Virus record (IMG/VR): IMGVR_UViG_3300005663_000107
Coordinates: 1 to 40,329 of that record
Source of the DNA: a virus
Length of the DNA stretch: 40,329 nucleotides
Strand: one strand, 5' to 3'
The notes beneath the pieces are model-generated. The model saw nothing but the letters and a program-made list of their open reading frames with translations. It was not told the origin of the DNA and made no database searches. The stretch's first letter is position 1, and each line of letters opens with the position of its first letter. This document shows, piece after piece, positions 1-40,329 of this stretch. The position numbers were made by a program, and so were the translations under genes.

Positions 1-705
1 CCCAGACACGATCGTGCCCGGAACAACGATCGGAACCGGGTTGGGAACAGGCCCCGTGGGTGAGAGCACGAGAACGACGCCTGGCGGTATCGTGACTTGC
101 ACCGCGTCTCCGACACGTCCAACGGCCACACCGGGCCCGTTCAGTTCGACTTGCGTACCCCCGATCGAGACGTTCCCCGCTGAGCCGATCTCGACGTCAC
201 CCGCCGCGTCAATGATAACCTTTTGTTGGGTCGAGAGGCGGACCCCATCCGCGGCATTCAAGACGATCGTATCGCCCGTCTCTTTGTCACGAATGAACCA
301 CTCTTCCTGACCGCTCCGGTTGTCCCAGATCGTCAAGTAGCGCGAGGTCTCGTACGCCTTGACCTTCGGTGCGTCGGCGGCGCTCGCTGACGCGGCAGGT
401 CCTGGCGTCTCGACGCCGCTGTCTGGTTCTCCCCAATGACCCCCGAGGTAGTACGGCTGTTCGAGGTCACCTTGCATGAACAGCACGCCGATGTCTGCGC
501 CCTTGTCAGGCGGGTCATAGAAGCCGCGCTGTGGCGCACCACCACCAATTCCGAGTGGGAACGCGAACGCGCCTGCAGGCTCGATGAGTCCTGGGATACG
601 AAAACGAACCCGGCCCAGCTTCCTGGGGTCTTCGTTGTCGACCACCACCGCATTGTAGAAGCCGACGTAGTGGAGGTCGGAACTCTCGTCGAACTCGTTG
701 GGCAC
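1..705 (-). CDS. Baseplate spike / gpV-gp5-like protein (3' end outside window)
   Basis: An open frame runs from a GTG at 705 off the left edge (235 codons seen). The N-terminal part contains YVGFYNAVVVDNEDP followed by GRVRFRIPG, the pattern of the OB-fold in VgrG/gpV/gp5 baseplate spike proteins. Further on are IWDNRSGQEEWFIRDKETG and repeated short beta units (VEIGSAGNVSIGG), which resemble the start of a spike beta-helix. The GTG shares its G with the TAG stop of the hub gene upstream, and GGAGGG lies just before it, so translation is probably coupled. The likely role is the membrane-puncturing tip below the hub. The C-terminus is not visible. Confidence 0.85.
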   Translation of the reverse strand, partial: MPNEFDESSDLHYVGFYNAVVVDNEDPRKLGRVRFRIPGLIEPAGAFAFPLGIGGGAPQRGFYDPPDKGADIGVLFMQGDLEQPYYLGGHWGEPDSGVETPGPAASASAADAPKVKAYETSRYLTIWDNRSGQEEWFIRDKETGDTIVLNAADGVRLSTQQKVIIDAAGDVEIGSAGNVSIGGTQVELNGPGVAVGRVGDAVQVTIPPGVVLVLSPTGPVPNPVPIVVPGTIVSG

Positions 706-2327
706 TACTGATCCCTCCCACGCTTGTCGACGAAGATCGTTCGGAACTCACCCGTCTCCGCGTCCGGCACCTCGACCGCGGTCAATGTCGGGTTGGAATC
801 GCGGAACCAAGCAGGCAGCTTCTCCAGCTGCCTCTGGCCTATCCTCACCGACGGTTGCAGGTTGTTGACCTTCGCCTGAACCTCTTCCTTGCACACACCG
901 CCCGCGAGCAACGCGGCGAACTGGATCTTGTCTGCGATGACCCGCGTCCTCGTGAGGTTGACAATGCTGGCCGCGGACCGCGCATCGGATGCCTTGATCC
1001 GCACCTCTTCGATGAAGGCGGTGTCATGCGGGTTCTTCTTCAACCGACCCACCGCACCTCTTGCGAACGTTTCGAAGGCACCCAACTCTTCTGCAATCCC
1101 CGGCGCGATCGGGATGTTCGCTAGCCCGCGCTCGATGAACTCCGCTCGACGTACCGGGCGGAACTTTGCGAGGAGCTTGCGCACGAGCGCGACCTTTGAC
1201 GTGCAGTCGCGGTTGGTTGCGCCGCCCGTACCACCGAGCCTCTGCTCGAAGAGGCGCTCCGATGTCTTCAGCTCATTGTGCCCGTCGCGAATCACTTCAA
1301 GCTCGCCCGCGTAACCGTCAGCGGAGACGGCGTGCTTGGACTTCTTCACGTAGTAGTTGCCACTCAACCGCTTGCCAATCCCCTCGATACGAACAACCGA
1401 CTTCGCAAGCAGCTGCGGATCGCCAATGATGTTCAACTTCATCTTGACGGTGAGCTGTCGCGACTTCCGCGCTTTGCTCTTCGCACGCCGCTTGGCGGTG
1501 ATAGGACTAAGTTCGCCCGCCGTCTCGATCGTGAGTCGTGCGGCGTTGCCTAACCCTGTCACAGCTTCGGACACTACCTCCGCAGTTGGTGCGATAACCT
1601 GTAAGAGATCCTGAACGTGGTCGACGATGATCTCGTAATCCTTCTTCTTGATTGGGTCACGCCCGCGCGTCCTCGACTTCCCCGTGCGGATCGTAATATC
1701 GTTGTCGATGTTGAAGCTCTTGATCTCGCCTTGCCCGCTCGCGTACCACGTCAGCGTCTTCAGCGGGCGCTGCTTGATGTTCCGACTGTGCCAATGAAAA
1801 CCATCGTGGTCGATGAAAAACTCGAAGCCCTCTTTATTGGCGAGGCGGCGTAAGAGATGAGCATCCGTCTCCGCCGCTTGTGTGACTGTCGGCAGGACCT
1901 CCTCAGTGTCCTCGATGGTCTGCACGTCGGACCCGAAACCGTTCTTCAGGGCAATCTGCTTGACCACGTCGGACCGCTTCGAGTCGAAGAACGTCCGGCA
2001 GCGCTTCTCGCGGTCAAGGAGGAACGCCTTGTCGTACGCCTCCACCGTGAGCTTCGTCGCGCCAGTGACCTTCTTGATCAGCATCAGCCGCGCAGGCGAC
2101 ATGTTGCCCGGGTAGCCGAACGAGACTTCGAGGAAGTTACCCTTCGCCCAGACCGGGTTGTCGAAGTTCGCGAGATCCCAATTGTCGACGGCCAGCTTGA
2201 GGACGTCGGCCTTCCGTTCGTTGTCCTCGAAGGTGAGCTTCTTCACGCGGTTCGAGAGGTCGAGCCGCACGCCGCGGCGTCCCTGCGGGATCACCTTGAC
2301 GTGGTAGACTGCGGCGCTGCGCGTCAC
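705..2327 (-). CDS. Baseplate hub, phage late control gpD-like
   Basis: 540 residues. The N-terminal half looks like the gpD/gp27-like hub fold: early beta strands, then a segment with DVVKQIALKNGF and ETDAHLLRRLANKEGFEFF, the usual signature of late control D proteins. These trimerise and connect the tail tube to the spike. The C-terminal ~200 residues are longer than a minimal gpD, rich in Arg/Ala and predicted helical; their function is unknown. It starts with a GTG that overlaps the stop of the preceding LysM-like gene (GTGA). It lies between a LysM-like gene and the spike gene, the usual order in contractile systems. Confidence 0.87.
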   Translation of the reverse strand: MTRSAAVYHVKVIPQGRRGVRLDLSNRVKKLTFEDNERKADVLKLAVDNWDLANFDNPVWAKGNFLEVSFGYPGNMSPARLMLIKKVTGATKLTVEAYDKAFLLDREKRCRTFFDSKRSDVVKQIALKNGFGSDVQTIEDTEEVLPTVTQAAETDAHLLRRLANKEGFEFFIDHDGFHWHSRNIKQRPLKTLTWYASGQGEIKSFNIDNDITIRTGKSRTRGRDPIKKKDYEIIVDHVQDLLQVIAPTAEVVSEAVTGLGNAARLTIETAGELSPITAKRRAKSKARKSRQLTVKMKLNIIGDPQLLAKSVVRIEGIGKRLSGNYYVKKSKHAVSADGYAGELEVIRDGHNELKTSERLFEQRLGGTGGATNRDCTSKVALVRKLLAKFRPVRRAEFIERGLANIPIAPGIAEELGAFETFARGAVGRLKKNPHDTAFIEEVRIKASDARSAASIVNLTRTRVIADKIQFAALLAGGVCKEEVQAKVNNLQPSVRIGQRQLEKLPAWFRDSNPTLTAVEVPDAETGEFRTIFVDKRGRDQ

Positions 2328-2668
2328 GGCGTCGCTTCACCCCGACGGGTCTCGCTGAACACCTCATCGGTGATGGTCCGCACTGAAGGGAGGAACATCG
2401 CGCGTCCGCGCGCCAGCTTCAACGTCGGGTCCAGGATCGGGTCGGGCTGGAAGTCGGCGATGATCCACCACAGGCCGGCAGGACGTGGGAGCCCGTCGAA
2501 GAAGCGGTGCGCTAACGTGAAGAGCGTGTCGCCGTCGGCCGCGATATGGATACGGTTGTCTGCGAGTTCGCGGAACCGGAAGGGCTCGGGCTCCGTGAGC
2601 AGGAGGTTGTCGTCGTCGTCGAGAACAGCCGACGTAAACGTGTATCGAGAGAAGCGGCGCGGTGGCAT
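2324..2668 (-). CDS. Small LysM/gp53-like baseplate protein
   Basis: 114 residues, starting at the ATG at 2668 that overlaps the upstream stop (ATGA). The middle contains IHIAADGDTLFTLAHRFF followed by a WWIIADFQPDPILDPT stretch and a hydrophobic proline end. This is the layout of LysM-like small baseplate proteins that sit between the tube-cap protein and the hub in contractile tails and injection systems. The role is probably structural: linking the hub to the wedge or binding the tube end. The longer reading frame upstream of 2668 overlaps the neighbour and is ignored. Confidence 0.75.
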   Translation of the reverse strand: MPPRRFSRYTFTSAVLDDDDNLLLTEPEPFRFRELADNRIHIAADGDTLFTLAHRFFDGLPRPAGLWWIIADFQPDPILDPTLKLARGRAMFLPSVRTITDEVFSETRRGEATP

Positions 2669-3306
2669 CAGACACTCCCCGATCGTCCCGCGTTGTCCGG
2701 CCCGCGTTGCGTGCCGAGCGCGAAGACGTCTTCGGACAGCAACCGCACGTCGCGGATCTCTTCGAGCGCGATGGTCGCGGTGAACTCCAACGGCGTCCCG
2801 TTCGCGTTGAAGCGTGAGTAGCGAAACTGTAGACCCGTGATCACGCAGGTCAGCGCGATGAAGGTTGGCCACACGAACAGGAGCCGAGGCGGCCCGCCTC
2901 CGACAACACCAAGGTTGCCGCGCCGCGGATAGCACACGCTCAGCAGGAACGCGCGCGAGGTCAGGTTCTTCTCGATCTGCGCAAACGTGTTCTGTCGCGG
3001 TTCGACCTCGTCATTGGCATTGAAGAAGAGCGCAAGGTTGAAGGTCTCGTTGCTCGTGTGGATGTACTGAAGCGGCTGGTGCGAGAGGCCGGGAATCGCC
3101 TGCCTCGCGTAGTTGACAGAGATAGCCTCAGAGAACTCGGTCGGGTTGAACTGCGCGACGATGTTCGAACCGTCGACGAGGTTCGTCATGTACATCTTCT
3201 CCGGCGTGCGCCGCGTTGCTCGGGTCAACGACCGCTGCTCCTTCGAGAGCCCTTCTCGTATCTGTAGTGCAGCGCGCCTACGTGCTTCCTCCTCAAGGTG
3301 CGGCAT
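2668..3306 (-). CDS. Contractile-injection-system tube/tube-cap-like protein
   Basis: 212 residues. It has the motif VAQFNPTEFSEAISVNYAR and then HQPLQYIHTSNETFNLALFF, characteristic of the CIS tube / Afp7-like family that caps the inner tube above the baseplate hub. Its position after the tape measure and before the LysM-like gene is the expected one. The ATG overlaps the tape measure stop (ATGA), and GGAGG is 8-9 nt upstream. The N-terminal ~35 residues are a charged helix. Confidence 0.8.
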   Translation of the reverse strand: MPHLEEEARRRAALQIREGLSKEQRSLTRATRRTPEKMYMTNLVDGSNIVAQFNPTEFSEAISVNYARQAIPGLSHQPLQYIHTSNETFNLALFFNANDEVEPRQNTFAQIEKNLTSRAFLLSVCYPRRGNLGVVGGGPPRLLFVWPTFIALTCVITGLQFRYSRFNANGTPLEFTATIALEEIRDVRLLSEDVFALGTQRGPDNAGRSGSV

Positions 3307-5486
3307 CAGTCGGCCTCCGGTGGAACATTGCCGAACTCGCGGGACCGCCCCGAGACCTCCTGCGAGAACACCTTCTCTGCGAGCTTGTCGCCGTCGACTT
3401 CGAGCGAGACGTTAAAGGTCGCAGCGATCGGTTGCTGCCCGCGCTGCTGTCCTCCGGGCACCGCTTGAGCCCCTTGTGGTGCGAGCGCCGTGACCTCAGC
3501 AACCGCAGGCGAGGGTGTTGCTTGAGCCCTCTCAATGAAATCACCCTGAGTTTCCCCGGACCGCCTCTTTACGCCCGTGCTCTCCTCAACTTCCTTGACG
3601 AGAAAGTCCAACCCGACGCCGGTGACACCGCCCCCGCCGAAGATGAATTCTGCCGCCGCCTTACCCGCGTCGATAATCTCGTCGATAACGCCTCTGATGA
3701 ATTCGAGGATTTCGTTGAATACTTTCTCGATGAACTCGGCAACGCTGACCACGACGTCCCTAATCCCACCGAACACTGTCGCAAAAGCGCCCCCTATCGC
3801 ACTGAGCGCCGCACCGACCTCATCCTTGAAGATGACGATCGCACCTGCGACCAAAGCCACGGCACCGATGATGAGACCGATCGGCCCCAGCGCAGTGAAC
3901 ATTGCCGCGCCCATCTTGATGAGGAACGGGATCGCTTTGATGATCCCTTTCACCATGAAGCCAAGAGCCTTCCCCATCTTGCCGACCACGATGCCGAAAA
4001 TCTTGCCGACCTTGTTCACGCCTTTCAGGGCAAAGCCGAAGAGCTTCGTGAACGCGCGCGCAACCTTGACCGCTCCACGGTAGAGCAGCAACGGCGACTT
4101 CACGATCCACAACAGGGTCGCACCGACTTGCTTCAAAGGTGCGAGCAGGAACGACTTGAAGGAGAACCCGAGCAGCGCGGCACCACCTTTCACGATGGCA
4201 AAAATTCCGCTCAAGGTCAGCAACAAAGCCGAGAGCCCGATGACCACCGCGATGATCTCCTGCGTGCGCGGCGATAGGTTCGAGAAGGCTTCGATCAGGA
4301 AGTTGAGCGCGTCAGTGACAGCCTTCACGATCGGCTTGAAGACGCGCGCGAACGGTTTACCAAGCACCACAGCAAGGGTCTCGATCGTTCCTTTCAACAA
4401 GGTCTTCTGACCTTCGAACGTGTCAAGCAGCGCCTCGCGAAACTCACCCGCGGTCCCAGTCGCGTTTCCCAACTCTTTCCGCATCGCCTCGATCGCGGCG
4501 GCGCCGCGCAGGACGATCGGCTGTCCGGTCGACATGTCCGTGAAGGTCGCCTTCTGGATCGCATTGAAGGCAAGCAGACCGCGCGCACCGAACGCGGTCG
4601 TCACTCGACGCAACCGCTCCTTCTCCGTGAGCCCCTCGGTCGCGGCAGCGAACTCCGACATGACGTCGACGACCGAACGCATCGCGCCCGTCTGCTTATC
4701 GAACACGTCGACGCCAATCTGTGTGACCGCACTTTGCGCCCGCTGGTCCGAGCCGAGACGCCGGGTGACCTCGCGGAACGCGGTCGCGGACGAGCTGGCC
4801 TCGATGTTCCTGTTCCGCAGCAGGCCCATCGTGATGAGGACATCGTCAAGACTCTGGTCAAACGTGGCGCCAGCCGCCGCAGCTTTCGACAGGCCGACCG
4901 AGAAATCACGCGTCTGGAAGTTCGTGAGCTGCGTGATCCGCAGCAGCTTGTCGGTGACATCGGCCGCTTGGTCCGCGGTTTGACCGTAGGCGTTCAGCGT
5001 ACCGACTACAGCCGCGGCGGCCTCTGCAACGCCCAGCTCGCCCAACGATCCGGCCGCCAGGTCGAGCACAGGAATCAAGGTCTCGGTCGCTTGCGTCGCC
5101 GTCTGACCCGCAGTCGCAAGTGACTTGAGCCCCTCGACCGCGATAGCGGGGCTAAACTGTGTCTCGATGCCCGCACGGATCGCAGTCGATTCCAGCAGCT
5201 TCAGCTCCTTCTCCGTCGCACGGGTCACCGCGCCAACCGCGGCAAGGCCCTGCTCGAACTCGCCCGCGGCACCAGCCAGCTTGAACGTCCCAGTCAGCGT
5301 GCCAGCTCCCACGGCGAGCAAGCCGAGACCAACGCCCATCTGCTTGAGGCCCGACTTGACCTTGCTCCCGGTCTTCTCGGTCGTGTTGCCGAGGCCCTTC
5401 ATCGACCTATCGAGTTCGCGCACCTTCCCCGATGCGAGATCCTTCGCGGTGAACAAAAAACCGAGTCCTAACGAGTTGAGGGCCAA
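3306..5486 (-). CDS. Tail tape measure protein, TP901-like
   Basis: 726 residues. Residues ~60-330 form the phage tail tape measure core ([20 protein letters not shown] and [12 protein letters not shown] are typical). They are followed by several long hydrophobic Gly/Ala/Ile/Leu helices at ~400-580 that are candidate membrane-inserting segments, and by a low-complexity C-terminus. The start is a TTG at 5486: an in-frame TAA lies immediately upstream and GGGAG is about 9 nt before it. At roughly 0.15 nm per residue a tail of about 110 nm would be expected (inference). It is preceded by the frameshifted chaperone pair, as in most tailed phages. Confidence 0.93.
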
Positions 5487-5555
5487 TTAAATTGACTCCC
5501 AATACGGTTTGACATTCACGACCTGTCTTGAGCTGAGAGCCACGGCCTACCTATC

Positions 5556-5831
5556 CTACCTGCGTTTCGCCGCCATGCGAATCGCCTTCGCTTCCTTCTC
5601 CCGCTGATCCCCAAGCCAGTCAAGCCAGCGGAGGAAGCAACGGAGGTCCATGTCCTCTACTTCCGACAGTGTTAGGTTGGTGCCGCTGCCACCGTGCTGC
5701 TTGTAGGTAAGCTGTCGAATACCCTCCCAGAGCGTCTCCTCGGGGATGACCGGGAGGATACCGCTCAGATCGCGCGGAGCTTCGCTGCTCCCTTCCGTTG
5801 CTTCTTCCTCGGAAAGAAGAAGTCGCGATCG
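5556..5831 (-). CDS. Frameshift extension of the tail assembly chaperone (T-like part)
   Basis: This frame has no convincing start of its own. It continues the upstream chaperone in the -1 frame after a slip at CCCTTTC, adding 91 residues (ending KAIRMAAKRR). The fusion product would have about 327 residues. The added part is helical and charged and includes ETLWEGIRQLTYKQHG and DLRCFLRWLDWLGDQ, like the C-terminal T domain of lambda gpGT-type chaperones that binds the tape measure. The location directly upstream of the tape measure gene supports the assignment. Confidence 0.8.
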   Translation of the reverse strand, partial: RSRLLLSEEEATEGSSEAPRDLSGILPVIPEETLWEGIRQLTYKQHGGSGTNLTLSEVEDMDLRCFLRWLDWLGDQREKEAKAIRMAAKRR

Positions 5832-6538
5832 AAAGGGAGACGCACGTCCTGCACACCGTAGCACTCCGGGCACTCGATCTCGATCTCGGTCTCGACGCCG
5901 CAGTCCGGCTCATCAAGGATGTCGAGCAGGGCGTTCGCATCCGACAGCTCCATCTCGTCGAAGAAGCGGCGCAACTCGCGCTCCTCAACATCCTCGACCT
6001 CAACGATGCGGATGTTCAGCGCGAGCGTGATGAGGCGGTCTCGAAACTGCGACTTCAACTTCGCAGCCGAGACCTCATCCCCGCCAGTCGGAAGCTGAAA
6101 CACGATCTTCCGGCCGTCGCTGGGCAGTTCGGCGTCGAAACGATTCCCGTTCTTGAACCGCTCGAACGACTCGGCCGGCAACCTCTTCACCGGGATATCG
6201 TTGAGGTCGAGGCCCCACGAGAAGCGTTCACGGCAGGAGACCTCATCACACTGAATCTTGAACTCGTAGTCCGGGCCGTACGACTTGCACCGAACCTGAA
6301 GCAGCAGGAACTGCCGGTCGCCTTGGAGAACCTGGTTCCAGTTCGGCGCCCCGTCGGCGTCGAGCGTGTACGGTCCGGGGTCCAGAGTGTTCTGCCAGCA
6401 GGAGCCCAGCAGCTTGTTCAGGACGCCGACACGCATCCGGGTGCTCTGGGACGCGGCGAGCATGTTCGCGTCCTTGGTCTTCAGACCCCGGATCTCACCC
6501 TTCAGTCCCGAAGGACAAACGATCTCACTACTGCTCAT
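5765..6538 (-). CDS. Tail assembly chaperone (G-like) with paired cysteines
   Basis: 257 residues in frame 0. The protein contains two CxxxxC/CxxC-type pairs (CDEVSC near residue 95; CPEC near 221), suggesting a bound metal. Its position between the tail tube and the tape measure, and the overlapping -1 frame, identify it as the G-type tail chaperone; sequence similarity alone is less clear. GGGG lies about 6 nt upstream of the ATG. Frame-0 translation terminates at the TGA at 5765, shortly after the slippery site. Confidence 0.75.
   Translation of the reverse strand: MSSSEIVCPSGLKGEIRGLKTKDANMLAASQSTRMRVGVLNKLLGSCWQNTLDPGPYTLDADGAPNWNQVLQGDRQFLLLQVRCKSYGPDYEFKIQCDEVSCRERFSWGLDLNDIPVKRLPAESFERFKNGNRFDAELPSDGRKIVFQLPTGGDEVSAAKLKSQFRDRLITLALNIRIVEVEDVEERELRRFFDEMELSDANALLDILDEPDCGVETEIEIECPECYGVQDVRLPFDRDFFFPRKKQRKGAAKLRAI
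5831..5837 (-). promoter_or_regulatory. -1 ribosomal frameshift heptamer CCCTTTC
   Basis: On the minus strand the frame reads CTC CCT TTC GAT, so C CCT TTC fits X XXY YYZ exactly. Slipping back one base gives CCC TTT CGA and continues in the open -1 frame to 5556. Pro and Phe tRNAs can re-pair in the new frame. It lies inside the overlap between the two chaperone frames (5765-5873). Confidence 0.82.
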
Positions 6539-6565
6539 TTTTTACCCCGCTGTTTTTGCGCTAGC

Positions 6566-7033
6566 TTACAGTGAGAAGACCAGCTCGAAGAAGTCGTACG
6601 TGAGCGTGACCATCTCGATGGCCTTCTCGTCGGCATCGTTGTCCCACTCGCCGGCGACGAACTTCAGCACCCACGCGTTGTTGAGGTGCCAGCGTCGGAG
6701 TGTGGTGTTGTCACGGTCCTTCTGGACGATGTCCAGGTCACGCTTGTACGCGGGCTCCGGCAAGCCGAAGTTCGCGGAGGCGATACCCGTCTGCGAGAAC
6801 CACAGGAACAGGTCGAGGTCGCTCGCAACGCCGCGTTCCAAGGTGACGTCGGCGAACGTCATACGCCCTGGCGTCTTGTTGGGAATGAGCGTGCCGCCCT
6901 CGCTGTACTCGATCTTCGCGAACTCCGCCGACAGCTCACCACACTTGTTGAAAGCTGCACTGAGCACCCCGTCAATTTCGACGAGGAACTTGAACTTGTC
7001 GTGGAACGATCTGGGGCCCCCGATAATCGGCAT
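6566..7033 (-). CDS. Tail tube protein (T4 gp19-like)
   Basis: 155 residues. It begins with [20 protein letters not shown], ends with [12 protein letters not shown] and has [15 protein letters not shown] in the middle, all standard for contractile-tail tube proteins. A good ribosome site (GAGGTG) precedes the ATG at 7033. It lies directly downstream of the sheath gene, the classic sheath-tube order. It would form the hexameric inner tube. Confidence 0.93.
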
Positions 7034-7044
7034 CTTTCACCTCG

Positions 7045-9267
7045 CTAGGAAGCAAGCTCCTCTTCGAGAGCGCGCGTGTCCTGAGAAATCCGCAGGATGA
7101 TGAACTCGGCCGGCTTTGCGGTCGCGAGTCCGATGCGAATGATCATCCGTCCCGACGCGACTACGGACGGCGTGTTCAACGCCTCGCTCGTGTCGACGAA
7201 GAAAGCCGTCGCCGGATCCTTCGTCGCGAACGCACCGTTCCGCATCTGGTTGAGTAAGAACGCGGTCACCGTTCGGTTCGCCACCGCTCGCGTCTCTTCC
7301 GTGTTCGGCTGGAAGCGCAGGAACTCCAGTCCCTGCTTCAGCGACTGCTCGATGAAGATCACACCGCGCCGCTCGGGCACGGACGGGAAGTTCCCGTTAC
7401 CCTTGAGCGTACGTGAGCCATCGATGAAGCGAGGCGCGCCCGGGAACGTCGAGAGCGGGTTGATTCGCTTCGGGTAGACGAGGTCGCGCTTCGCTTCTTC
7501 CAAGACCTCATCGGTCTCGAACCCGAGCACGCCGAGCAGCCGACCCTTCTCGACCCCGGCCGGCGCACGATACACACCACCGGGTGCCTCGGCATCCGTG
7601 CGGCTGAAGACGCCGGCGATGATGCCCGAAGGCGGCACCGTGAGTTCGTTCACGTTGCCGAACACCGTCTTCGACGGGTTCAGCACCTTGACGCGCGGCC
7701 AGTAGATCGCGCCGAACTCGGAAAGGTTCAGCAACGCGGCCGTCGTCACCTGGTAGGTCACGATACCCGCAGCGCTCAAACCGGCGGGCGGATCGAGCAC
7801 GGGGAAGAGGCTCTTCGCGCGATCGATCTCGGAGTACGAAACCATCCCGTTGTGTACCGCCGACGTGGACCTGCCCGGCACGACGAGCATCGTAGCACCC
7901 TGAACTTGGTCGAGTGCGTGCAACCCAGTCGCACCCGCGCCGCTGCCGAGGAAGTCGTTGTCGTCGAGCAACGTGAGCCCGTCGTCTCCTCCGGTGAGCG
8001 GACCGAACCTGCCCACGGCCGGACGCGGATCGGCGGCGGTCGAGTCTAGGTCAGTGACGACGATGAGGTCCGAACCGTTGTCGGAATCATTGACGACCGT
8101 CTCGACGAAGTTGTCGTTCGCGTCGACCATCGAGAGGTTCGGGAACGTCTCGACGATGACCCCGTCATCCTCGACTTGCAGGTTGAACTCGTCAGCTGCA
8201 CCGCTCGTCGGCGCCGAGATGATCGGGCGGATGCCGTTCGCGTAGGTCCCGTCCGTCTTGCCGTCGATCTTGAGCGTGTTGGCTGCCGCACCGGAGTCCC
8301 CGGAGTGGGTCGCGTTGTCGAACCCCAGCTCGTCGTCCGCGGTCGAAGCAGCCTCGACGAGAATCGAACTGGCGGGCCCGGTTGTGTTGGAAGCGATCTG
8401 AGTCGCCCCGCCGACATCGGAGACGGTCAGACCAGCAACTGCGGCCTCGACGATGGTCTTGACTTCGGCGACCGTAACTGCATCGATGTCCGCCACGTTG
8501 CCGGTGCCGGCGAGAGGGCCGGTCGGGAACACGAGAACGGGGTTCGCGGTCCCGCCGGTCACGTCGACGTTGGAGTCGGTGCCGCGCTTGTCCGACGTGA
8601 GAACGACCGAACCACTTGAGCCGTCGGCGCTCGCACCGACGATCTCGGCATTGATGACCGCGGCCACTTCGAGCGCAGTTGCGGCGCCGATGGCGACGAA
8701 CTCCGCAGTGTTGAAAGTGATGACCTGGGCGACCGCCTCACTGTCGATCTTGACAGTGAGCGTTTGACCGTCTACGAGCGCATACGTCTCAACGGCCGAG
8801 GTTCGCAGTGCAGCCGTTGCGAGGAATGTCGCTACGACCGGACCACCTGTGTCGACGTCGATCGACAGCGTGTCGCCTGGCTCCAGATCGTACGGACCGA
8901 CAACCGTTCCGAGGATCGTGCCTGCGGCCGGGGCCCCGGCCGCGGTCTGCAAGTTGAGCGTCGCTGCCAGCGACGTCTTCGTGGCGGGGTTGGTGATGTC
9001 GGTGAAGTGAACGGTGCGAACGACCCACACAGTCGTCCCACCATTCTGGAAGAAACCCTGCATGGCGAGCGCGAGATCCGAGTCGACAGTGAACCCACCG
9101 AAGACCCGGATGAACTCCTCGAAGCTCGTCACGAGAGTAGCCGCTGCGATCGGACCTCGCTCCGTGATTCCCACAGCGGCGAGCACCGCTGTGGGAAGAC
9201 CCGGGATGTTGCGGATCCGCGGCTCTTCCTCGACGACGACGATCTTGCTACTGAGAAGCTCGGCCAT
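7045..9267 (-). CDS. Contractile tail sheath protein
   Basis: 740 residues. The N-terminus (IPGLPTAVLAAVGITERGP; FGGFTVDSDLALAMQGFF) and the C-terminus (FLRFQPNTEETRAVANRTV; a PAEFIILRISQ end) are the conserved sheath parts. Between about residues 130 and 430 is a long Ala/Thr/Asp/Val-rich beta insertion, so the protein is much larger than a minimal sheath of ~400 residues. This insertion is probably a set of surface domains. GGAGGG precedes the ATG. The presence of this gene defines the particle as a myovirus. Confidence 0.96.
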   Translation of the reverse strand: MAELLSSKIVVVEEEPRIRNIPGLPTAVLAAVGITERGPIAAATLVTSFEEFIRVFGGFTVDSDLALAMQGFFQNGGTTVWVVRTVHFTDITNPATKTSLAATLNLQTAAGAPAAGTILGTVVGPYDLEPGDTLSIDVDTGGPVVATFLATAALRTSAVETYALVDGQTLTVKIDSEAVAQVITFNTAEFVAIGAATALEVAAVINAEIVGASADGSSGSVVLTSDKRGTDSNVDVTGGTANPVLVFPTGPLAGTGNVADIDAVTVAEVKTIVEAAVAGLTVSDVGGATQIASNTTGPASSILVEAASTADDELGFDNATHSGDSGAAANTLKIDGKTDGTYANGIRPIISAPTSGAADEFNLQVEDDGVIVETFPNLSMVDANDNFVETVVNDSDNGSDLIVVTDLDSTAADPRPAVGRFGPLTGGDDGLTLLDDNDFLGSGAGATGLHALDQVQGATMLVVPGRSTSAVHNGMVSYSEIDRAKSLFPVLDPPAGLSAAGIVTYQVTTAALLNLSEFGAIYWPRVKVLNPSKTVFGNVNELTVPPSGIIAGVFSRTDAEAPGGVYRAPAGVEKGRLLGVLGFETDEVLEEAKRDLVYPKRINPLSTFPGAPRFIDGSRTLKGNGNFPSVPERRGVIFIEQSLKQGLEFLRFQPNTEETRAVANRTVTAFLLNQMRNGAFATKDPATAFFVDTSEALNTPSVVASGRMIIRIGLATAKPAEFIILRISQDTRALEEELAS

Positions 9268-9270
9268 CGG

Positions 9271-9624
9271 TTAGCCCTCCGTGTCGCTGCGCCGCTTCTT
9301 GGACGTCGGCTTGTTCTTCGGTTGCGGCACCTTAGCCGGCGGCACGCTCTTCTCGATCGAGACGTAGCCCAGATCGCGCGCACTCTTTACCTCGGGCACG
9401 TTGACGATCTGCGGCGGCAGATCTTCACGCTTCTCGTGAGCACGTAACGTCAAGCTGCCGCAGATCGACTTGCGAATGTTCTTCGGTGCGCTTCGACCGT
9501 CGCGACTCTCCTCGATCACGACCATATCCTTGCGCTGGAACCCCCACTCCTTCGTACGAAAGGTCGGGTGGTCAAGGTTGAACACCTGCATCCGAGGAAC
9601 GTGGCTGATCAAGGTGACCGTCAT
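9271..9624 (-). CDS. Hypothetical tail-region protein with basic C-terminus
   Basis: 117 residues, not recognised. It has a short beta-like N-terminal part (VPRMQVFNLDHPTFRTKEWGF) and a Lys/Pro-rich tail (KNKPTSKKRRSD). It is preceded by AGGAG and lies 3 nt before the sheath gene, so it is part of the tail operon. Possible roles are a tail terminator or sheath-associated factor, but nothing in the sequence decides this. Confidence 0.75.
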   Translation of the reverse strand: MTVTLISHVPRMQVFNLDHPTFRTKEWGFQRKDMVVIEESRDGRSAPKNIRKSICGSLTLRAHEKREDLPPQIVNVPEVKSARDLGYVSIEKSVPPAKVPQPKNKPTSKKRRSDTEG

Positions 9625-9633
9625 ACGAGACTC

Positions 9634-10623
9634 CTAACAGCTGCCCGGGGACTTACCAACCGGAAGACCGGGGTTGAGTTGATTCGCGTCTTCAAGCTCG
9701 GGTACCGTCGGCATCTCCTTCGACAGGCCAACGACCGCATCATCCGTTACTCCAGCCAAATCTTCAAGGTCAAAGCCCCGGATCAGTACCGTACCAGAGA
9801 AGCTGCGAATGTTGGACTCGCCACGCCTCGTAGTCGAGTCGGGCTCACCCTCTGGGATGAAATCCATCTCGTAGCGAACCGTGCCTAGCGAGGCGTCGGC
9901 GGGGTCTCTGTCCATCACCAGGAACTTGTTTCGATGGAAGAAGAGGGTGGTCGCGGCCGACAAGTCGAAAAGCTGCTTGGTCAAATCGGCAGCTCCGATC
10001 AGGTCGAACTCCAGATCGACCGTGTAGGGCCCCCGCCGAAGCTGCACCGTGCCATCGGGCAACGTGACCTGGGTGTTCTGGTTGACCGAGAAGAAGCGGT
10101 TCTCGGCCACGTCGGGCCCGTTGAGAATCAGGGCGGGCAGCGAAGCGACCTTCGGAGTGTTGAGGAAGTCGCCTGTATCTTCGTCGTAGTCGGTATGGAC
10201 GGTGATGCTCACCTCGGGTAGAATCTGCCGCTTCATCTCGCGGAGCAGCGTGCGGATAACCCGGGTGAAGTCCGACTCAACGGTCAGGTTCGGTCGTTGA
10301 AACGTGTAGGCGCTCGCTTTCGTTGCCTCTTCGCCTACGATCGGATCTCCGTTGTCGTCGAGGTTCTTGACGGTGACATCGACCCGACCGGGATCGTGGA
10401 TCGGGGTGAGGCAGGTCGCCTTGCCTTGTGAGATGACGCGTACGTCGTCCGCGGGCGTTGCACCGAACAGTACCTGGACGTTGCGTTGCAGGACGCCGCT
10501 CGTCTGTCCAGTCAGTGGCGGCTCGGGATGCTCACGCAGATTGTTGGTTGTGAGAGTGACGAGGGTCAACCCACCGGCTGGTCCGGTGTTGGGCACTGCC
10601 GAAATGATGAGCGGAACGGCCAA
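9634..10623 (-). CDS. IPT/TIG-domain protein of the tail or neck
   Basis: 329 residues from a TTG at 10623 (an in-frame TAG lies three codons upstream and there is no early ATG). Residues ~5-105 have the IPT/TIG immunoglobulin-like pattern: SAVPNTGPAGG, VLFGATPADDVRV, then a CLTPIHDPGRVDVTV strand pair. The rest (RVIRTLLREMKRQILPEVSI, and a beta-rich portion) resembles a tail-completion or terminator-type protein. It sits between the gpG-like gene and the sheath region. The Ig-like domain may be exposed on the virion; that is inference. Confidence 0.72.
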   Translation of the reverse strand: MAVPLIISAVPNTGPAGGLTLVTLTTNNLREHPEPPLTGQTSGVLQRNVQVLFGATPADDVRVISQGKATCLTPIHDPGRVDVTVKNLDDNGDPIVGEEATKASAYTFQRPNLTVESDFTRVIRTLLREMKRQILPEVSITVHTDYDEDTGDFLNTPKVASLPALILNGPDVAENRFFSVNQNTQVTLPDGTVQLRRGPYTVDLEFDLIGAADLTKQLFDLSAATTLFFHRNKFLVMDRDPADASLGTVRYEMDFIPEGEPDSTTRRGESNIRSFSGTVLIRGFDLEDLAGVTDDAVVGLSKEMPTVPELEDANQLNPGLPVGKSPGSC

Positions 10624-10657
10624 CGAGTTCGACTATAGCACGAGGGGTTTCGCCTTC

Positions 10658-11290
10658 TTAGAGCGAGGTCTTTGCGAGGGCGACGCCATAGTCACCCTTC
10701 AGCTGTTTCGCGACACGCGCAAGGAAGCGGTTTTTGACCATCGACGGTCTGCCGAACCGTTTGAAGATGGGCGCTAAGAAAGGCCGTGCCGGGATCTTGA
10801 TTATGATGATCCCCTGCACACCAGCTGATTTTTTCTTGAGACGCCGTGCGCGTCGACCCCCGAACATCGCCGCGAGGAACCGCTGCATCTTCGGCGTGAT
10901 CCGAATAACGATCGGACGCGAGCCCTTCTCCATGAGAAGGGCGATGTCAACCAGCTTCCGCCCATCCTTACCCCGCGCCGACCTGAGCACACCGACAAAG
11001 ATGCCCTCGCGCTTTTTGACGAGCGTGACCGAGTTGCGTAGCTCAGCGGTACGAATGAGCGCCTTGCGTCCGCGAAAACCCTTGAACCGGCGCGACCGCA
11101 ACGTTGACCTCGCCAACTTGCGGAACTTCTTTCCGCCAGGGGCCTGCCGCGTGAAGCCCTGGATGATCTTCTTGCGGAAGAACTGCGCCTCCTGCAGCAG
11201 GGCTTTGTCGAACGCCTTTCGAAACTTGGCACTTGATGCTCCAAGGATCGCTTGCGCCTTGCCCCAATCACCGACCTTAGTGACGCTCAT
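10658..11290 (-). CDS. Tail completion protein, gpG/HK97 gp10-like
   Basis: 210 residues, strongly basic. It contains ELRNSVTLVKKREGIFVGV and a terminal IPARPFLAPIF motif, typical of the Mu gpG / phage virion morphogenesis / HK97 gp10 families that finish the tail end for joining to the head. Its ATG overlaps the TGA of the upstream connector gene. A distinctive internal stretch of Arg/Lys-rich helix (GGRRARRLKKKSAG) may contact DNA or the tube. Confidence 0.8.
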   Translation of the reverse strand: MSVTKVGDWGKAQAILGASSAKFRKAFDKALLQEAQFFRKKIIQGFTRQAPGGKKFRKLARSTLRSRRFKGFRGRKALIRTAELRNSVTLVKKREGIFVGVLRSARGKDGRKLVDIALLMEKGSRPIVIRITPKMQRFLAAMFGGRRARRLKKKSAGVQGIIIIKIPARPFLAPIFKRFGRPSMVKNRFLARVAKQLKGDYGVALAKTSL

Positions 11291-11823
11291 CGCGCGACAG
11301 CTTGAAGCGTGCCCTGCTCGCGCTCCTCGAACGTTGCAATCAGCAGGTTCCTGCTGCGCCCGATTCCGAAGTTCGGTCTGACCTGAGTCGCGAACAACCC
11401 AGGCGGGTTCCGAACCTCCTGAAGCAGTTCGCCATCACAGCCGAAGATCGAGCAGAGCCGATCGTTGTTACGAATGAGCGCCTCGCCCGTGTCGGAGTCG
11501 ATGAAGCAGAGGCGTTCCAGGTCTCGGAAATGAAAGACGATTCGCACCGCCGCATTGGGCGACGAACCACCGAGGAGCTGCCGGAGCTGCTCCCACGACT
11601 GCGGCTCAATCTGGCACGGCACCCTGATGAACGTCTCCTTGCGAAGCGCGATCCCGGTCGTGTCGTCGGCGACTTCGTCACGTAGCAGCACAACGGGCTC
11701 GCGGAAGTCGTCGTCGTAGCCCGACGTAAGCGGCCCCGCGGACCCGTCCGGATCAAGATCCATTGCGCTTGTGTCAAGCTGCGCCAACTCGACCTCGAAC
11801 GGGTTGATCAGTCGCCCGCGCAT
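11287..11823 (-). CDS. Head-tail connector / head closure-like protein
   Basis: 178 residues from the ATG at 11823; the longer frame upstream runs through the neighbouring gene and is rejected. It starts MRGRLINPFEVELAQLDTSAMD, then forms beta strands (ETFIRVPCQIE; VRIVFHFRDLERL), and ends with NFGIGRSRNLLIATFEERE. Placement between the gp6-like adaptor and the gpG-like tail protein argues for a head-closure or stopper role. The start is 2 nt from the upstream stop. Confidence 0.65.
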   Translation of the reverse strand: MRGRLINPFEVELAQLDTSAMDLDPDGSAGPLTSGYDDDFREPVVLLRDEVADDTTGIALRKETFIRVPCQIEPQSWEQLRQLLGGSSPNAAVRIVFHFRDLERLCFIDSDTGEALIRNNDRLCSIFGCDGELLQEVRNPPGLFATQVRPNFGIGRSRNLLIATFEEREQGTLQAVAR

Positions 11824-11824
11824 A

Positions 11825-12928
11825 TCATGCCGACCCCATTGCGGGTGGCCGAAGGTATTGCACAAGAATTGTGTCAATCTCCGGATCACCTGAGAGCGCA
11901 CCCGTGGCAACGTGCGCAGTGCCCGCTGACGAGAGGTTGGCCAGCCGGTAGCTCTGCTCACTCGTCTTCTCCGCAAGGAGCCGCCAGCGCTTCTGGGCGT
12001 CCTCACGTGCATCGCAATCGGTGAGCCCCGGTAGGTCTCGCAAGAGCAGTAGCTTCGTCGCATGCTGCAGAAGTACGGGCGTGTCACCAAGCGGCGTACC
12101 ATCTGCATCGGTGTAGCCAAAGACCCCAGTGATACGTACGTTCTGCGGTCCGATCGGGAACGCCAAACGGGTGAGCGTAAGCCCTTGGATGATATCGAGC
12201 TGACCCCGGCCAAAGAGATCGCGGCCGTGCACGAACTCGATCTTCGGGTTGTTACGGTCGTCTGGATGCAGCAAACCCTGCGAGAGGTGTCGATTGTAGA
12301 CGAGGAACAGATCATTCTCGATGAGCAGCTCGGCGCCAACGAAGGCGCTCGCATCGAGAGCTACGGACTCCAAGGCAATGATTGGCTGGTCGAGGAGCTG
12401 CGACCGGCCGCCCGAGCCATCGACCATGAGGGTCAGCGAACGTGGATCGAAGTGGCGCCCCGTGAACTGTTCGACCCGACGACTGGCGAATTGTAGGAGC
12501 CGCAACAGTCGAGCGTCGCTCGCATCGGCCTCCGTGATGCCGTCCTCGCGCATCTCGGCGATACTGGCATACGCGGGTGCGAGCGGGTCGGACACAGTCA
12601 CCAGCACCTCGAACTTACGGACGAGGATCTGTTCATCGGATGCCGCAGTCTCCTTGTAGAACCAACGGATCTCGTGACGGCCCAACGGCTCGGTCAACGA
12701 AACCGTCCACGCGGCGGCGTAGCGCCCCACGCCAAGGCGCGTCCCTGTCGGACAATCGTTCAGGTCAACGACTTCGCGCCCGGCGGCCGGGAAGGTCTGC
12801 GTACCGGCCCCGTCATGGATCGTGAACTCGACCGAGAAGGCGTCCTTCTGGAACCCACCGAAGACGGTGGGAAGTTCCAGCAACGGCAGAGAACAGCCAA
12901 CCGTCTGACCCTGCGCGAGGTACCTCAT
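11825..12928 (-). CDS. Head-tail adaptor (gp6-like) with N-terminal beta domain
   Basis: 367 residues. Residues ~120-165 (YASIAEMREDGITEADASD, then LLQFASRRVEQFTGRHFDP) match the helical core of gp6-like head-tail adaptors that dock on the portal. The first ~115 residues form an additional beta domain (FSVEFTIHDGAG; WTVSLTEPLGRHEIRWFY) not present in minimal adaptors of ~100-200 residues. An AGG is about 7 nt upstream of the ATG. Confidence 0.82.
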   Translation of the reverse strand: MRYLAQGQTVGCSLPLLELPTVFGGFQKDAFSVEFTIHDGAGTQTFPAAGREVVDLNDCPTGTRLGVGRYAAAWTVSLTEPLGRHEIRWFYKETAASDEQILVRKFEVLVTVSDPLAPAYASIAEMREDGITEADASDARLLRLLQFASRRVEQFTGRHFDPRSLTLMVDGSGGRSQLLDQPIIALESVALDASAFVGAELLIENDLFLVYNRHLSQGLLHPDDRNNPKIEFVHGRDLFGRGQLDIIQGLTLTRLAFPIGPQNVRITGVFGYTDADGTPLGDTPVLLQHATKLLLLRDLPGLTDCDAREDAQKRWRLLAEKTSEQSYRLANLSSAGTAHVATGALSGDPEIDTILVQYLRPPAMGSA

Positions 12929-12972
12929 CCCGAGCCTATGCTAGCACGGCAAGAGCGGCGGTTTCGGTCCGC

Positions 12973-13347
12973 CTACTCGTCGTCGGAGGGCTTCCGGCGG
13001 GACCGGCGCCGTGACGCCGGCCTCTCGTCCTCGTCCGGCTTGACGTCCTTCGAGGTGAGGTCGGTCGCAGCTGAGACATTCGGCTCCGCTGCCGATGCGC
13101 GGGCTTCGGCAGCCTTCCTCTCGTCTGTCTCCAGCTGGACTGCTTCCTCTTCGGAGCAGATGTCGAAGGCGAGCGGCGAAACCGGATCGTTGTCCCTCTG
13201 GTGGACCGATGCGAGCCTCTCGGCCACCGCGTCGTCGACCTTGTACCAGCCACGCGCCTCGTGGAAGAGGGTCCCGTGGACGTGGAGCCGGCGGAGTACA
13301 TGACCCCGATGCTTGTCGTACGGCTTGAGCCTTACGAGTTTGGCCAT
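12973..13347 (-). CDS. Hypothetical head-region protein
   Basis: 124 residues, not recognised. The N-terminal half (HVHGTLFHEARGWYKVDD) looks globular. The C-terminal half is a charged, low-complexity Glu/Ala/Arg/Lys tail (RPASRRRSRRKPSDDE). It is preceded by AGGAAAGG. It lies between capsid and connector genes, so it may be a minor head or neck protein. Confidence 0.7.
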   Translation of the reverse strand: MAKLVRLKPYDKHRGHVLRRLHVHGTLFHEARGWYKVDDAVAERLASVHQRDNDPVSPLAFDICSEEEAVQLETDERKAAEARASAAEPNVSAATDLTSKDVKPDEDERPASRRRSRRKPSDDE

Positions 13348-13359
13348 GGGTTGCCTTTC

Positions 13360-13620
13360 CTAGCCCTTGGTGAGTGCCTGCGCCGCCGGGGTCAGCACCG
13401 ACTCGTAGTCGACGTCGAGCTGCGAAGAAGTGACTACCCCGTTCTGCGCCGCGAAATCGGTATCGAGCTTCGCGAAGAACGCGATGAGTTGTGTGCGCAA
13501 CTCCGTCACGTCGTCGACTGCATCGCGAAGCATGGTCGCAAGGTCGTCCTTCCCTGCGGAACCGCCAGGCTGGACGGCTGCGCCGCCACTGAACGAGTTG
13601 GTCTTGACTGTCGATGCCAT
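13360..13620 (-). CDS. Hypothetical small head-region protein
   Basis: 86 residues with GGAGG before the ATG at 13620. The first ~25 residues are low complexity (SFSGGAAVQPGGSAGK). They are followed by an amphipathic helix (TELRTQLIAFFAKLDTDF). No family was recognised. It lies in the capsid-connector interval. Confidence 0.68.
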   Translation of the reverse strand: MASTVKTNSFSGGAAVQPGGSAGKDDLATMLRDAVDDVTELRTQLIAFFAKLDTDFAAQNGVVTSSQLDVDYESVLTPAAQALTKG

Positions 13621-13629
13621 GCCGGCCTC

Positions 13630-13956
13630 CTACTTCGCGAAGATGAGCGCTTCGAGCGTGGTGCCCGACATATCGACGGTGCCGGCAACTTCGACACCGG
13701 TCGAAGCTACGCGCGCCGTGAGCTTGTCGTTCGTCTTGTCGTACGCGATGATGAAGTCGGCGCCGATGGGGCCCTGGTGGATGACGGCGAGCAACTCCAG
13801 GTTGCCCTTGCCAAGCGCGGCGCGTACCGCCGCCTGGAAGAGCGCCGTCCCGCCCGTCGGGTAGGAACCGTCACCCACGATGGTGACGCGCTCGATGAAC
13901 TCCGGGCCGCCTTCGTGCCCAACCGCGGCCACGCCTGTGATTGCTCCGAGTGCCAT
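13630..13956 (-). CDS. Small structural protein, possible capsid decoration protein
   Basis: 108 residues. The composition is that of a small beta-rich virion protein (VASTGVEVAGTVDMSGTTLE near the C-terminus), and it follows the major capsid gene directly with a good ribosome site (GGAGGAAAG). This fits a cement or decoration protein, but I recognise no specific family, so the role is inferred from position and size. Confidence 0.6.
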   Translation of the reverse strand: MALGAITGVAAVGHEGGPEFIERVTIVGDGSYPTGGTALFQAAVRAALGKGNLELLAVIHQGPIGADFIIAYDKTNDKLTARVASTGVEVAGTVDMSGTTLEALIFAK

Positions 13957-14015
13957 AGTCTTTCCTCCGGTGGCGGGCGGGGCACTCTGCCCCGCCCTTC
14001 AGGGTTGACGGGTTG

Positions 14016-14975
14016 CTACGCGACCTTCACCGCCGTCGCCTTCACGACGGCCGTCTCCTCCGCGAACTTCATGTCGAAGCGCAAGGTGGCGACGATGATC
14101 AGCACACCCTCGCGGACGAGACGATCCGTCTCGACCTTGATGTTGCGCCAGATGCCGACGTGGATGTTCTTCGGGTCCGTGAGAACCACGCTGGTCTCGT
14201 CGGTACCGCCGCCCTGGTTCTCCGGGAACAGCGGCACGTCGACCACCGGAACGGCCGAGTAGCCGATCTCGGTACCCGGGTCCTGGGTGGTCGTGCGGTC
14301 GCCGAGGTCGGTGGCGCGGTCCGACAGCGTGTCGACGTAGTCGAGGCGCGCGTCCACCGAAGTGAAGTAGCGCATCGCCCGCTTGTTCCGCAAGAACTCG
14401 CTGGGCATCGTCTTCAGCATGTTGCGGAGGACGGTCTTGTCGAGCGGGATCGAGCCCGCGGCGACGAGGTTCGACGTGGCCTGAACGAGCATCCCGTCGA
14501 ACTTCGCGAGGAACAGGTCGGCGGACCCGGTGTCCCCGTTGATCACGATCTCGTCCATGTCGCGAGAGATCGCCTCGGCCATCATCTGCATGATGGTGTT
14601 CTTGAGGTTCGCGCGCTCGATGTTGTCTTCGAGCACCTCGTCGTTCAGGCGCACTTCCGCCTTGAACAACTGCGCGTCCAGCTCGACCTTCGAGAGGTCG
14701 GGCTTCGACCGGTCACCCACCGGCAGAGCGGTCGCCTCCGCACCGGCGCGAAGGACGCGACCCTCGAACCGCGCCTTCTCGATGAGCTTCTTGTGGCTCT
14801 TCATCGGCGCGACGGTCGCCTGCTTCATGATGACCGACTCGTCGATCAGGATGCGAATGAAGCGTTGCGCCTGCTCCGCCTCCAACAGACCACCATCGGT
14901 GGTCAGGTCGGAGAGGGCCAGGTCGGTCGCCTTCTCCAGGATCGACCGATTGTCGATAACGCTTGCGAGTCCCAT
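14016..14975 (-). CDS. Major capsid protein (HK97 fold)
   Basis: 319 residues, preceded by GGAGGAAG. The N-terminal helix region ([20 protein letters not shown]), the E-loop-like segment and the core ([33 protein letters not shown]) match phage major capsid proteins. The C-terminus ends on strands with [20 protein letters not shown]. Its neighbours (scaffold before, small structural protein after) fit. No cleavage site is obvious, although the upstream XkdF-type protease suggests proteolytic maturation. Confidence 0.92.
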
Positions 14976-15013
14976 GATCTTCCTCCGTGAGTGAGCCTAG
15001 AGAAGTGCGGGGT

Positions 15014-16069
15014 CTACTCCCCGAACCAGTGTTCCTTCTTGACCGTGTCCCGATTGATCGGGTTGTTCATGTCGGCGGGCCACGATGCCTCTTTCGGAGG
15101 CGGACCACCGCCGCCATCGACCGTCAACGCGCTCGGAAGACCGTGCGCCTTCTTGAGGGCCGTCAGCTCCGTCGACTGCTGCTTCACGACCTCGGTCAGC
15201 TCCGTGACGCTGGTCACGAGCTTCTCGACGTCGGGCGAGGACTTCGCGATCGGCTCGGCGGGCTTGTCGTCCTTCTTCGTCTTGCCTTTGTCCTTGCCGT
15301 CGTGCAAACCCTTCGCCGGCTCGGCGACGATACCGGCCGCCTCGGGGTCCAACTCCTTGAGCAACTCGTCGAGCGCCTTCAGCGCGGCGCGGAAGCGCTT
15401 CAGCTTCTCTTTCGCCATCTTGCGTCCGCGCTTGTCGATGGGCGTCACCTTCTCGGTGATGCTGTTCAGCGCGGAGACCAGGTCGTCGAGCGCGACCGCG
15501 TCGGTCTCGTCATCGGACTTCGCGGCAGCCGCACCCGCGACCGGCGACGGATAGCGCTCGCCGATGCCCTGTAGGAGCTTCACGATCGCACCGATCTCGC
15601 GGGATACCTGGGCGGGCAACGGTTTGTCGATTTGTTCGTCCGTCTCCTTCGCCGACTTGATTGTGTCGACCAAGGACAGTTGACGTTCGAGCGCCTCGGT
15701 CGCGAGGCGAAGGACCGCAGCCTTGACCGGCTTCGGAATCGTCAGCGCCTTCGAGATGGCTTCTTCCACGGCTACGATAGCGGCTGCGGTTGCGTCGCCA
15801 CCACCTTCACCGTCGCCTACACCGTCGCCTGCACCGTCGCCGCCGTCATCGGGCTTCGCGGTCAACTCGCCGGTCTCGTCTACGACGACTTCGGTGCCTG
15901 CGTTCGCTTGAGCCATCTCGTCTCTCCTCTTCACGACCAAGAAACGTCGCTTGTTCGCGGGGCGATCGACCAACGAGACTTCTTCAACGAGCATATCGAA
16001 GAGGCGGAAGATTCCGTCCTCGTCTTCGTCTTCGTCTTTGTCGCGGTCACTGATCGTCTGCTCCGACAC
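15014..16069 (-). CDS. Scaffold / capsid assembly protein with XkdF-operon N-terminal motif
   Basis: 351 residues from a GTG at 16069. Residues ~29-48 (EEVSLVDRPANKRRFLVVK) resemble the short motif at the start of XkdF-type prohead proteins. The rest is Ala/Glu/Lys/Asp-rich helix and coiled coil with long acidic linkers. The end contains SWPADMN followed by a helical tail. Position between protease and major capsid gene, acidity and coiled-coil content point to the internal scaffold. The WPADMN motif recurs in the 21259-22056 protein. Confidence 0.72.
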   Translation of the reverse strand: MSEQTISDRDKDEDEDEDGIFRLFDMLVEEVSLVDRPANKRRFLVVKRRDEMAQANAGTEVVVDETGELTAKPDDGGDGAGDGVGDGEGGGDATAAAIVAVEEAISKALTIPKPVKAAVLRLATEALERQLSLVDTIKSAKETDEQIDKPLPAQVSREIGAIVKLLQGIGERYPSPVAGAAAAKSDDETDAVALDDLVSALNSITEKVTPIDKRGRKMAKEKLKRFRAALKALDELLKELDPEAAGIVAEPAKGLHDGKDKGKTKKDDKPAEPIAKSSPDVEKLVTSVTELTEVVKQQSTELTALKKAHGLPSALTVDGGGGPPPKEASWPADMNNPINRDTVKKEHWFGE

Positions 16070-16091
16070 GTACGCTCACTGGACAGTCTGC

Positions 16092-16120
16092 CCCGGATCT
16101 AAAGTCGCTGTCAATCCGGG
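16092..16120. promoter_or_regulatory. Inverted repeat CCCGGAT...ATCCGGG in scaffold leader
   Basis: A perfect 7-bp inverted repeat with a 15-nt centre lies between the polyprotein stop (16172) and the scaffold start (16069). The minus strand reads TTGACA inside it, a -35-like hexamer, but I see no matching -10 box. It could be an operator, a weak terminator or a chance dyad. Confidence 0.3.
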
Positions 16121-16171
16121 ACTCTAACCGACTCACGCTCGTTACGGTAGTGTTTTCGCGCGTAAACTCCC

Positions 16172-19100
16172 CTAGGCATCCGGTACTCGTACAGCACTGC
16201 CCCCGATCGAGAAGCCCGTCAAGCCTTCTGTCTTCACTTTTTTCCACAGGTCGTCGTCCTTGATGCGCACAGCGAGCAGCCAGGTGCCCCGCTTCACGAG
16301 CTGTCTGCCGACCTTGAAGTCGCTCGGGGCCAGGAAGGATTCGAGGATCTTGACCCGACTGTTGATGACGGTCTGGTGCATGAGACCGATGTTCTGGAAC
16401 CGCTCCATGAACTTGTGTGCAACCTGCCGGACCTCCTCGTGCGAGTAGATGTCTCGCTGAGCGTCGATGGTCTCGGGTTCAAGAACGATTCCGAGCACGT
16501 ACCGCTCTTCGGCATCCTTCGGTCGGACGACCTTGACGACACGCTCGCCAAGGAGCAGCTCGTCGTCCGGGCTCATCGACTTCTTGCGCTCACCCGGCTC
16601 AAGCAGGTCGAGGACCTCCTGAATGCCAGATGACGACTTGCGGTCCGACAGCTTGACAACCGAGGCGGGCCCGAACCAACGCAGCCGGAACGGCTCAGTC
16701 TCGGTGAAGAGGATCTCCGACACCTCTGCAATAATGACGTCGCCGACCTTCGCATCGACCTTGGAGTTGCCCGTCGTGCCGATCGGCACGTAGAGCTTGC
16801 CGCCAACCTCGACCGTTTCCTTCCACTTCCCAGTATCGGCCTTGGGAATCGGCCCGACTGCACCAAAGTAGTTCCAGACGCCCGGGGAGTCCTTCACGGA
16901 GTCTCGACCGTGGACGATCGCATTGACGATGCGAGCGAGTTTGAGCTTGGTCCACGAGGACGTCTGCCCACCAAGCGCATACGTCGCATCGGCCAGATCG
17001 ATCCACTCGATGTCGACTTTCGACGCGGGCGGAAGCGACGCGACATAGAGCCGCCCGCCCTTGCCTGCAATCCTGAAGGGGCGGCCGATCTTCGCGAGCG
17101 CTGCAAGCGCGTACGCCGAGTTGGGCAGCTCAACGATGAAGTCGGTTGTGACACCAACAATGGCGTCAACGATCGCGTCCTCGTTGCCCTCCGACTGCGG
17201 ATGGGGCGGTGTGGTAACGAGTACCGCACCGTCGTTCTGCTTCGCACACAGTGCAAAGTAATCGGACCATTCCTCGAACGGCAAGCCCACCGGCACAACG
17301 ATCGCGAGGTCGCGGCCACCGACGTACTTCTGGAGGATCTCGACGGTCTGCTTACGTCGGGGCAGTTCCTCCACCGCCGCGTCGTCTGGAAGATCAGCTG
17401 GTACGAAGAACTTCTTCTCGGTCACCACACGCTTGTACTGACCGTCGACCAGCTTGATGTTGTCGTCGGTGAAGAAGCGCTCATCGACCAACGCATCACG
17501 AACCGTCCGCGCCTCGTTGCCTTTCCTCTCCCAGTAGCGGAACTCCTTTGGCGTCACCCGTTCGAGTGAGATCGGGATCGCGGAGTGTCCATCGGGCGGC
17601 ATCGACTTCGTTTTGACCGCGCGTCGCCCGAGAACTGAAGGCATCAACTCCTTGCTCACCCACGACGTCCAGAACGCTTCACCCGTAGGCGTCTTGCCGC
17701 CGTCGCCATCGTCGGCCTTTCCAACAAGTTGGCGGAAGAACATCGTGCCCCTGAGTTCCGATCCCTTCCCAGTGAAAAAATACTCGTGCGAGAAGGACTT
17801 CTGCAAACCGAACTCGACCTTGGGCTTGCTCGCAATGACCATCACGCCTTCTTCGTTGCGTGTCGCGCCAACCTCCCCCTCTTCGAAGACGCGGTTGTCG
17901 ATACCGAGCCAGATGAGCGGCTGCCGCGACTTCGGTGTCGCGAAGAGTTTGGCCGGCGCGCGCATCGGCTTCGTGAACCGATCGCCATCGAGCGAGAACG
18001 ACTGCGCGATCCGCCGCGCATTGGCTACCGTGTCGACCGGTTGTCGAATCGCGCCGGCCCGTTGATTGGACAAGGTCCAGCCGACCAGGAAGTCGCTAAC
18101 CTGGAGACGGAGATCGGCGTGCAGACTCTTGCCGCGGAAGTGGTACTGGAGAATCGCCGGACGGGGCCCGCGTTGCTTCGGAAGGTCGAGCAGCGGATCG
18201 TCCTGCTTCGCGAGGGCCATCTGCTTCACGTCGAATTGCGGACGCATCTCGACAACGAGATCCGCGAGTTCGACGTGCCGAGTGAACGGTCCGCCGAACT
18301 CGTCGTCGAGGAATTGGATTCGACGTGATAGCTCCGGCGGGAACATGCGCCCGATGCGAAACTCCAGAACGTGGCGCAGCGCGGGTGACATCGGACCCTT
18401 GATCAGCAGGTCGATATCGTTGGGCGTCTCGCCACGGTTCGCGAGCCCACCAACAAGATAAAGCAACGGCATCCGCAGCTTGAACGACTTGAGGTGGCTC
18501 AACACCTCATCGAGCTTGAGAACGTCGCCCTGCTCTTCGCCGGACGCGTGAATCGTCGCGTACTCGGGGTCCTCTGCGGCCTTCTGCCTGAGCTGCTGCA
18601 CCTCGTCGACGAGAGCGTTGTCGAGCTTGATGTCACGGTCGCGACGCTTCGCTTCGTCGAGAACGAACAGCGCAGCATTAACCACGTCTTCACGCGAGAG
18701 ACCACGGAGCGTAGTTTTGTCGTTCCCCTTGAACCCGCTGACGTACGCGGAGTCGACCCGGGCAACTGTCGTCTTGAACTCTTCCTCGCTGAGCTGGCGC
18801 AGGCGAACGGGATCGATATCCTCAACACTAAGCTGCTTGCCCGGTCCGTCCTGCGAAGGAACCAACGCGCCGCCTTCGGTCACGAGGTCCTCCGTAGTGA
18901 TGTCGGCCTTGGTCTCCGCTTCGCGGCACGCGGTCGCGATGTTCGTCGCAAAGTAGCGCCGAGCTTGTTTAATGCCACCGCCAACCTCTGACCGAACTTC
19001 ACTGGTCGCGATAGTAAATTGCTTACTGCCCATTGCTTTGAGCGCGGCGCGATGTTCATCGTGGTCGCCCAGTTCGCAAATCCACTGACCCTTGAGCGCC

Positions 19101-20506
19101 CGGACTACCTTGACCAGCTCATCGAGGTCGAACTCGTCGCGCTTGCCGATGTCATCAGCGGCGTCCGTCCACTCCTCGGACCAGGGTGGATCGATAAAGA
19201 AGAGTGTGTCGGGAGAGTCAAACTTCTTCAGAACCGCGCGGTAGTCGAGATTGAAGATGCGAACGCCCTTGAGCCGTTCAGCAAATCGCACCAGCCTCTC
19301 AGGGTCGTATGCGTCTTTCCCGACCTTGGCCGAGTTCGGATTCGCGCGGCGGACGCCGGCCCATGAGCCGCCCTGCAAGTAGAGGAACCGATGTAGCCGC
19401 TCGACCGGGTCCTTCGGCCGCGAATCGAGCATTTCCTTCCAGCCCGCAACGCGGACTTTCCGGTTGAACCTCTTGAGGTGAGCGATGAGCTTCTCATCCG
19501 CCTTCTGGATCATCTTGAGCGCGTGCGAGACCTCAGCATCGAAGTCGTTCAAGACCTCGTCGTCGGCACGCTCCTTGGCGAACAGCACAGAAGCCGCGCC
19601 GGAGAAGGGCTCGACGTAGCGTTTATGCTCGGGGAGCATCGTGGCAATCTTCGATGCGTACTTCGCGGAACCGCCCCATCGCGAGAATGGTCCCGACTTT
19701 GCCAACTGTGACGCGGGTGGCGCATCAACGTCGGGTGCGTCGAGCCGATCGCGGAACTCGTCCCAAAACTCGCCGGGGCTGGCGCTGCGCCACGAGTGCT
19801 CGCCGATCTTCAGCTCGTGCTGGTGCAGCCCATCGAACGCTGAATAGAACACTTGGAGCTGGTGGGCGTGGTTACCCCCAGCAACGGTTTCCACGATCGA
19901 GCCGTCGGGCATTCGTACCCGGTGCGTATGCGCGCCATCCTCGGCCGACTTGTTGGCGCCACTATTCGCGAGGGCGTGAGTGTGTACTCCGTCCTCCTCG
20001 GTGACGATCGTCTTCCCGTCGGGCAGGGCAAACAGGTGAGTGTGCGCACCGTCCTCGCGCGTCGTCTTCTTGTCGCGGTCGAGCGTGTGGACGTGGATGC
20101 CGCCCTCGACCACCGAGTTCGGGAAGCCCTTCCGGGCCTCCGCGATCTCGATCTCGCTCGCGAAGCGGCGACCGGGCGGCGGCTTCTTGAGTTCGATAGG
20201 CTCCTCGAACACCACGACGATCTCGAACGGCATAAAGTGTAGCGGCGAGACCGTCGAGAACTCTTCGAGCGTGAACTGGTCGATGCCTTCGCGCAGCTTC
20301 TTGGGCACTGCCGCGAGGTCGCGGAACCGTTCGGGCTCGCCTTGTGTAACCACTGCCCAAACAAAAACACCCTTCTTGACCGCGAGCCCGACCTCGTTCA
20401 CGAGGAACTGTCGAGCGCCAACTCGCCGGCGCCGTGCCTGGCGCGACAGGAAGCCGGCCGACTTCCCCGCGCGAAGCCGTCCGACCAGGAACGCCGGGTC
20501 CGACAT
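16172..20506 (-). CDS. Polyprotein: HxH repeats, Dam-like methylase, NTase, LigD-like segments, XkdF-type prohead protease
   Basis: 1,444 residues from the ATG at 20506. The frame continues upstream but overlaps the HNH gene, so that part is rejected. Seen, in order: basic N-terminus; six HxH units at ~138-230 (DGAHTH-type repeats); adenine methylase of D12/Dam type at ~272-525 (motif I EPFSGAASVLFAK at 299, DPPW at 439); an acidic linker; a nucleotidyltransferase-like motif at 684-702 (LVGGL...NDIDLLI); a segment like the LigD phosphoesterase domain at ~784-814 (HADLRLQVSDFLVGW); a ligase OB-like stretch at ~1225-1290; and an XkdF serine-protease-like domain at ~1335-1444 (VLEPETIDAQRDIYS; IGLMHQ; LTGFSIGG). 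The XkdF domain fits capsid maturation at this position. Whether the other domains are packaged or cleaved free is unknown. No clear ribosome site was seen. Confidence 0.82.
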   Translation of the reverse strand: MSDPAFLVGRLRAGKSAGFLSRQARRRRVGARQFLVNEVGLAVKKGVFVWAVVTQGEPERFRDLAAVPKKLREGIDQFTLEEFSTVSPLHFMPFEIVVVFEEPIELKKPPPGRRFASEIEIAEARKGFPNSVVEGGIHVHTLDRDKKTTREDGAHTHLFALPDGKTIVTEEDGVHTHALANSGANKSAEDGAHTHRVRMPDGSIVETVAGGNHAHQLQVFYSAFDGLHQHELKIGEHSWRSASPGEFWDEFRDRLDAPDVDAPPASQLAKSGPFSRWGGSAKYASKIATMLPEHKRYVEPFSGAASVLFAKERADDEVLNDFDAEVSHALKMIQKADEKLIAHLKRFNRKVRVAGWKEMLDSRPKDPVERLHRFLYLQGGSWAGVRRANPNSAKVGKDAYDPERLVRFAERLKGVRIFNLDYRAVLKKFDSPDTLFFIDPPWSEEWTDAADDIGKRDEFDLDELVKVVRALKGQWICELGDHDEHRAALKAMGSKQFTIATSEVRSEVGGGIKQARRYFATNIATACREAETKADITTEDLVTEGGALVPSQDGPGKQLSVEDIDPVRLRQLSEEEFKTTVARVDSAYVSGFKGNDKTTLRGLSREDVVNAALFVLDEAKRRDRDIKLDNALVDEVQQLRQKAAEDPEYATIHASGEEQGDVLKLDEVLSHLKSFKLRMPLLYLVGGLANRGETPNDIDLLIKGPMSPALRHVLEFRIGRMFPPELSRRIQFLDDEFGGPFTRHVELADLVVEMRPQFDVKQMALAKQDDPLLDLPKQRGPRPAILQYHFRGKSLHADLRLQVSDFLVGWTLSNQRAGAIRQPVDTVANARRIAQSFSLDGDRFTKPMRAPAKLFATPKSRQPLIWLGIDNRVFEEGEVGATRNEEGVMVIASKPKVEFGLQKSFSHEYFFTGKGSELRGTMFFRQLVGKADDGDGGKTPTGEAFWTSWVSKELMPSVLGRRAVKTKSMPPDGHSAIPISLERVTPKEFRYWERKGNEARTVRDALVDERFFTDDNIKLVDGQYKRVVTEKKFFVPADLPDDAAVEELPRRKQTVEILQKYVGGRDLAIVVPVGLPFEEWSDYFALCAKQNDGAVLVTTPPHPQSEGNEDAIVDAIVGVTTDFIVELPNSAYALAALAKIGRPFRIAGKGGRLYVASLPPASKVDIEWIDLADATYALGGQTSSWTKLKLARIVNAIVHGRDSVKDSPGVWNYFGAVGPIPKADTGKWKETVEVGGKLYVPIGTTGNSKVDAKVGDVIIAEVSEILFTETEPFRLRWFGPASVVKLSDRKSSSGIQEVLDLLEPGERKKSMSPDDELLLGERVVKVVRPKDAEERYVLGIVLEPETIDAQRDIYSHEEVRQVAHKFMERFQNIGLMHQTVINSRVKILESFLAPSDFKVGRQLVKRGTWLLAVRIKDDDLWKKVKTEGLTGFSIGGSAVRVPDA

Positions 20507-20552
20507 CTTCAACGCGGGCAGCTTGCCGCGAGGTGGCTCGACCTTCTGGAGT

Positions 20553-21050
20553 TCAGTGCCCACAAGCAGACTTTGCTGAGCACTGCAACGAGCAGAATTT
20601 TGGGCGCCTATTTCTAGAACCGCGCCGTTCGAACAATGCACCACACGTAACACAAACACACTCACGCACGCGTCGACCCCACGCGCGCCTGCATGCGATG
20701 TCACAGAATGCGCGTTTGGACGGCCGACCGTTGTCCATAAGCCTATCGACGTTTGATCCACACCACGCGCACAGCGCGATCTGGTGCTTCCATGGCTGCC
20801 GTCGATGTAACCGCGTGTGTTCTGCTAAGCTCAACAACCGCAAGTTCTCTGCTCGATTGTCGGCTCTGATTCCGTTCACGTGATGCACTACTTCATCGGA
20901 CCGCAGCGGTCGGCCCAGCGCTGCAGCGACTACCAGGCGGTGCTCCTTCTCTGCTCGACCGTCTATCGCGATGACGACGTAGCCCGCTGAATCTGTGCGA
21001 GTGGGCCACCACGGCGATTTCGTAAAGCGCTCTACAGTACCAGCATCCAC
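20553..21050 (-). CDS. HNH homing-type endonuclease with C-terminal zinc motifs
   Basis: 165 residues. The HNH core spans [35 protein letters not shown] and LAEHTRLH (catalytic-type His-His at 56-57, Asn at 65 and 69, His at 78). After it come CAWCG, CDIAC, CVTCG and CSLQC, i.e. paired cysteines that could hold two zincs and read DNA. Free-standing HNH genes of this type are common mobile elements in phages. It is inserted between the terminator at 21161 and the polyprotein gene. I saw no flanking intron structure and no strong ribosome site. Confidence 0.85.
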
Positions 21051-21160
21051 GATGTTGATATTGCATAGTCTGTAAGCACGATGTCAAGTCTACGCTAAAT
21101 GGATGCGCCCAAGATAGCAGAGCTGCGCACGCCGGAGCTAGCCACGATCTGAACGAAAGA

Positions 21161-21182
21161 GGGGCCCGCCGAAGCGGGCCCC
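21161..21182 (-). terminator. GC-rich UUCG-loop transcription terminator
   Basis: A 9-bp perfect stem (GGGGCCCGC / GCGGGCCCC) closed by a TTCG tetraloop when read on the minus strand, followed by TCTTTCGTT. It lies about 77 nt after the stop of the 21259-22056 gene, consistent with ending that transcript. The U-run is short, so termination may be partial. Confidence 0.72.
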
Positions 21183-21258
21183 GTGGCTCGTCGACTCTGT
21201 CTCGACAGCGGGAAGGAGGCGGGGCGGAGCCGCTGAGCCGCAGCGAGTGTAACCCGTT

Positions 21259-22056
21259 CTAGTCGCCTTCGGGTTGCTTGTGCCAAGGATCGTGGCCGAA
21301 GGGCAAGTCCGCCTTCTGGATCGGCTCGCCCTTCATGAACGACTCGGTGTTCATATCCGCGGGCCACTCCGCGCGCTCCGTGACCTCGCCGTCGCCGTCG
21401 CCGGCCGCAGCAGCATCACCCGCAGCAGCATCACCCGCGTCACCGTCACCGGCAGCACTCGCATCATTGTCCCCGGCAGCGTCTCCGTCTCCGTCGCCCG
21501 CGCCTTCACCAACATCATTGTCCCCGGCGGCGTCCCCGTCCCCGTCATCGCCCGCATCACCGTCCCCGGCGGCGACACCGTCGTCTGCGCCGCCATCTCC
21601 GGCGCCGCTGCCCTCACCCGCGACCTCTGCCACCGCAACCGGGAACTGGATGCTCTCGGCCACGCCGTCGGCGAAGCCGGCCTTCGCGATCTCGATCGAG
21701 GTACGAAGCGCGTCGAGCTGCTCTGCGTTCAGGCCGCCCGCGAGCGCCTTCGCGACTTCGGCCTTGGCGTACGAGATGAACGCCTCTTGGTTCATCTCGC
21801 GCAGCTCGTACCCGTGCGACGCGACACCGCTTGCCGCCGACAGCAACGCAGTGATGGAACGGATCTGATCCGCCATCCCCGAAGGCTCCTCGCCCTCGCC
21901 CGCGCGCTTCACGACGGACGTCAGTTGTTCGAGCGCGCCGCGAAGCATCGCGGCACCGGGACCACCCGCACCACCCGTGTGACCTTGCGCCTCCAAAAGC
22001 CGCGCGAATGCCGCCTTGATCTTCTCGACCTTGGTCTCTTGAACTGTCGATGACAT
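21259..22056 (-). CDS. Acidic scaffold-like protein with WPADMN motif
   Basis: 265 residues from the ATG at 22056, with AGGAGGATC as ribosome site. The N-terminal half is helical (KIKAAFARLLEAQG; DQIRSITALLSAASG). Residues ~150-225 are a low-complexity Ala/Gly/Asp run with GDGDA-like repeats. The end has EWPADMN and a Lys/His/Trp tail. Acidic composition, helices and the WPADMN element shared with the scaffold at 15014-16069 suggest a second head-assembly or internal virion protein. It is not recognised beyond that. Confidence 0.65.
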   Translation of the reverse strand: MSSTVQETKVEKIKAAFARLLEAQGHTGGAGGPGAAMLRGALEQLTSVVKRAGEGEEPSGMADQIRSITALLSAASGVASHGYELREMNQEAFISYAKAEVAKALAGGLNAEQLDALRTSIEIAKAGFADGVAESIQFPVAVAEVAGEGSGAGDGGADDGVAAGDGDAGDDGDGDAAGDNDVGEGAGDGDGDAAGDNDASAAGDGDAGDAAAGDAAAAGDGDGEVTERAEWPADMNTESFMKGEPIQKADLPFGHDPWHKQPEGD

Positions 22057-22173
22057 TCCCGGATCCTCCTGGAGGCTGCGCTCCACCTTGAGTATGGGTC
22101 TACAAATACCACGATCTTGCGGCTTGATGCGAGGGCCTTGGCACCGAGACGTTGTCGCCGTAGGATAGACCCG
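22057..22173. other. Divergent intergenic region, probable promoters
   Basis: 117 bp between the minus-strand 22056 gene and the plus-strand 22174 gene. Both sides need a promoter here, because genes leave in opposite directions. I could not define convincing -35/-10 pairs. A plus-strand AGGAT lies before 22174. Confidence 0.4.
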
Positions 22174-22395
22174 ATGAAGGTCCAGGTGAAGCTCTACGAG
22201 ATCGAGCGCGGTGCAGCGAAGACGAGCAAGCCCAAACCGCTGCCGTCATTCGAGGTAAGTGGTTCGAACCATGACGCAGTTAGGGGCGCGGTACGCGCTG
22301 AGATCGAGAAGCAGGGCCGCGAGGCACGGTCGATCTCGTTCGGCCCGAACAACATCGTCCACGCGGTGACGTTCCCCGACAAGCGAACCCCGTAG
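22174..22395 (+). CDS. Hypothetical small protein upstream of the portal gene
   Basis: 73 residues, start ATG at 22174 with AGGAT about 8 nt before it. Two beta-like strands flank a helix (SNHDAVRGAVRAEIEKQG). No family recognised. It is the first gene of the plus-strand island that carries portal and MuF genes. Confidence 0.68.
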   Translation: MKVQVKLYEIERGAAKTSKPKPLPSFEVSGSNHDAVRGAVRAEIEKQGREARSISFGPNNIVHAVTFPDKRTP

Positions 22396-22452
22396 CAGGG
22401 CCTCCGCGAGTATCGCGGCGAAATACCAAACCGTGCTAGGGTCTTGTGCGGG

Positions 22453-25353
22453 ATGAAGCAGGAGGACGTGAACGCAGCCGTAGCTGAGCTGGCGGACGTG
22501 GTTCCGCTCGTCAAGGCACACCTGGTTGGTCGGGACGACGTTGAGCAGCCGAACGCGGTCCAGGTACGCGAAGACGAGCTGGCACGAACGTTCTCGCAGC
22601 TCGGCGCGATCGAGCCGCCATTCGACCCCGAGACGCTGTGCCTACTGCTGGAGCATTCGAACGCGCTCCGCCAGAACATCGACGCTTACGTCACCAACAT
22701 CGACGGCTTCGGCCACAAGTTCGAGCCAGTGATCAACCTCGAATCCGACGAGGCGCCCGCGCAAATCGCGAACGCGATCTACATCGAACGACTGCGGCAG
22801 CAAGAAGCCGGCGAAGAAACCACGTTCGAGAACCTGGATCCCACCAAGGAAGAGGTGGACGCGAAGATCATCGAACTGCACGACCTCATGCGACGCGAGA
22901 AATCAAAGCTCGTCAACTTCTTCGAGTTCTGCTGCGCGGACGTGAGCTTCGTCTCACTACGCAGACGAATGCGGCAAGACATCGAAGTCCTGGGCAACGC
23001 CTACTGGGAAATCATTCGCAACGGCGCCGGGGAGATCGCGCAGTTCAATTACATCCCCGGCTACACCATGCGCCTGCTGTCGCTCGACGCAACAGCGGTT
23101 GACGTCGAAACCAAGATCAAAATCTCCGATCTTGAATTCGATACGATCAAGATGCAGCGACAGTTCCGCAAGCTGGTCCAGGTAGTCGAAGGGAAGTCGG
23201 TCTGGTTCAAGGAACTCGGCGACCCACGGGTCATCTCGCGCAAGACCGGCAAGGAGTTCAAGGATGTTGAGGCGCTGAAGAAGAACGACCCGATGGACGG
23301 ACCCGCCCACGAGGTCCTACACTTCAAGATTCACAACCCACGCTCAGCGTACGGCACGCCACGTTGGATCGGCAACCTGCTCTCGGTCATGGGCTCGCGC
23401 CAGAGTGAAGAGGTGAACTTCCTCTACTTCGAGAACAAGTCGATCCCCCCGATGGTCATGCTCGTGTCGGGCGGACGCGTGTCGTCAGAGACGATCAGCA
23501 GGGTAGAGGATCACGTCAAGAACGCATCGAAGGGTCGACGCAACTTCCACAAAATTCTCGTGCTCGAAGGCGAGAGCGACGCGACTGCCGGCGGCGGCAA
23601 GATGAAAATCGAACTCAAGCCGCTGACGCAAGCGATCTACCAGGACGCGTTGTTCCAGAAGTACGACGAGCGCAACATCGATAAGGTCGGAATGAGCTTC
23701 CGCCTGCCGCGAATGCTCCGCGGTGACATCCGCGACTTCAACCGCGCCTGCTACGACGAGCGCACGGAGACGCTCACGCGGCGGGGGTGGCTGCGGCTCG
23801 ATCAGTTCCGCGACGACGACGAGATCGCCGCGTACCACCCGGGCCAGGACAATGTTGAGTTCACGAGACCCGATGCGCTGCACGTGTACGAGGTGGATGA
23901 GGAGCTGCTGCACTTCCGATCTGCGGTCGCCGACGTGATGGTGACCGAAGATCACCGGATGCTCGCGCGCCCACTCGGCGCTGAGCGGTTCGAGGTCCAC
24001 GCGTCGCAGTCGATTCCGTGGCCGCGCTACGCGCTCAAGACCACGGTGGGGCACGCCGACGGCACGCGGCTTGACGGCTTCACGCTGCCCAAGGACGACG
24101 GGTGCCAGATCGAGCGAGGGCACGACCATGTGTCGAGCGTAGCCGGCGACGACTTCGTGGCCTTTCTCGGTTACTGGCTCAGCGAGGGGTCGCTCCTGAG
24201 TACGAATCACCCGAGCGCACCGTACCTCGTGACCTTGAGCCAGCGTGACGGTGGGACGGCCGACGCGATCCGCGCGTGCTTGAAGCGAACCGGATGGGCC
24301 TTCTCTGAGAGCTGCGACGAGGTCGCCGAGATGCGTCGGTGGCAGCTGAGCAACCGGTGCCTGTCGTCGTGGCTGCGCGAGCACTGCGGCTCGGACTCTG
24401 GCTCGAAGCGGATCCCGGACATCGCCCGCGATCTGTGTCCCGAGCAGACGCGAATCTTGTTCAATGCTCTGATGGCGGGCGACGGACACTGGGATTCGAG
24501 ACCGGGCCGCAACAGCGGGTTCTATCCTTCGGTGTCTCGCGGCCTGTGCGACGACGTACAGGTGCTCGCGCTCCGACTCGGTCACCGTGCTACGCTGTCG
24601 CTGCACTACGCCGCGCACGACAACCGGCGCGCATGTTGGCGCGTGTTGATCTCGGTGGGCCGCGACGCCGAGTTCCGTGACCTGCCGGAGCGGGTACACT
24701 ACCAAGGCCGAGTGTACTGCTTCTCCGTACCAGAGTACGGGTTCTACGTCACTCGCCGCAACGGTAAAGTCGCCGTGCAGGGTAACACAGCTCAAGCGGC
24801 GTTGGTCTTCGCCGAGGCGCAGGTCTTCCAACCGGAGCGCGAGGAGTTCGACTTCATCATCAACCGCAAGATCCTCACCGACATGGGGATCCGGTTCTGG
24901 CGCTTCCGTTCGAACGGTCCGATCACAAAGGACGCGGCGCAGCTGACCGAGATGATCGCAACGCTGCTGCGCGCCGGTGCGATCGTGCCAAGCGAGGCGC
25001 GGCAGCTTGCCGAGGACGTCTTCAACCGAGAGTTCAAACGCATCGATGCGTTCTGGACCGAACAGCCGTTGCAGCTTTCAGTCGTTGGGGCCGGGCCTGG
25101 CGAGGAACCGGACAGGGGTGGAGACAAGGCCGACCTCACGGTCCAGGACCTCGCCGAGGAAGGTGGGCTACTCAACCCAGAGCAAGCCCGTCGGCGACCA
25201 CAGGTCCCGCCGTCAATCGGGAAGCGGCGTCTCGTCGCGCAGGCCGCACACCTCATCAAGGTTCGAGACGCGATCCGCGCGGAAGAGCGACGACAGGCCG
25301 AGGACGAGTTCCTCGCCGCGAAGGACGAAGCGGACGATGGAGAGCCTGACTGA
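22453..25353 (+). CDS. Portal protein, PBSX-type, interrupted by an intein
   Basis: 966 residues from the ATG at 22453 (a TTG at 22444 is an alternative). Removing the 346-residue intein leaves a 620-residue portal. Portal signs: GNAYWEIIRNGAGEIAQFNY, then HEVLHFK-like and NFLYFENKSIPPMVMLVSGG stretches, which fit the PBSX family. After the intein come QAALVFAEAQVFQPEREEF and a terminal helical region. It would form the dodecameric DNA channel at the capsid vertex. It overlaps the next gene by 17 nt. It is encoded opposite to the rest of the head genes. Confidence 0.92.
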   Translation: MKQEDVNAAVAELADVVPLVKAHLVGRDDVEQPNAVQVREDELARTFSQLGAIEPPFDPETLCLLLEHSNALRQNIDAYVTNIDGFGHKFEPVINLESDEAPAQIANAIYIERLRQQEAGEETTFENLDPTKEEVDAKIIELHDLMRREKSKLVNFFEFCCADVSFVSLRRRMRQDIEVLGNAYWEIIRNGAGEIAQFNYIPGYTMRLLSLDATAVDVETKIKISDLEFDTIKMQRQFRKLVQVVEGKSVWFKELGDPRVISRKTGKEFKDVEALKKNDPMDGPAHEVLHFKIHNPRSAYGTPRWIGNLLSVMGSRQSEEVNFLYFENKSIPPMVMLVSGGRVSSETISRVEDHVKNASKGRRNFHKILVLEGESDATAGGGKMKIELKPLTQAIYQDALFQKYDERNIDKVGMSFRLPRMLRGDIRDFNRACYDERTETLTRRGWLRLDQFRDDDEIAAYHPGQDNVEFTRPDALHVYEVDEELLHFRSAVADVMVTEDHRMLARPLGAERFEVHASQSIPWPRYALKTTVGHADGTRLDGFTLPKDDGCQIERGHDHVSSVAGDDFVAFLGYWLSEGSLLSTNHPSAPYLVTLSQRDGGTADAIRACLKRTGWAFSESCDEVAEMRRWQLSNRCLSSWLREHCGSDSGSKRIPDIARDLCPEQTRILFNALMAGDGHWDSRPGRNSGFYPSVSRGLCDDVQVLALRLGHRATLSLHYAAHDNRRACWRVLISVGRDAEFRDLPERVHYQGRVYCFSVPEYGFYVTRRNGKVAVQGNTAQAALVFAEAQVFQPEREEFDFIINRKILTDMGIRFWRFRSNGPITKDAAQLTEMIATLLRAGAIVPSEARQLAEDVFNREFKRIDAFWTEQPLQLSVVGAGPGEEPDRGGDKADLTVQDLAEEGGLLNPEQARRRPQVPPSIGKRRLVAQAAHLIKVRDAIRAEERRQAEDEFLAAKDEADDGEPD
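23749..24786 (+). other. Intein with LAGLIDADG homing endonuclease in the portal
   Basis: The intein starts at Cys433 (CYDERTETLTRRGW, a typical block A) and ends at Asn778, with Thr as the first residue of the C-extein. LAGLIDADG-like motifs are FLGYWLSEG (571-579) and LMAGDG (673-678), both with the acidic residue in place. Block F is near VYCFSVPEYGFYVTRRNG. The residue before the last Asn is Gly instead of the usual His. Insertion is inside a conserved portal helix (DFNRA/TAQAALVFAEA), as expected for inteins. Confidence 0.92.
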
Positions 25354-26404
25354 CCTCTACGAGGACGGCGCCGCTGCGATCGAGGAGATACTCAGCGACG
25401 TCTATCACCTCGATGTCGCGAAGGCCCTCAACCCAACGAACCGCGGCGACTTCCTCACGATCGTCAACCGTCTCTCGCGAAGCCTGAAACGCGCGACGGC
25501 GGGGGACGAAGCGAAGGTGCTGCGCGCCGCGCTGAAACGGCTTGACGTTGACTGGCCAAATCTTAGCGCGGCTCAACGCGCACGAGCCGTCACGGCAGCG
25601 ACAAGGTCACTTGCGCCGCTGCCGAAGGCGATCCTGCCGAAGGTGGACAAAGTCTTCGAAGTGTCGGGAACTCGCGTGGTCGGCCAGACGCGGAAGGCGG
25701 TCAAGCGACGGTTCCGACTGAAGATCCAAAGCGCGACCCGGCTCGTCGACCGACGCGCGACGCGCGAACTCGCGCGCAGCCAAGCCAACTTCATCACCGA
25801 CCAGCTCGGCTTGCGGCGACAGAACTTCTCCGCACAGGCAAGACGCATCGTCTCCGACGGACTCGAACGAGGACTCGGGCGCAAGGCCATCGCCGAACAA
25901 CTCCAAAGCAAACTCACCGCGTCCTCGTTGAGACAAAGCAAATCGTATTGGCAGGTCATCGCGTCGTCGTTCGTGAACCGAGCGCGTACAACATCGAGCC
26001 TGCTTTCCTTCAAGGAGGCCGGACTCGATCGCTACATCTTCGAAGCCGTCCTCGACGAGGCGACGACCGAGGTTTGTCGATTCATGCACGAGAAGACGTT
26101 CACCGTCGACTCGGGTCTCAAGCGACTGGACAGCGTGCGCGGCGAACGCGACTCGGACAAGGTCAAGGCTGCGCTCCCCTGGGTCCGCGACCGCAAAGAT
26201 TCGAAGGGCCGCGACGTCATGGCGTTCGAACGTGAGGACGGATCGCAGCAGAGCATCGGTGTGGTACAAGAGCCGGGCTTCGGCGAGGCCGACAAGATCG
26301 GTACCTACACCAACACGATGTCGGACAAGGGCCTGGAGAAGAACGGCATCCAACAGCCTCCGCTGCATGGTTTTTGCCGTAGTACGGTAGTCCCGGAGGT
26401 TTGA
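25337..26404 (+). CDS. MuF-like head morphogenesis protein
   Basis: 355 residues from an ATG that lies within the end of the portal gene. The longer frame upstream is in the wrong frame of the portal and is ignored. The N-terminal two thirds are basic helices. The C-terminus carries the family pattern YIFEAVLDEATTEVCRFMH and finally QPPLHGFCRS, the minor-head MuF/SPP1 gp7 signature. It probably sits on the portal inside the capsid. Confidence 0.85.
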   Translation: MESLTDLYEDGAAAIEEILSDVYHLDVAKALNPTNRGDFLTIVNRLSRSLKRATAGDEAKVLRAALKRLDVDWPNLSAAQRARAVTAATRSLAPLPKAILPKVDKVFEVSGTRVVGQTRKAVKRRFRLKIQSATRLVDRRATRELARSQANFITDQLGLRRQNFSAQARRIVSDGLERGLGRKAIAEQLQSKLTASSLRQSKSYWQVIASSFVNRARTTSSLLSFKEAGLDRYIFEAVLDEATTEVCRFMHEKTFTVDSGLKRLDSVRGERDSDKVKAALPWVRDRKDSKGRDVMAFEREDGSQQSIGVVQEPGFGEADKIGTYTNTMSDKGLEKNGIQQPPLHGFCRSTVVPEV

Positions 26405-26407
26405 TCC

Positions 26408-26710
26408 ATGACTGGAACGCTAGCCGCGCTGATGAGCAACCCTCGCGATCTCGGGATCGTGGTCGGCGGATTCGAGCGCGTCATCTTTGGGAGCTTCATC
26501 GTAGACCAGGGTCCGCAGACGATGGCGGAGATCAAACGACGCTTCGAAATTTGTACGCGCATCTTCAAAGAGCTGCGCGGCGATCTCGACTGGGGCCTCC
26601 AGCGCATCCTCGACCACCTGCCCGCGTACCTGCGCGCAGAGCTGGACGGAATGGAGTGGGAGCCGGACACGCGTCAGTGTTGGGTGCCCAGCGACGGCGC
26701 GATGAGTTAG
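26408..26710 (+). CDS. Hypothetical protein after the MuF gene
   Basis: 100 residues, start ATG at 26408, 3 nt after the MuF stop. It has a hydrophobic N-terminal portion (NPRDLGIVVGGFERVIFGSF) and a helical, acidic end (WGLQRILDHLPAYLRAELDG). No family recognised. The stop codon abuts the first box of array 1, so this gene and the Tas-like gene converge on that array. Confidence 0.68.
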   Translation: MTGTLAALMSNPRDLGIVVGGFERVIFGSFIVDQGPQTMAEIKRRFEICTRIFKELRGDLDWGLQRILDHLPAYLRAELDGMEWEPDTRQCWVPSDGAMS

Positions 26711-26915
26711 AAGCGCGCTAGGACTTCGGGCGACGCTTTCAGAACGGCTCGCGTAGATCGAGTGGTCGTCGTATCTGCTATGGCTCGCGTGTCAGTAGAG
26801 GGCGGCGCAAGTGGTGAGGCGCGCGCGAGTACCACGGGCGGCGTGAGGAGAACGGCTCGCGTCAGCGGGACGGTTGTCGTAGTGCCAACGGCTCGCGCGT
26901 GAGGACCGGGTGCCG
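26710..26915 (-). repeat. TIGR-like guide array 1 (12 boxes), 3' of the Tas-like gene
   Basis: Boxes lie at exact 18-bp steps: 26710 (degenerate), 26728, 26746, 26764, 26782, 26800, 26818, 26836, 26854, 26872, 26890 and 26908. A-type (GGCTCGCG and variants such as GGCGCGCG) alternates with B-type (GGGCGACG, GGTCGTCG, GGGCGGCG, GGTTGTCG, GGGTGCCG), each separated by a unique 10-nt segment. Coordinates are plus-strand; the strand given is inferred from the flanking Tas-like gene. The array ends 6 nt from that gene's stop. Confidence 0.88.
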
Positions 26916-26921
26916 CCTCCA

Positions 26922-27863
26922 TTACAGCGCGTTCGCCAGCTCTTCCTCGACCTCGGGTGAGTCCATCAACGCCTCGACGTCGGCGCTCGACTTGCCGTTG
27001 CTGCCGACAGCGGTGGCCTCGTGCGTGTGCCCGAGCTTCTCCTCTTGGTACGACGGACGGACAGGCAAGTCCTCGAACGCGCGCCAGTCCTTCCAGATCG
27101 CGAGGAGGAGCTGCTTGACCATGTAGCGGATCGCCGCATGGTGTCGGTGCGCGTCGCCCGTGCCCCAGCCCGCGCTGGCCTTGCGATGCTTGTAGTCGTC
27201 GTACAACTTGCGCCACGGCGAGTTCGCTTTGATGAGACACGGCCCGAGAACACCGACGAGCTTCGTCTTCAGGAACGCGTTGTACGGCAGCTTCTCACCG
27301 CGCTTCGGTCGCATCGACTTGCCGCTGTCGTAGATCGCCGACCGCTGAAGCACGTCGACCCCGCAGTGTGCTTCCTTCTTGACGGCGTGCTTGAAGCGGT
27401 CGGCGTCCTTGACCGGCTCGACGAGGTGGTTGCACTTCTTGCAACGCTGCGCCGGTACCGGAGCGAGTCCGGCGAACGCCCACATTTGCGAAGCGGTATC
27501 CTCGCGTGCGATGTCGAACTCGCTGAGGATAACACCGGCCATTGTCGGACCGAGTCCCTTGAAGCGCGACTTGTCGCTGAGGATCTCGGTGTAGAAGAGC
27601 ATCGTCTTGAGGTGGTCCTGGACATCGCGCAGCGCGGCCTTCTCCGCGATGAGCAACTCCTTCGCGCGGTTTTCCAAGATCACCTGGTCGACTTCGTGAA
27701 GCTGGATCTCGTTACCCTCGGCCTTCGGTTGAATCCGTCCGCCGCACTGCAGCCGCATCCGCTGCAGGTCGTAGAACATGCGGACCTTCTTCTTCAACCC
27801 AAGACGTGTCTGCTCTCGAGTACGGTCGGAGGCGATTGCTGGGTTCACTCGCTTCGGCGGCAT
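26922..27863 (-). CDS. Tas-like Nop/IS110 C-terminal-domain protein (RNA-guided DNA-binding candidate)
   Basis: 313 residues, ATG at 27863 with AAAGGAG upstream. Residues ~20-98 form a long helical region like the Nop coiled coil. Residues ~101-135 (FKGLGPTMAGVILSEF, then MWAFAGLAPV) match the conserved helix-hairpin core of IS110/IS116 transposase C-terminal domains, which is related to Nop proteins. CKKC at 141-144 plus His/Cys at 166-167 could bind zinc. HRHHAAIRYMVKQLLLAIW at 239-257 matches the closing IS110 helix. There is no N-terminal DEDD/RuvC catalytic half and no HNH, so it is not a complete transposase. Flanking 36-bp arrays make it a candidate nuclease-less Tas protein. Its targets are unknown. 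Confidence 0.88.
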   Translation of the reverse strand: MPPKRVNPAIASDRTREQTRLGLKKKVRMFYDLQRMRLQCGGRIQPKAEGNEIQLHEVDQVILENRAKELLIAEKAALRDVQDHLKTMLFYTEILSDKSRFKGLGPTMAGVILSEFDIAREDTASQMWAFAGLAPVPAQRCKKCNHLVEPVKDADRFKHAVKKEAHCGVDVLQRSAIYDSGKSMRPKRGEKLPYNAFLKTKLVGVLGPCLIKANSPWRKLYDDYKHRKASAGWGTGDAHRHHAAIRYMVKQLLLAIWKDWRAFEDLPVRPSYQEEKLGHTHEATAVGSNGKSSADVEALMDSPEVEEELANAL

Positions 27864-27880
27864 GGTTCGCTCCTTTCAAA

Positions 27881-28228
27881 GGGCGTCGTGATTCGTCCGG
27901 CGCGCGCATCATCCATGGGCGGCATTACACCGGCGGCGCTATCCCACGACTTGATCGCGCGTCAGCGTTTTCATGACCCGCCTAGGACATCTGGGTGGCG
28001 CCTTCTTCGTCGGCTCGCGTAGCTCATTCGGGTGACCGCTAGTCATTAGGCTCGCGTTTGTATTTCGGGTGTCGTCGAGACTGCGGCTCGCGCTACTTGT
28101 TAGGGTGCCGTGAGGTATACAGCGCCGCGTGTGCGTTCGGGTGTCCCGTCTCCTATGGCCCGCGCCCTTCCTTCGGTTGGCGCATGATCTTCAGCCCGCG
28201 TGATAGAACTGGGCGACGCTAGTCATTA
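27881..28228 (-). repeat. TIGR-like guide array 2, directly upstream of the Tas-like gene
   Basis: About 18 boxes: 27881 (B), 27899 (A), 27917 (B), 27935 (A, weak), 27957 (B, weak), 27975 (A, weak), 27993 (B), 28012, 28030, 28049, 28067, 28085, 28103, 28121 (A, weak), 28139, 28157, 28175, 28193 and 28211. Most steps are 18 nt, with a few of 19 and a 4-nt insertion after 27935, so this array is the most eroded. The last spacer contains the stop codon of the 28219 gene, and a relic A box (GGCTTGAG) continues inside that gene. The Tas ribosome site starts just after the array. Confidence 0.85.
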
Positions 28229-28512
28229 GGCTTGAGGAGCACCAACTCTTCAAGCTCGCTGAGCACGTCGAGCACTTGCTGAAGCGCACGAAGGCCAACC
28301 TTCTGCGGCCCGCGGTTGGGTAGGTGGTCCAGGAGCAGCACCTCGATCGCCCGCCGCGTGAGCGGACCATTGTTGAGCACCTTGCCAACCGCCTGGGAGA
28401 TCGCGCGGACGTTGTCGGCAAGTTCGTCGAGGCTCACGAAGCCCGACGGGATGTCGACACCGCCGAGGCGTAGCTCGGCCTCACGCGCAGCACGGTCAGG
28501 CTTGCCCGCCAT
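28219..28512 (-). CDS. Hypothetical helical protein upstream of array 2
   Basis: 97 residues, mostly helical (DELADNVRAISQAVGKVLNN; LRALQQVLDVLSELEELVLL). No family recognised. It starts 17 nt inside the previous gene, and its stop (CTA on plus, 28219) falls in the last spacer of array 2, so its C-terminal codons (KPND) are partly made from array sequence. Confidence 0.7.
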   Translation of the reverse strand: MAGKPDRAAREAELRLGGVDIPSGFVSLDELADNVRAISQAVGKVLNNGPLTRRAIEVLLLDHLPNRGPQKVGLRALQQVLDVLSELEELVLLKPND

Positions 28513-28909
28513 AGGCCGGATGCTTCGTCCTCATATGGTCGTGAAGGTCCCTGAACGTACGCTTGCAGCACGGACACACGCCGTTCTTGATGCGCTGCTT
28601 CGTCGCCTTCAATTTGCCTTTGTATACGTCGCGACTACGCCCTAGGTGGTCAGCGCGGCGCCGCTCATTGCCGACTTCGTCGCGTGCCATCCGCGTCTTG
28701 CCGCGTTCAGTTTCAAGCTGTCGCTTCAGACGCGCAGCGTCGGTCTCGCCGGAGAACGATTGGCGATGACCGTTGTAGCAGTAAAAATCCTGATGGTCGT
28801 TCCTGCGCTTCTTCAGAATCCACGTCTCCATCCAGATCGGTGAGCCGCACCGGTAGCAAGAGACAAAGTCGAAGTCGAGCGACAGGTTGGCGTGTTGCGG
28901 TTCGCTCAT
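28496..28909 (-). CDS. Two-zinc-finger protein with coiled coil
   Basis: 137 residues. N-terminus: CYRCGSPIWMETWILKKRRND then CYNGH, a zinc-ribbon-like group. Residues ~55-100 are a charged coiled coil. C-terminus: CPCCKRTFRDLHDHMRTKH, a C2H2 finger. Phage proteins of this kind occur in several actinophage-like genomes and are presumed to bind nucleic acid; the function is unknown. The ATG overlaps the preceding stop. Confidence 0.8.
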   Translation of the reverse strand: MSEPQHANLSLDFDFVSCYRCGSPIWMETWILKKRRNDHQDFYCYNGHRQSFSGETDAARLKRQLETERGKTRMARDEVGNERRRADHLGRSRDVYKGKLKATKQRIKNGVCPCCKRTFRDLHDHMRTKHPAYGGQA

Positions 28910-29271
28910 TGAAATAGCTCCCGACTAAGGACCAACGTTTCTACGGCGGGCTTACCGTACAACTTCACGCGCAAGATGAGCGCGTCTCTCAAGACGTCAT
29001 GGTCGCTCTCAATACTTTCGATCTCCGGGTGCCACTTCTTGAAGTGTACGAAGAGCCGACCAAGGAGATCGTGGCGAAGCACGCCATCTTTGCATAGACG
29101 AAGGATACTGTTGGTGACGTGGTCGCAGACAATCTGCGCACCCTCGTCTGGCTCCATCCCGTCAAGACGCCAACGGGCATCCCGCGCGTCGGAACATTCC
29201 GCACACTGCTGCTCGTCGGGGCCGACCGGTGCACCGCAGTCGACACAGAGGGTTGAGACTAGTTCGATCAC
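28906..29271 (-). CDS. Hypothetical zinc-ribbon protein
   Basis: 121 residues from a GTG at 29271 that overlaps the upstream stop (29268). It begins with STLCVDCGAPVGPDEQQCAEC, two CxxC pairs. The rest is helical (HVTNSILRLCKDGVLRHDLL). The longer reading frame upstream runs opposite the neighbouring gene in a different frame and is rejected. Confidence 0.68.
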   Translation of the reverse strand: MIELVSTLCVDCGAPVGPDEQQCAECSDARDARWRLDGMEPDEGAQIVCDHVTNSILRLCKDGVLRHDLLGRLFVHFKKWHPEIESIESDHDVLRDALILRVKLYGKPAVETLVLSRELFQ

Positions 29272-29525
29272 GCCTTCTTGATCTCCACGCGCCCGGCGAT
29301 GACCTCCGACGTAAGACGTTTGCGCGCGTCGTGGGCCAAGAGACACTTGTCGGAACAGAGCATCGGCGTTGGTTCGAGCGGCGTCCTCGGGTTCTCGACC
29401 GCCGTCCAACTGTCTATCAGCATGCTCGGCACGACCGTTACTCCCCTGCTCGTGAGCGCGAACTTCGCAGTGCGCATCTCACCGCACTCATCGCAACGTA
29501 GGGTGCCGGGGAAGTAAGCAGTCAT
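29268..29525 (-). CDS. Hypothetical small zinc-binding protein
   Basis: 85 residues. CDECG near the N-terminus and CSDKC near the C-terminus could form one zinc site. The ATG at 29525 is only 1 nt from the first box of array 3, so there is no room for a normal ribosome site between array and start. The site, if any, must lie in array sequence, or translation depends on processing. Confidence 0.68.
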   Translation of the reverse strand: MTAYFPGTLRCDECGEMRTAKFALTSRGVTVVPSMLIDSWTAVENPRTPLEPTPMLCSDKCLLAHDARKRLTSEVIAGRVEIKKA

Positions 29526-29526
29526 C

Positions 29527-29823
29527 GGCTCGCGCTCGTCTATTGGATGTCGTGAAGCATGCGGCTCGCGTTATGGCGACGGTCGACGCAAAGTGTTCGG
29601 CTCGCAATCCATCCATGGTTGGCCCGCGCTGATCGGCTCGCGCAGAGATAGCGGGCGACGTCGGTACGAAGGCTCGCGCATCTTCTTTGGAGAACGTTTG
29701 AGACAAGGCTCGCACTCGTGGCGTGGATGACGTCCTCTGGTCGGCTCGCATTTCAATGACTGGTTGTCGAATCCCTCATGGCTCGCGTCGGAACTTCGGT
29801 CGCCGCAAGTGCTACGGCTCTAC
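29527..29823 (-). repeat. TIGR-like guide array 3 (17 boxes, 8 full units)
   Basis: A boxes: 29527, 29563, 29599, 29635, 29671, 29707, 29743, 29780, 29816 (last degenerate, GGCTCTAC). B boxes: 29545, 29581, 29617, 29653, 29689, 29725, 29762, 29798. All steps are 18 nt except one of 19. It fills almost all the space between the terminase stop (29851) and the 29525 start. B boxes vary strongly (GGATGTCG, GGTCGACG, GGTTGGCC, GGGCGACG, GGAGAACG, GGATGACG). Confidence 0.9.
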
Positions 29824-29850
29824 GTTTGACTTGTACGAACTTCGCGCTTT

Positions 29851-31353
29851 TTACCCGATGATCCGCGCATTCACCGCACAATTATGGCCGCCGAGTCGTG
29901 CACCTTCGCGCGAAAACCAGCATCCCATAAGCCGGTCACCTGTGTGCGAGCGCGGGTCGTAGTACAACATCTCGCTGATCCATGCCTCGACTTCGGGGTC
30001 GAGCTTGCCGCCATCGTTTGGGATGAGCCACTTGCCACCGGCCATCTCCGCCGCGAGCGACTCGATGCCGAACTCGGGATGCGCCTTGTTGCGCCCAGTA
30101 GTGAACGGCATGATCGGAACTGCACTCGCCTCGCGAGCGAACTGAAGCACGAAGTCCTGCGCCGCGTTGTTCTCGACAACGACCACTGAGTTGAACCGTT
30201 GGTGTGCGCCGACGATACGACGAACGATATCGGGCCCCGACCAGCGACCCGCTTCGATTGCAAGAACCTGCCGACAGTCGTCAGGGTCGACAAGGATCGT
30301 GAAGAGTACGGTGAGTCCCGCCGCAGAGTGGCGTTGCACCGCAAGGTCGACACCGGTGTACGTTGAACATTCCCCATCTTGGACCATTTTGTGTAGCTCG
30401 GGATCGAGCTGCTCGAACTCGGCGAGCGAACGAACGAGACGCATCCCCGAGCCCTCTGCGATACACCGATCGATCCACTCACGCTGGAACCGCGCCTGCG
30501 ACTCGTCGCGCGCCTTGCACAGCATCTGCCGGCTGAACTCCAGCGGACCCAGCTCCTCGCGGCGGCGCTGGATGCGGGACGCCGACCACTTCTCCGGCCA
30601 AGCGGAGACACCGGCGTCGGAGATGACGGGGAAGCGCTTTGCAATCCAAGCTGGATTCCCCGCGAGCCGGTGCAGCAAATCTTCGGGGTGGAACGCGGTG
30701 CCAATGATGAGCACGCGGGCGCGATCCGTCAAACGGCTGGCGAGCGCGGAGTGGTACCAGTCCCAAAGGTCTTGGCGAGCAGCAACGGTCTGGCAGTTCT
30801 CGTAGTCGAGTATGTCGTCGAGGATGAGCAGATCGATGCGAGAGCCGACGATCGCGCCGTGAACGCCGCATGCCTGAACGCTCGGATCTTTTGCGCGGAA
30901 CAAACGGTCGATGTAGAGGTGATGCCCGGTCCAGGGCTCCGACTTCTTTAGGTCGGGGAAGACCACGCGCAAGTCTTCGGACTTCTCGATAAAGTGTGCG
31001 ACCGCGCGAATGACCTTCGACGCCTGCTCGTGCGTGTTCGAGATGATCGCAACGCGTGTGCTCGTGTCACGACCGAGCGCGTGCAGCGTGCGCGCGATCG
31101 AGAGCTGCTGTGTCTTCCCGCCTTCGGTGAATGACCACAAGATTACGCGATCGTTCTCTTCGGCAAGCTGGTGCCATTCCTCATGGATCGACGCCTGCTC
31201 AATCGGCTGCCCGGTCTGCTCATCTTTGAGGACCAGCTCGCAAAATTCATTGACGTTGCCACGTGCAACCTGAACGCGCAGCGCGACCTGTCGACGTGCA
31301 CGATCATGCACTTCCGCCATGGTCTCGTCGGGTCGTTGCTGTTGTGCGCTCAA
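29851..31353 (-). CDS. terL: Terminase large subunit
   Basis: 500 residues from a TTG at 31353 with GAGG before it (ATG at 31320 is an alternative). Walker A is SFTEGGKT (74-81), Walker B LLILDD (175-180) and the coupling motif GTA (218-220). The RNase H-type nuclease domain has TGVDLAV (D336), VVVVEN (E394) and TGDRLMGCW (D473), all acidic residues present. It packages DNA through the portal and cuts concatemers. It directly follows a tiny membrane protein gene. Confidence 0.94.
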   Translation of the reverse strand: MSAQQQRPDETMAEVHDRARRQVALRVQVARGNVNEFCELVLKDEQTGQPIEQASIHEEWHQLAEENDRVILWSFTEGGKTQQLSIARTLHALGRDTSTRVAIISNTHEQASKVIRAVAHFIEKSEDLRVVFPDLKKSEPWTGHHLYIDRLFRAKDPSVQACGVHGAIVGSRIDLLILDDILDYENCQTVAARQDLWDWYHSALASRLTDRARVLIIGTAFHPEDLLHRLAGNPAWIAKRFPVISDAGVSAWPEKWSASRIQRRREELGPLEFSRQMLCKARDESQARFQREWIDRCIAEGSGMRLVRSLAEFEQLDPELHKMVQDGECSTYTGVDLAVQRHSAAGLTVLFTILVDPDDCRQVLAIEAGRWSGPDIVRRIVGAHQRFNSVVVVENNAAQDFVLQFAREASAVPIMPFTTGRNKAHPEFGIESLAAEMAGGKWLIPNDGGKLDPEVEAWISEMLYYDPRSHTGDRLMGCWFSREGARLGGHNCAVNARIIG

Positions 31354-31354
31354 G

Positions 31355-31468
31355 CTACCTCAACCACACCACGAGCAGCACCCCCACCGCAAGGACGATG
31401 AAGAAGACGAGCAGCGGCAACGAGCCGGTCATGAAGAAGTGCTTGAACAAGTCCAGACGTTTGCCCAT
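31355..31468 (-). CDS. 37-residue single-pass membrane protein
   Basis: A short gene from the ATG at 31468, overlapping the upstream stop (ATGA), and ending at 31355, 2 nt before the terminase start. MGKRLDLFKHFFMTG is followed by a run of about 20 hydrophobic residues (LPLLVFFIVLAVGVLLVVWL). It could be a holin-like or spanin-like peptide, or simply a small membrane protein; no lysin is in the window. Confidence 0.65.
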   Translation of the reverse strand: MGKRLDLFKHFFMTGSLPLLVFFIVLAVGVLLVVWLR

Positions 31469-31914
31469 CAGTTGTACGACCTCCAGCGATCCGGGTCGAG
31501 CACGCAGTCGAAGCACAGATGCGCGAACTCGCGCTCCTGCGAGAGGTAGCTTGTACCAAACCGTTTCCGTCGACAATCCTCGCAGCGCGCACGCGTTCCG
31601 ATCTTCGCTTTGACGTAGACCTCGCGGAGCTGCTTGGTGTGCACACGGCAGCAGGCGGGAATCCGATCGAGAACCTGCTCAACGACCTTCGGCTCCGGCT
31701 TGTCGCCCGGCCCGCAACCAGCCAACTCGCGCGCCTCGGCCGCCACGTCGTCACGCTTGAAGATGTAGTCCATCAGCGCGACCACCGTGATCGCGAAACC
31801 CTTCGGCCACTGCGCGCGATACGGCTCGCCGTGACGCGCGCAAAGCAGGCGCTCGTGGGTGACGGCGATGCCGTCGAACTTCTCAGGATCGAAAGGTGGC
31901 AGCTCGTCAGCCAT
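31468..31914 (-). CDS. Hypothetical zinc-binding protein
   Basis: 148 residues from the ATG at 31914. The track start further upstream runs into array 4 and is rejected. The C-terminus has CEDCRRKRFG and CFDC, likely one zinc site. A CCRVH group occurs in the middle. The N-terminal half is globular (FAITVVALMDYIF). No family recognised. Confidence 0.7.
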   Translation of the reverse strand: MADELPPFDPEKFDGIAVTHERLLCARHGEPYRAQWPKGFAITVVALMDYIFKRDDVAAEARELAGCGPGDKPEPKVVEQVLDRIPACCRVHTKQLREVYVKAKIGTRARCEDCRRKRFGTSYLSQEREFAHLCFDCVLDPDRWRSYN

Positions 31915-31924
31915 CGCTAGGACT

Positions 31925-32004
31925 GTATCGCGCTTCGCGTTTGGTTGTCGCTGGGTGCACGGCTCGCGTTGCAAGTGCGGATGTCGCTGCGTGCACGGCT
32001 CACG
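31925..32004 (-). repeat. TIGR-like guide array 4 (5 boxes)
   Basis: Boxes at 31925 (degenerate GTATCGCG), 31943 (GGTTGTCG), 31961 (GGCTCGCG), 31979 (GGATGTCG) and 31997 (GGCTCACG), all exactly 18 nt apart. The last A box supplies the stop codon of the methyltransferase gene. The two B-to-A spacers, CTGGGTGCAC and CTGCGTGCAC, differ by one base. Confidence 0.85.
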
Positions 32005-32770
32005 TCTTCTTGTACACCGTCAACCACTCCTGCGCCGATCTGGAATTGCGGCGCACCTGACCACGCCGAGCCGCCGTGAGTTCGTGTGTCGTCCAACTGT
32101 CGTCGAATTGAAGAGGCGCCGCCTCCGACACGGCCACGACGCGGGCGCCCGCATTCTTCCACGCCATCGCAAGCTCGATGACCTCGAACCGCGTCAGCGC
32201 GTGATCGTAACCCGACCGCCCCTTGTACGGCGGATCGATGTAGACGCAGGCGCCGGCGAACGGCTCGACGTCGGCCGCATACTTGAAGACTTCGATTGGC
32301 GGAAGCTCGGGTACCTCGCGGAGCCGCCACGCGAGTGAACCGCGCGACGGGATGAAGCCGTCGACACTCGGACGGTTGACGTGGAGGCCCTTGAATCCGC
32401 CGCGCTCGTGTCCGCCGTGCGTCCCCGCAACGAGAACCAATGCACGTGCCGCACGGACCCACTCGTGGTCGTGTTGACCACGACCGCCACGAAGTGCATC
32501 CCAGAGCGTCCGCGCGTCCTCATACTGCCACTGCTCGACCACGTCAGCGACGCGATCCGAGAGACCCCACGTCAAAGCAACCCAGACGTCGTGCCAAATC
32601 CCAGGCTCCGCGAGGAGGACTCGCTCGACGCGCCGTAGGTCCATGAGGTCCGCGATGATCTCCGCGTAGCCGTCCTTGCCACCCGCGTACGAAACGAGTT
32701 TCCATCCTCCGCTACACCACCGCGTCAACGCCGCCGACCCAGCACACAGCTCGACCAGCACGTCGACCAT
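32000..32770 (-). CDS. DNA adenine methyltransferase, D12/Dam class
   Basis: 256 residues from the ATG at 32770, which overlaps the preceding stop (ATGA). VELCAGSAALT (residues 6-16) is motif I for AdoMet binding, and YIDPPY (177-182) is motif IV, the catalytic DPPY. Between them lies a target-recognition region of the D12 type. It probably methylates adenine in phage DNA, for example against restriction; the recognised sequence is unknown. It is the second such domain in the window (the other is fused in the polyprotein). Confidence 0.88.
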   Translation of the reverse strand: MVDVLVELCAGSAALTRWCSGGWKLVSYAGGKDGYAEIIADLMDLRRVERVLLAEPGIWHDVWVALTWGLSDRVADVVEQWQYEDARTLWDALRGGRGQHDHEWVRAARALVLVAGTHGGHERGGFKGLHVNRPSVDGFIPSRGSLAWRLREVPELPPIEVFKYAADVEPFAGACVYIDPPYKGRSGYDHALTRFEVIELAMAWKNAGARVVAVSEAAPLQFDDSWTTHELTAARRGQVRRNSRSAQEWLTVYKKT

Positions 32771-32976
32771 CAGTCCGCCTGCAACTTCAACTTGACCTTC
32801 CGCCCGACGTACCACTCCGACGCTTCCTCAGCCGGCAGTTCGAATCGCATTGAGAAATTTTCGTCGAGCATGACCGTCACGTTGATGGACTCGCCCTTAC
32901 CGTCCTCGGCGTCTCCTGCAGGTCCCTGCAATGACCGCTCTTGCGATACAACTACACCCTTCTTGGTTCGACTCAT
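32770..32976 (-). CDS. Hypothetical small beta protein
   Basis: 68 residues with GGAGGATC before the ATG at 32976. The second half is beta-like (SINVTVMLDENFSMRFELP; WYVGRKVKLKLQ). No family recognised. It is the first gene after array 5 and shows that a normal ribosome site follows the array end. Confidence 0.72.
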   Translation of the reverse strand: MSRTKKGVVVSQERSLQGPAGDAEDGKGESINVTVMLDENFSMRFELPAEEASEWYVGRKVKLKLQAD

Positions 32977-33001
32977 TCGATCCTCCGGTTGACTGTTTGT
33001 T

Positions 33002-33837
33002 GGCCCGCATTCGCTGCGTGGGTGTCGCTGCTCACAAGGCTCGCGCGGCAGGCGAGGATGTCGTGCTTGGGAAGGCTCGTGCTGCTTGAACGGGTGTCGC
33101 TACATCTTCGACTCGCGTAGATCCATAGGGGGTCATACGGACACGGCTCGCGTTGGAGCAACGGAGGTCGCATCTATCAAGGCTCGCGCAACCACAGCGG
33201 GGGTCGTTGGAGTTGGGGCTCGCGCTCATACATCGGAAGTCGCTTCTTATCTGGCACGCGCTGCGAAGACGGGTAACGAGTCTTGCAGGCACGCGTAGGT
33301 CCGTTGGGTGTCGCGTGAGCATGGGCTCGCGCATCTGTGACGGGTGTCGTGTGTTGAAGAGGCACGCGCCGCTTGGTAGGGTGACGTCCTCTGATCGGCT
33401 CGCGCTTTGTGCATGGAGGTCGTTGCCTATCCGGCTCGCGTGTGTTTGATGGTTGGCGCGTGTGATACGGCTCGCTCGGGTCCAGCGGGTGTCGCAACTC
33501 GTATGGCTCGCGCGTCGACGACTGGGAGCCGTTTGAGCCAAGGCTCGCGTCTCATCTCCGGGTTACGCATTAGGCACGGCACGCGTGAAGCCATCGGGGG
33601 TCGCACGACAATCGGCACGCGCGCGAAGATAGGGTGTCGTCCGCAAAGTGGCTCGCATGGCAACTGCGGGTGACGCTACAACCGCGGCTCGCGCCTTAGT
33701 TCTGGGCGACGTTACGATTGCGGCTCGCGCCAGATGGACGGGTGTCGTCAAGTCGGTGGCTCGCGTCTCTGCCTAGGTTGTCGCTTTGGCGTCGGCTCGC
33801 GTCGGCTAATAGGGTACCGCTTCGTTGACAGCTCGCG
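33002..33837 (-). repeat. TIGR-like guide array 5 (largest: 24 A and 23 B boxes)
   Basis: A boxes step by 36 nt from 33002 to 33830, with B boxes midway from 33020 to 33812. Nearly all spacers are 10 nt; a few are 9 or 11 (for example before 33145, 33288 and 33361). A consensus is GGCTCGCG with position 4 free (T, A, C). B consensus is GGGTGTCG with the four middle bases variable. The 23 full units would give 23 guides of 36 nt, each with two 10-nt variable parts. It lies between the stop of the 33839 gene and the ribosome site of the 32976 gene. The boxes are not complementary to each other. Confidence 0.93.
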
Positions 33838-33838
33838 T

Positions 33839-34054
33839 TCACCCCGCAAGATCCTTTTGTTTCGCGAGCCACGCGCTGATGACAAGGTCGCCTTCGGTGC
33901 CGTCTTCGTACACCTCCGAGTCATCGTGGATCTGCGACTTGGGAATCCAATATTCCTCGCCCTCGATATCGCAGAGCAGTGCCAGGTCCGTCTCGCGGAC
34001 CACGGTCACATCGGAGATGCGTACTGGTTCGGCCATGCCTTTAGACTTGCGCAT
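33839..34054 (-). CDS. Hypothetical small protein between arrays 5 and 6
   Basis: 71 residues from the ATG at 34054; an internal ATG at 34036 (MAEPVRISD) is an alternative. Beta-like sequence (DVTVVRETDLALLCDIEGE) is followed by EYWIPKSQI and a terminal ISAWLAKQK helix. Small proteins with this layout are common in phages, but the function is unknown. Arrays lie on both sides. Confidence 0.72.
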   Translation of the reverse strand: MRKSKGMAEPVRISDVTVVRETDLALLCDIEGEEYWIPKSQIHDDSEVYEDGTEGDLVISAWLAKQKDLAG

Positions 34055-34080
34055 CGACCGCGGCTTTTCGCAACCCGATC

Positions 34081-34199
34081 GGCTCGCGCTCTGACTGTGG
34101 GTGATCGTGAAAACTGCGGCTCGCGTCTCTCGAAGGGGTGTCGCGTGTACATCGGCTCGCGCTTGTGTAGTGGGGATGCCGCTCTACCCATGGCTCACG
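34081..34199 (-). repeat. TIGR-like guide array 6 (7 boxes)
   Basis: Boxes: 34081 (A), 34099 (B, 9 nt, GGGTGATCG), 34118 (A), 34136 (B), 34154 (A), about 34172 (B, GGGATGCCG form) and 34192 (A, GGCTCACG). The last A box holds the TGA stop of the 34195 gene, exactly as in array 4. Insertions of one or two bases sit within B boxes and not in the 10-nt spacers. Confidence 0.86.
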
Positions 34200-34575
34200 T
34201 GTTGCGGACCGCATCGAGGACCTGCTCGAACTCGCCATCGTCGGGCATCGCCATCGCGACGACCCGCGCAGCGAACTCCAGCGCGTTCTCCTTTGACAGT
34301 TGGGCGGGCGGAGCCATGATCGTCACCAGACCGTTCGGCTTGCAACCAATCAAGTGGACGTTGCCGCGCAGCTTGGCTTTCTCTCGAAGCCGCCATCTCG
34401 CATCCGCCGCGCGCAGCTCGTCCGCAACGCCGTGAGTCGCGCTCCGCCGCAGGACCCAAGCGCGTAACTCGGAGTCCGCCTCGAAGTAGTTGGTCCAAAC
34501 GGTCTGGAGCAGCGTCCGCTTGACGTTGGGCTCCAGTCGGTCTAGCTCGGCATACACCGTGTCGTGAGCGTTCAT
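34195..34575 (-). CDS. Hypothetical helical protein
   Basis: 126 residues, helical N-terminus (ELDRLEPNVKRTLLQTVW), a middle strand pair (GNVHLIGCKPNGLVTIM) and a helical end. Its last codon and stop, ACG TGA, lie in an A box of array 6. No family recognised. Confidence 0.7.
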   Translation of the reverse strand: MNAHDTVYAELDRLEPNVKRTLLQTVWTNYFEADSELRAWVLRRSATHGVADELRAADARWRLREKAKLRGNVHLIGCKPNGLVTIMAPPAQLSKENALEFAARVVAMAMPDDGEFEQVLDAVRNT

Positions 34576-34593
34576 CTACTTCACCTTCGCAAC

Positions 34594-34956
34594 CTACGGC
34601 TTCACGGCGGTGGACATCGGTTTGTCGAGCATTTCGTCCGCATCCTCCCCATGAACGGTGAGGCGGATTGTTGTAGCCATGATCCAGTTCAACGCTTCGG
34701 TACCGCTGATCCGCGCGTCCGGGTTGAACTGCACGTAGGCTTCTTTTTGCCGTCCGTGCCCGCAACACGCATTCATCACTCCCGGCAACGCGCCCAAGCA
34801 TCCGTCATGTCCTTCCGGCGTGCTACCGAGCCCACAGAACCCGCACTGCCTGTCCGGCGCGTCGGCGACCGGCTGCTCAGTGTCCATGTAGCACCATGCT
34901 TGCGCGGCGCTGTCAAAGTACATCAAGTTTCCGCGATGGTAGCCGGTGGCAGTCAT
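34594..34956 (-). CDS. Hypothetical cysteine-rich protein (CGFCG / CCGHG motifs)
   Basis: 120 residues. RQCGFCGLGSTPEGHDGCLG and VMNACCGHG are a compact Cys/His cluster that I associate with small bacterial and phage proteins of unknown function. After it come AYVQFNPDARISG and a helical end. It may bind a metal. A GGAAG lies about 12 nt before the ATG. Confidence 0.7.
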   Translation of the reverse strand: MTATGYHRGNLMYFDSAAQAWCYMDTEQPVADAPDRQCGFCGLGSTPEGHDGCLGALPGVMNACCGHGRQKEAYVQFNPDARISGTEALNWIMATTIRLTVHGEDADEMLDKPMSTAVKP

Positions 34957-35049
34957 CGTCTCGCGTATCTTCCACCGTCCAGCTCTATCACGGATGAGGT
35001 ATCGGGCGGGCGGGCGGTAAGCACCATTCGGCTATCCAGATGCAATCGT

Positions 35050-35289
35050 TCACTCATCGCGCACCTTTGCCAACGGCAGTAGCTTCGGATCGGGCCACAA
35101 GATCGCCTTGCGCGACTCGACCTCGAACGCAGCGAGCGCGCAGTCGTGTTCGAGCATGTTCAGGCGATGCTCGCGCTGGCGGGGATCCCACTCGTATTTG
35201 TTTTCCTTGAACACGTCTATGCGGATCTGCGCTGCGCGTAGATGTCGTTCCCAAGCCTTCAGTCGCCACAACCTCCACCATCTGATCAT
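35050..35289 (-). CDS. Small Trp/Arg-rich protein, paralogue of the 39572 gene
   Basis: 79 residues from the ATG at 35289 with AGGAGG before it, overlapping the upstream stop. It starts MIRWWRLWRLKAWERHLRAA, then a charged helix (DPRQREHRLNMLEHDCALAA). The arrangement of Trp-rich start and His/Asn/Glu helix is repeated in the 39572-39847 product, so they are probably related. The larger frame covering 35781 is spurious. Confidence 0.72.
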   Translation of the reverse strand: MIRWWRLWRLKAWERHLRAAQIRIDVFKENKYEWDPRQREHRLNMLEHDCALAAFEVESRKAILWPDPKLLPLAKVRDE

Positions 35290-35741
35290 TTTTCCTCCTG
35301 AGTGGCGAGAGCGCGGCGCATCCGGTCGGCGACGTCCTCGGCGTGCGGCAATGGAATTACGGAGAGGCCGGCGATGCCTTGCTTCAGCGCCTCCTCTAGA
35401 ACAACTACCCGGGCTGTTAGCTGCCGACGCTGCTCGTGCATGTCCTTCAATTCGTCCCTGAACTGCTGCTCCTTGTAGCCCCGACCGTACTCGTCCGAAG
35501 GACTCTCCTTCTCGGTTGCGAGAGCGTGCGCGGCTTCCGTGACCCGTGCGACCGCCGCCGACTCGGGTAGAGCCGTCACCGGGACCGCGACAGTCGCCGG
35601 AGTCCGCCCGAGGTCTATCTCTAATGAATGCCACGGGCAGGGTCGCGGATACCCGCACTTGAGGCGAGGCTCGTCCCGGTCGGGCCTCTGGCAGACTCCC
35701 AGCCCTCGAGGACGCCGCCGCTTGCGCGCTTTCATTCCCAT
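35286..35741 (-). CDS. Hypothetical protein with basic N-terminus and coiled coil
   Basis: 151 residues (start ATG at 35741; 35735 possible). A strongly basic start (KARKRRRPRG) with CxPRPCPWH is followed by a linker and a coiled coil (KDMHEQRRQLTARVVVLEEA). No family recognised. It is the last gene of the block before the dyad region. Confidence 0.62.
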   Translation of the reverse strand: MGMKARKRRRPRGLGVCQRPDRDEPRLKCGYPRPCPWHSLEIDLGRTPATVAVPVTALPESAAVARVTEAAHALATEKESPSDEYGRGYKEQQFRDELKDMHEQRRQLTARVVVLEEALKQGIAGLSVIPLPHAEDVADRMRRALATQEEK

Positions 35742-36130
35742 CTTCCCCGACTTGCGCGCCGACTGCGCCTTTCAACGCCAACCGCTGCCTGTCGTACTAC
35801 ACCGCCGACCCGGGGAATTTTCTGCGCGATTTTTGTGTGGAATCGGTCGTGCCACAACCTACACCGCCGCAACGTGCAGCTCGCGACCAACTGCGCCGGT
35901 CGCAAATCACCCGACCGCGCTGCACCTCGGTCGCGACTCACTGCCCTGCCGACTTTTTCCGCGAAAATTGCCGCAAATTGGTAGGGGGGGTGAACGGGGA
36001 TCAGGGGTGTCTAAGTTGGGGGAATCATTAGGGGTCACCGCGGTAATGATTCCGCGCACTTAGGCAGCCTACCCGCGCCGCCCGGAGCCGTCGATCGCGT
36101 GCCGATGCGCCCCTGGAGACGACCGCGTCC
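35742..36130. other. Noncoding gap downstream of the putative small terminase
   Basis: 389 bp without a convincing gene. It contains the element TACACCGCCG twice, a small GCGACC/GGTCGC stem (near 35882-35902), a run of G-rich sequence (GTAGGGGGGGTGAACGGGG) and the dyad at 36011-36063. A weak A-box-like AGCTCGCG at 35878 has no B partner in register. Such a region beside a terminase gene could hold a packaging site or control elements. Confidence 0.5.
36011..36063. promoter_or_regulatory. Long interrupted dyad near the terminase small subunit gene
   Basis: Perfect 10-bp arms GGAATCATTA (36021) and TAATGATTCC (36044) flank a 13-nt centre. Outside them CTAAGT (36011) and ACTTAG (36058) also pair. 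No U-run follows on either strand, so it is more like an operator or terminase-binding site than a terminator. Confidence 0.55.
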
Positions 36131-36913
36131 TCACGCAACCGCGTTGACATCGTCCGCGGCGAGCGCTCCGTCTGTTGCGTCGGACCCGTCGTCCTCGTCA
36201 ACCAGCTCCGCGTCAACAACAACCTCCGCCGCCGGCAGCAGACCCATGCTACGCGCTCGCGCGAGCGTTCGCTGCGACGCTTCGATATGTCGGACCGCGT
36301 CGTCCATGCTCATGTCCGGCAGGCGCAGTCCCACGATCGACTCGGGCTCCCCGAGCAACCTGCGCTCCATCGCCATGCAACGGTCCGCGGCTCCCGATAG
36401 ATTGTCGGTGATGCGCGCCAACCCCTCCATGAGTTTCACAGCAGCAGCCGGGTTGTCGGGCTGCGTCTCCGAAAGCTGCTCTGCTGCGACCTGGGCCCAC
36501 TTCTGAATGCCGGGGAGCATCCGTGCGACCGACGCCAACTCGTTGGTCACGCCGGCGCGCACCAACCGAATCATCTGCGCCTCTTGCTTGCGCGCGTCGA
36601 TCGCTTGACTCGCGGCCTTCTCTCGGTCGTACGACGTCTGCAACTCCGCATCGACGATCGGTTCCATCGCGCGCTTGCGTTCGTCGAGCACTCGCGCCCT
36701 TGCGATCGTCTGTTCTTCAGCGATCAGCTGCGATATCGGACCCGCCCAGGGCAGAGGGTTCCGACCGGCGGACCAGCCTTTTTCCCAACCCCTACGGGCA
36801 GTTCGCCTATCACAGAGGGCGTGGGTGGCCGCGTTGGAATGGTTCGATGGGTTTTCGCGGTACGCTTCGACCAGCTTGTCGTAGAATTCGCGTGTGATGC
36901 GGCGGGCGGACAT
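36131..36913 (-). CDS. Putative terminase small subunit (HTH N-terminus)
   Basis: 260 residues from the ATG at 36913. Residues ~5-45 (REFYDKLVEAYRENPSNHSNAA, cut by a turn, then RRTARRGWEKGW) look like a helix-turn-helix as in small terminases. The middle is long helix (ARVLDERKRAMEPIVDAELQ), and the C-terminus is acidic and Ala/Val rich. It is the first gene of the minus-strand block that includes the large terminase, which supports the call. It could alternatively be another DNA-binding protein. Confidence 0.6.
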   Translation of the reverse strand: MSARRITREFYDKLVEAYRENPSNHSNAATHALCDRRTARRGWEKGWSAGRNPLPWAGPISQLIAEEQTIARARVLDERKRAMEPIVDAELQTSYDREKAASQAIDARKQEAQMIRLVRAGVTNELASVARMLPGIQKWAQVAAEQLSETQPDNPAAAVKLMEGLARITDNLSGAADRCMAMERRLLGEPESIVGLRLPDMSMDDAVRHIEASQRTLARARSMGLLPAAEVVVDAELVDEDDGSDATDGALAADDVNAVA

Positions 36914-36925
36914 GAACTGCACCAA

Positions 36926-37350
36926 GGGGTACGCCTGATGCTAACCCCGAACCGCGCGCACGTCAAGACGCGCTCGAAGCGTGTACACCCCGCGACACGT
37001 TCGCGGACCTACGCGCGCGGTCGATGTCTGCAACGTACCCAGCGGCGCGCTGTTCCACGTGGCACTATACCCGGCTCGCGTTCAAGGTCGTAGGAGAGAG
37101 AACGAACATTGAAGAGGACCATGGCGCAAGCGACCGCGGGGGAACAGTTAGTCGGGTCGAGAAGCTCACACCACCCAGGGGGAGCAGGGGAGTCTGCCAC
37201 CACAGCAGTAGCCGGCCGCAGCTGTCGTATACGGTGAGCAACGGTCGAGTCGATTCATACCCTTCTAATCGGACTGGCGGGGGCAAGCCGGAAGGGCCGA
37301 GGTGCAAAAAGAGCCGGGGCCGCGCAAGTCGTTGAATATAGGAGGCTGGA
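36926..37350. promoter_or_regulatory. Divergent control region
   Basis: About 425 bp between the minus-strand putative small terminase and the plus-strand 37351 gene, so promoters for both directions are expected here. A CCACGTGG palindrome (37055-37062) is present. A strong ribosome site, AGGAGG, precedes 37351. A single perfect GGCTCGCG occurs at 37073 without a B box in register. I could not fix -35/-10 pairs. Confidence 0.45.
37121..37237 (+). CDS. Possible 38-residue leader peptide
   Basis: ATG at 37121 with AGAGG close upstream, ending TGA at 37237. Composition is Gly/Ala/Ser-rich and unremarkable. It lies in the leader of the plus-strand operon. It may be noncoding leader RNA instead. 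Confidence 0.22.
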   Translation: MAQATAGEQLVGSRSSHHPGGAGESATTAVAGRSCRIR

Positions 37351-38439
37351 ATGAGAACTCTACTTGTAGCAGGGCGGTTCGATGAGCACGGCGGCAAGCC
37401 CAGCGGGTACGCGCGAAAGCTCGGGGTAGAGCTGCACGCGCACCTACCGGGAACGGTCGTCGTCAATGGCGGACCCATCGAGGACATCCCCCGCGCGGCG
37501 CGCCAGGGGGCGGACTACTACGATGTCGTCCTCTGGATGCCAGACCTGCAGAACGACCTGCCCAAGTACGTCGAGGGTCTCAAGAGCCGCAATCGGAAGC
37601 TGCTGCTCGTCACCAGCAAGCGGAACCTCGCGGGGGACGACTACTCCATCGAAGACGTCGTCGCCAGGGCGTTGACCCACAAGGCCAACCTGGTCCTCAT
37701 GGTCTCGGGCGAGCGGGAGAAGGTCCGCGGCACTGTGCTCGATCCGCTCGGCGTCGCGCACTGCTTAGACGAACCGGACGTGCGCGAAGTGGCTCGGACC
37801 CTTGCCAACCGCATCGAACAGCTGCGGTCGTTCACTCGGGTCGGGTCACGCTCGGTCGGTCCCGCAGTGCGGGTCCCGGACGAGGCAGAGTTCTTCGACC
37901 TGGTCCGAACACACGCGGAACGCTTCCATGAGGTCATCCATGGCGTCAACCACACGCGGATGCTCGGCAATGCGTCCTTCCGGTGCGCCCGCGGCTTCCC
38001 GTCGTTCCGACAGGAGGGCCGCATCTTCGTCTCGCGTCGCAACGTGGACAAGCGGTTCATCGGCCGCGAGGCGTTCGTCGCGGTCGAGCAGGCCGCGGAT
38101 GGCTCGGTCGCGTTCTATGGCGACCGGAAGCCCTCGGTGGACACCCCCATCCAGCTACGGCTGTACGATGCGCTGCCCGAGGTCAACTACATGCTCCACT
38201 CGCACACCTACATCGAAGGTGCGAACTGCACCGAGATGCCCGTGCCTTGCGGGGCCGTCGAGGAGGCCACACTCATCTTGCGCGCCAAGCCGCAACACCG
38301 GTACGGTTTCGCGGTGAACGTGCTGGGGCACGGGTCGATCTACTTCGCAAAGGACGCGCGCTCGATGCGCGACATCCCCTGGATCGCACGACCCATCCCC
38401 GAACTCCTACCCCGTTGTACAAGTCAGCGAATACAATGA
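37351..38439 (+). CDS. Class II aldolase/adducin-like protein with N-terminal extension
   Basis: 362 residues. Residues ~1-165 form a Rossmann-like domain (MRTLLVAGRF; YYDVVLWMPDLQND). Residues ~180-350 fit the class II aldolase/adducin fold: HGVNHTRMLGNASFR, FVSRRNVDKRFI, NYMLHSHTYIEGA with metal-type His283 and His285, and GHGSIYF with His327. In cells this fold handles sugar phosphates. In a phage it may act in sugar or nucleotide metabolism linked to DNA modification, which is inference. A strong AGGAGG site precedes it. Confidence 0.75.
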   Translation: MRTLLVAGRFDEHGGKPSGYARKLGVELHAHLPGTVVVNGGPIEDIPRAARQGADYYDVVLWMPDLQNDLPKYVEGLKSRNRKLLLVTSKRNLAGDDYSIEDVVARALTHKANLVLMVSGEREKVRGTVLDPLGVAHCLDEPDVREVARTLANRIEQLRSFTRVGSRSVGPAVRVPDEAEFFDLVRTHAERFHEVIHGVNHTRMLGNASFRCARGFPSFRQEGRIFVSRRNVDKRFIGREAFVAVEQAADGSVAFYGDRKPSVDTPIQLRLYDALPEVNYMLHSHTYIEGANCTEMPVPCGAVEEATLILRAKPQHRYGFAVNVLGHGSIYFAKDARSMRDIPWIARPIPELLPRCTSQRIQ

Positions 38440-38864
38440 TCAAGCTCTACATCGCAGCGAAGCTCGAAAACCATGAGCAGCACAACTGGGTCCGCGACCG
38501 GCTCGCTCCGTTCGCCACCCTGACCTACGATTGGACGACGCATGGCTCGGTCAAGGGCACGTCGCCGGCGCGCATCGGAGAGGTCGCGGACAGAGAGATG
38601 AACGGAGTGGAGCGGGCCGATGCAGTCATCGTGCTGCTCCCCGGAGGGCGCGGGACGCACGCCGAGCTGGGCATGGCGCTCGCGTTCGGGAAGCCCCTCG
38701 GGATCTATTCGCCGAACCCCCGCCACTTCGAAGTTGGGCCGGACACTTGCGCCTTCTATTGGCCGGACGGGGTCTATCGGACGGGCAGCCTCGAAGACCT
38801 CATCGCCTGGGTCGTCCGGGGCGGGCGCGAACGGCAGGCGATCGATCGCGAGCCCAGCGCGTAA
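38436..38864 (+). CDS. Nucleoside 2-deoxyribosyltransferase-like protein
   Basis: 142 residues from the ATG at 38436, which overlaps the previous stop. IKLYIAAKLENHEQHNWVRD, then YDWTTHGSV, ADREMNGVERADAVIVLLPG and GTHAELGMALAFGKP follow the family pattern, including the ER-AD and G-x-x-x-E catalytic area. These enzymes swap bases on deoxyribose or cleave nucleotides. Pairing with the aldolase-like gene suggests a small nucleotide-metabolism unit. Confidence 0.82.
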   Translation: MIKLYIAAKLENHEQHNWVRDRLAPFATLTYDWTTHGSVKGTSPARIGEVADREMNGVERADAVIVLLPGGRGTHAELGMALAFGKPLGIYSPNPRHFEVGPDTCAFYWPDGVYRTGSLEDLIAWVVRGGRERQAIDREPSA

Positions 38865-38905
38865 GCCGCTCCAAGACGATCAAGTCAATAGGCAGGAGGC
38901 TGAAC

Positions 38906-39205
38906 ATGTCCGATAACACCATCGAGAAGTACGACCGTCCGCAACCGATGCAGGAGGTCGAAGTGGACCCCAATGGCGTCCACCGGTTTCGTCCGAACGC
39001 CCTGGTGCGCTACCTGCTCAACGCCGGGGGCATCGATATGAACCAGCTCGCGGTCCTGCCCGGCGTGTCGGGCGAAGATCGCGAGCAGTTCGCCCAGCTC
39101 ATCGGCTACAGCGTCTCCGGCTTCGGAGAGCTGTCGTACACGAGCGATGCGACCTATGCAAAGGCGGCCGAGGCATCCGACGCGCTGAGCAAGAAGGGAG
39201 GCTGA
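38906..39205 (+). CDS. Hypothetical protein
   Basis: 99 residues, strong AGGAGG upstream. It contains FRPNALVRYLLNAGGIDMNQ and a middle YSVSGFGELSYTSD stretch. I recognise no function; similar small proteins occur in phages as conserved hypotheticals. Confidence 0.78.
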   Translation: MSDNTIEKYDRPQPMQEVEVDPNGVHRFRPNALVRYLLNAGGIDMNQLAVLPGVSGEDREQFAQLIGYSVSGFGELSYTSDATYAKAAEASDALSKKGG

Positions 39206-39208
39206 CCG

Positions 39209-39568
39209 ATGCCGGGAGCACTACGACAGACCAACGCGAAGGTCGTCAGCACAGGGCTGGGCGCGCAGGAGGGCCGCGGTCTGCATTGCTGGCTCCACCT
39301 GAGCTGGGAAGGCACCGGCGGCAGCTTCGGCGGTGACCATTGGGATGCGACGGACGAACCGGTCGCGTCACTCCCGCACTTCATCAAACGCGTCCTCTAT
39401 ACGTGCGGAGTCGAGAGCTGGGAGCAGCTGCCCGGCCGGTTCGTGCGCATCGGATACGACGGGACACGGATCCAGTGCATCGGGCATATCATCGAGGACA
39501 AGTGGTTCGACCCGAGCGCAGAAGCGGAGCGCTCCGAACGCCAGCGCCAACCGACGGCGGGGAGCTAA
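39209..39568 (+). CDS. Conserved hypothetical phage protein
   Basis: 119 residues, start ATG 3 nt after the previous stop. GLHCWLHLSWEGTGGSFGG, then HFIKRVLYTCGVESWEQLPG and FVRIGYDG recall a family of small phage proteins seen near DNA-metabolism genes. No activity can be assigned. Confidence 0.75.
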   Translation: MPGALRQTNAKVVSTGLGAQEGRGLHCWLHLSWEGTGGSFGGDHWDATDEPVASLPHFIKRVLYTCGVESWEQLPGRFVRIGYDGTRIQCIGHIIEDKWFDPSAEAERSERQRQPTAGS

Positions 39569-39571
39569 CCG

Positions 39572-39847
39572 GTGTCGGGCACGCGCACTCTACGCGAGTG
39601 GTGGCTGGGTTGGAGACTGAATGTCTGGGGGCGCAAGCTGCGCCGGGCTCACGTGGAGTTCGAGACGTTCAAGCAGTACCCGCATAGCGCGGGGCGGGAC
39701 CAGAACGTCCTGCACCGCATCAAGAAGAACGCCGTCAACCGCGCCGAGTACATGGTCGCGACGTTGCGGGCGCGACTGCACGGGCTGCCGGAGGCAACGG
39801 CCGCATCGAAGCCCGAGGACTCCCCGAGCGAACAGGCAGGGAGCTGA
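39572..39847 (+). CDS. Small Trp/Arg-rich protein, paralogue of the 35050 gene
   Basis: 91 residues from a GTG at 39572 with GGAGC before it. It starts TLREWWLGWRLNVWGRKLRR and then AHVEFETFKQYPHSAGRDQN, with a helical end. The layout (WW-W-R-L start, FK near 30, R/N/E helix) matches the 35050-35289 product on the other strand. Confidence 0.72.
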   Translation: MSGTRTLREWWLGWRLNVWGRKLRRAHVEFETFKQYPHSAGRDQNVLHRIKKNAVNRAEYMVATLRARLHGLPEATAASKPEDSPSEQAGS

Positions 39848-39875
39848 CCCGGTGAACGTCGAAAGGGAGAAGTAG

Positions 39876-40070
39876 GTGACACGGTTCGAATGCACTCAGT
39901 GCGCTCACGGGTTCGAGTTCGACGGCTGGCCCACGGAGTGCCCAAAGTGCGACCACTATCACTGTGGCGATGATACCTGCTGCTACGGTGGCTTTCAGAT
40001 GGTGCCGGGCAAGGAAGATGCCGATGCCGAAGAAGTCCGCCGCCCGGGAGCGGAAGGGGAGCTGAGCTGA
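39876..40070 (+). CDS. Small zinc-ribbon protein
   Basis: 64 residues from a GTG at 39876. FECTQCAHGFEFDGWPTECP continues into KCDHYHCGDDTCC: CxxC-CxxC ribbon. GGGAGAAG lies upstream. Between 39852 and 39875 there is also an open 7-codon run starting with GTG that is too short to call. Confidence 0.7.
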   Translation: MTRFECTQCAHGFEFDGWPTECPKCDHYHCGDDTCCYGGFQMVPGKEDADAEEVRRPGAEGELS

Positions 40071-40074
40071 GCTG

Positions 40075-40293
40075 ATGAGTGTCCCCGAACGCATCGTCAT
40101 CTGCGAGACCAGTCGAACGCCGGATGGCGTTCGCTACTCCGTGTGCCGCGAGGTGCGAGGCAAGCGTACCCAGCTCTGGACGAAGTGGGTGCCGTTCGCG
40201 CATCGACGCGGGCACAATGCCGGCGGGACCGCGTTCGTCGAAGCCGCACGGGAACAGGAGCACGTCGCGAAGTTCGAGGGCAAGAAGGGGTGA
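40075..40293 (+). CDS. Hypothetical small protein
   Basis: 72 residues, ATG at 40075 with GGGGAGC a little upstream. It has a beta-like first half (ERIVICETSRTPDGVRYSV) and a basic second half. No family recognised. Its stop overlaps the next ATG. Confidence 0.65.
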   Translation: MSVPERIVICETSRTPDGVRYSVCREVRGKRTQLWTKWVPFAHRRGHNAGGTAFVEAAREQEHVAKFEGKKG

Positions 40294-40329
40294 TGGCCGA
40301 ACGGACAAGCCGGTCGAAAGACCGTGGTA
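40293..40329 (+). CDS. Start of a further gene (cut by the window end)
   Basis: ATG at 40293 within TGATG, continuing MAERTSRSKD to the edge. Only 12 codons are visible, so no identity can be given. Confidence 0.4.
   Translation, partial: MAERTSRSKDRG

What the first reader, a model, noticed from the sequence alone, without database searches (positions are those of the whole stretch)
26710..34199. A phage TIGR-Tas-like RNA-guided system with a nuclease-less Tas protein
Seen: six arrays of alternating 8-bp boxes (A GGCTCGCG, B GGGTGTCG) spaced by 10-nt unique segments, period 18+18 = 36 bp, around a gene for a Nop/IS110-C-terminal-like protein. Known: TIGR-Tas systems, reported in 2025 mainly from phages, use tandem interspaced arrays cut into 36-nt guides with two spacers, bound by a Nop-domain Tas protein related to IS110 and box C/D proteins. 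Inferred: this is such a system. No RuvC or HNH is visible on the Tas-like protein, so it may bind and block DNA without cutting it.
Basis: partly seen in the sequence, partly recalled or inferred. Interest (0 to 1): 0.97.

Follow-up and report, generated by a model that had tools for sequence, protein, structure and literature searches.

The report
Phage TIGR-TasA RNA-guided DNA-binding system
This phage carries a gene for a nuclease-free RNA-guided DNA-binding protein and six batches of short paired guide sequences; it belongs to a family described in 2025, and its guides have a three-letter rhythm hinting that they are aimed at protein-coding genes.

Summary
Six arrays of alternating 8-nt boxes with ~10-nt spacers, period 36, surround a 313-aa gene (44 A-10-B hits vs 2.3 expected; 48 complete units). 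The protein passes NCBIfam TIGR_Tas_endo, matches TasR and TasH by sequence and predicted fold (Z about 20) and lacks their nuclease domain. That is TasA, the nuclease-less class of Faure et al. 2025 (PMC12045711): a new member of a known kind.

Possibly new: the window's spacers have a 3-nt periodicity (z about 7; same phase leads in all six arrays, z 1.8-3.7) and few stop triplets in one matching frame (4 vs 13.1, 0 of 1000 shuffles). In other TIGR phages, related guides differ coherently modulo 3 if the target is read as 9+1+9 bp (6 pairs vs 0.75 permuted), not with other gaps. This hints at coding targets, but several controls are negative and no target was identified, in the phage itself or elsewhere.

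The parts
26922..27863 (-). tas gene, TasA type (solo Nop domain), 313 aa
   Evidence: NCBIfam NF052498 104.9 bits, cut-off 100; Pfam Transposase_20 1.5e-6; fold match to TasR 111-302 and TasH 66-286
26710..26915 (-). TIGR array 1, directly 3' of tas (12 boxes, 5 complete units)
27957..28236 (-). TIGR array 2, 5' of tas (16 boxes, 7 units)
29527..29823 (-). TIGR array 3 (9 + 7 boxes, one degenerate stretch between; 7 units)
31925..32004 (-). TIGR array 4 (5 boxes, 2 units)
33002..33837 (-). TIGR array 5, the longest (47 boxes, 23 units)
   Evidence: chain score 146 against a shuffle maximum of 8
34044..34199 (-). TIGR array 6 (9 boxes, 4 units)
29851..31353 (-). terminase large subunit, lying between arrays 3 and 4 on the same strand
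   Evidence: phrog_38, 1.9e-58
32000..32815 (-). weakly DNA-methyltransferase-like gene between arrays 4 and 5
   Evidence: phrog_56, 1.6e-4; Pfam only 0.31

Best explanation
This is a phage TIGR-TasA system. One TasA gene and six guide arrays lie on the minus strand around the terminase gene and are probably expressed together with its neighbours. The precursor RNAs would be cut inside the edge repeat into about 36-nt tigRNAs of the form half edge, spacer A, loop CGACACCC, spacer B, half edge. A TasA dimer would hold one tigRNA, the loop box on one protomer and the edge boxes on the other. The two 9-nt spacers would open about 18-19 bp of DNA, each pairing with a different strand. With no RuvC or HNH domain, the complex most likely acts by tight binding and sharp bending, blocking transcription or replication of a foreign target such as a rival phage or a host gene. 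Shown here: arrays, their strand, box covariation, protein family, fold and lack of nuclease. Taken from the published relatives: 36-nt processing, dimer, two-strand pairing, bending. Inferred: blocking as the mode of action, foreign targets, shared transcription.
For: Protein. Arrays. Orientation: in 14 of 16 Tas loci (the window's own and one duplicate pair included) the GCGAGCC edge core recurs at 36-nt spacing on the tas strand and in none on the other; 64 of 84 Tas loci examined (duplicates included, no shuffle control) have at least 3 strictly spaced units on the tas strand (which searched that strand only). Box rule: the first base of edge and loop agrees in 48 of 49 systems, and 6 non-A agreements occur against 0.5 expected (systems are partly related, so the P value is too good); the window has CG..CC in both repeats. 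tblastn reaches Salicola phage CGphi29 (2e-6), which the paper names as carrying SpTasH. Foreign target: the window's 48 guides have no better matches in their own 118-kb genome than pair-shuffled guides.
Against: No small-RNA or binding data. No target found. No intrinsic terminator was seen at any array end on the minus strand by a simple scan, although the paper says arrays typically end in one. Exceptions to the same-strand rule exist far from tas: in G002 the array is about 45 kb away and on the other strand, and in G018 one array is about 55 kb away and on the other strand.
Confidence: 0.88

Rival explanations
1. Codon-phased targeting: within the same TIGR-TasA frame, guides are aimed at protein-coding DNA, the natural site is 19 bp (9+1+9), and guide variants follow synonymous change in the target.
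For: Window: GC at spacer positions 1-9 is .57 .30 .36 .70 .49 .37 .73 .46 .39, phase 1/4/7 z 6.9, and phase 1/4/7 has the highest z in each of the six arrays (1.8 to 3.7); stop triplets in the antisense frame with codon third bases at 1/4/7 are 4 against 13.1 (0 of 1000 column shuffles); a codon-usage mixture puts .51 and .49 on the two frames that share this phase. Other systems: related guide pairs differ coherently modulo 3 with a one-base gap in 6 cases (permutation mean 0.75, none of 100 reaches 6), against 1 and 1 for gaps 0 and 2; synonymous peptide clusters 7 against 1.9, P .01. Stop triplets in 48 other systems: antisense 123 78 vs 105.5, z -3.2; sense 234 z -2.2.
Against: The strong GC periodicity is nearly confined to the window: two other systems are suggestive (z 3.2 and 2.6), GC-rich others pooled show none, G018 z 1.1 and G017 -2.2. 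Column-shuffled window spacers keep much of the codon-mixture weight. In the composition-free model the window's fit (LL 3.6) is below the shuffle maximum of 4.2, phase non-uniformity in other systems is not significant (dLL 3.1 on 5 df) and A-B linkage is absent; window A-B orientation correlation -0.19, P .12. Sense 345 stops are also depleted (z -3.2), which one phase does not predict. Two of the six coherent pairs come from one trio, one pair (L136) has a stop in both readings when read by hand, and others are only partly synonymous; two of the seven peptide clusters are the two readings of one pair. Peptide hits in 2.1 Mb of loci equal permutations (806 vs 751-973). A one-phase lock is more than coding origin alone predicts, and position 4 may fall in the published seed.
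Confidence: 0.38
2. The three-base rhythm is a pairing preference (strong G-C pairs at guide positions 4 and 7) with nothing to do with codons.
For: GC at positions 4 and 7 exceeds the mean of the other inner positions in 34 of 48 other systems, AT-rich ones included; position 4 would lie in the seed by my reading of the published cleavage rule.
Against: It does not explain stop-triplet depletion beyond column composition or mod-3 coherent guide variants, and position 5 is not enriched in the window.
Confidence: 0.4
3. TasA acts on its own genome, for example as a regulator of late genes or an aid to packaging or integration.
For: The arrays sit around the terminase gene; the paper proposes that TasA may aid phage integrases.
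Against: No self-sites better than chance for the window phage, G002 or G003, or for G017 and G018.
Confidence: 0.08
4. The arrays are a protein-coding repeat, a CRISPR array or an IS110 element rather than TIGR.
For: Period 36 is a multiple of three; Pfam names the protein Transposase_20.
Against: Stops occur in all six frames of the units and box-to-box spacing varies from 17 to 20 nt; repeats are 8 nt and alternate; the predicted protein matches IS621 only over residues 124-314.
Confidence: 0.02

Closest known systems
TIGR-TasA dual-repeat systems (Faure et al. 2025, PMC12045711; read: the text up to the start of the stem-loop section, Discussion, figure legends, and search passages)
   Same: Solo Nop-domain protein, alternating edge and loop repeats, two spacers per 36-nt unit, boxes shared between edge and loop, phage host.
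   Different: Six arrays spread over 7.5 kb around the terminase gene, one with 23 units (the paper: most often 5-15); box D is CG, not UG; a Cys-bearing insertion at 141-167; a three-base rhythm in the spacers.
TasH of Salicola phage CGphi29 and TasR 9mty
   Same: Nop domain, fold Z about 20, array plan; CGphi29 edge AGCGAGCC shares GCGAGCC.
   Different: Those carry an N-terminal HNH or RuvC domain; the window protein does not.
Microcystis phage Mvi-JY20 gene XAI95461.1
   Same: Solo Nop-size Tas (241 aa) with an array of 8 complete units beside it and a terminase gene after that.
   Different: One array, ending in a hairpin with a T run (read by eye); edge TGCGAGCC, loop CGAAACCC.
IS110 family recombinases (IS621, ISCro4)
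   Same: C-terminal domain fold, Z about 16.
   Different: No DEDD domain found in the window protein.
Archaeal Nop5 of box C/D RNPs
   Same: Nop fold, Z 8.2, hardly above unrelated rows.
   Different: No fibrillarin partner or k-turn looked for; low similarity.

Membership tests
TIGR-Tas, dual-repeat type | Nop-domain Tas protein | tested here: met
   NF052498 5.5e-30, 104.9 bits over cut-off 100; TasR 2e-8 and TasH 6.1e-7 by sequence; Z 20.4 and 20.5 by fold
TIGR-Tas, dual-repeat type | Two alternating 8-12-nt repeats with 9-12-nt spacers, unit about 36 nt | tested here: met
TIGR-Tas, dual-repeat type | Edge and loop share start and end motifs that covary between systems | tested here: met
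   Window CG..CC in both; first base agrees in 48 of 49 systems, none of 5000 permutations as high (related systems not corrected for)
TIGR-Tas, dual-repeat type | Array next to tas | tested here: met
   Array 1 is 6 bp beyond the 3' end and array 2 is 93 bp before the 5' end of tas
TIGR-Tas, dual-repeat type | Array followed by a rho-independent terminator (typical) | tested here: inconclusive
   Simple scan finds none at array ends on the minus strand
TIGR-Tas, dual-repeat type | 36-nt tigRNAs bound to Tas | not testable with these tools
   needs RNA sequencing
TIGR-Tas, dual-repeat type | DNA targeting with A and B pairing to opposite strands | not testable with these tools
   No target above chance in the own genome, 57 sibling loci and other TIGR phages
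TasA subclass | No nuclease domain on the Nop protein | tested here: met
   Only about 16 residues precede the part aligned with TasR 111-302; no HNH or RuvC among Pfam hits up to E 10
IS110 transposase | N-terminal DEDD catalytic domain | tested here: not met
   Only Transposase_20 is hit; IS621 aligned over 124-314; transpos_IS110 23 bits, cut-off 140
CRISPR array | Single repeat of about 25-36 nt | tested here: not met
   Two alternating 8-nt repeats; no PADLOC family for the protein

The most novel reading that the evidence does not exclude
The guides of phage TIGR-TasA arrays are chosen or kept against protein-coding DNA in register with the reading frame: the natural site is A9-N-rc(B9), 19 bp with one centre base between the half-sites, and sets of guides follow synonymous drift of a target gene. 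In this phage all six arrays share one codon phase, so third codon positions fall at guide positions 1, 4 and 7. TasA would then be a gene-silencing weapon tuned to conserved proteins of rivals or hosts.
Probability: 0.35. Interest if true: 0.82.

Novelty: new member of a known kind. Interest (0 to 1): 0.5.

Why it matters
The authors of TIGR-Tas state that natural targets are hard to identify and that the function of nuclease-less TasA is unclear. This locus has a large guide set (48 units in one phage), and its guides carry a statistical trace of coding DNA, with a predicted 9+1+9 geometry that a gel-shift assay can test. Mvi-JY20, a sequenced Microcystis phage with a Tas gene and an array of 8 complete units, may offer a test bed with a named host.

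Tried and rejected
Self targets: 48 window units against the 118-kb phage, two pairing layouts plus a same-strand control, gaps 0-2: mean best mismatch 3.83 vs 3.86 for permuted pairs in the main layout; the same for G002 (8 units, 100,000 of 101,697 bases) and G003 (18 units after wrong-register repeats were cut off). Cross targets: 212 units against 733 kb of TIGR phages, no excess (main layout no hit under 2 mismatches; second layout one 1-mismatch hit, permutations 0 to 2); 48 window units against 57 terminase-sibling loci, no excess; window against G017, a second TIGR phage of the same metagenome, and G018, both ways, no excess. None of the 57 siblings has a Tas match (tblastn, E 1e-5) in the DNA held (up to 10 kb flank), and the period-36 stretches of five of them, read by eye, are not TIGR arrays.

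Guide-derived patterns in IMG/VR: ATHGCTCACGCWTATTGYT gave 4 contigs, all at one site of one terminase large-subunit gene family (antisense), which by my rough estimate of collection size is what chance allows (about 5) and which contradicts the synonymous (I/M)AHAYC reading; AGARGGTGTNGGRAARGGT gave 2 contigs, both in frame, fewer than my chance estimate of about 14. One exact 18 of 18 match with a one-base gap: guide L028:10798 in a small in-frame ORF of another TIGR phage, L173 9291-9309; by hand I expect about 0.04 such hits, more in AT-rich DNA, so it is weak (looked two bases off this site). The 17 of 18 match of L177:6901 in L178 lies at a start codon.

Codon mixture on other systems: dominated by purine richness and reproduced by column shuffles; composition-free version shows coding-like dependence in other systems (LL 40.1 vs shuffle maximum 10.7) but not clearly in the window (3.6 vs 4.2), with no significant phase preference and no A-B linkage. 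Units stop-free in a mixed orientation: 48 of 48, but 47.8 by permutation, so uninformative. Near-identical spacers inside the window: 3 pairs vs 0.96 expected, 16 of 200 shuffles reach 3. L029 and L035 differ only by a 28-bp indel over 20.7 kb, so no spacer change.

Rows dropped: one search kept 590 of 651 units (49 of 50 systems) by register filters; one search kept 659 of 902 unique units because a permissive extraction also caught swapped-register units; one search left out 26 listed loci as duplicates or already-covered pieces, and hits inside arrays or in three duplicate loci.
Full report
What is there. The window has six minus-strand arrays of alternating boxes: edge CGCGAGCC, loop CGACACCC, with spacers mostly of 10 nt, around a 313-aa gene at 26922-27863. 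The box pair is far beyond chance (44 matches, 40 of them in the arrays, vs 2.28 expected; chain score 146 vs a shuffle maximum of 8). There are 48 complete units and 105 boxes in seven chains. The window is wholly contained, at 100% identity, in a 118-kb IMG/VR contig. The phage has tail-sheath, terminase, portal and tape-measure genes.

Strand. In relatives the same array lies on the tas strand: Salicola phage CGphi29 AGCGAGCC/AGACAACC, Microcystis phage Mvi-JY20 TGCGAGCC/CGAAACCC, G003 TGCGAGCC/TGAAAACC. In 14 of 16 Tas loci the GCGAGCC core recurs at 36 nt, on the tas strand only. The published rule is UG...CCA boxes in TasR, with variants that covary between edge and loop. Across 49 systems the first base of edge and loop agrees in 48 (Mvi-JY20 is the exception), and the 6 non-A agreements exceed the 0.5 expected; some systems are related, so this P value is too good. 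In the window both repeats read CG....CC. Arrays far from tas can lie on the other strand (G002, G018).

Protein. NCBIfam TIGR_Tas_endo is passed (104.9 bits, cut-off 100); Pfam gives only the IS110 C-terminal family. Phmmer reaches the solved TasR (2e-8) and TasH (6.1e-7). An AlphaFold2 model from 15 sequences (pLDDT 78) matches TasH and TasR at Z about 20 and ISCro4/IS621 at about 16; Nop5 scores 8.2, hardly above unrelated rows. The aligned part of TasR begins at residue 111, so the RuvC part has no counterpart. This is the TasA class of Faure et al.. Residues 141-167 of the window protein hold Cys residues (141, 144, 167) kept in the 56%-identical relative L003; a metal-binding loop is possible but untested.

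Distribution. Scans found 4, 12 and 68 Tas loci in viral contigs (overlapping sets) and 3 in Spirochaete MAG contigs. All 12 and all 14 records tested with the family model pass its cut-off, one of them only when two pieces are summed. Of 84 loci examined, 64 have at least 3 strict units on the tas strand (no shuffle control); the 20 misses include short loci and divergent edges such as L036. More than one array per tas is not special to the window: L029 has three. The 57 terminase relatives of this phage show no Tas in the DNA held, so the system may be a recent gain, though only flanks of up to 10 kb were seen.

Array turnover. Sister phages 88% (L141, L142) and 90% (L159, L161) identical keep array ends but share only 4 of 21 and 3 of 14 exact A-B pairs, with shared units in different places. 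At 88% identity drift alone could leave few exact pairs, but many interior units look like different sequences on reading; I ran no test of this.

Guides. Window spacers are less GC-rich than the phage (.483 vs .62). They show a three-base rhythm: GC .57.70 and .73 at positions 1, 4 and 7, with .30-.49 elsewhere, z 6.9 against within-spacer permutation; it is seen in A (z 5.1) and B (4.8) and leads in each array (z 3.2, 3.7, 2.7, 1.8, 2.9, 3.2). Stop triplets in the antisense frame with third bases at 1, 4 and 7 are 4 against 13.1, none of 1000 column shuffles being as low; the sense frame of the same class is 16 against 20.3, P .12. In a composition-free codon model the window does not stand clear of shuffles (LL 3.6, shuffle maximum 4.2). 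The phage's own codon-position GC is .65.48.73. In 48 other systems (1118 spacers) the strong GC rhythm is absent from the pooled GC-rich ones, but stop triplets vary with offset in a three-base pattern (sense 123 z +2.5, antisense 123 -3.2, sense 234 -2.2, antisense 234 -1.1, sense 345 -3.2, antisense 345 +2.3); the sense 345 depletion is not predicted by a single phase.

Sister guides. Among 659 clean units of 50 loci, guide pairs that differ at 3-5 of 18 positions in both halves do so in one modulo-3 class in 6 cases if one base separates the half-sites, against 0.75 in permutations (none of 100 reaches 6); with no gap or two bases the counts are 1 and 1, as in permutations. Synonymous clusters number 7 against 1.9 (P .01): for example EGVGKG in L147, NGYHLY in L147 and L161, IAHxYC in L148. 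This points to coding targets and to a 19-bp site; Faure et al. found one- and two-base gaps tolerated. The samples are small, two of the six pairs come from one trio, one pair (L136) is open in neither reading, two of the seven clusters are the two readings of one pair, and no target gene was found: the IMG/VR hits are at or below my chance estimates and one contradicts the synonymous reading.

How it most likely works. A TasA dimer loaded with one tigRNA opens and bends a foreign duplex, each spacer pairing with one strand, and blocks it without cutting. The first steps rest on published relatives, the last on the lack of a nuclease. Self-targeting is disfavoured.

Literature. Searches for TIGR-Tas (19 papers listed), tigRNA (5) and related names (404 papers hold one of the terms, 25 listed, nearly all unrelated by title) showed, beside Faure et al., a review (PMC12385481, listing and abstract start only) and papers with a few mentions. 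No title or abstract start in these listings mentions codon phase of TIGR guides, but preprints and most subscription journals are not held. The analogy with Tn7-CRISPR guides that tolerate wobble in conserved genes is recalled; one search listed a review (PMC11406308) that I did not open.

Verdict. A genuine, guide-rich TIGR-TasA locus: known kind, new member. The guide rhythm is the part worth follow-up.

Noticed in passing
window 16172-20761 (-): A 1529-aa open frame joins a DNA-methyltransferase-like stretch (residues 363-593, phrog_56) to a head-maturation-protease-like end (1407-1525, phrog_3017).
   Followed up: no
window 27363-27443 (-), residues 141-167 of the Tas protein: Cys-bearing insertion (C141, C144, C167 kept in L003); possible metal site.
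   Followed up: partly
L026 3725-4781 (PP438412.1, Microcystis phage Mvi-JY20): A sequenced phage with a named host carries a Tas gene annotated as hypothetical and a TIGR array of 8 complete units ending in a hairpin with a T run.
   Followed up: partly
L150 / G017 (IMGVR_UViG_3300005253_000193): A second TIGR-Tas phage in the same metagenome as the window's parent contig, with other boxes and 36 units on the tas strand.
   Followed up: partly
G001 114062-114124 (outside the window): A four-box chain (score 14, shuffle maximum 8) on the other strand of the parent contig may be a further small array.
   Followed up: no
L028 10798 and 11086: Two units specify nearly the same target with A and B swapped, fitting the published symmetry of the two spacers.
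   Followed up: partly
L173 9291-9309: Exact 18 of 18 in-frame match, with a one-base gap, to guide L028:10798, inside a small Cys-rich ORF of another TIGR phage.
   Followed up: partly
L183-L186: Guide L148:4828 matches one site in the terminase large-subunit gene of four related contigs, antisense.
   Followed up: partly
L036, L037, L038: Tas genes with arrays in Spirochaete MAG contigs, possibly prophages or misbinned phages.
   Followed up: no
L032 5395-6014: The array just upstream of tas is open in the tas frame (12-residue repeats), perhaps by chance of box sequence and 36-nt period.
   Followed up: no
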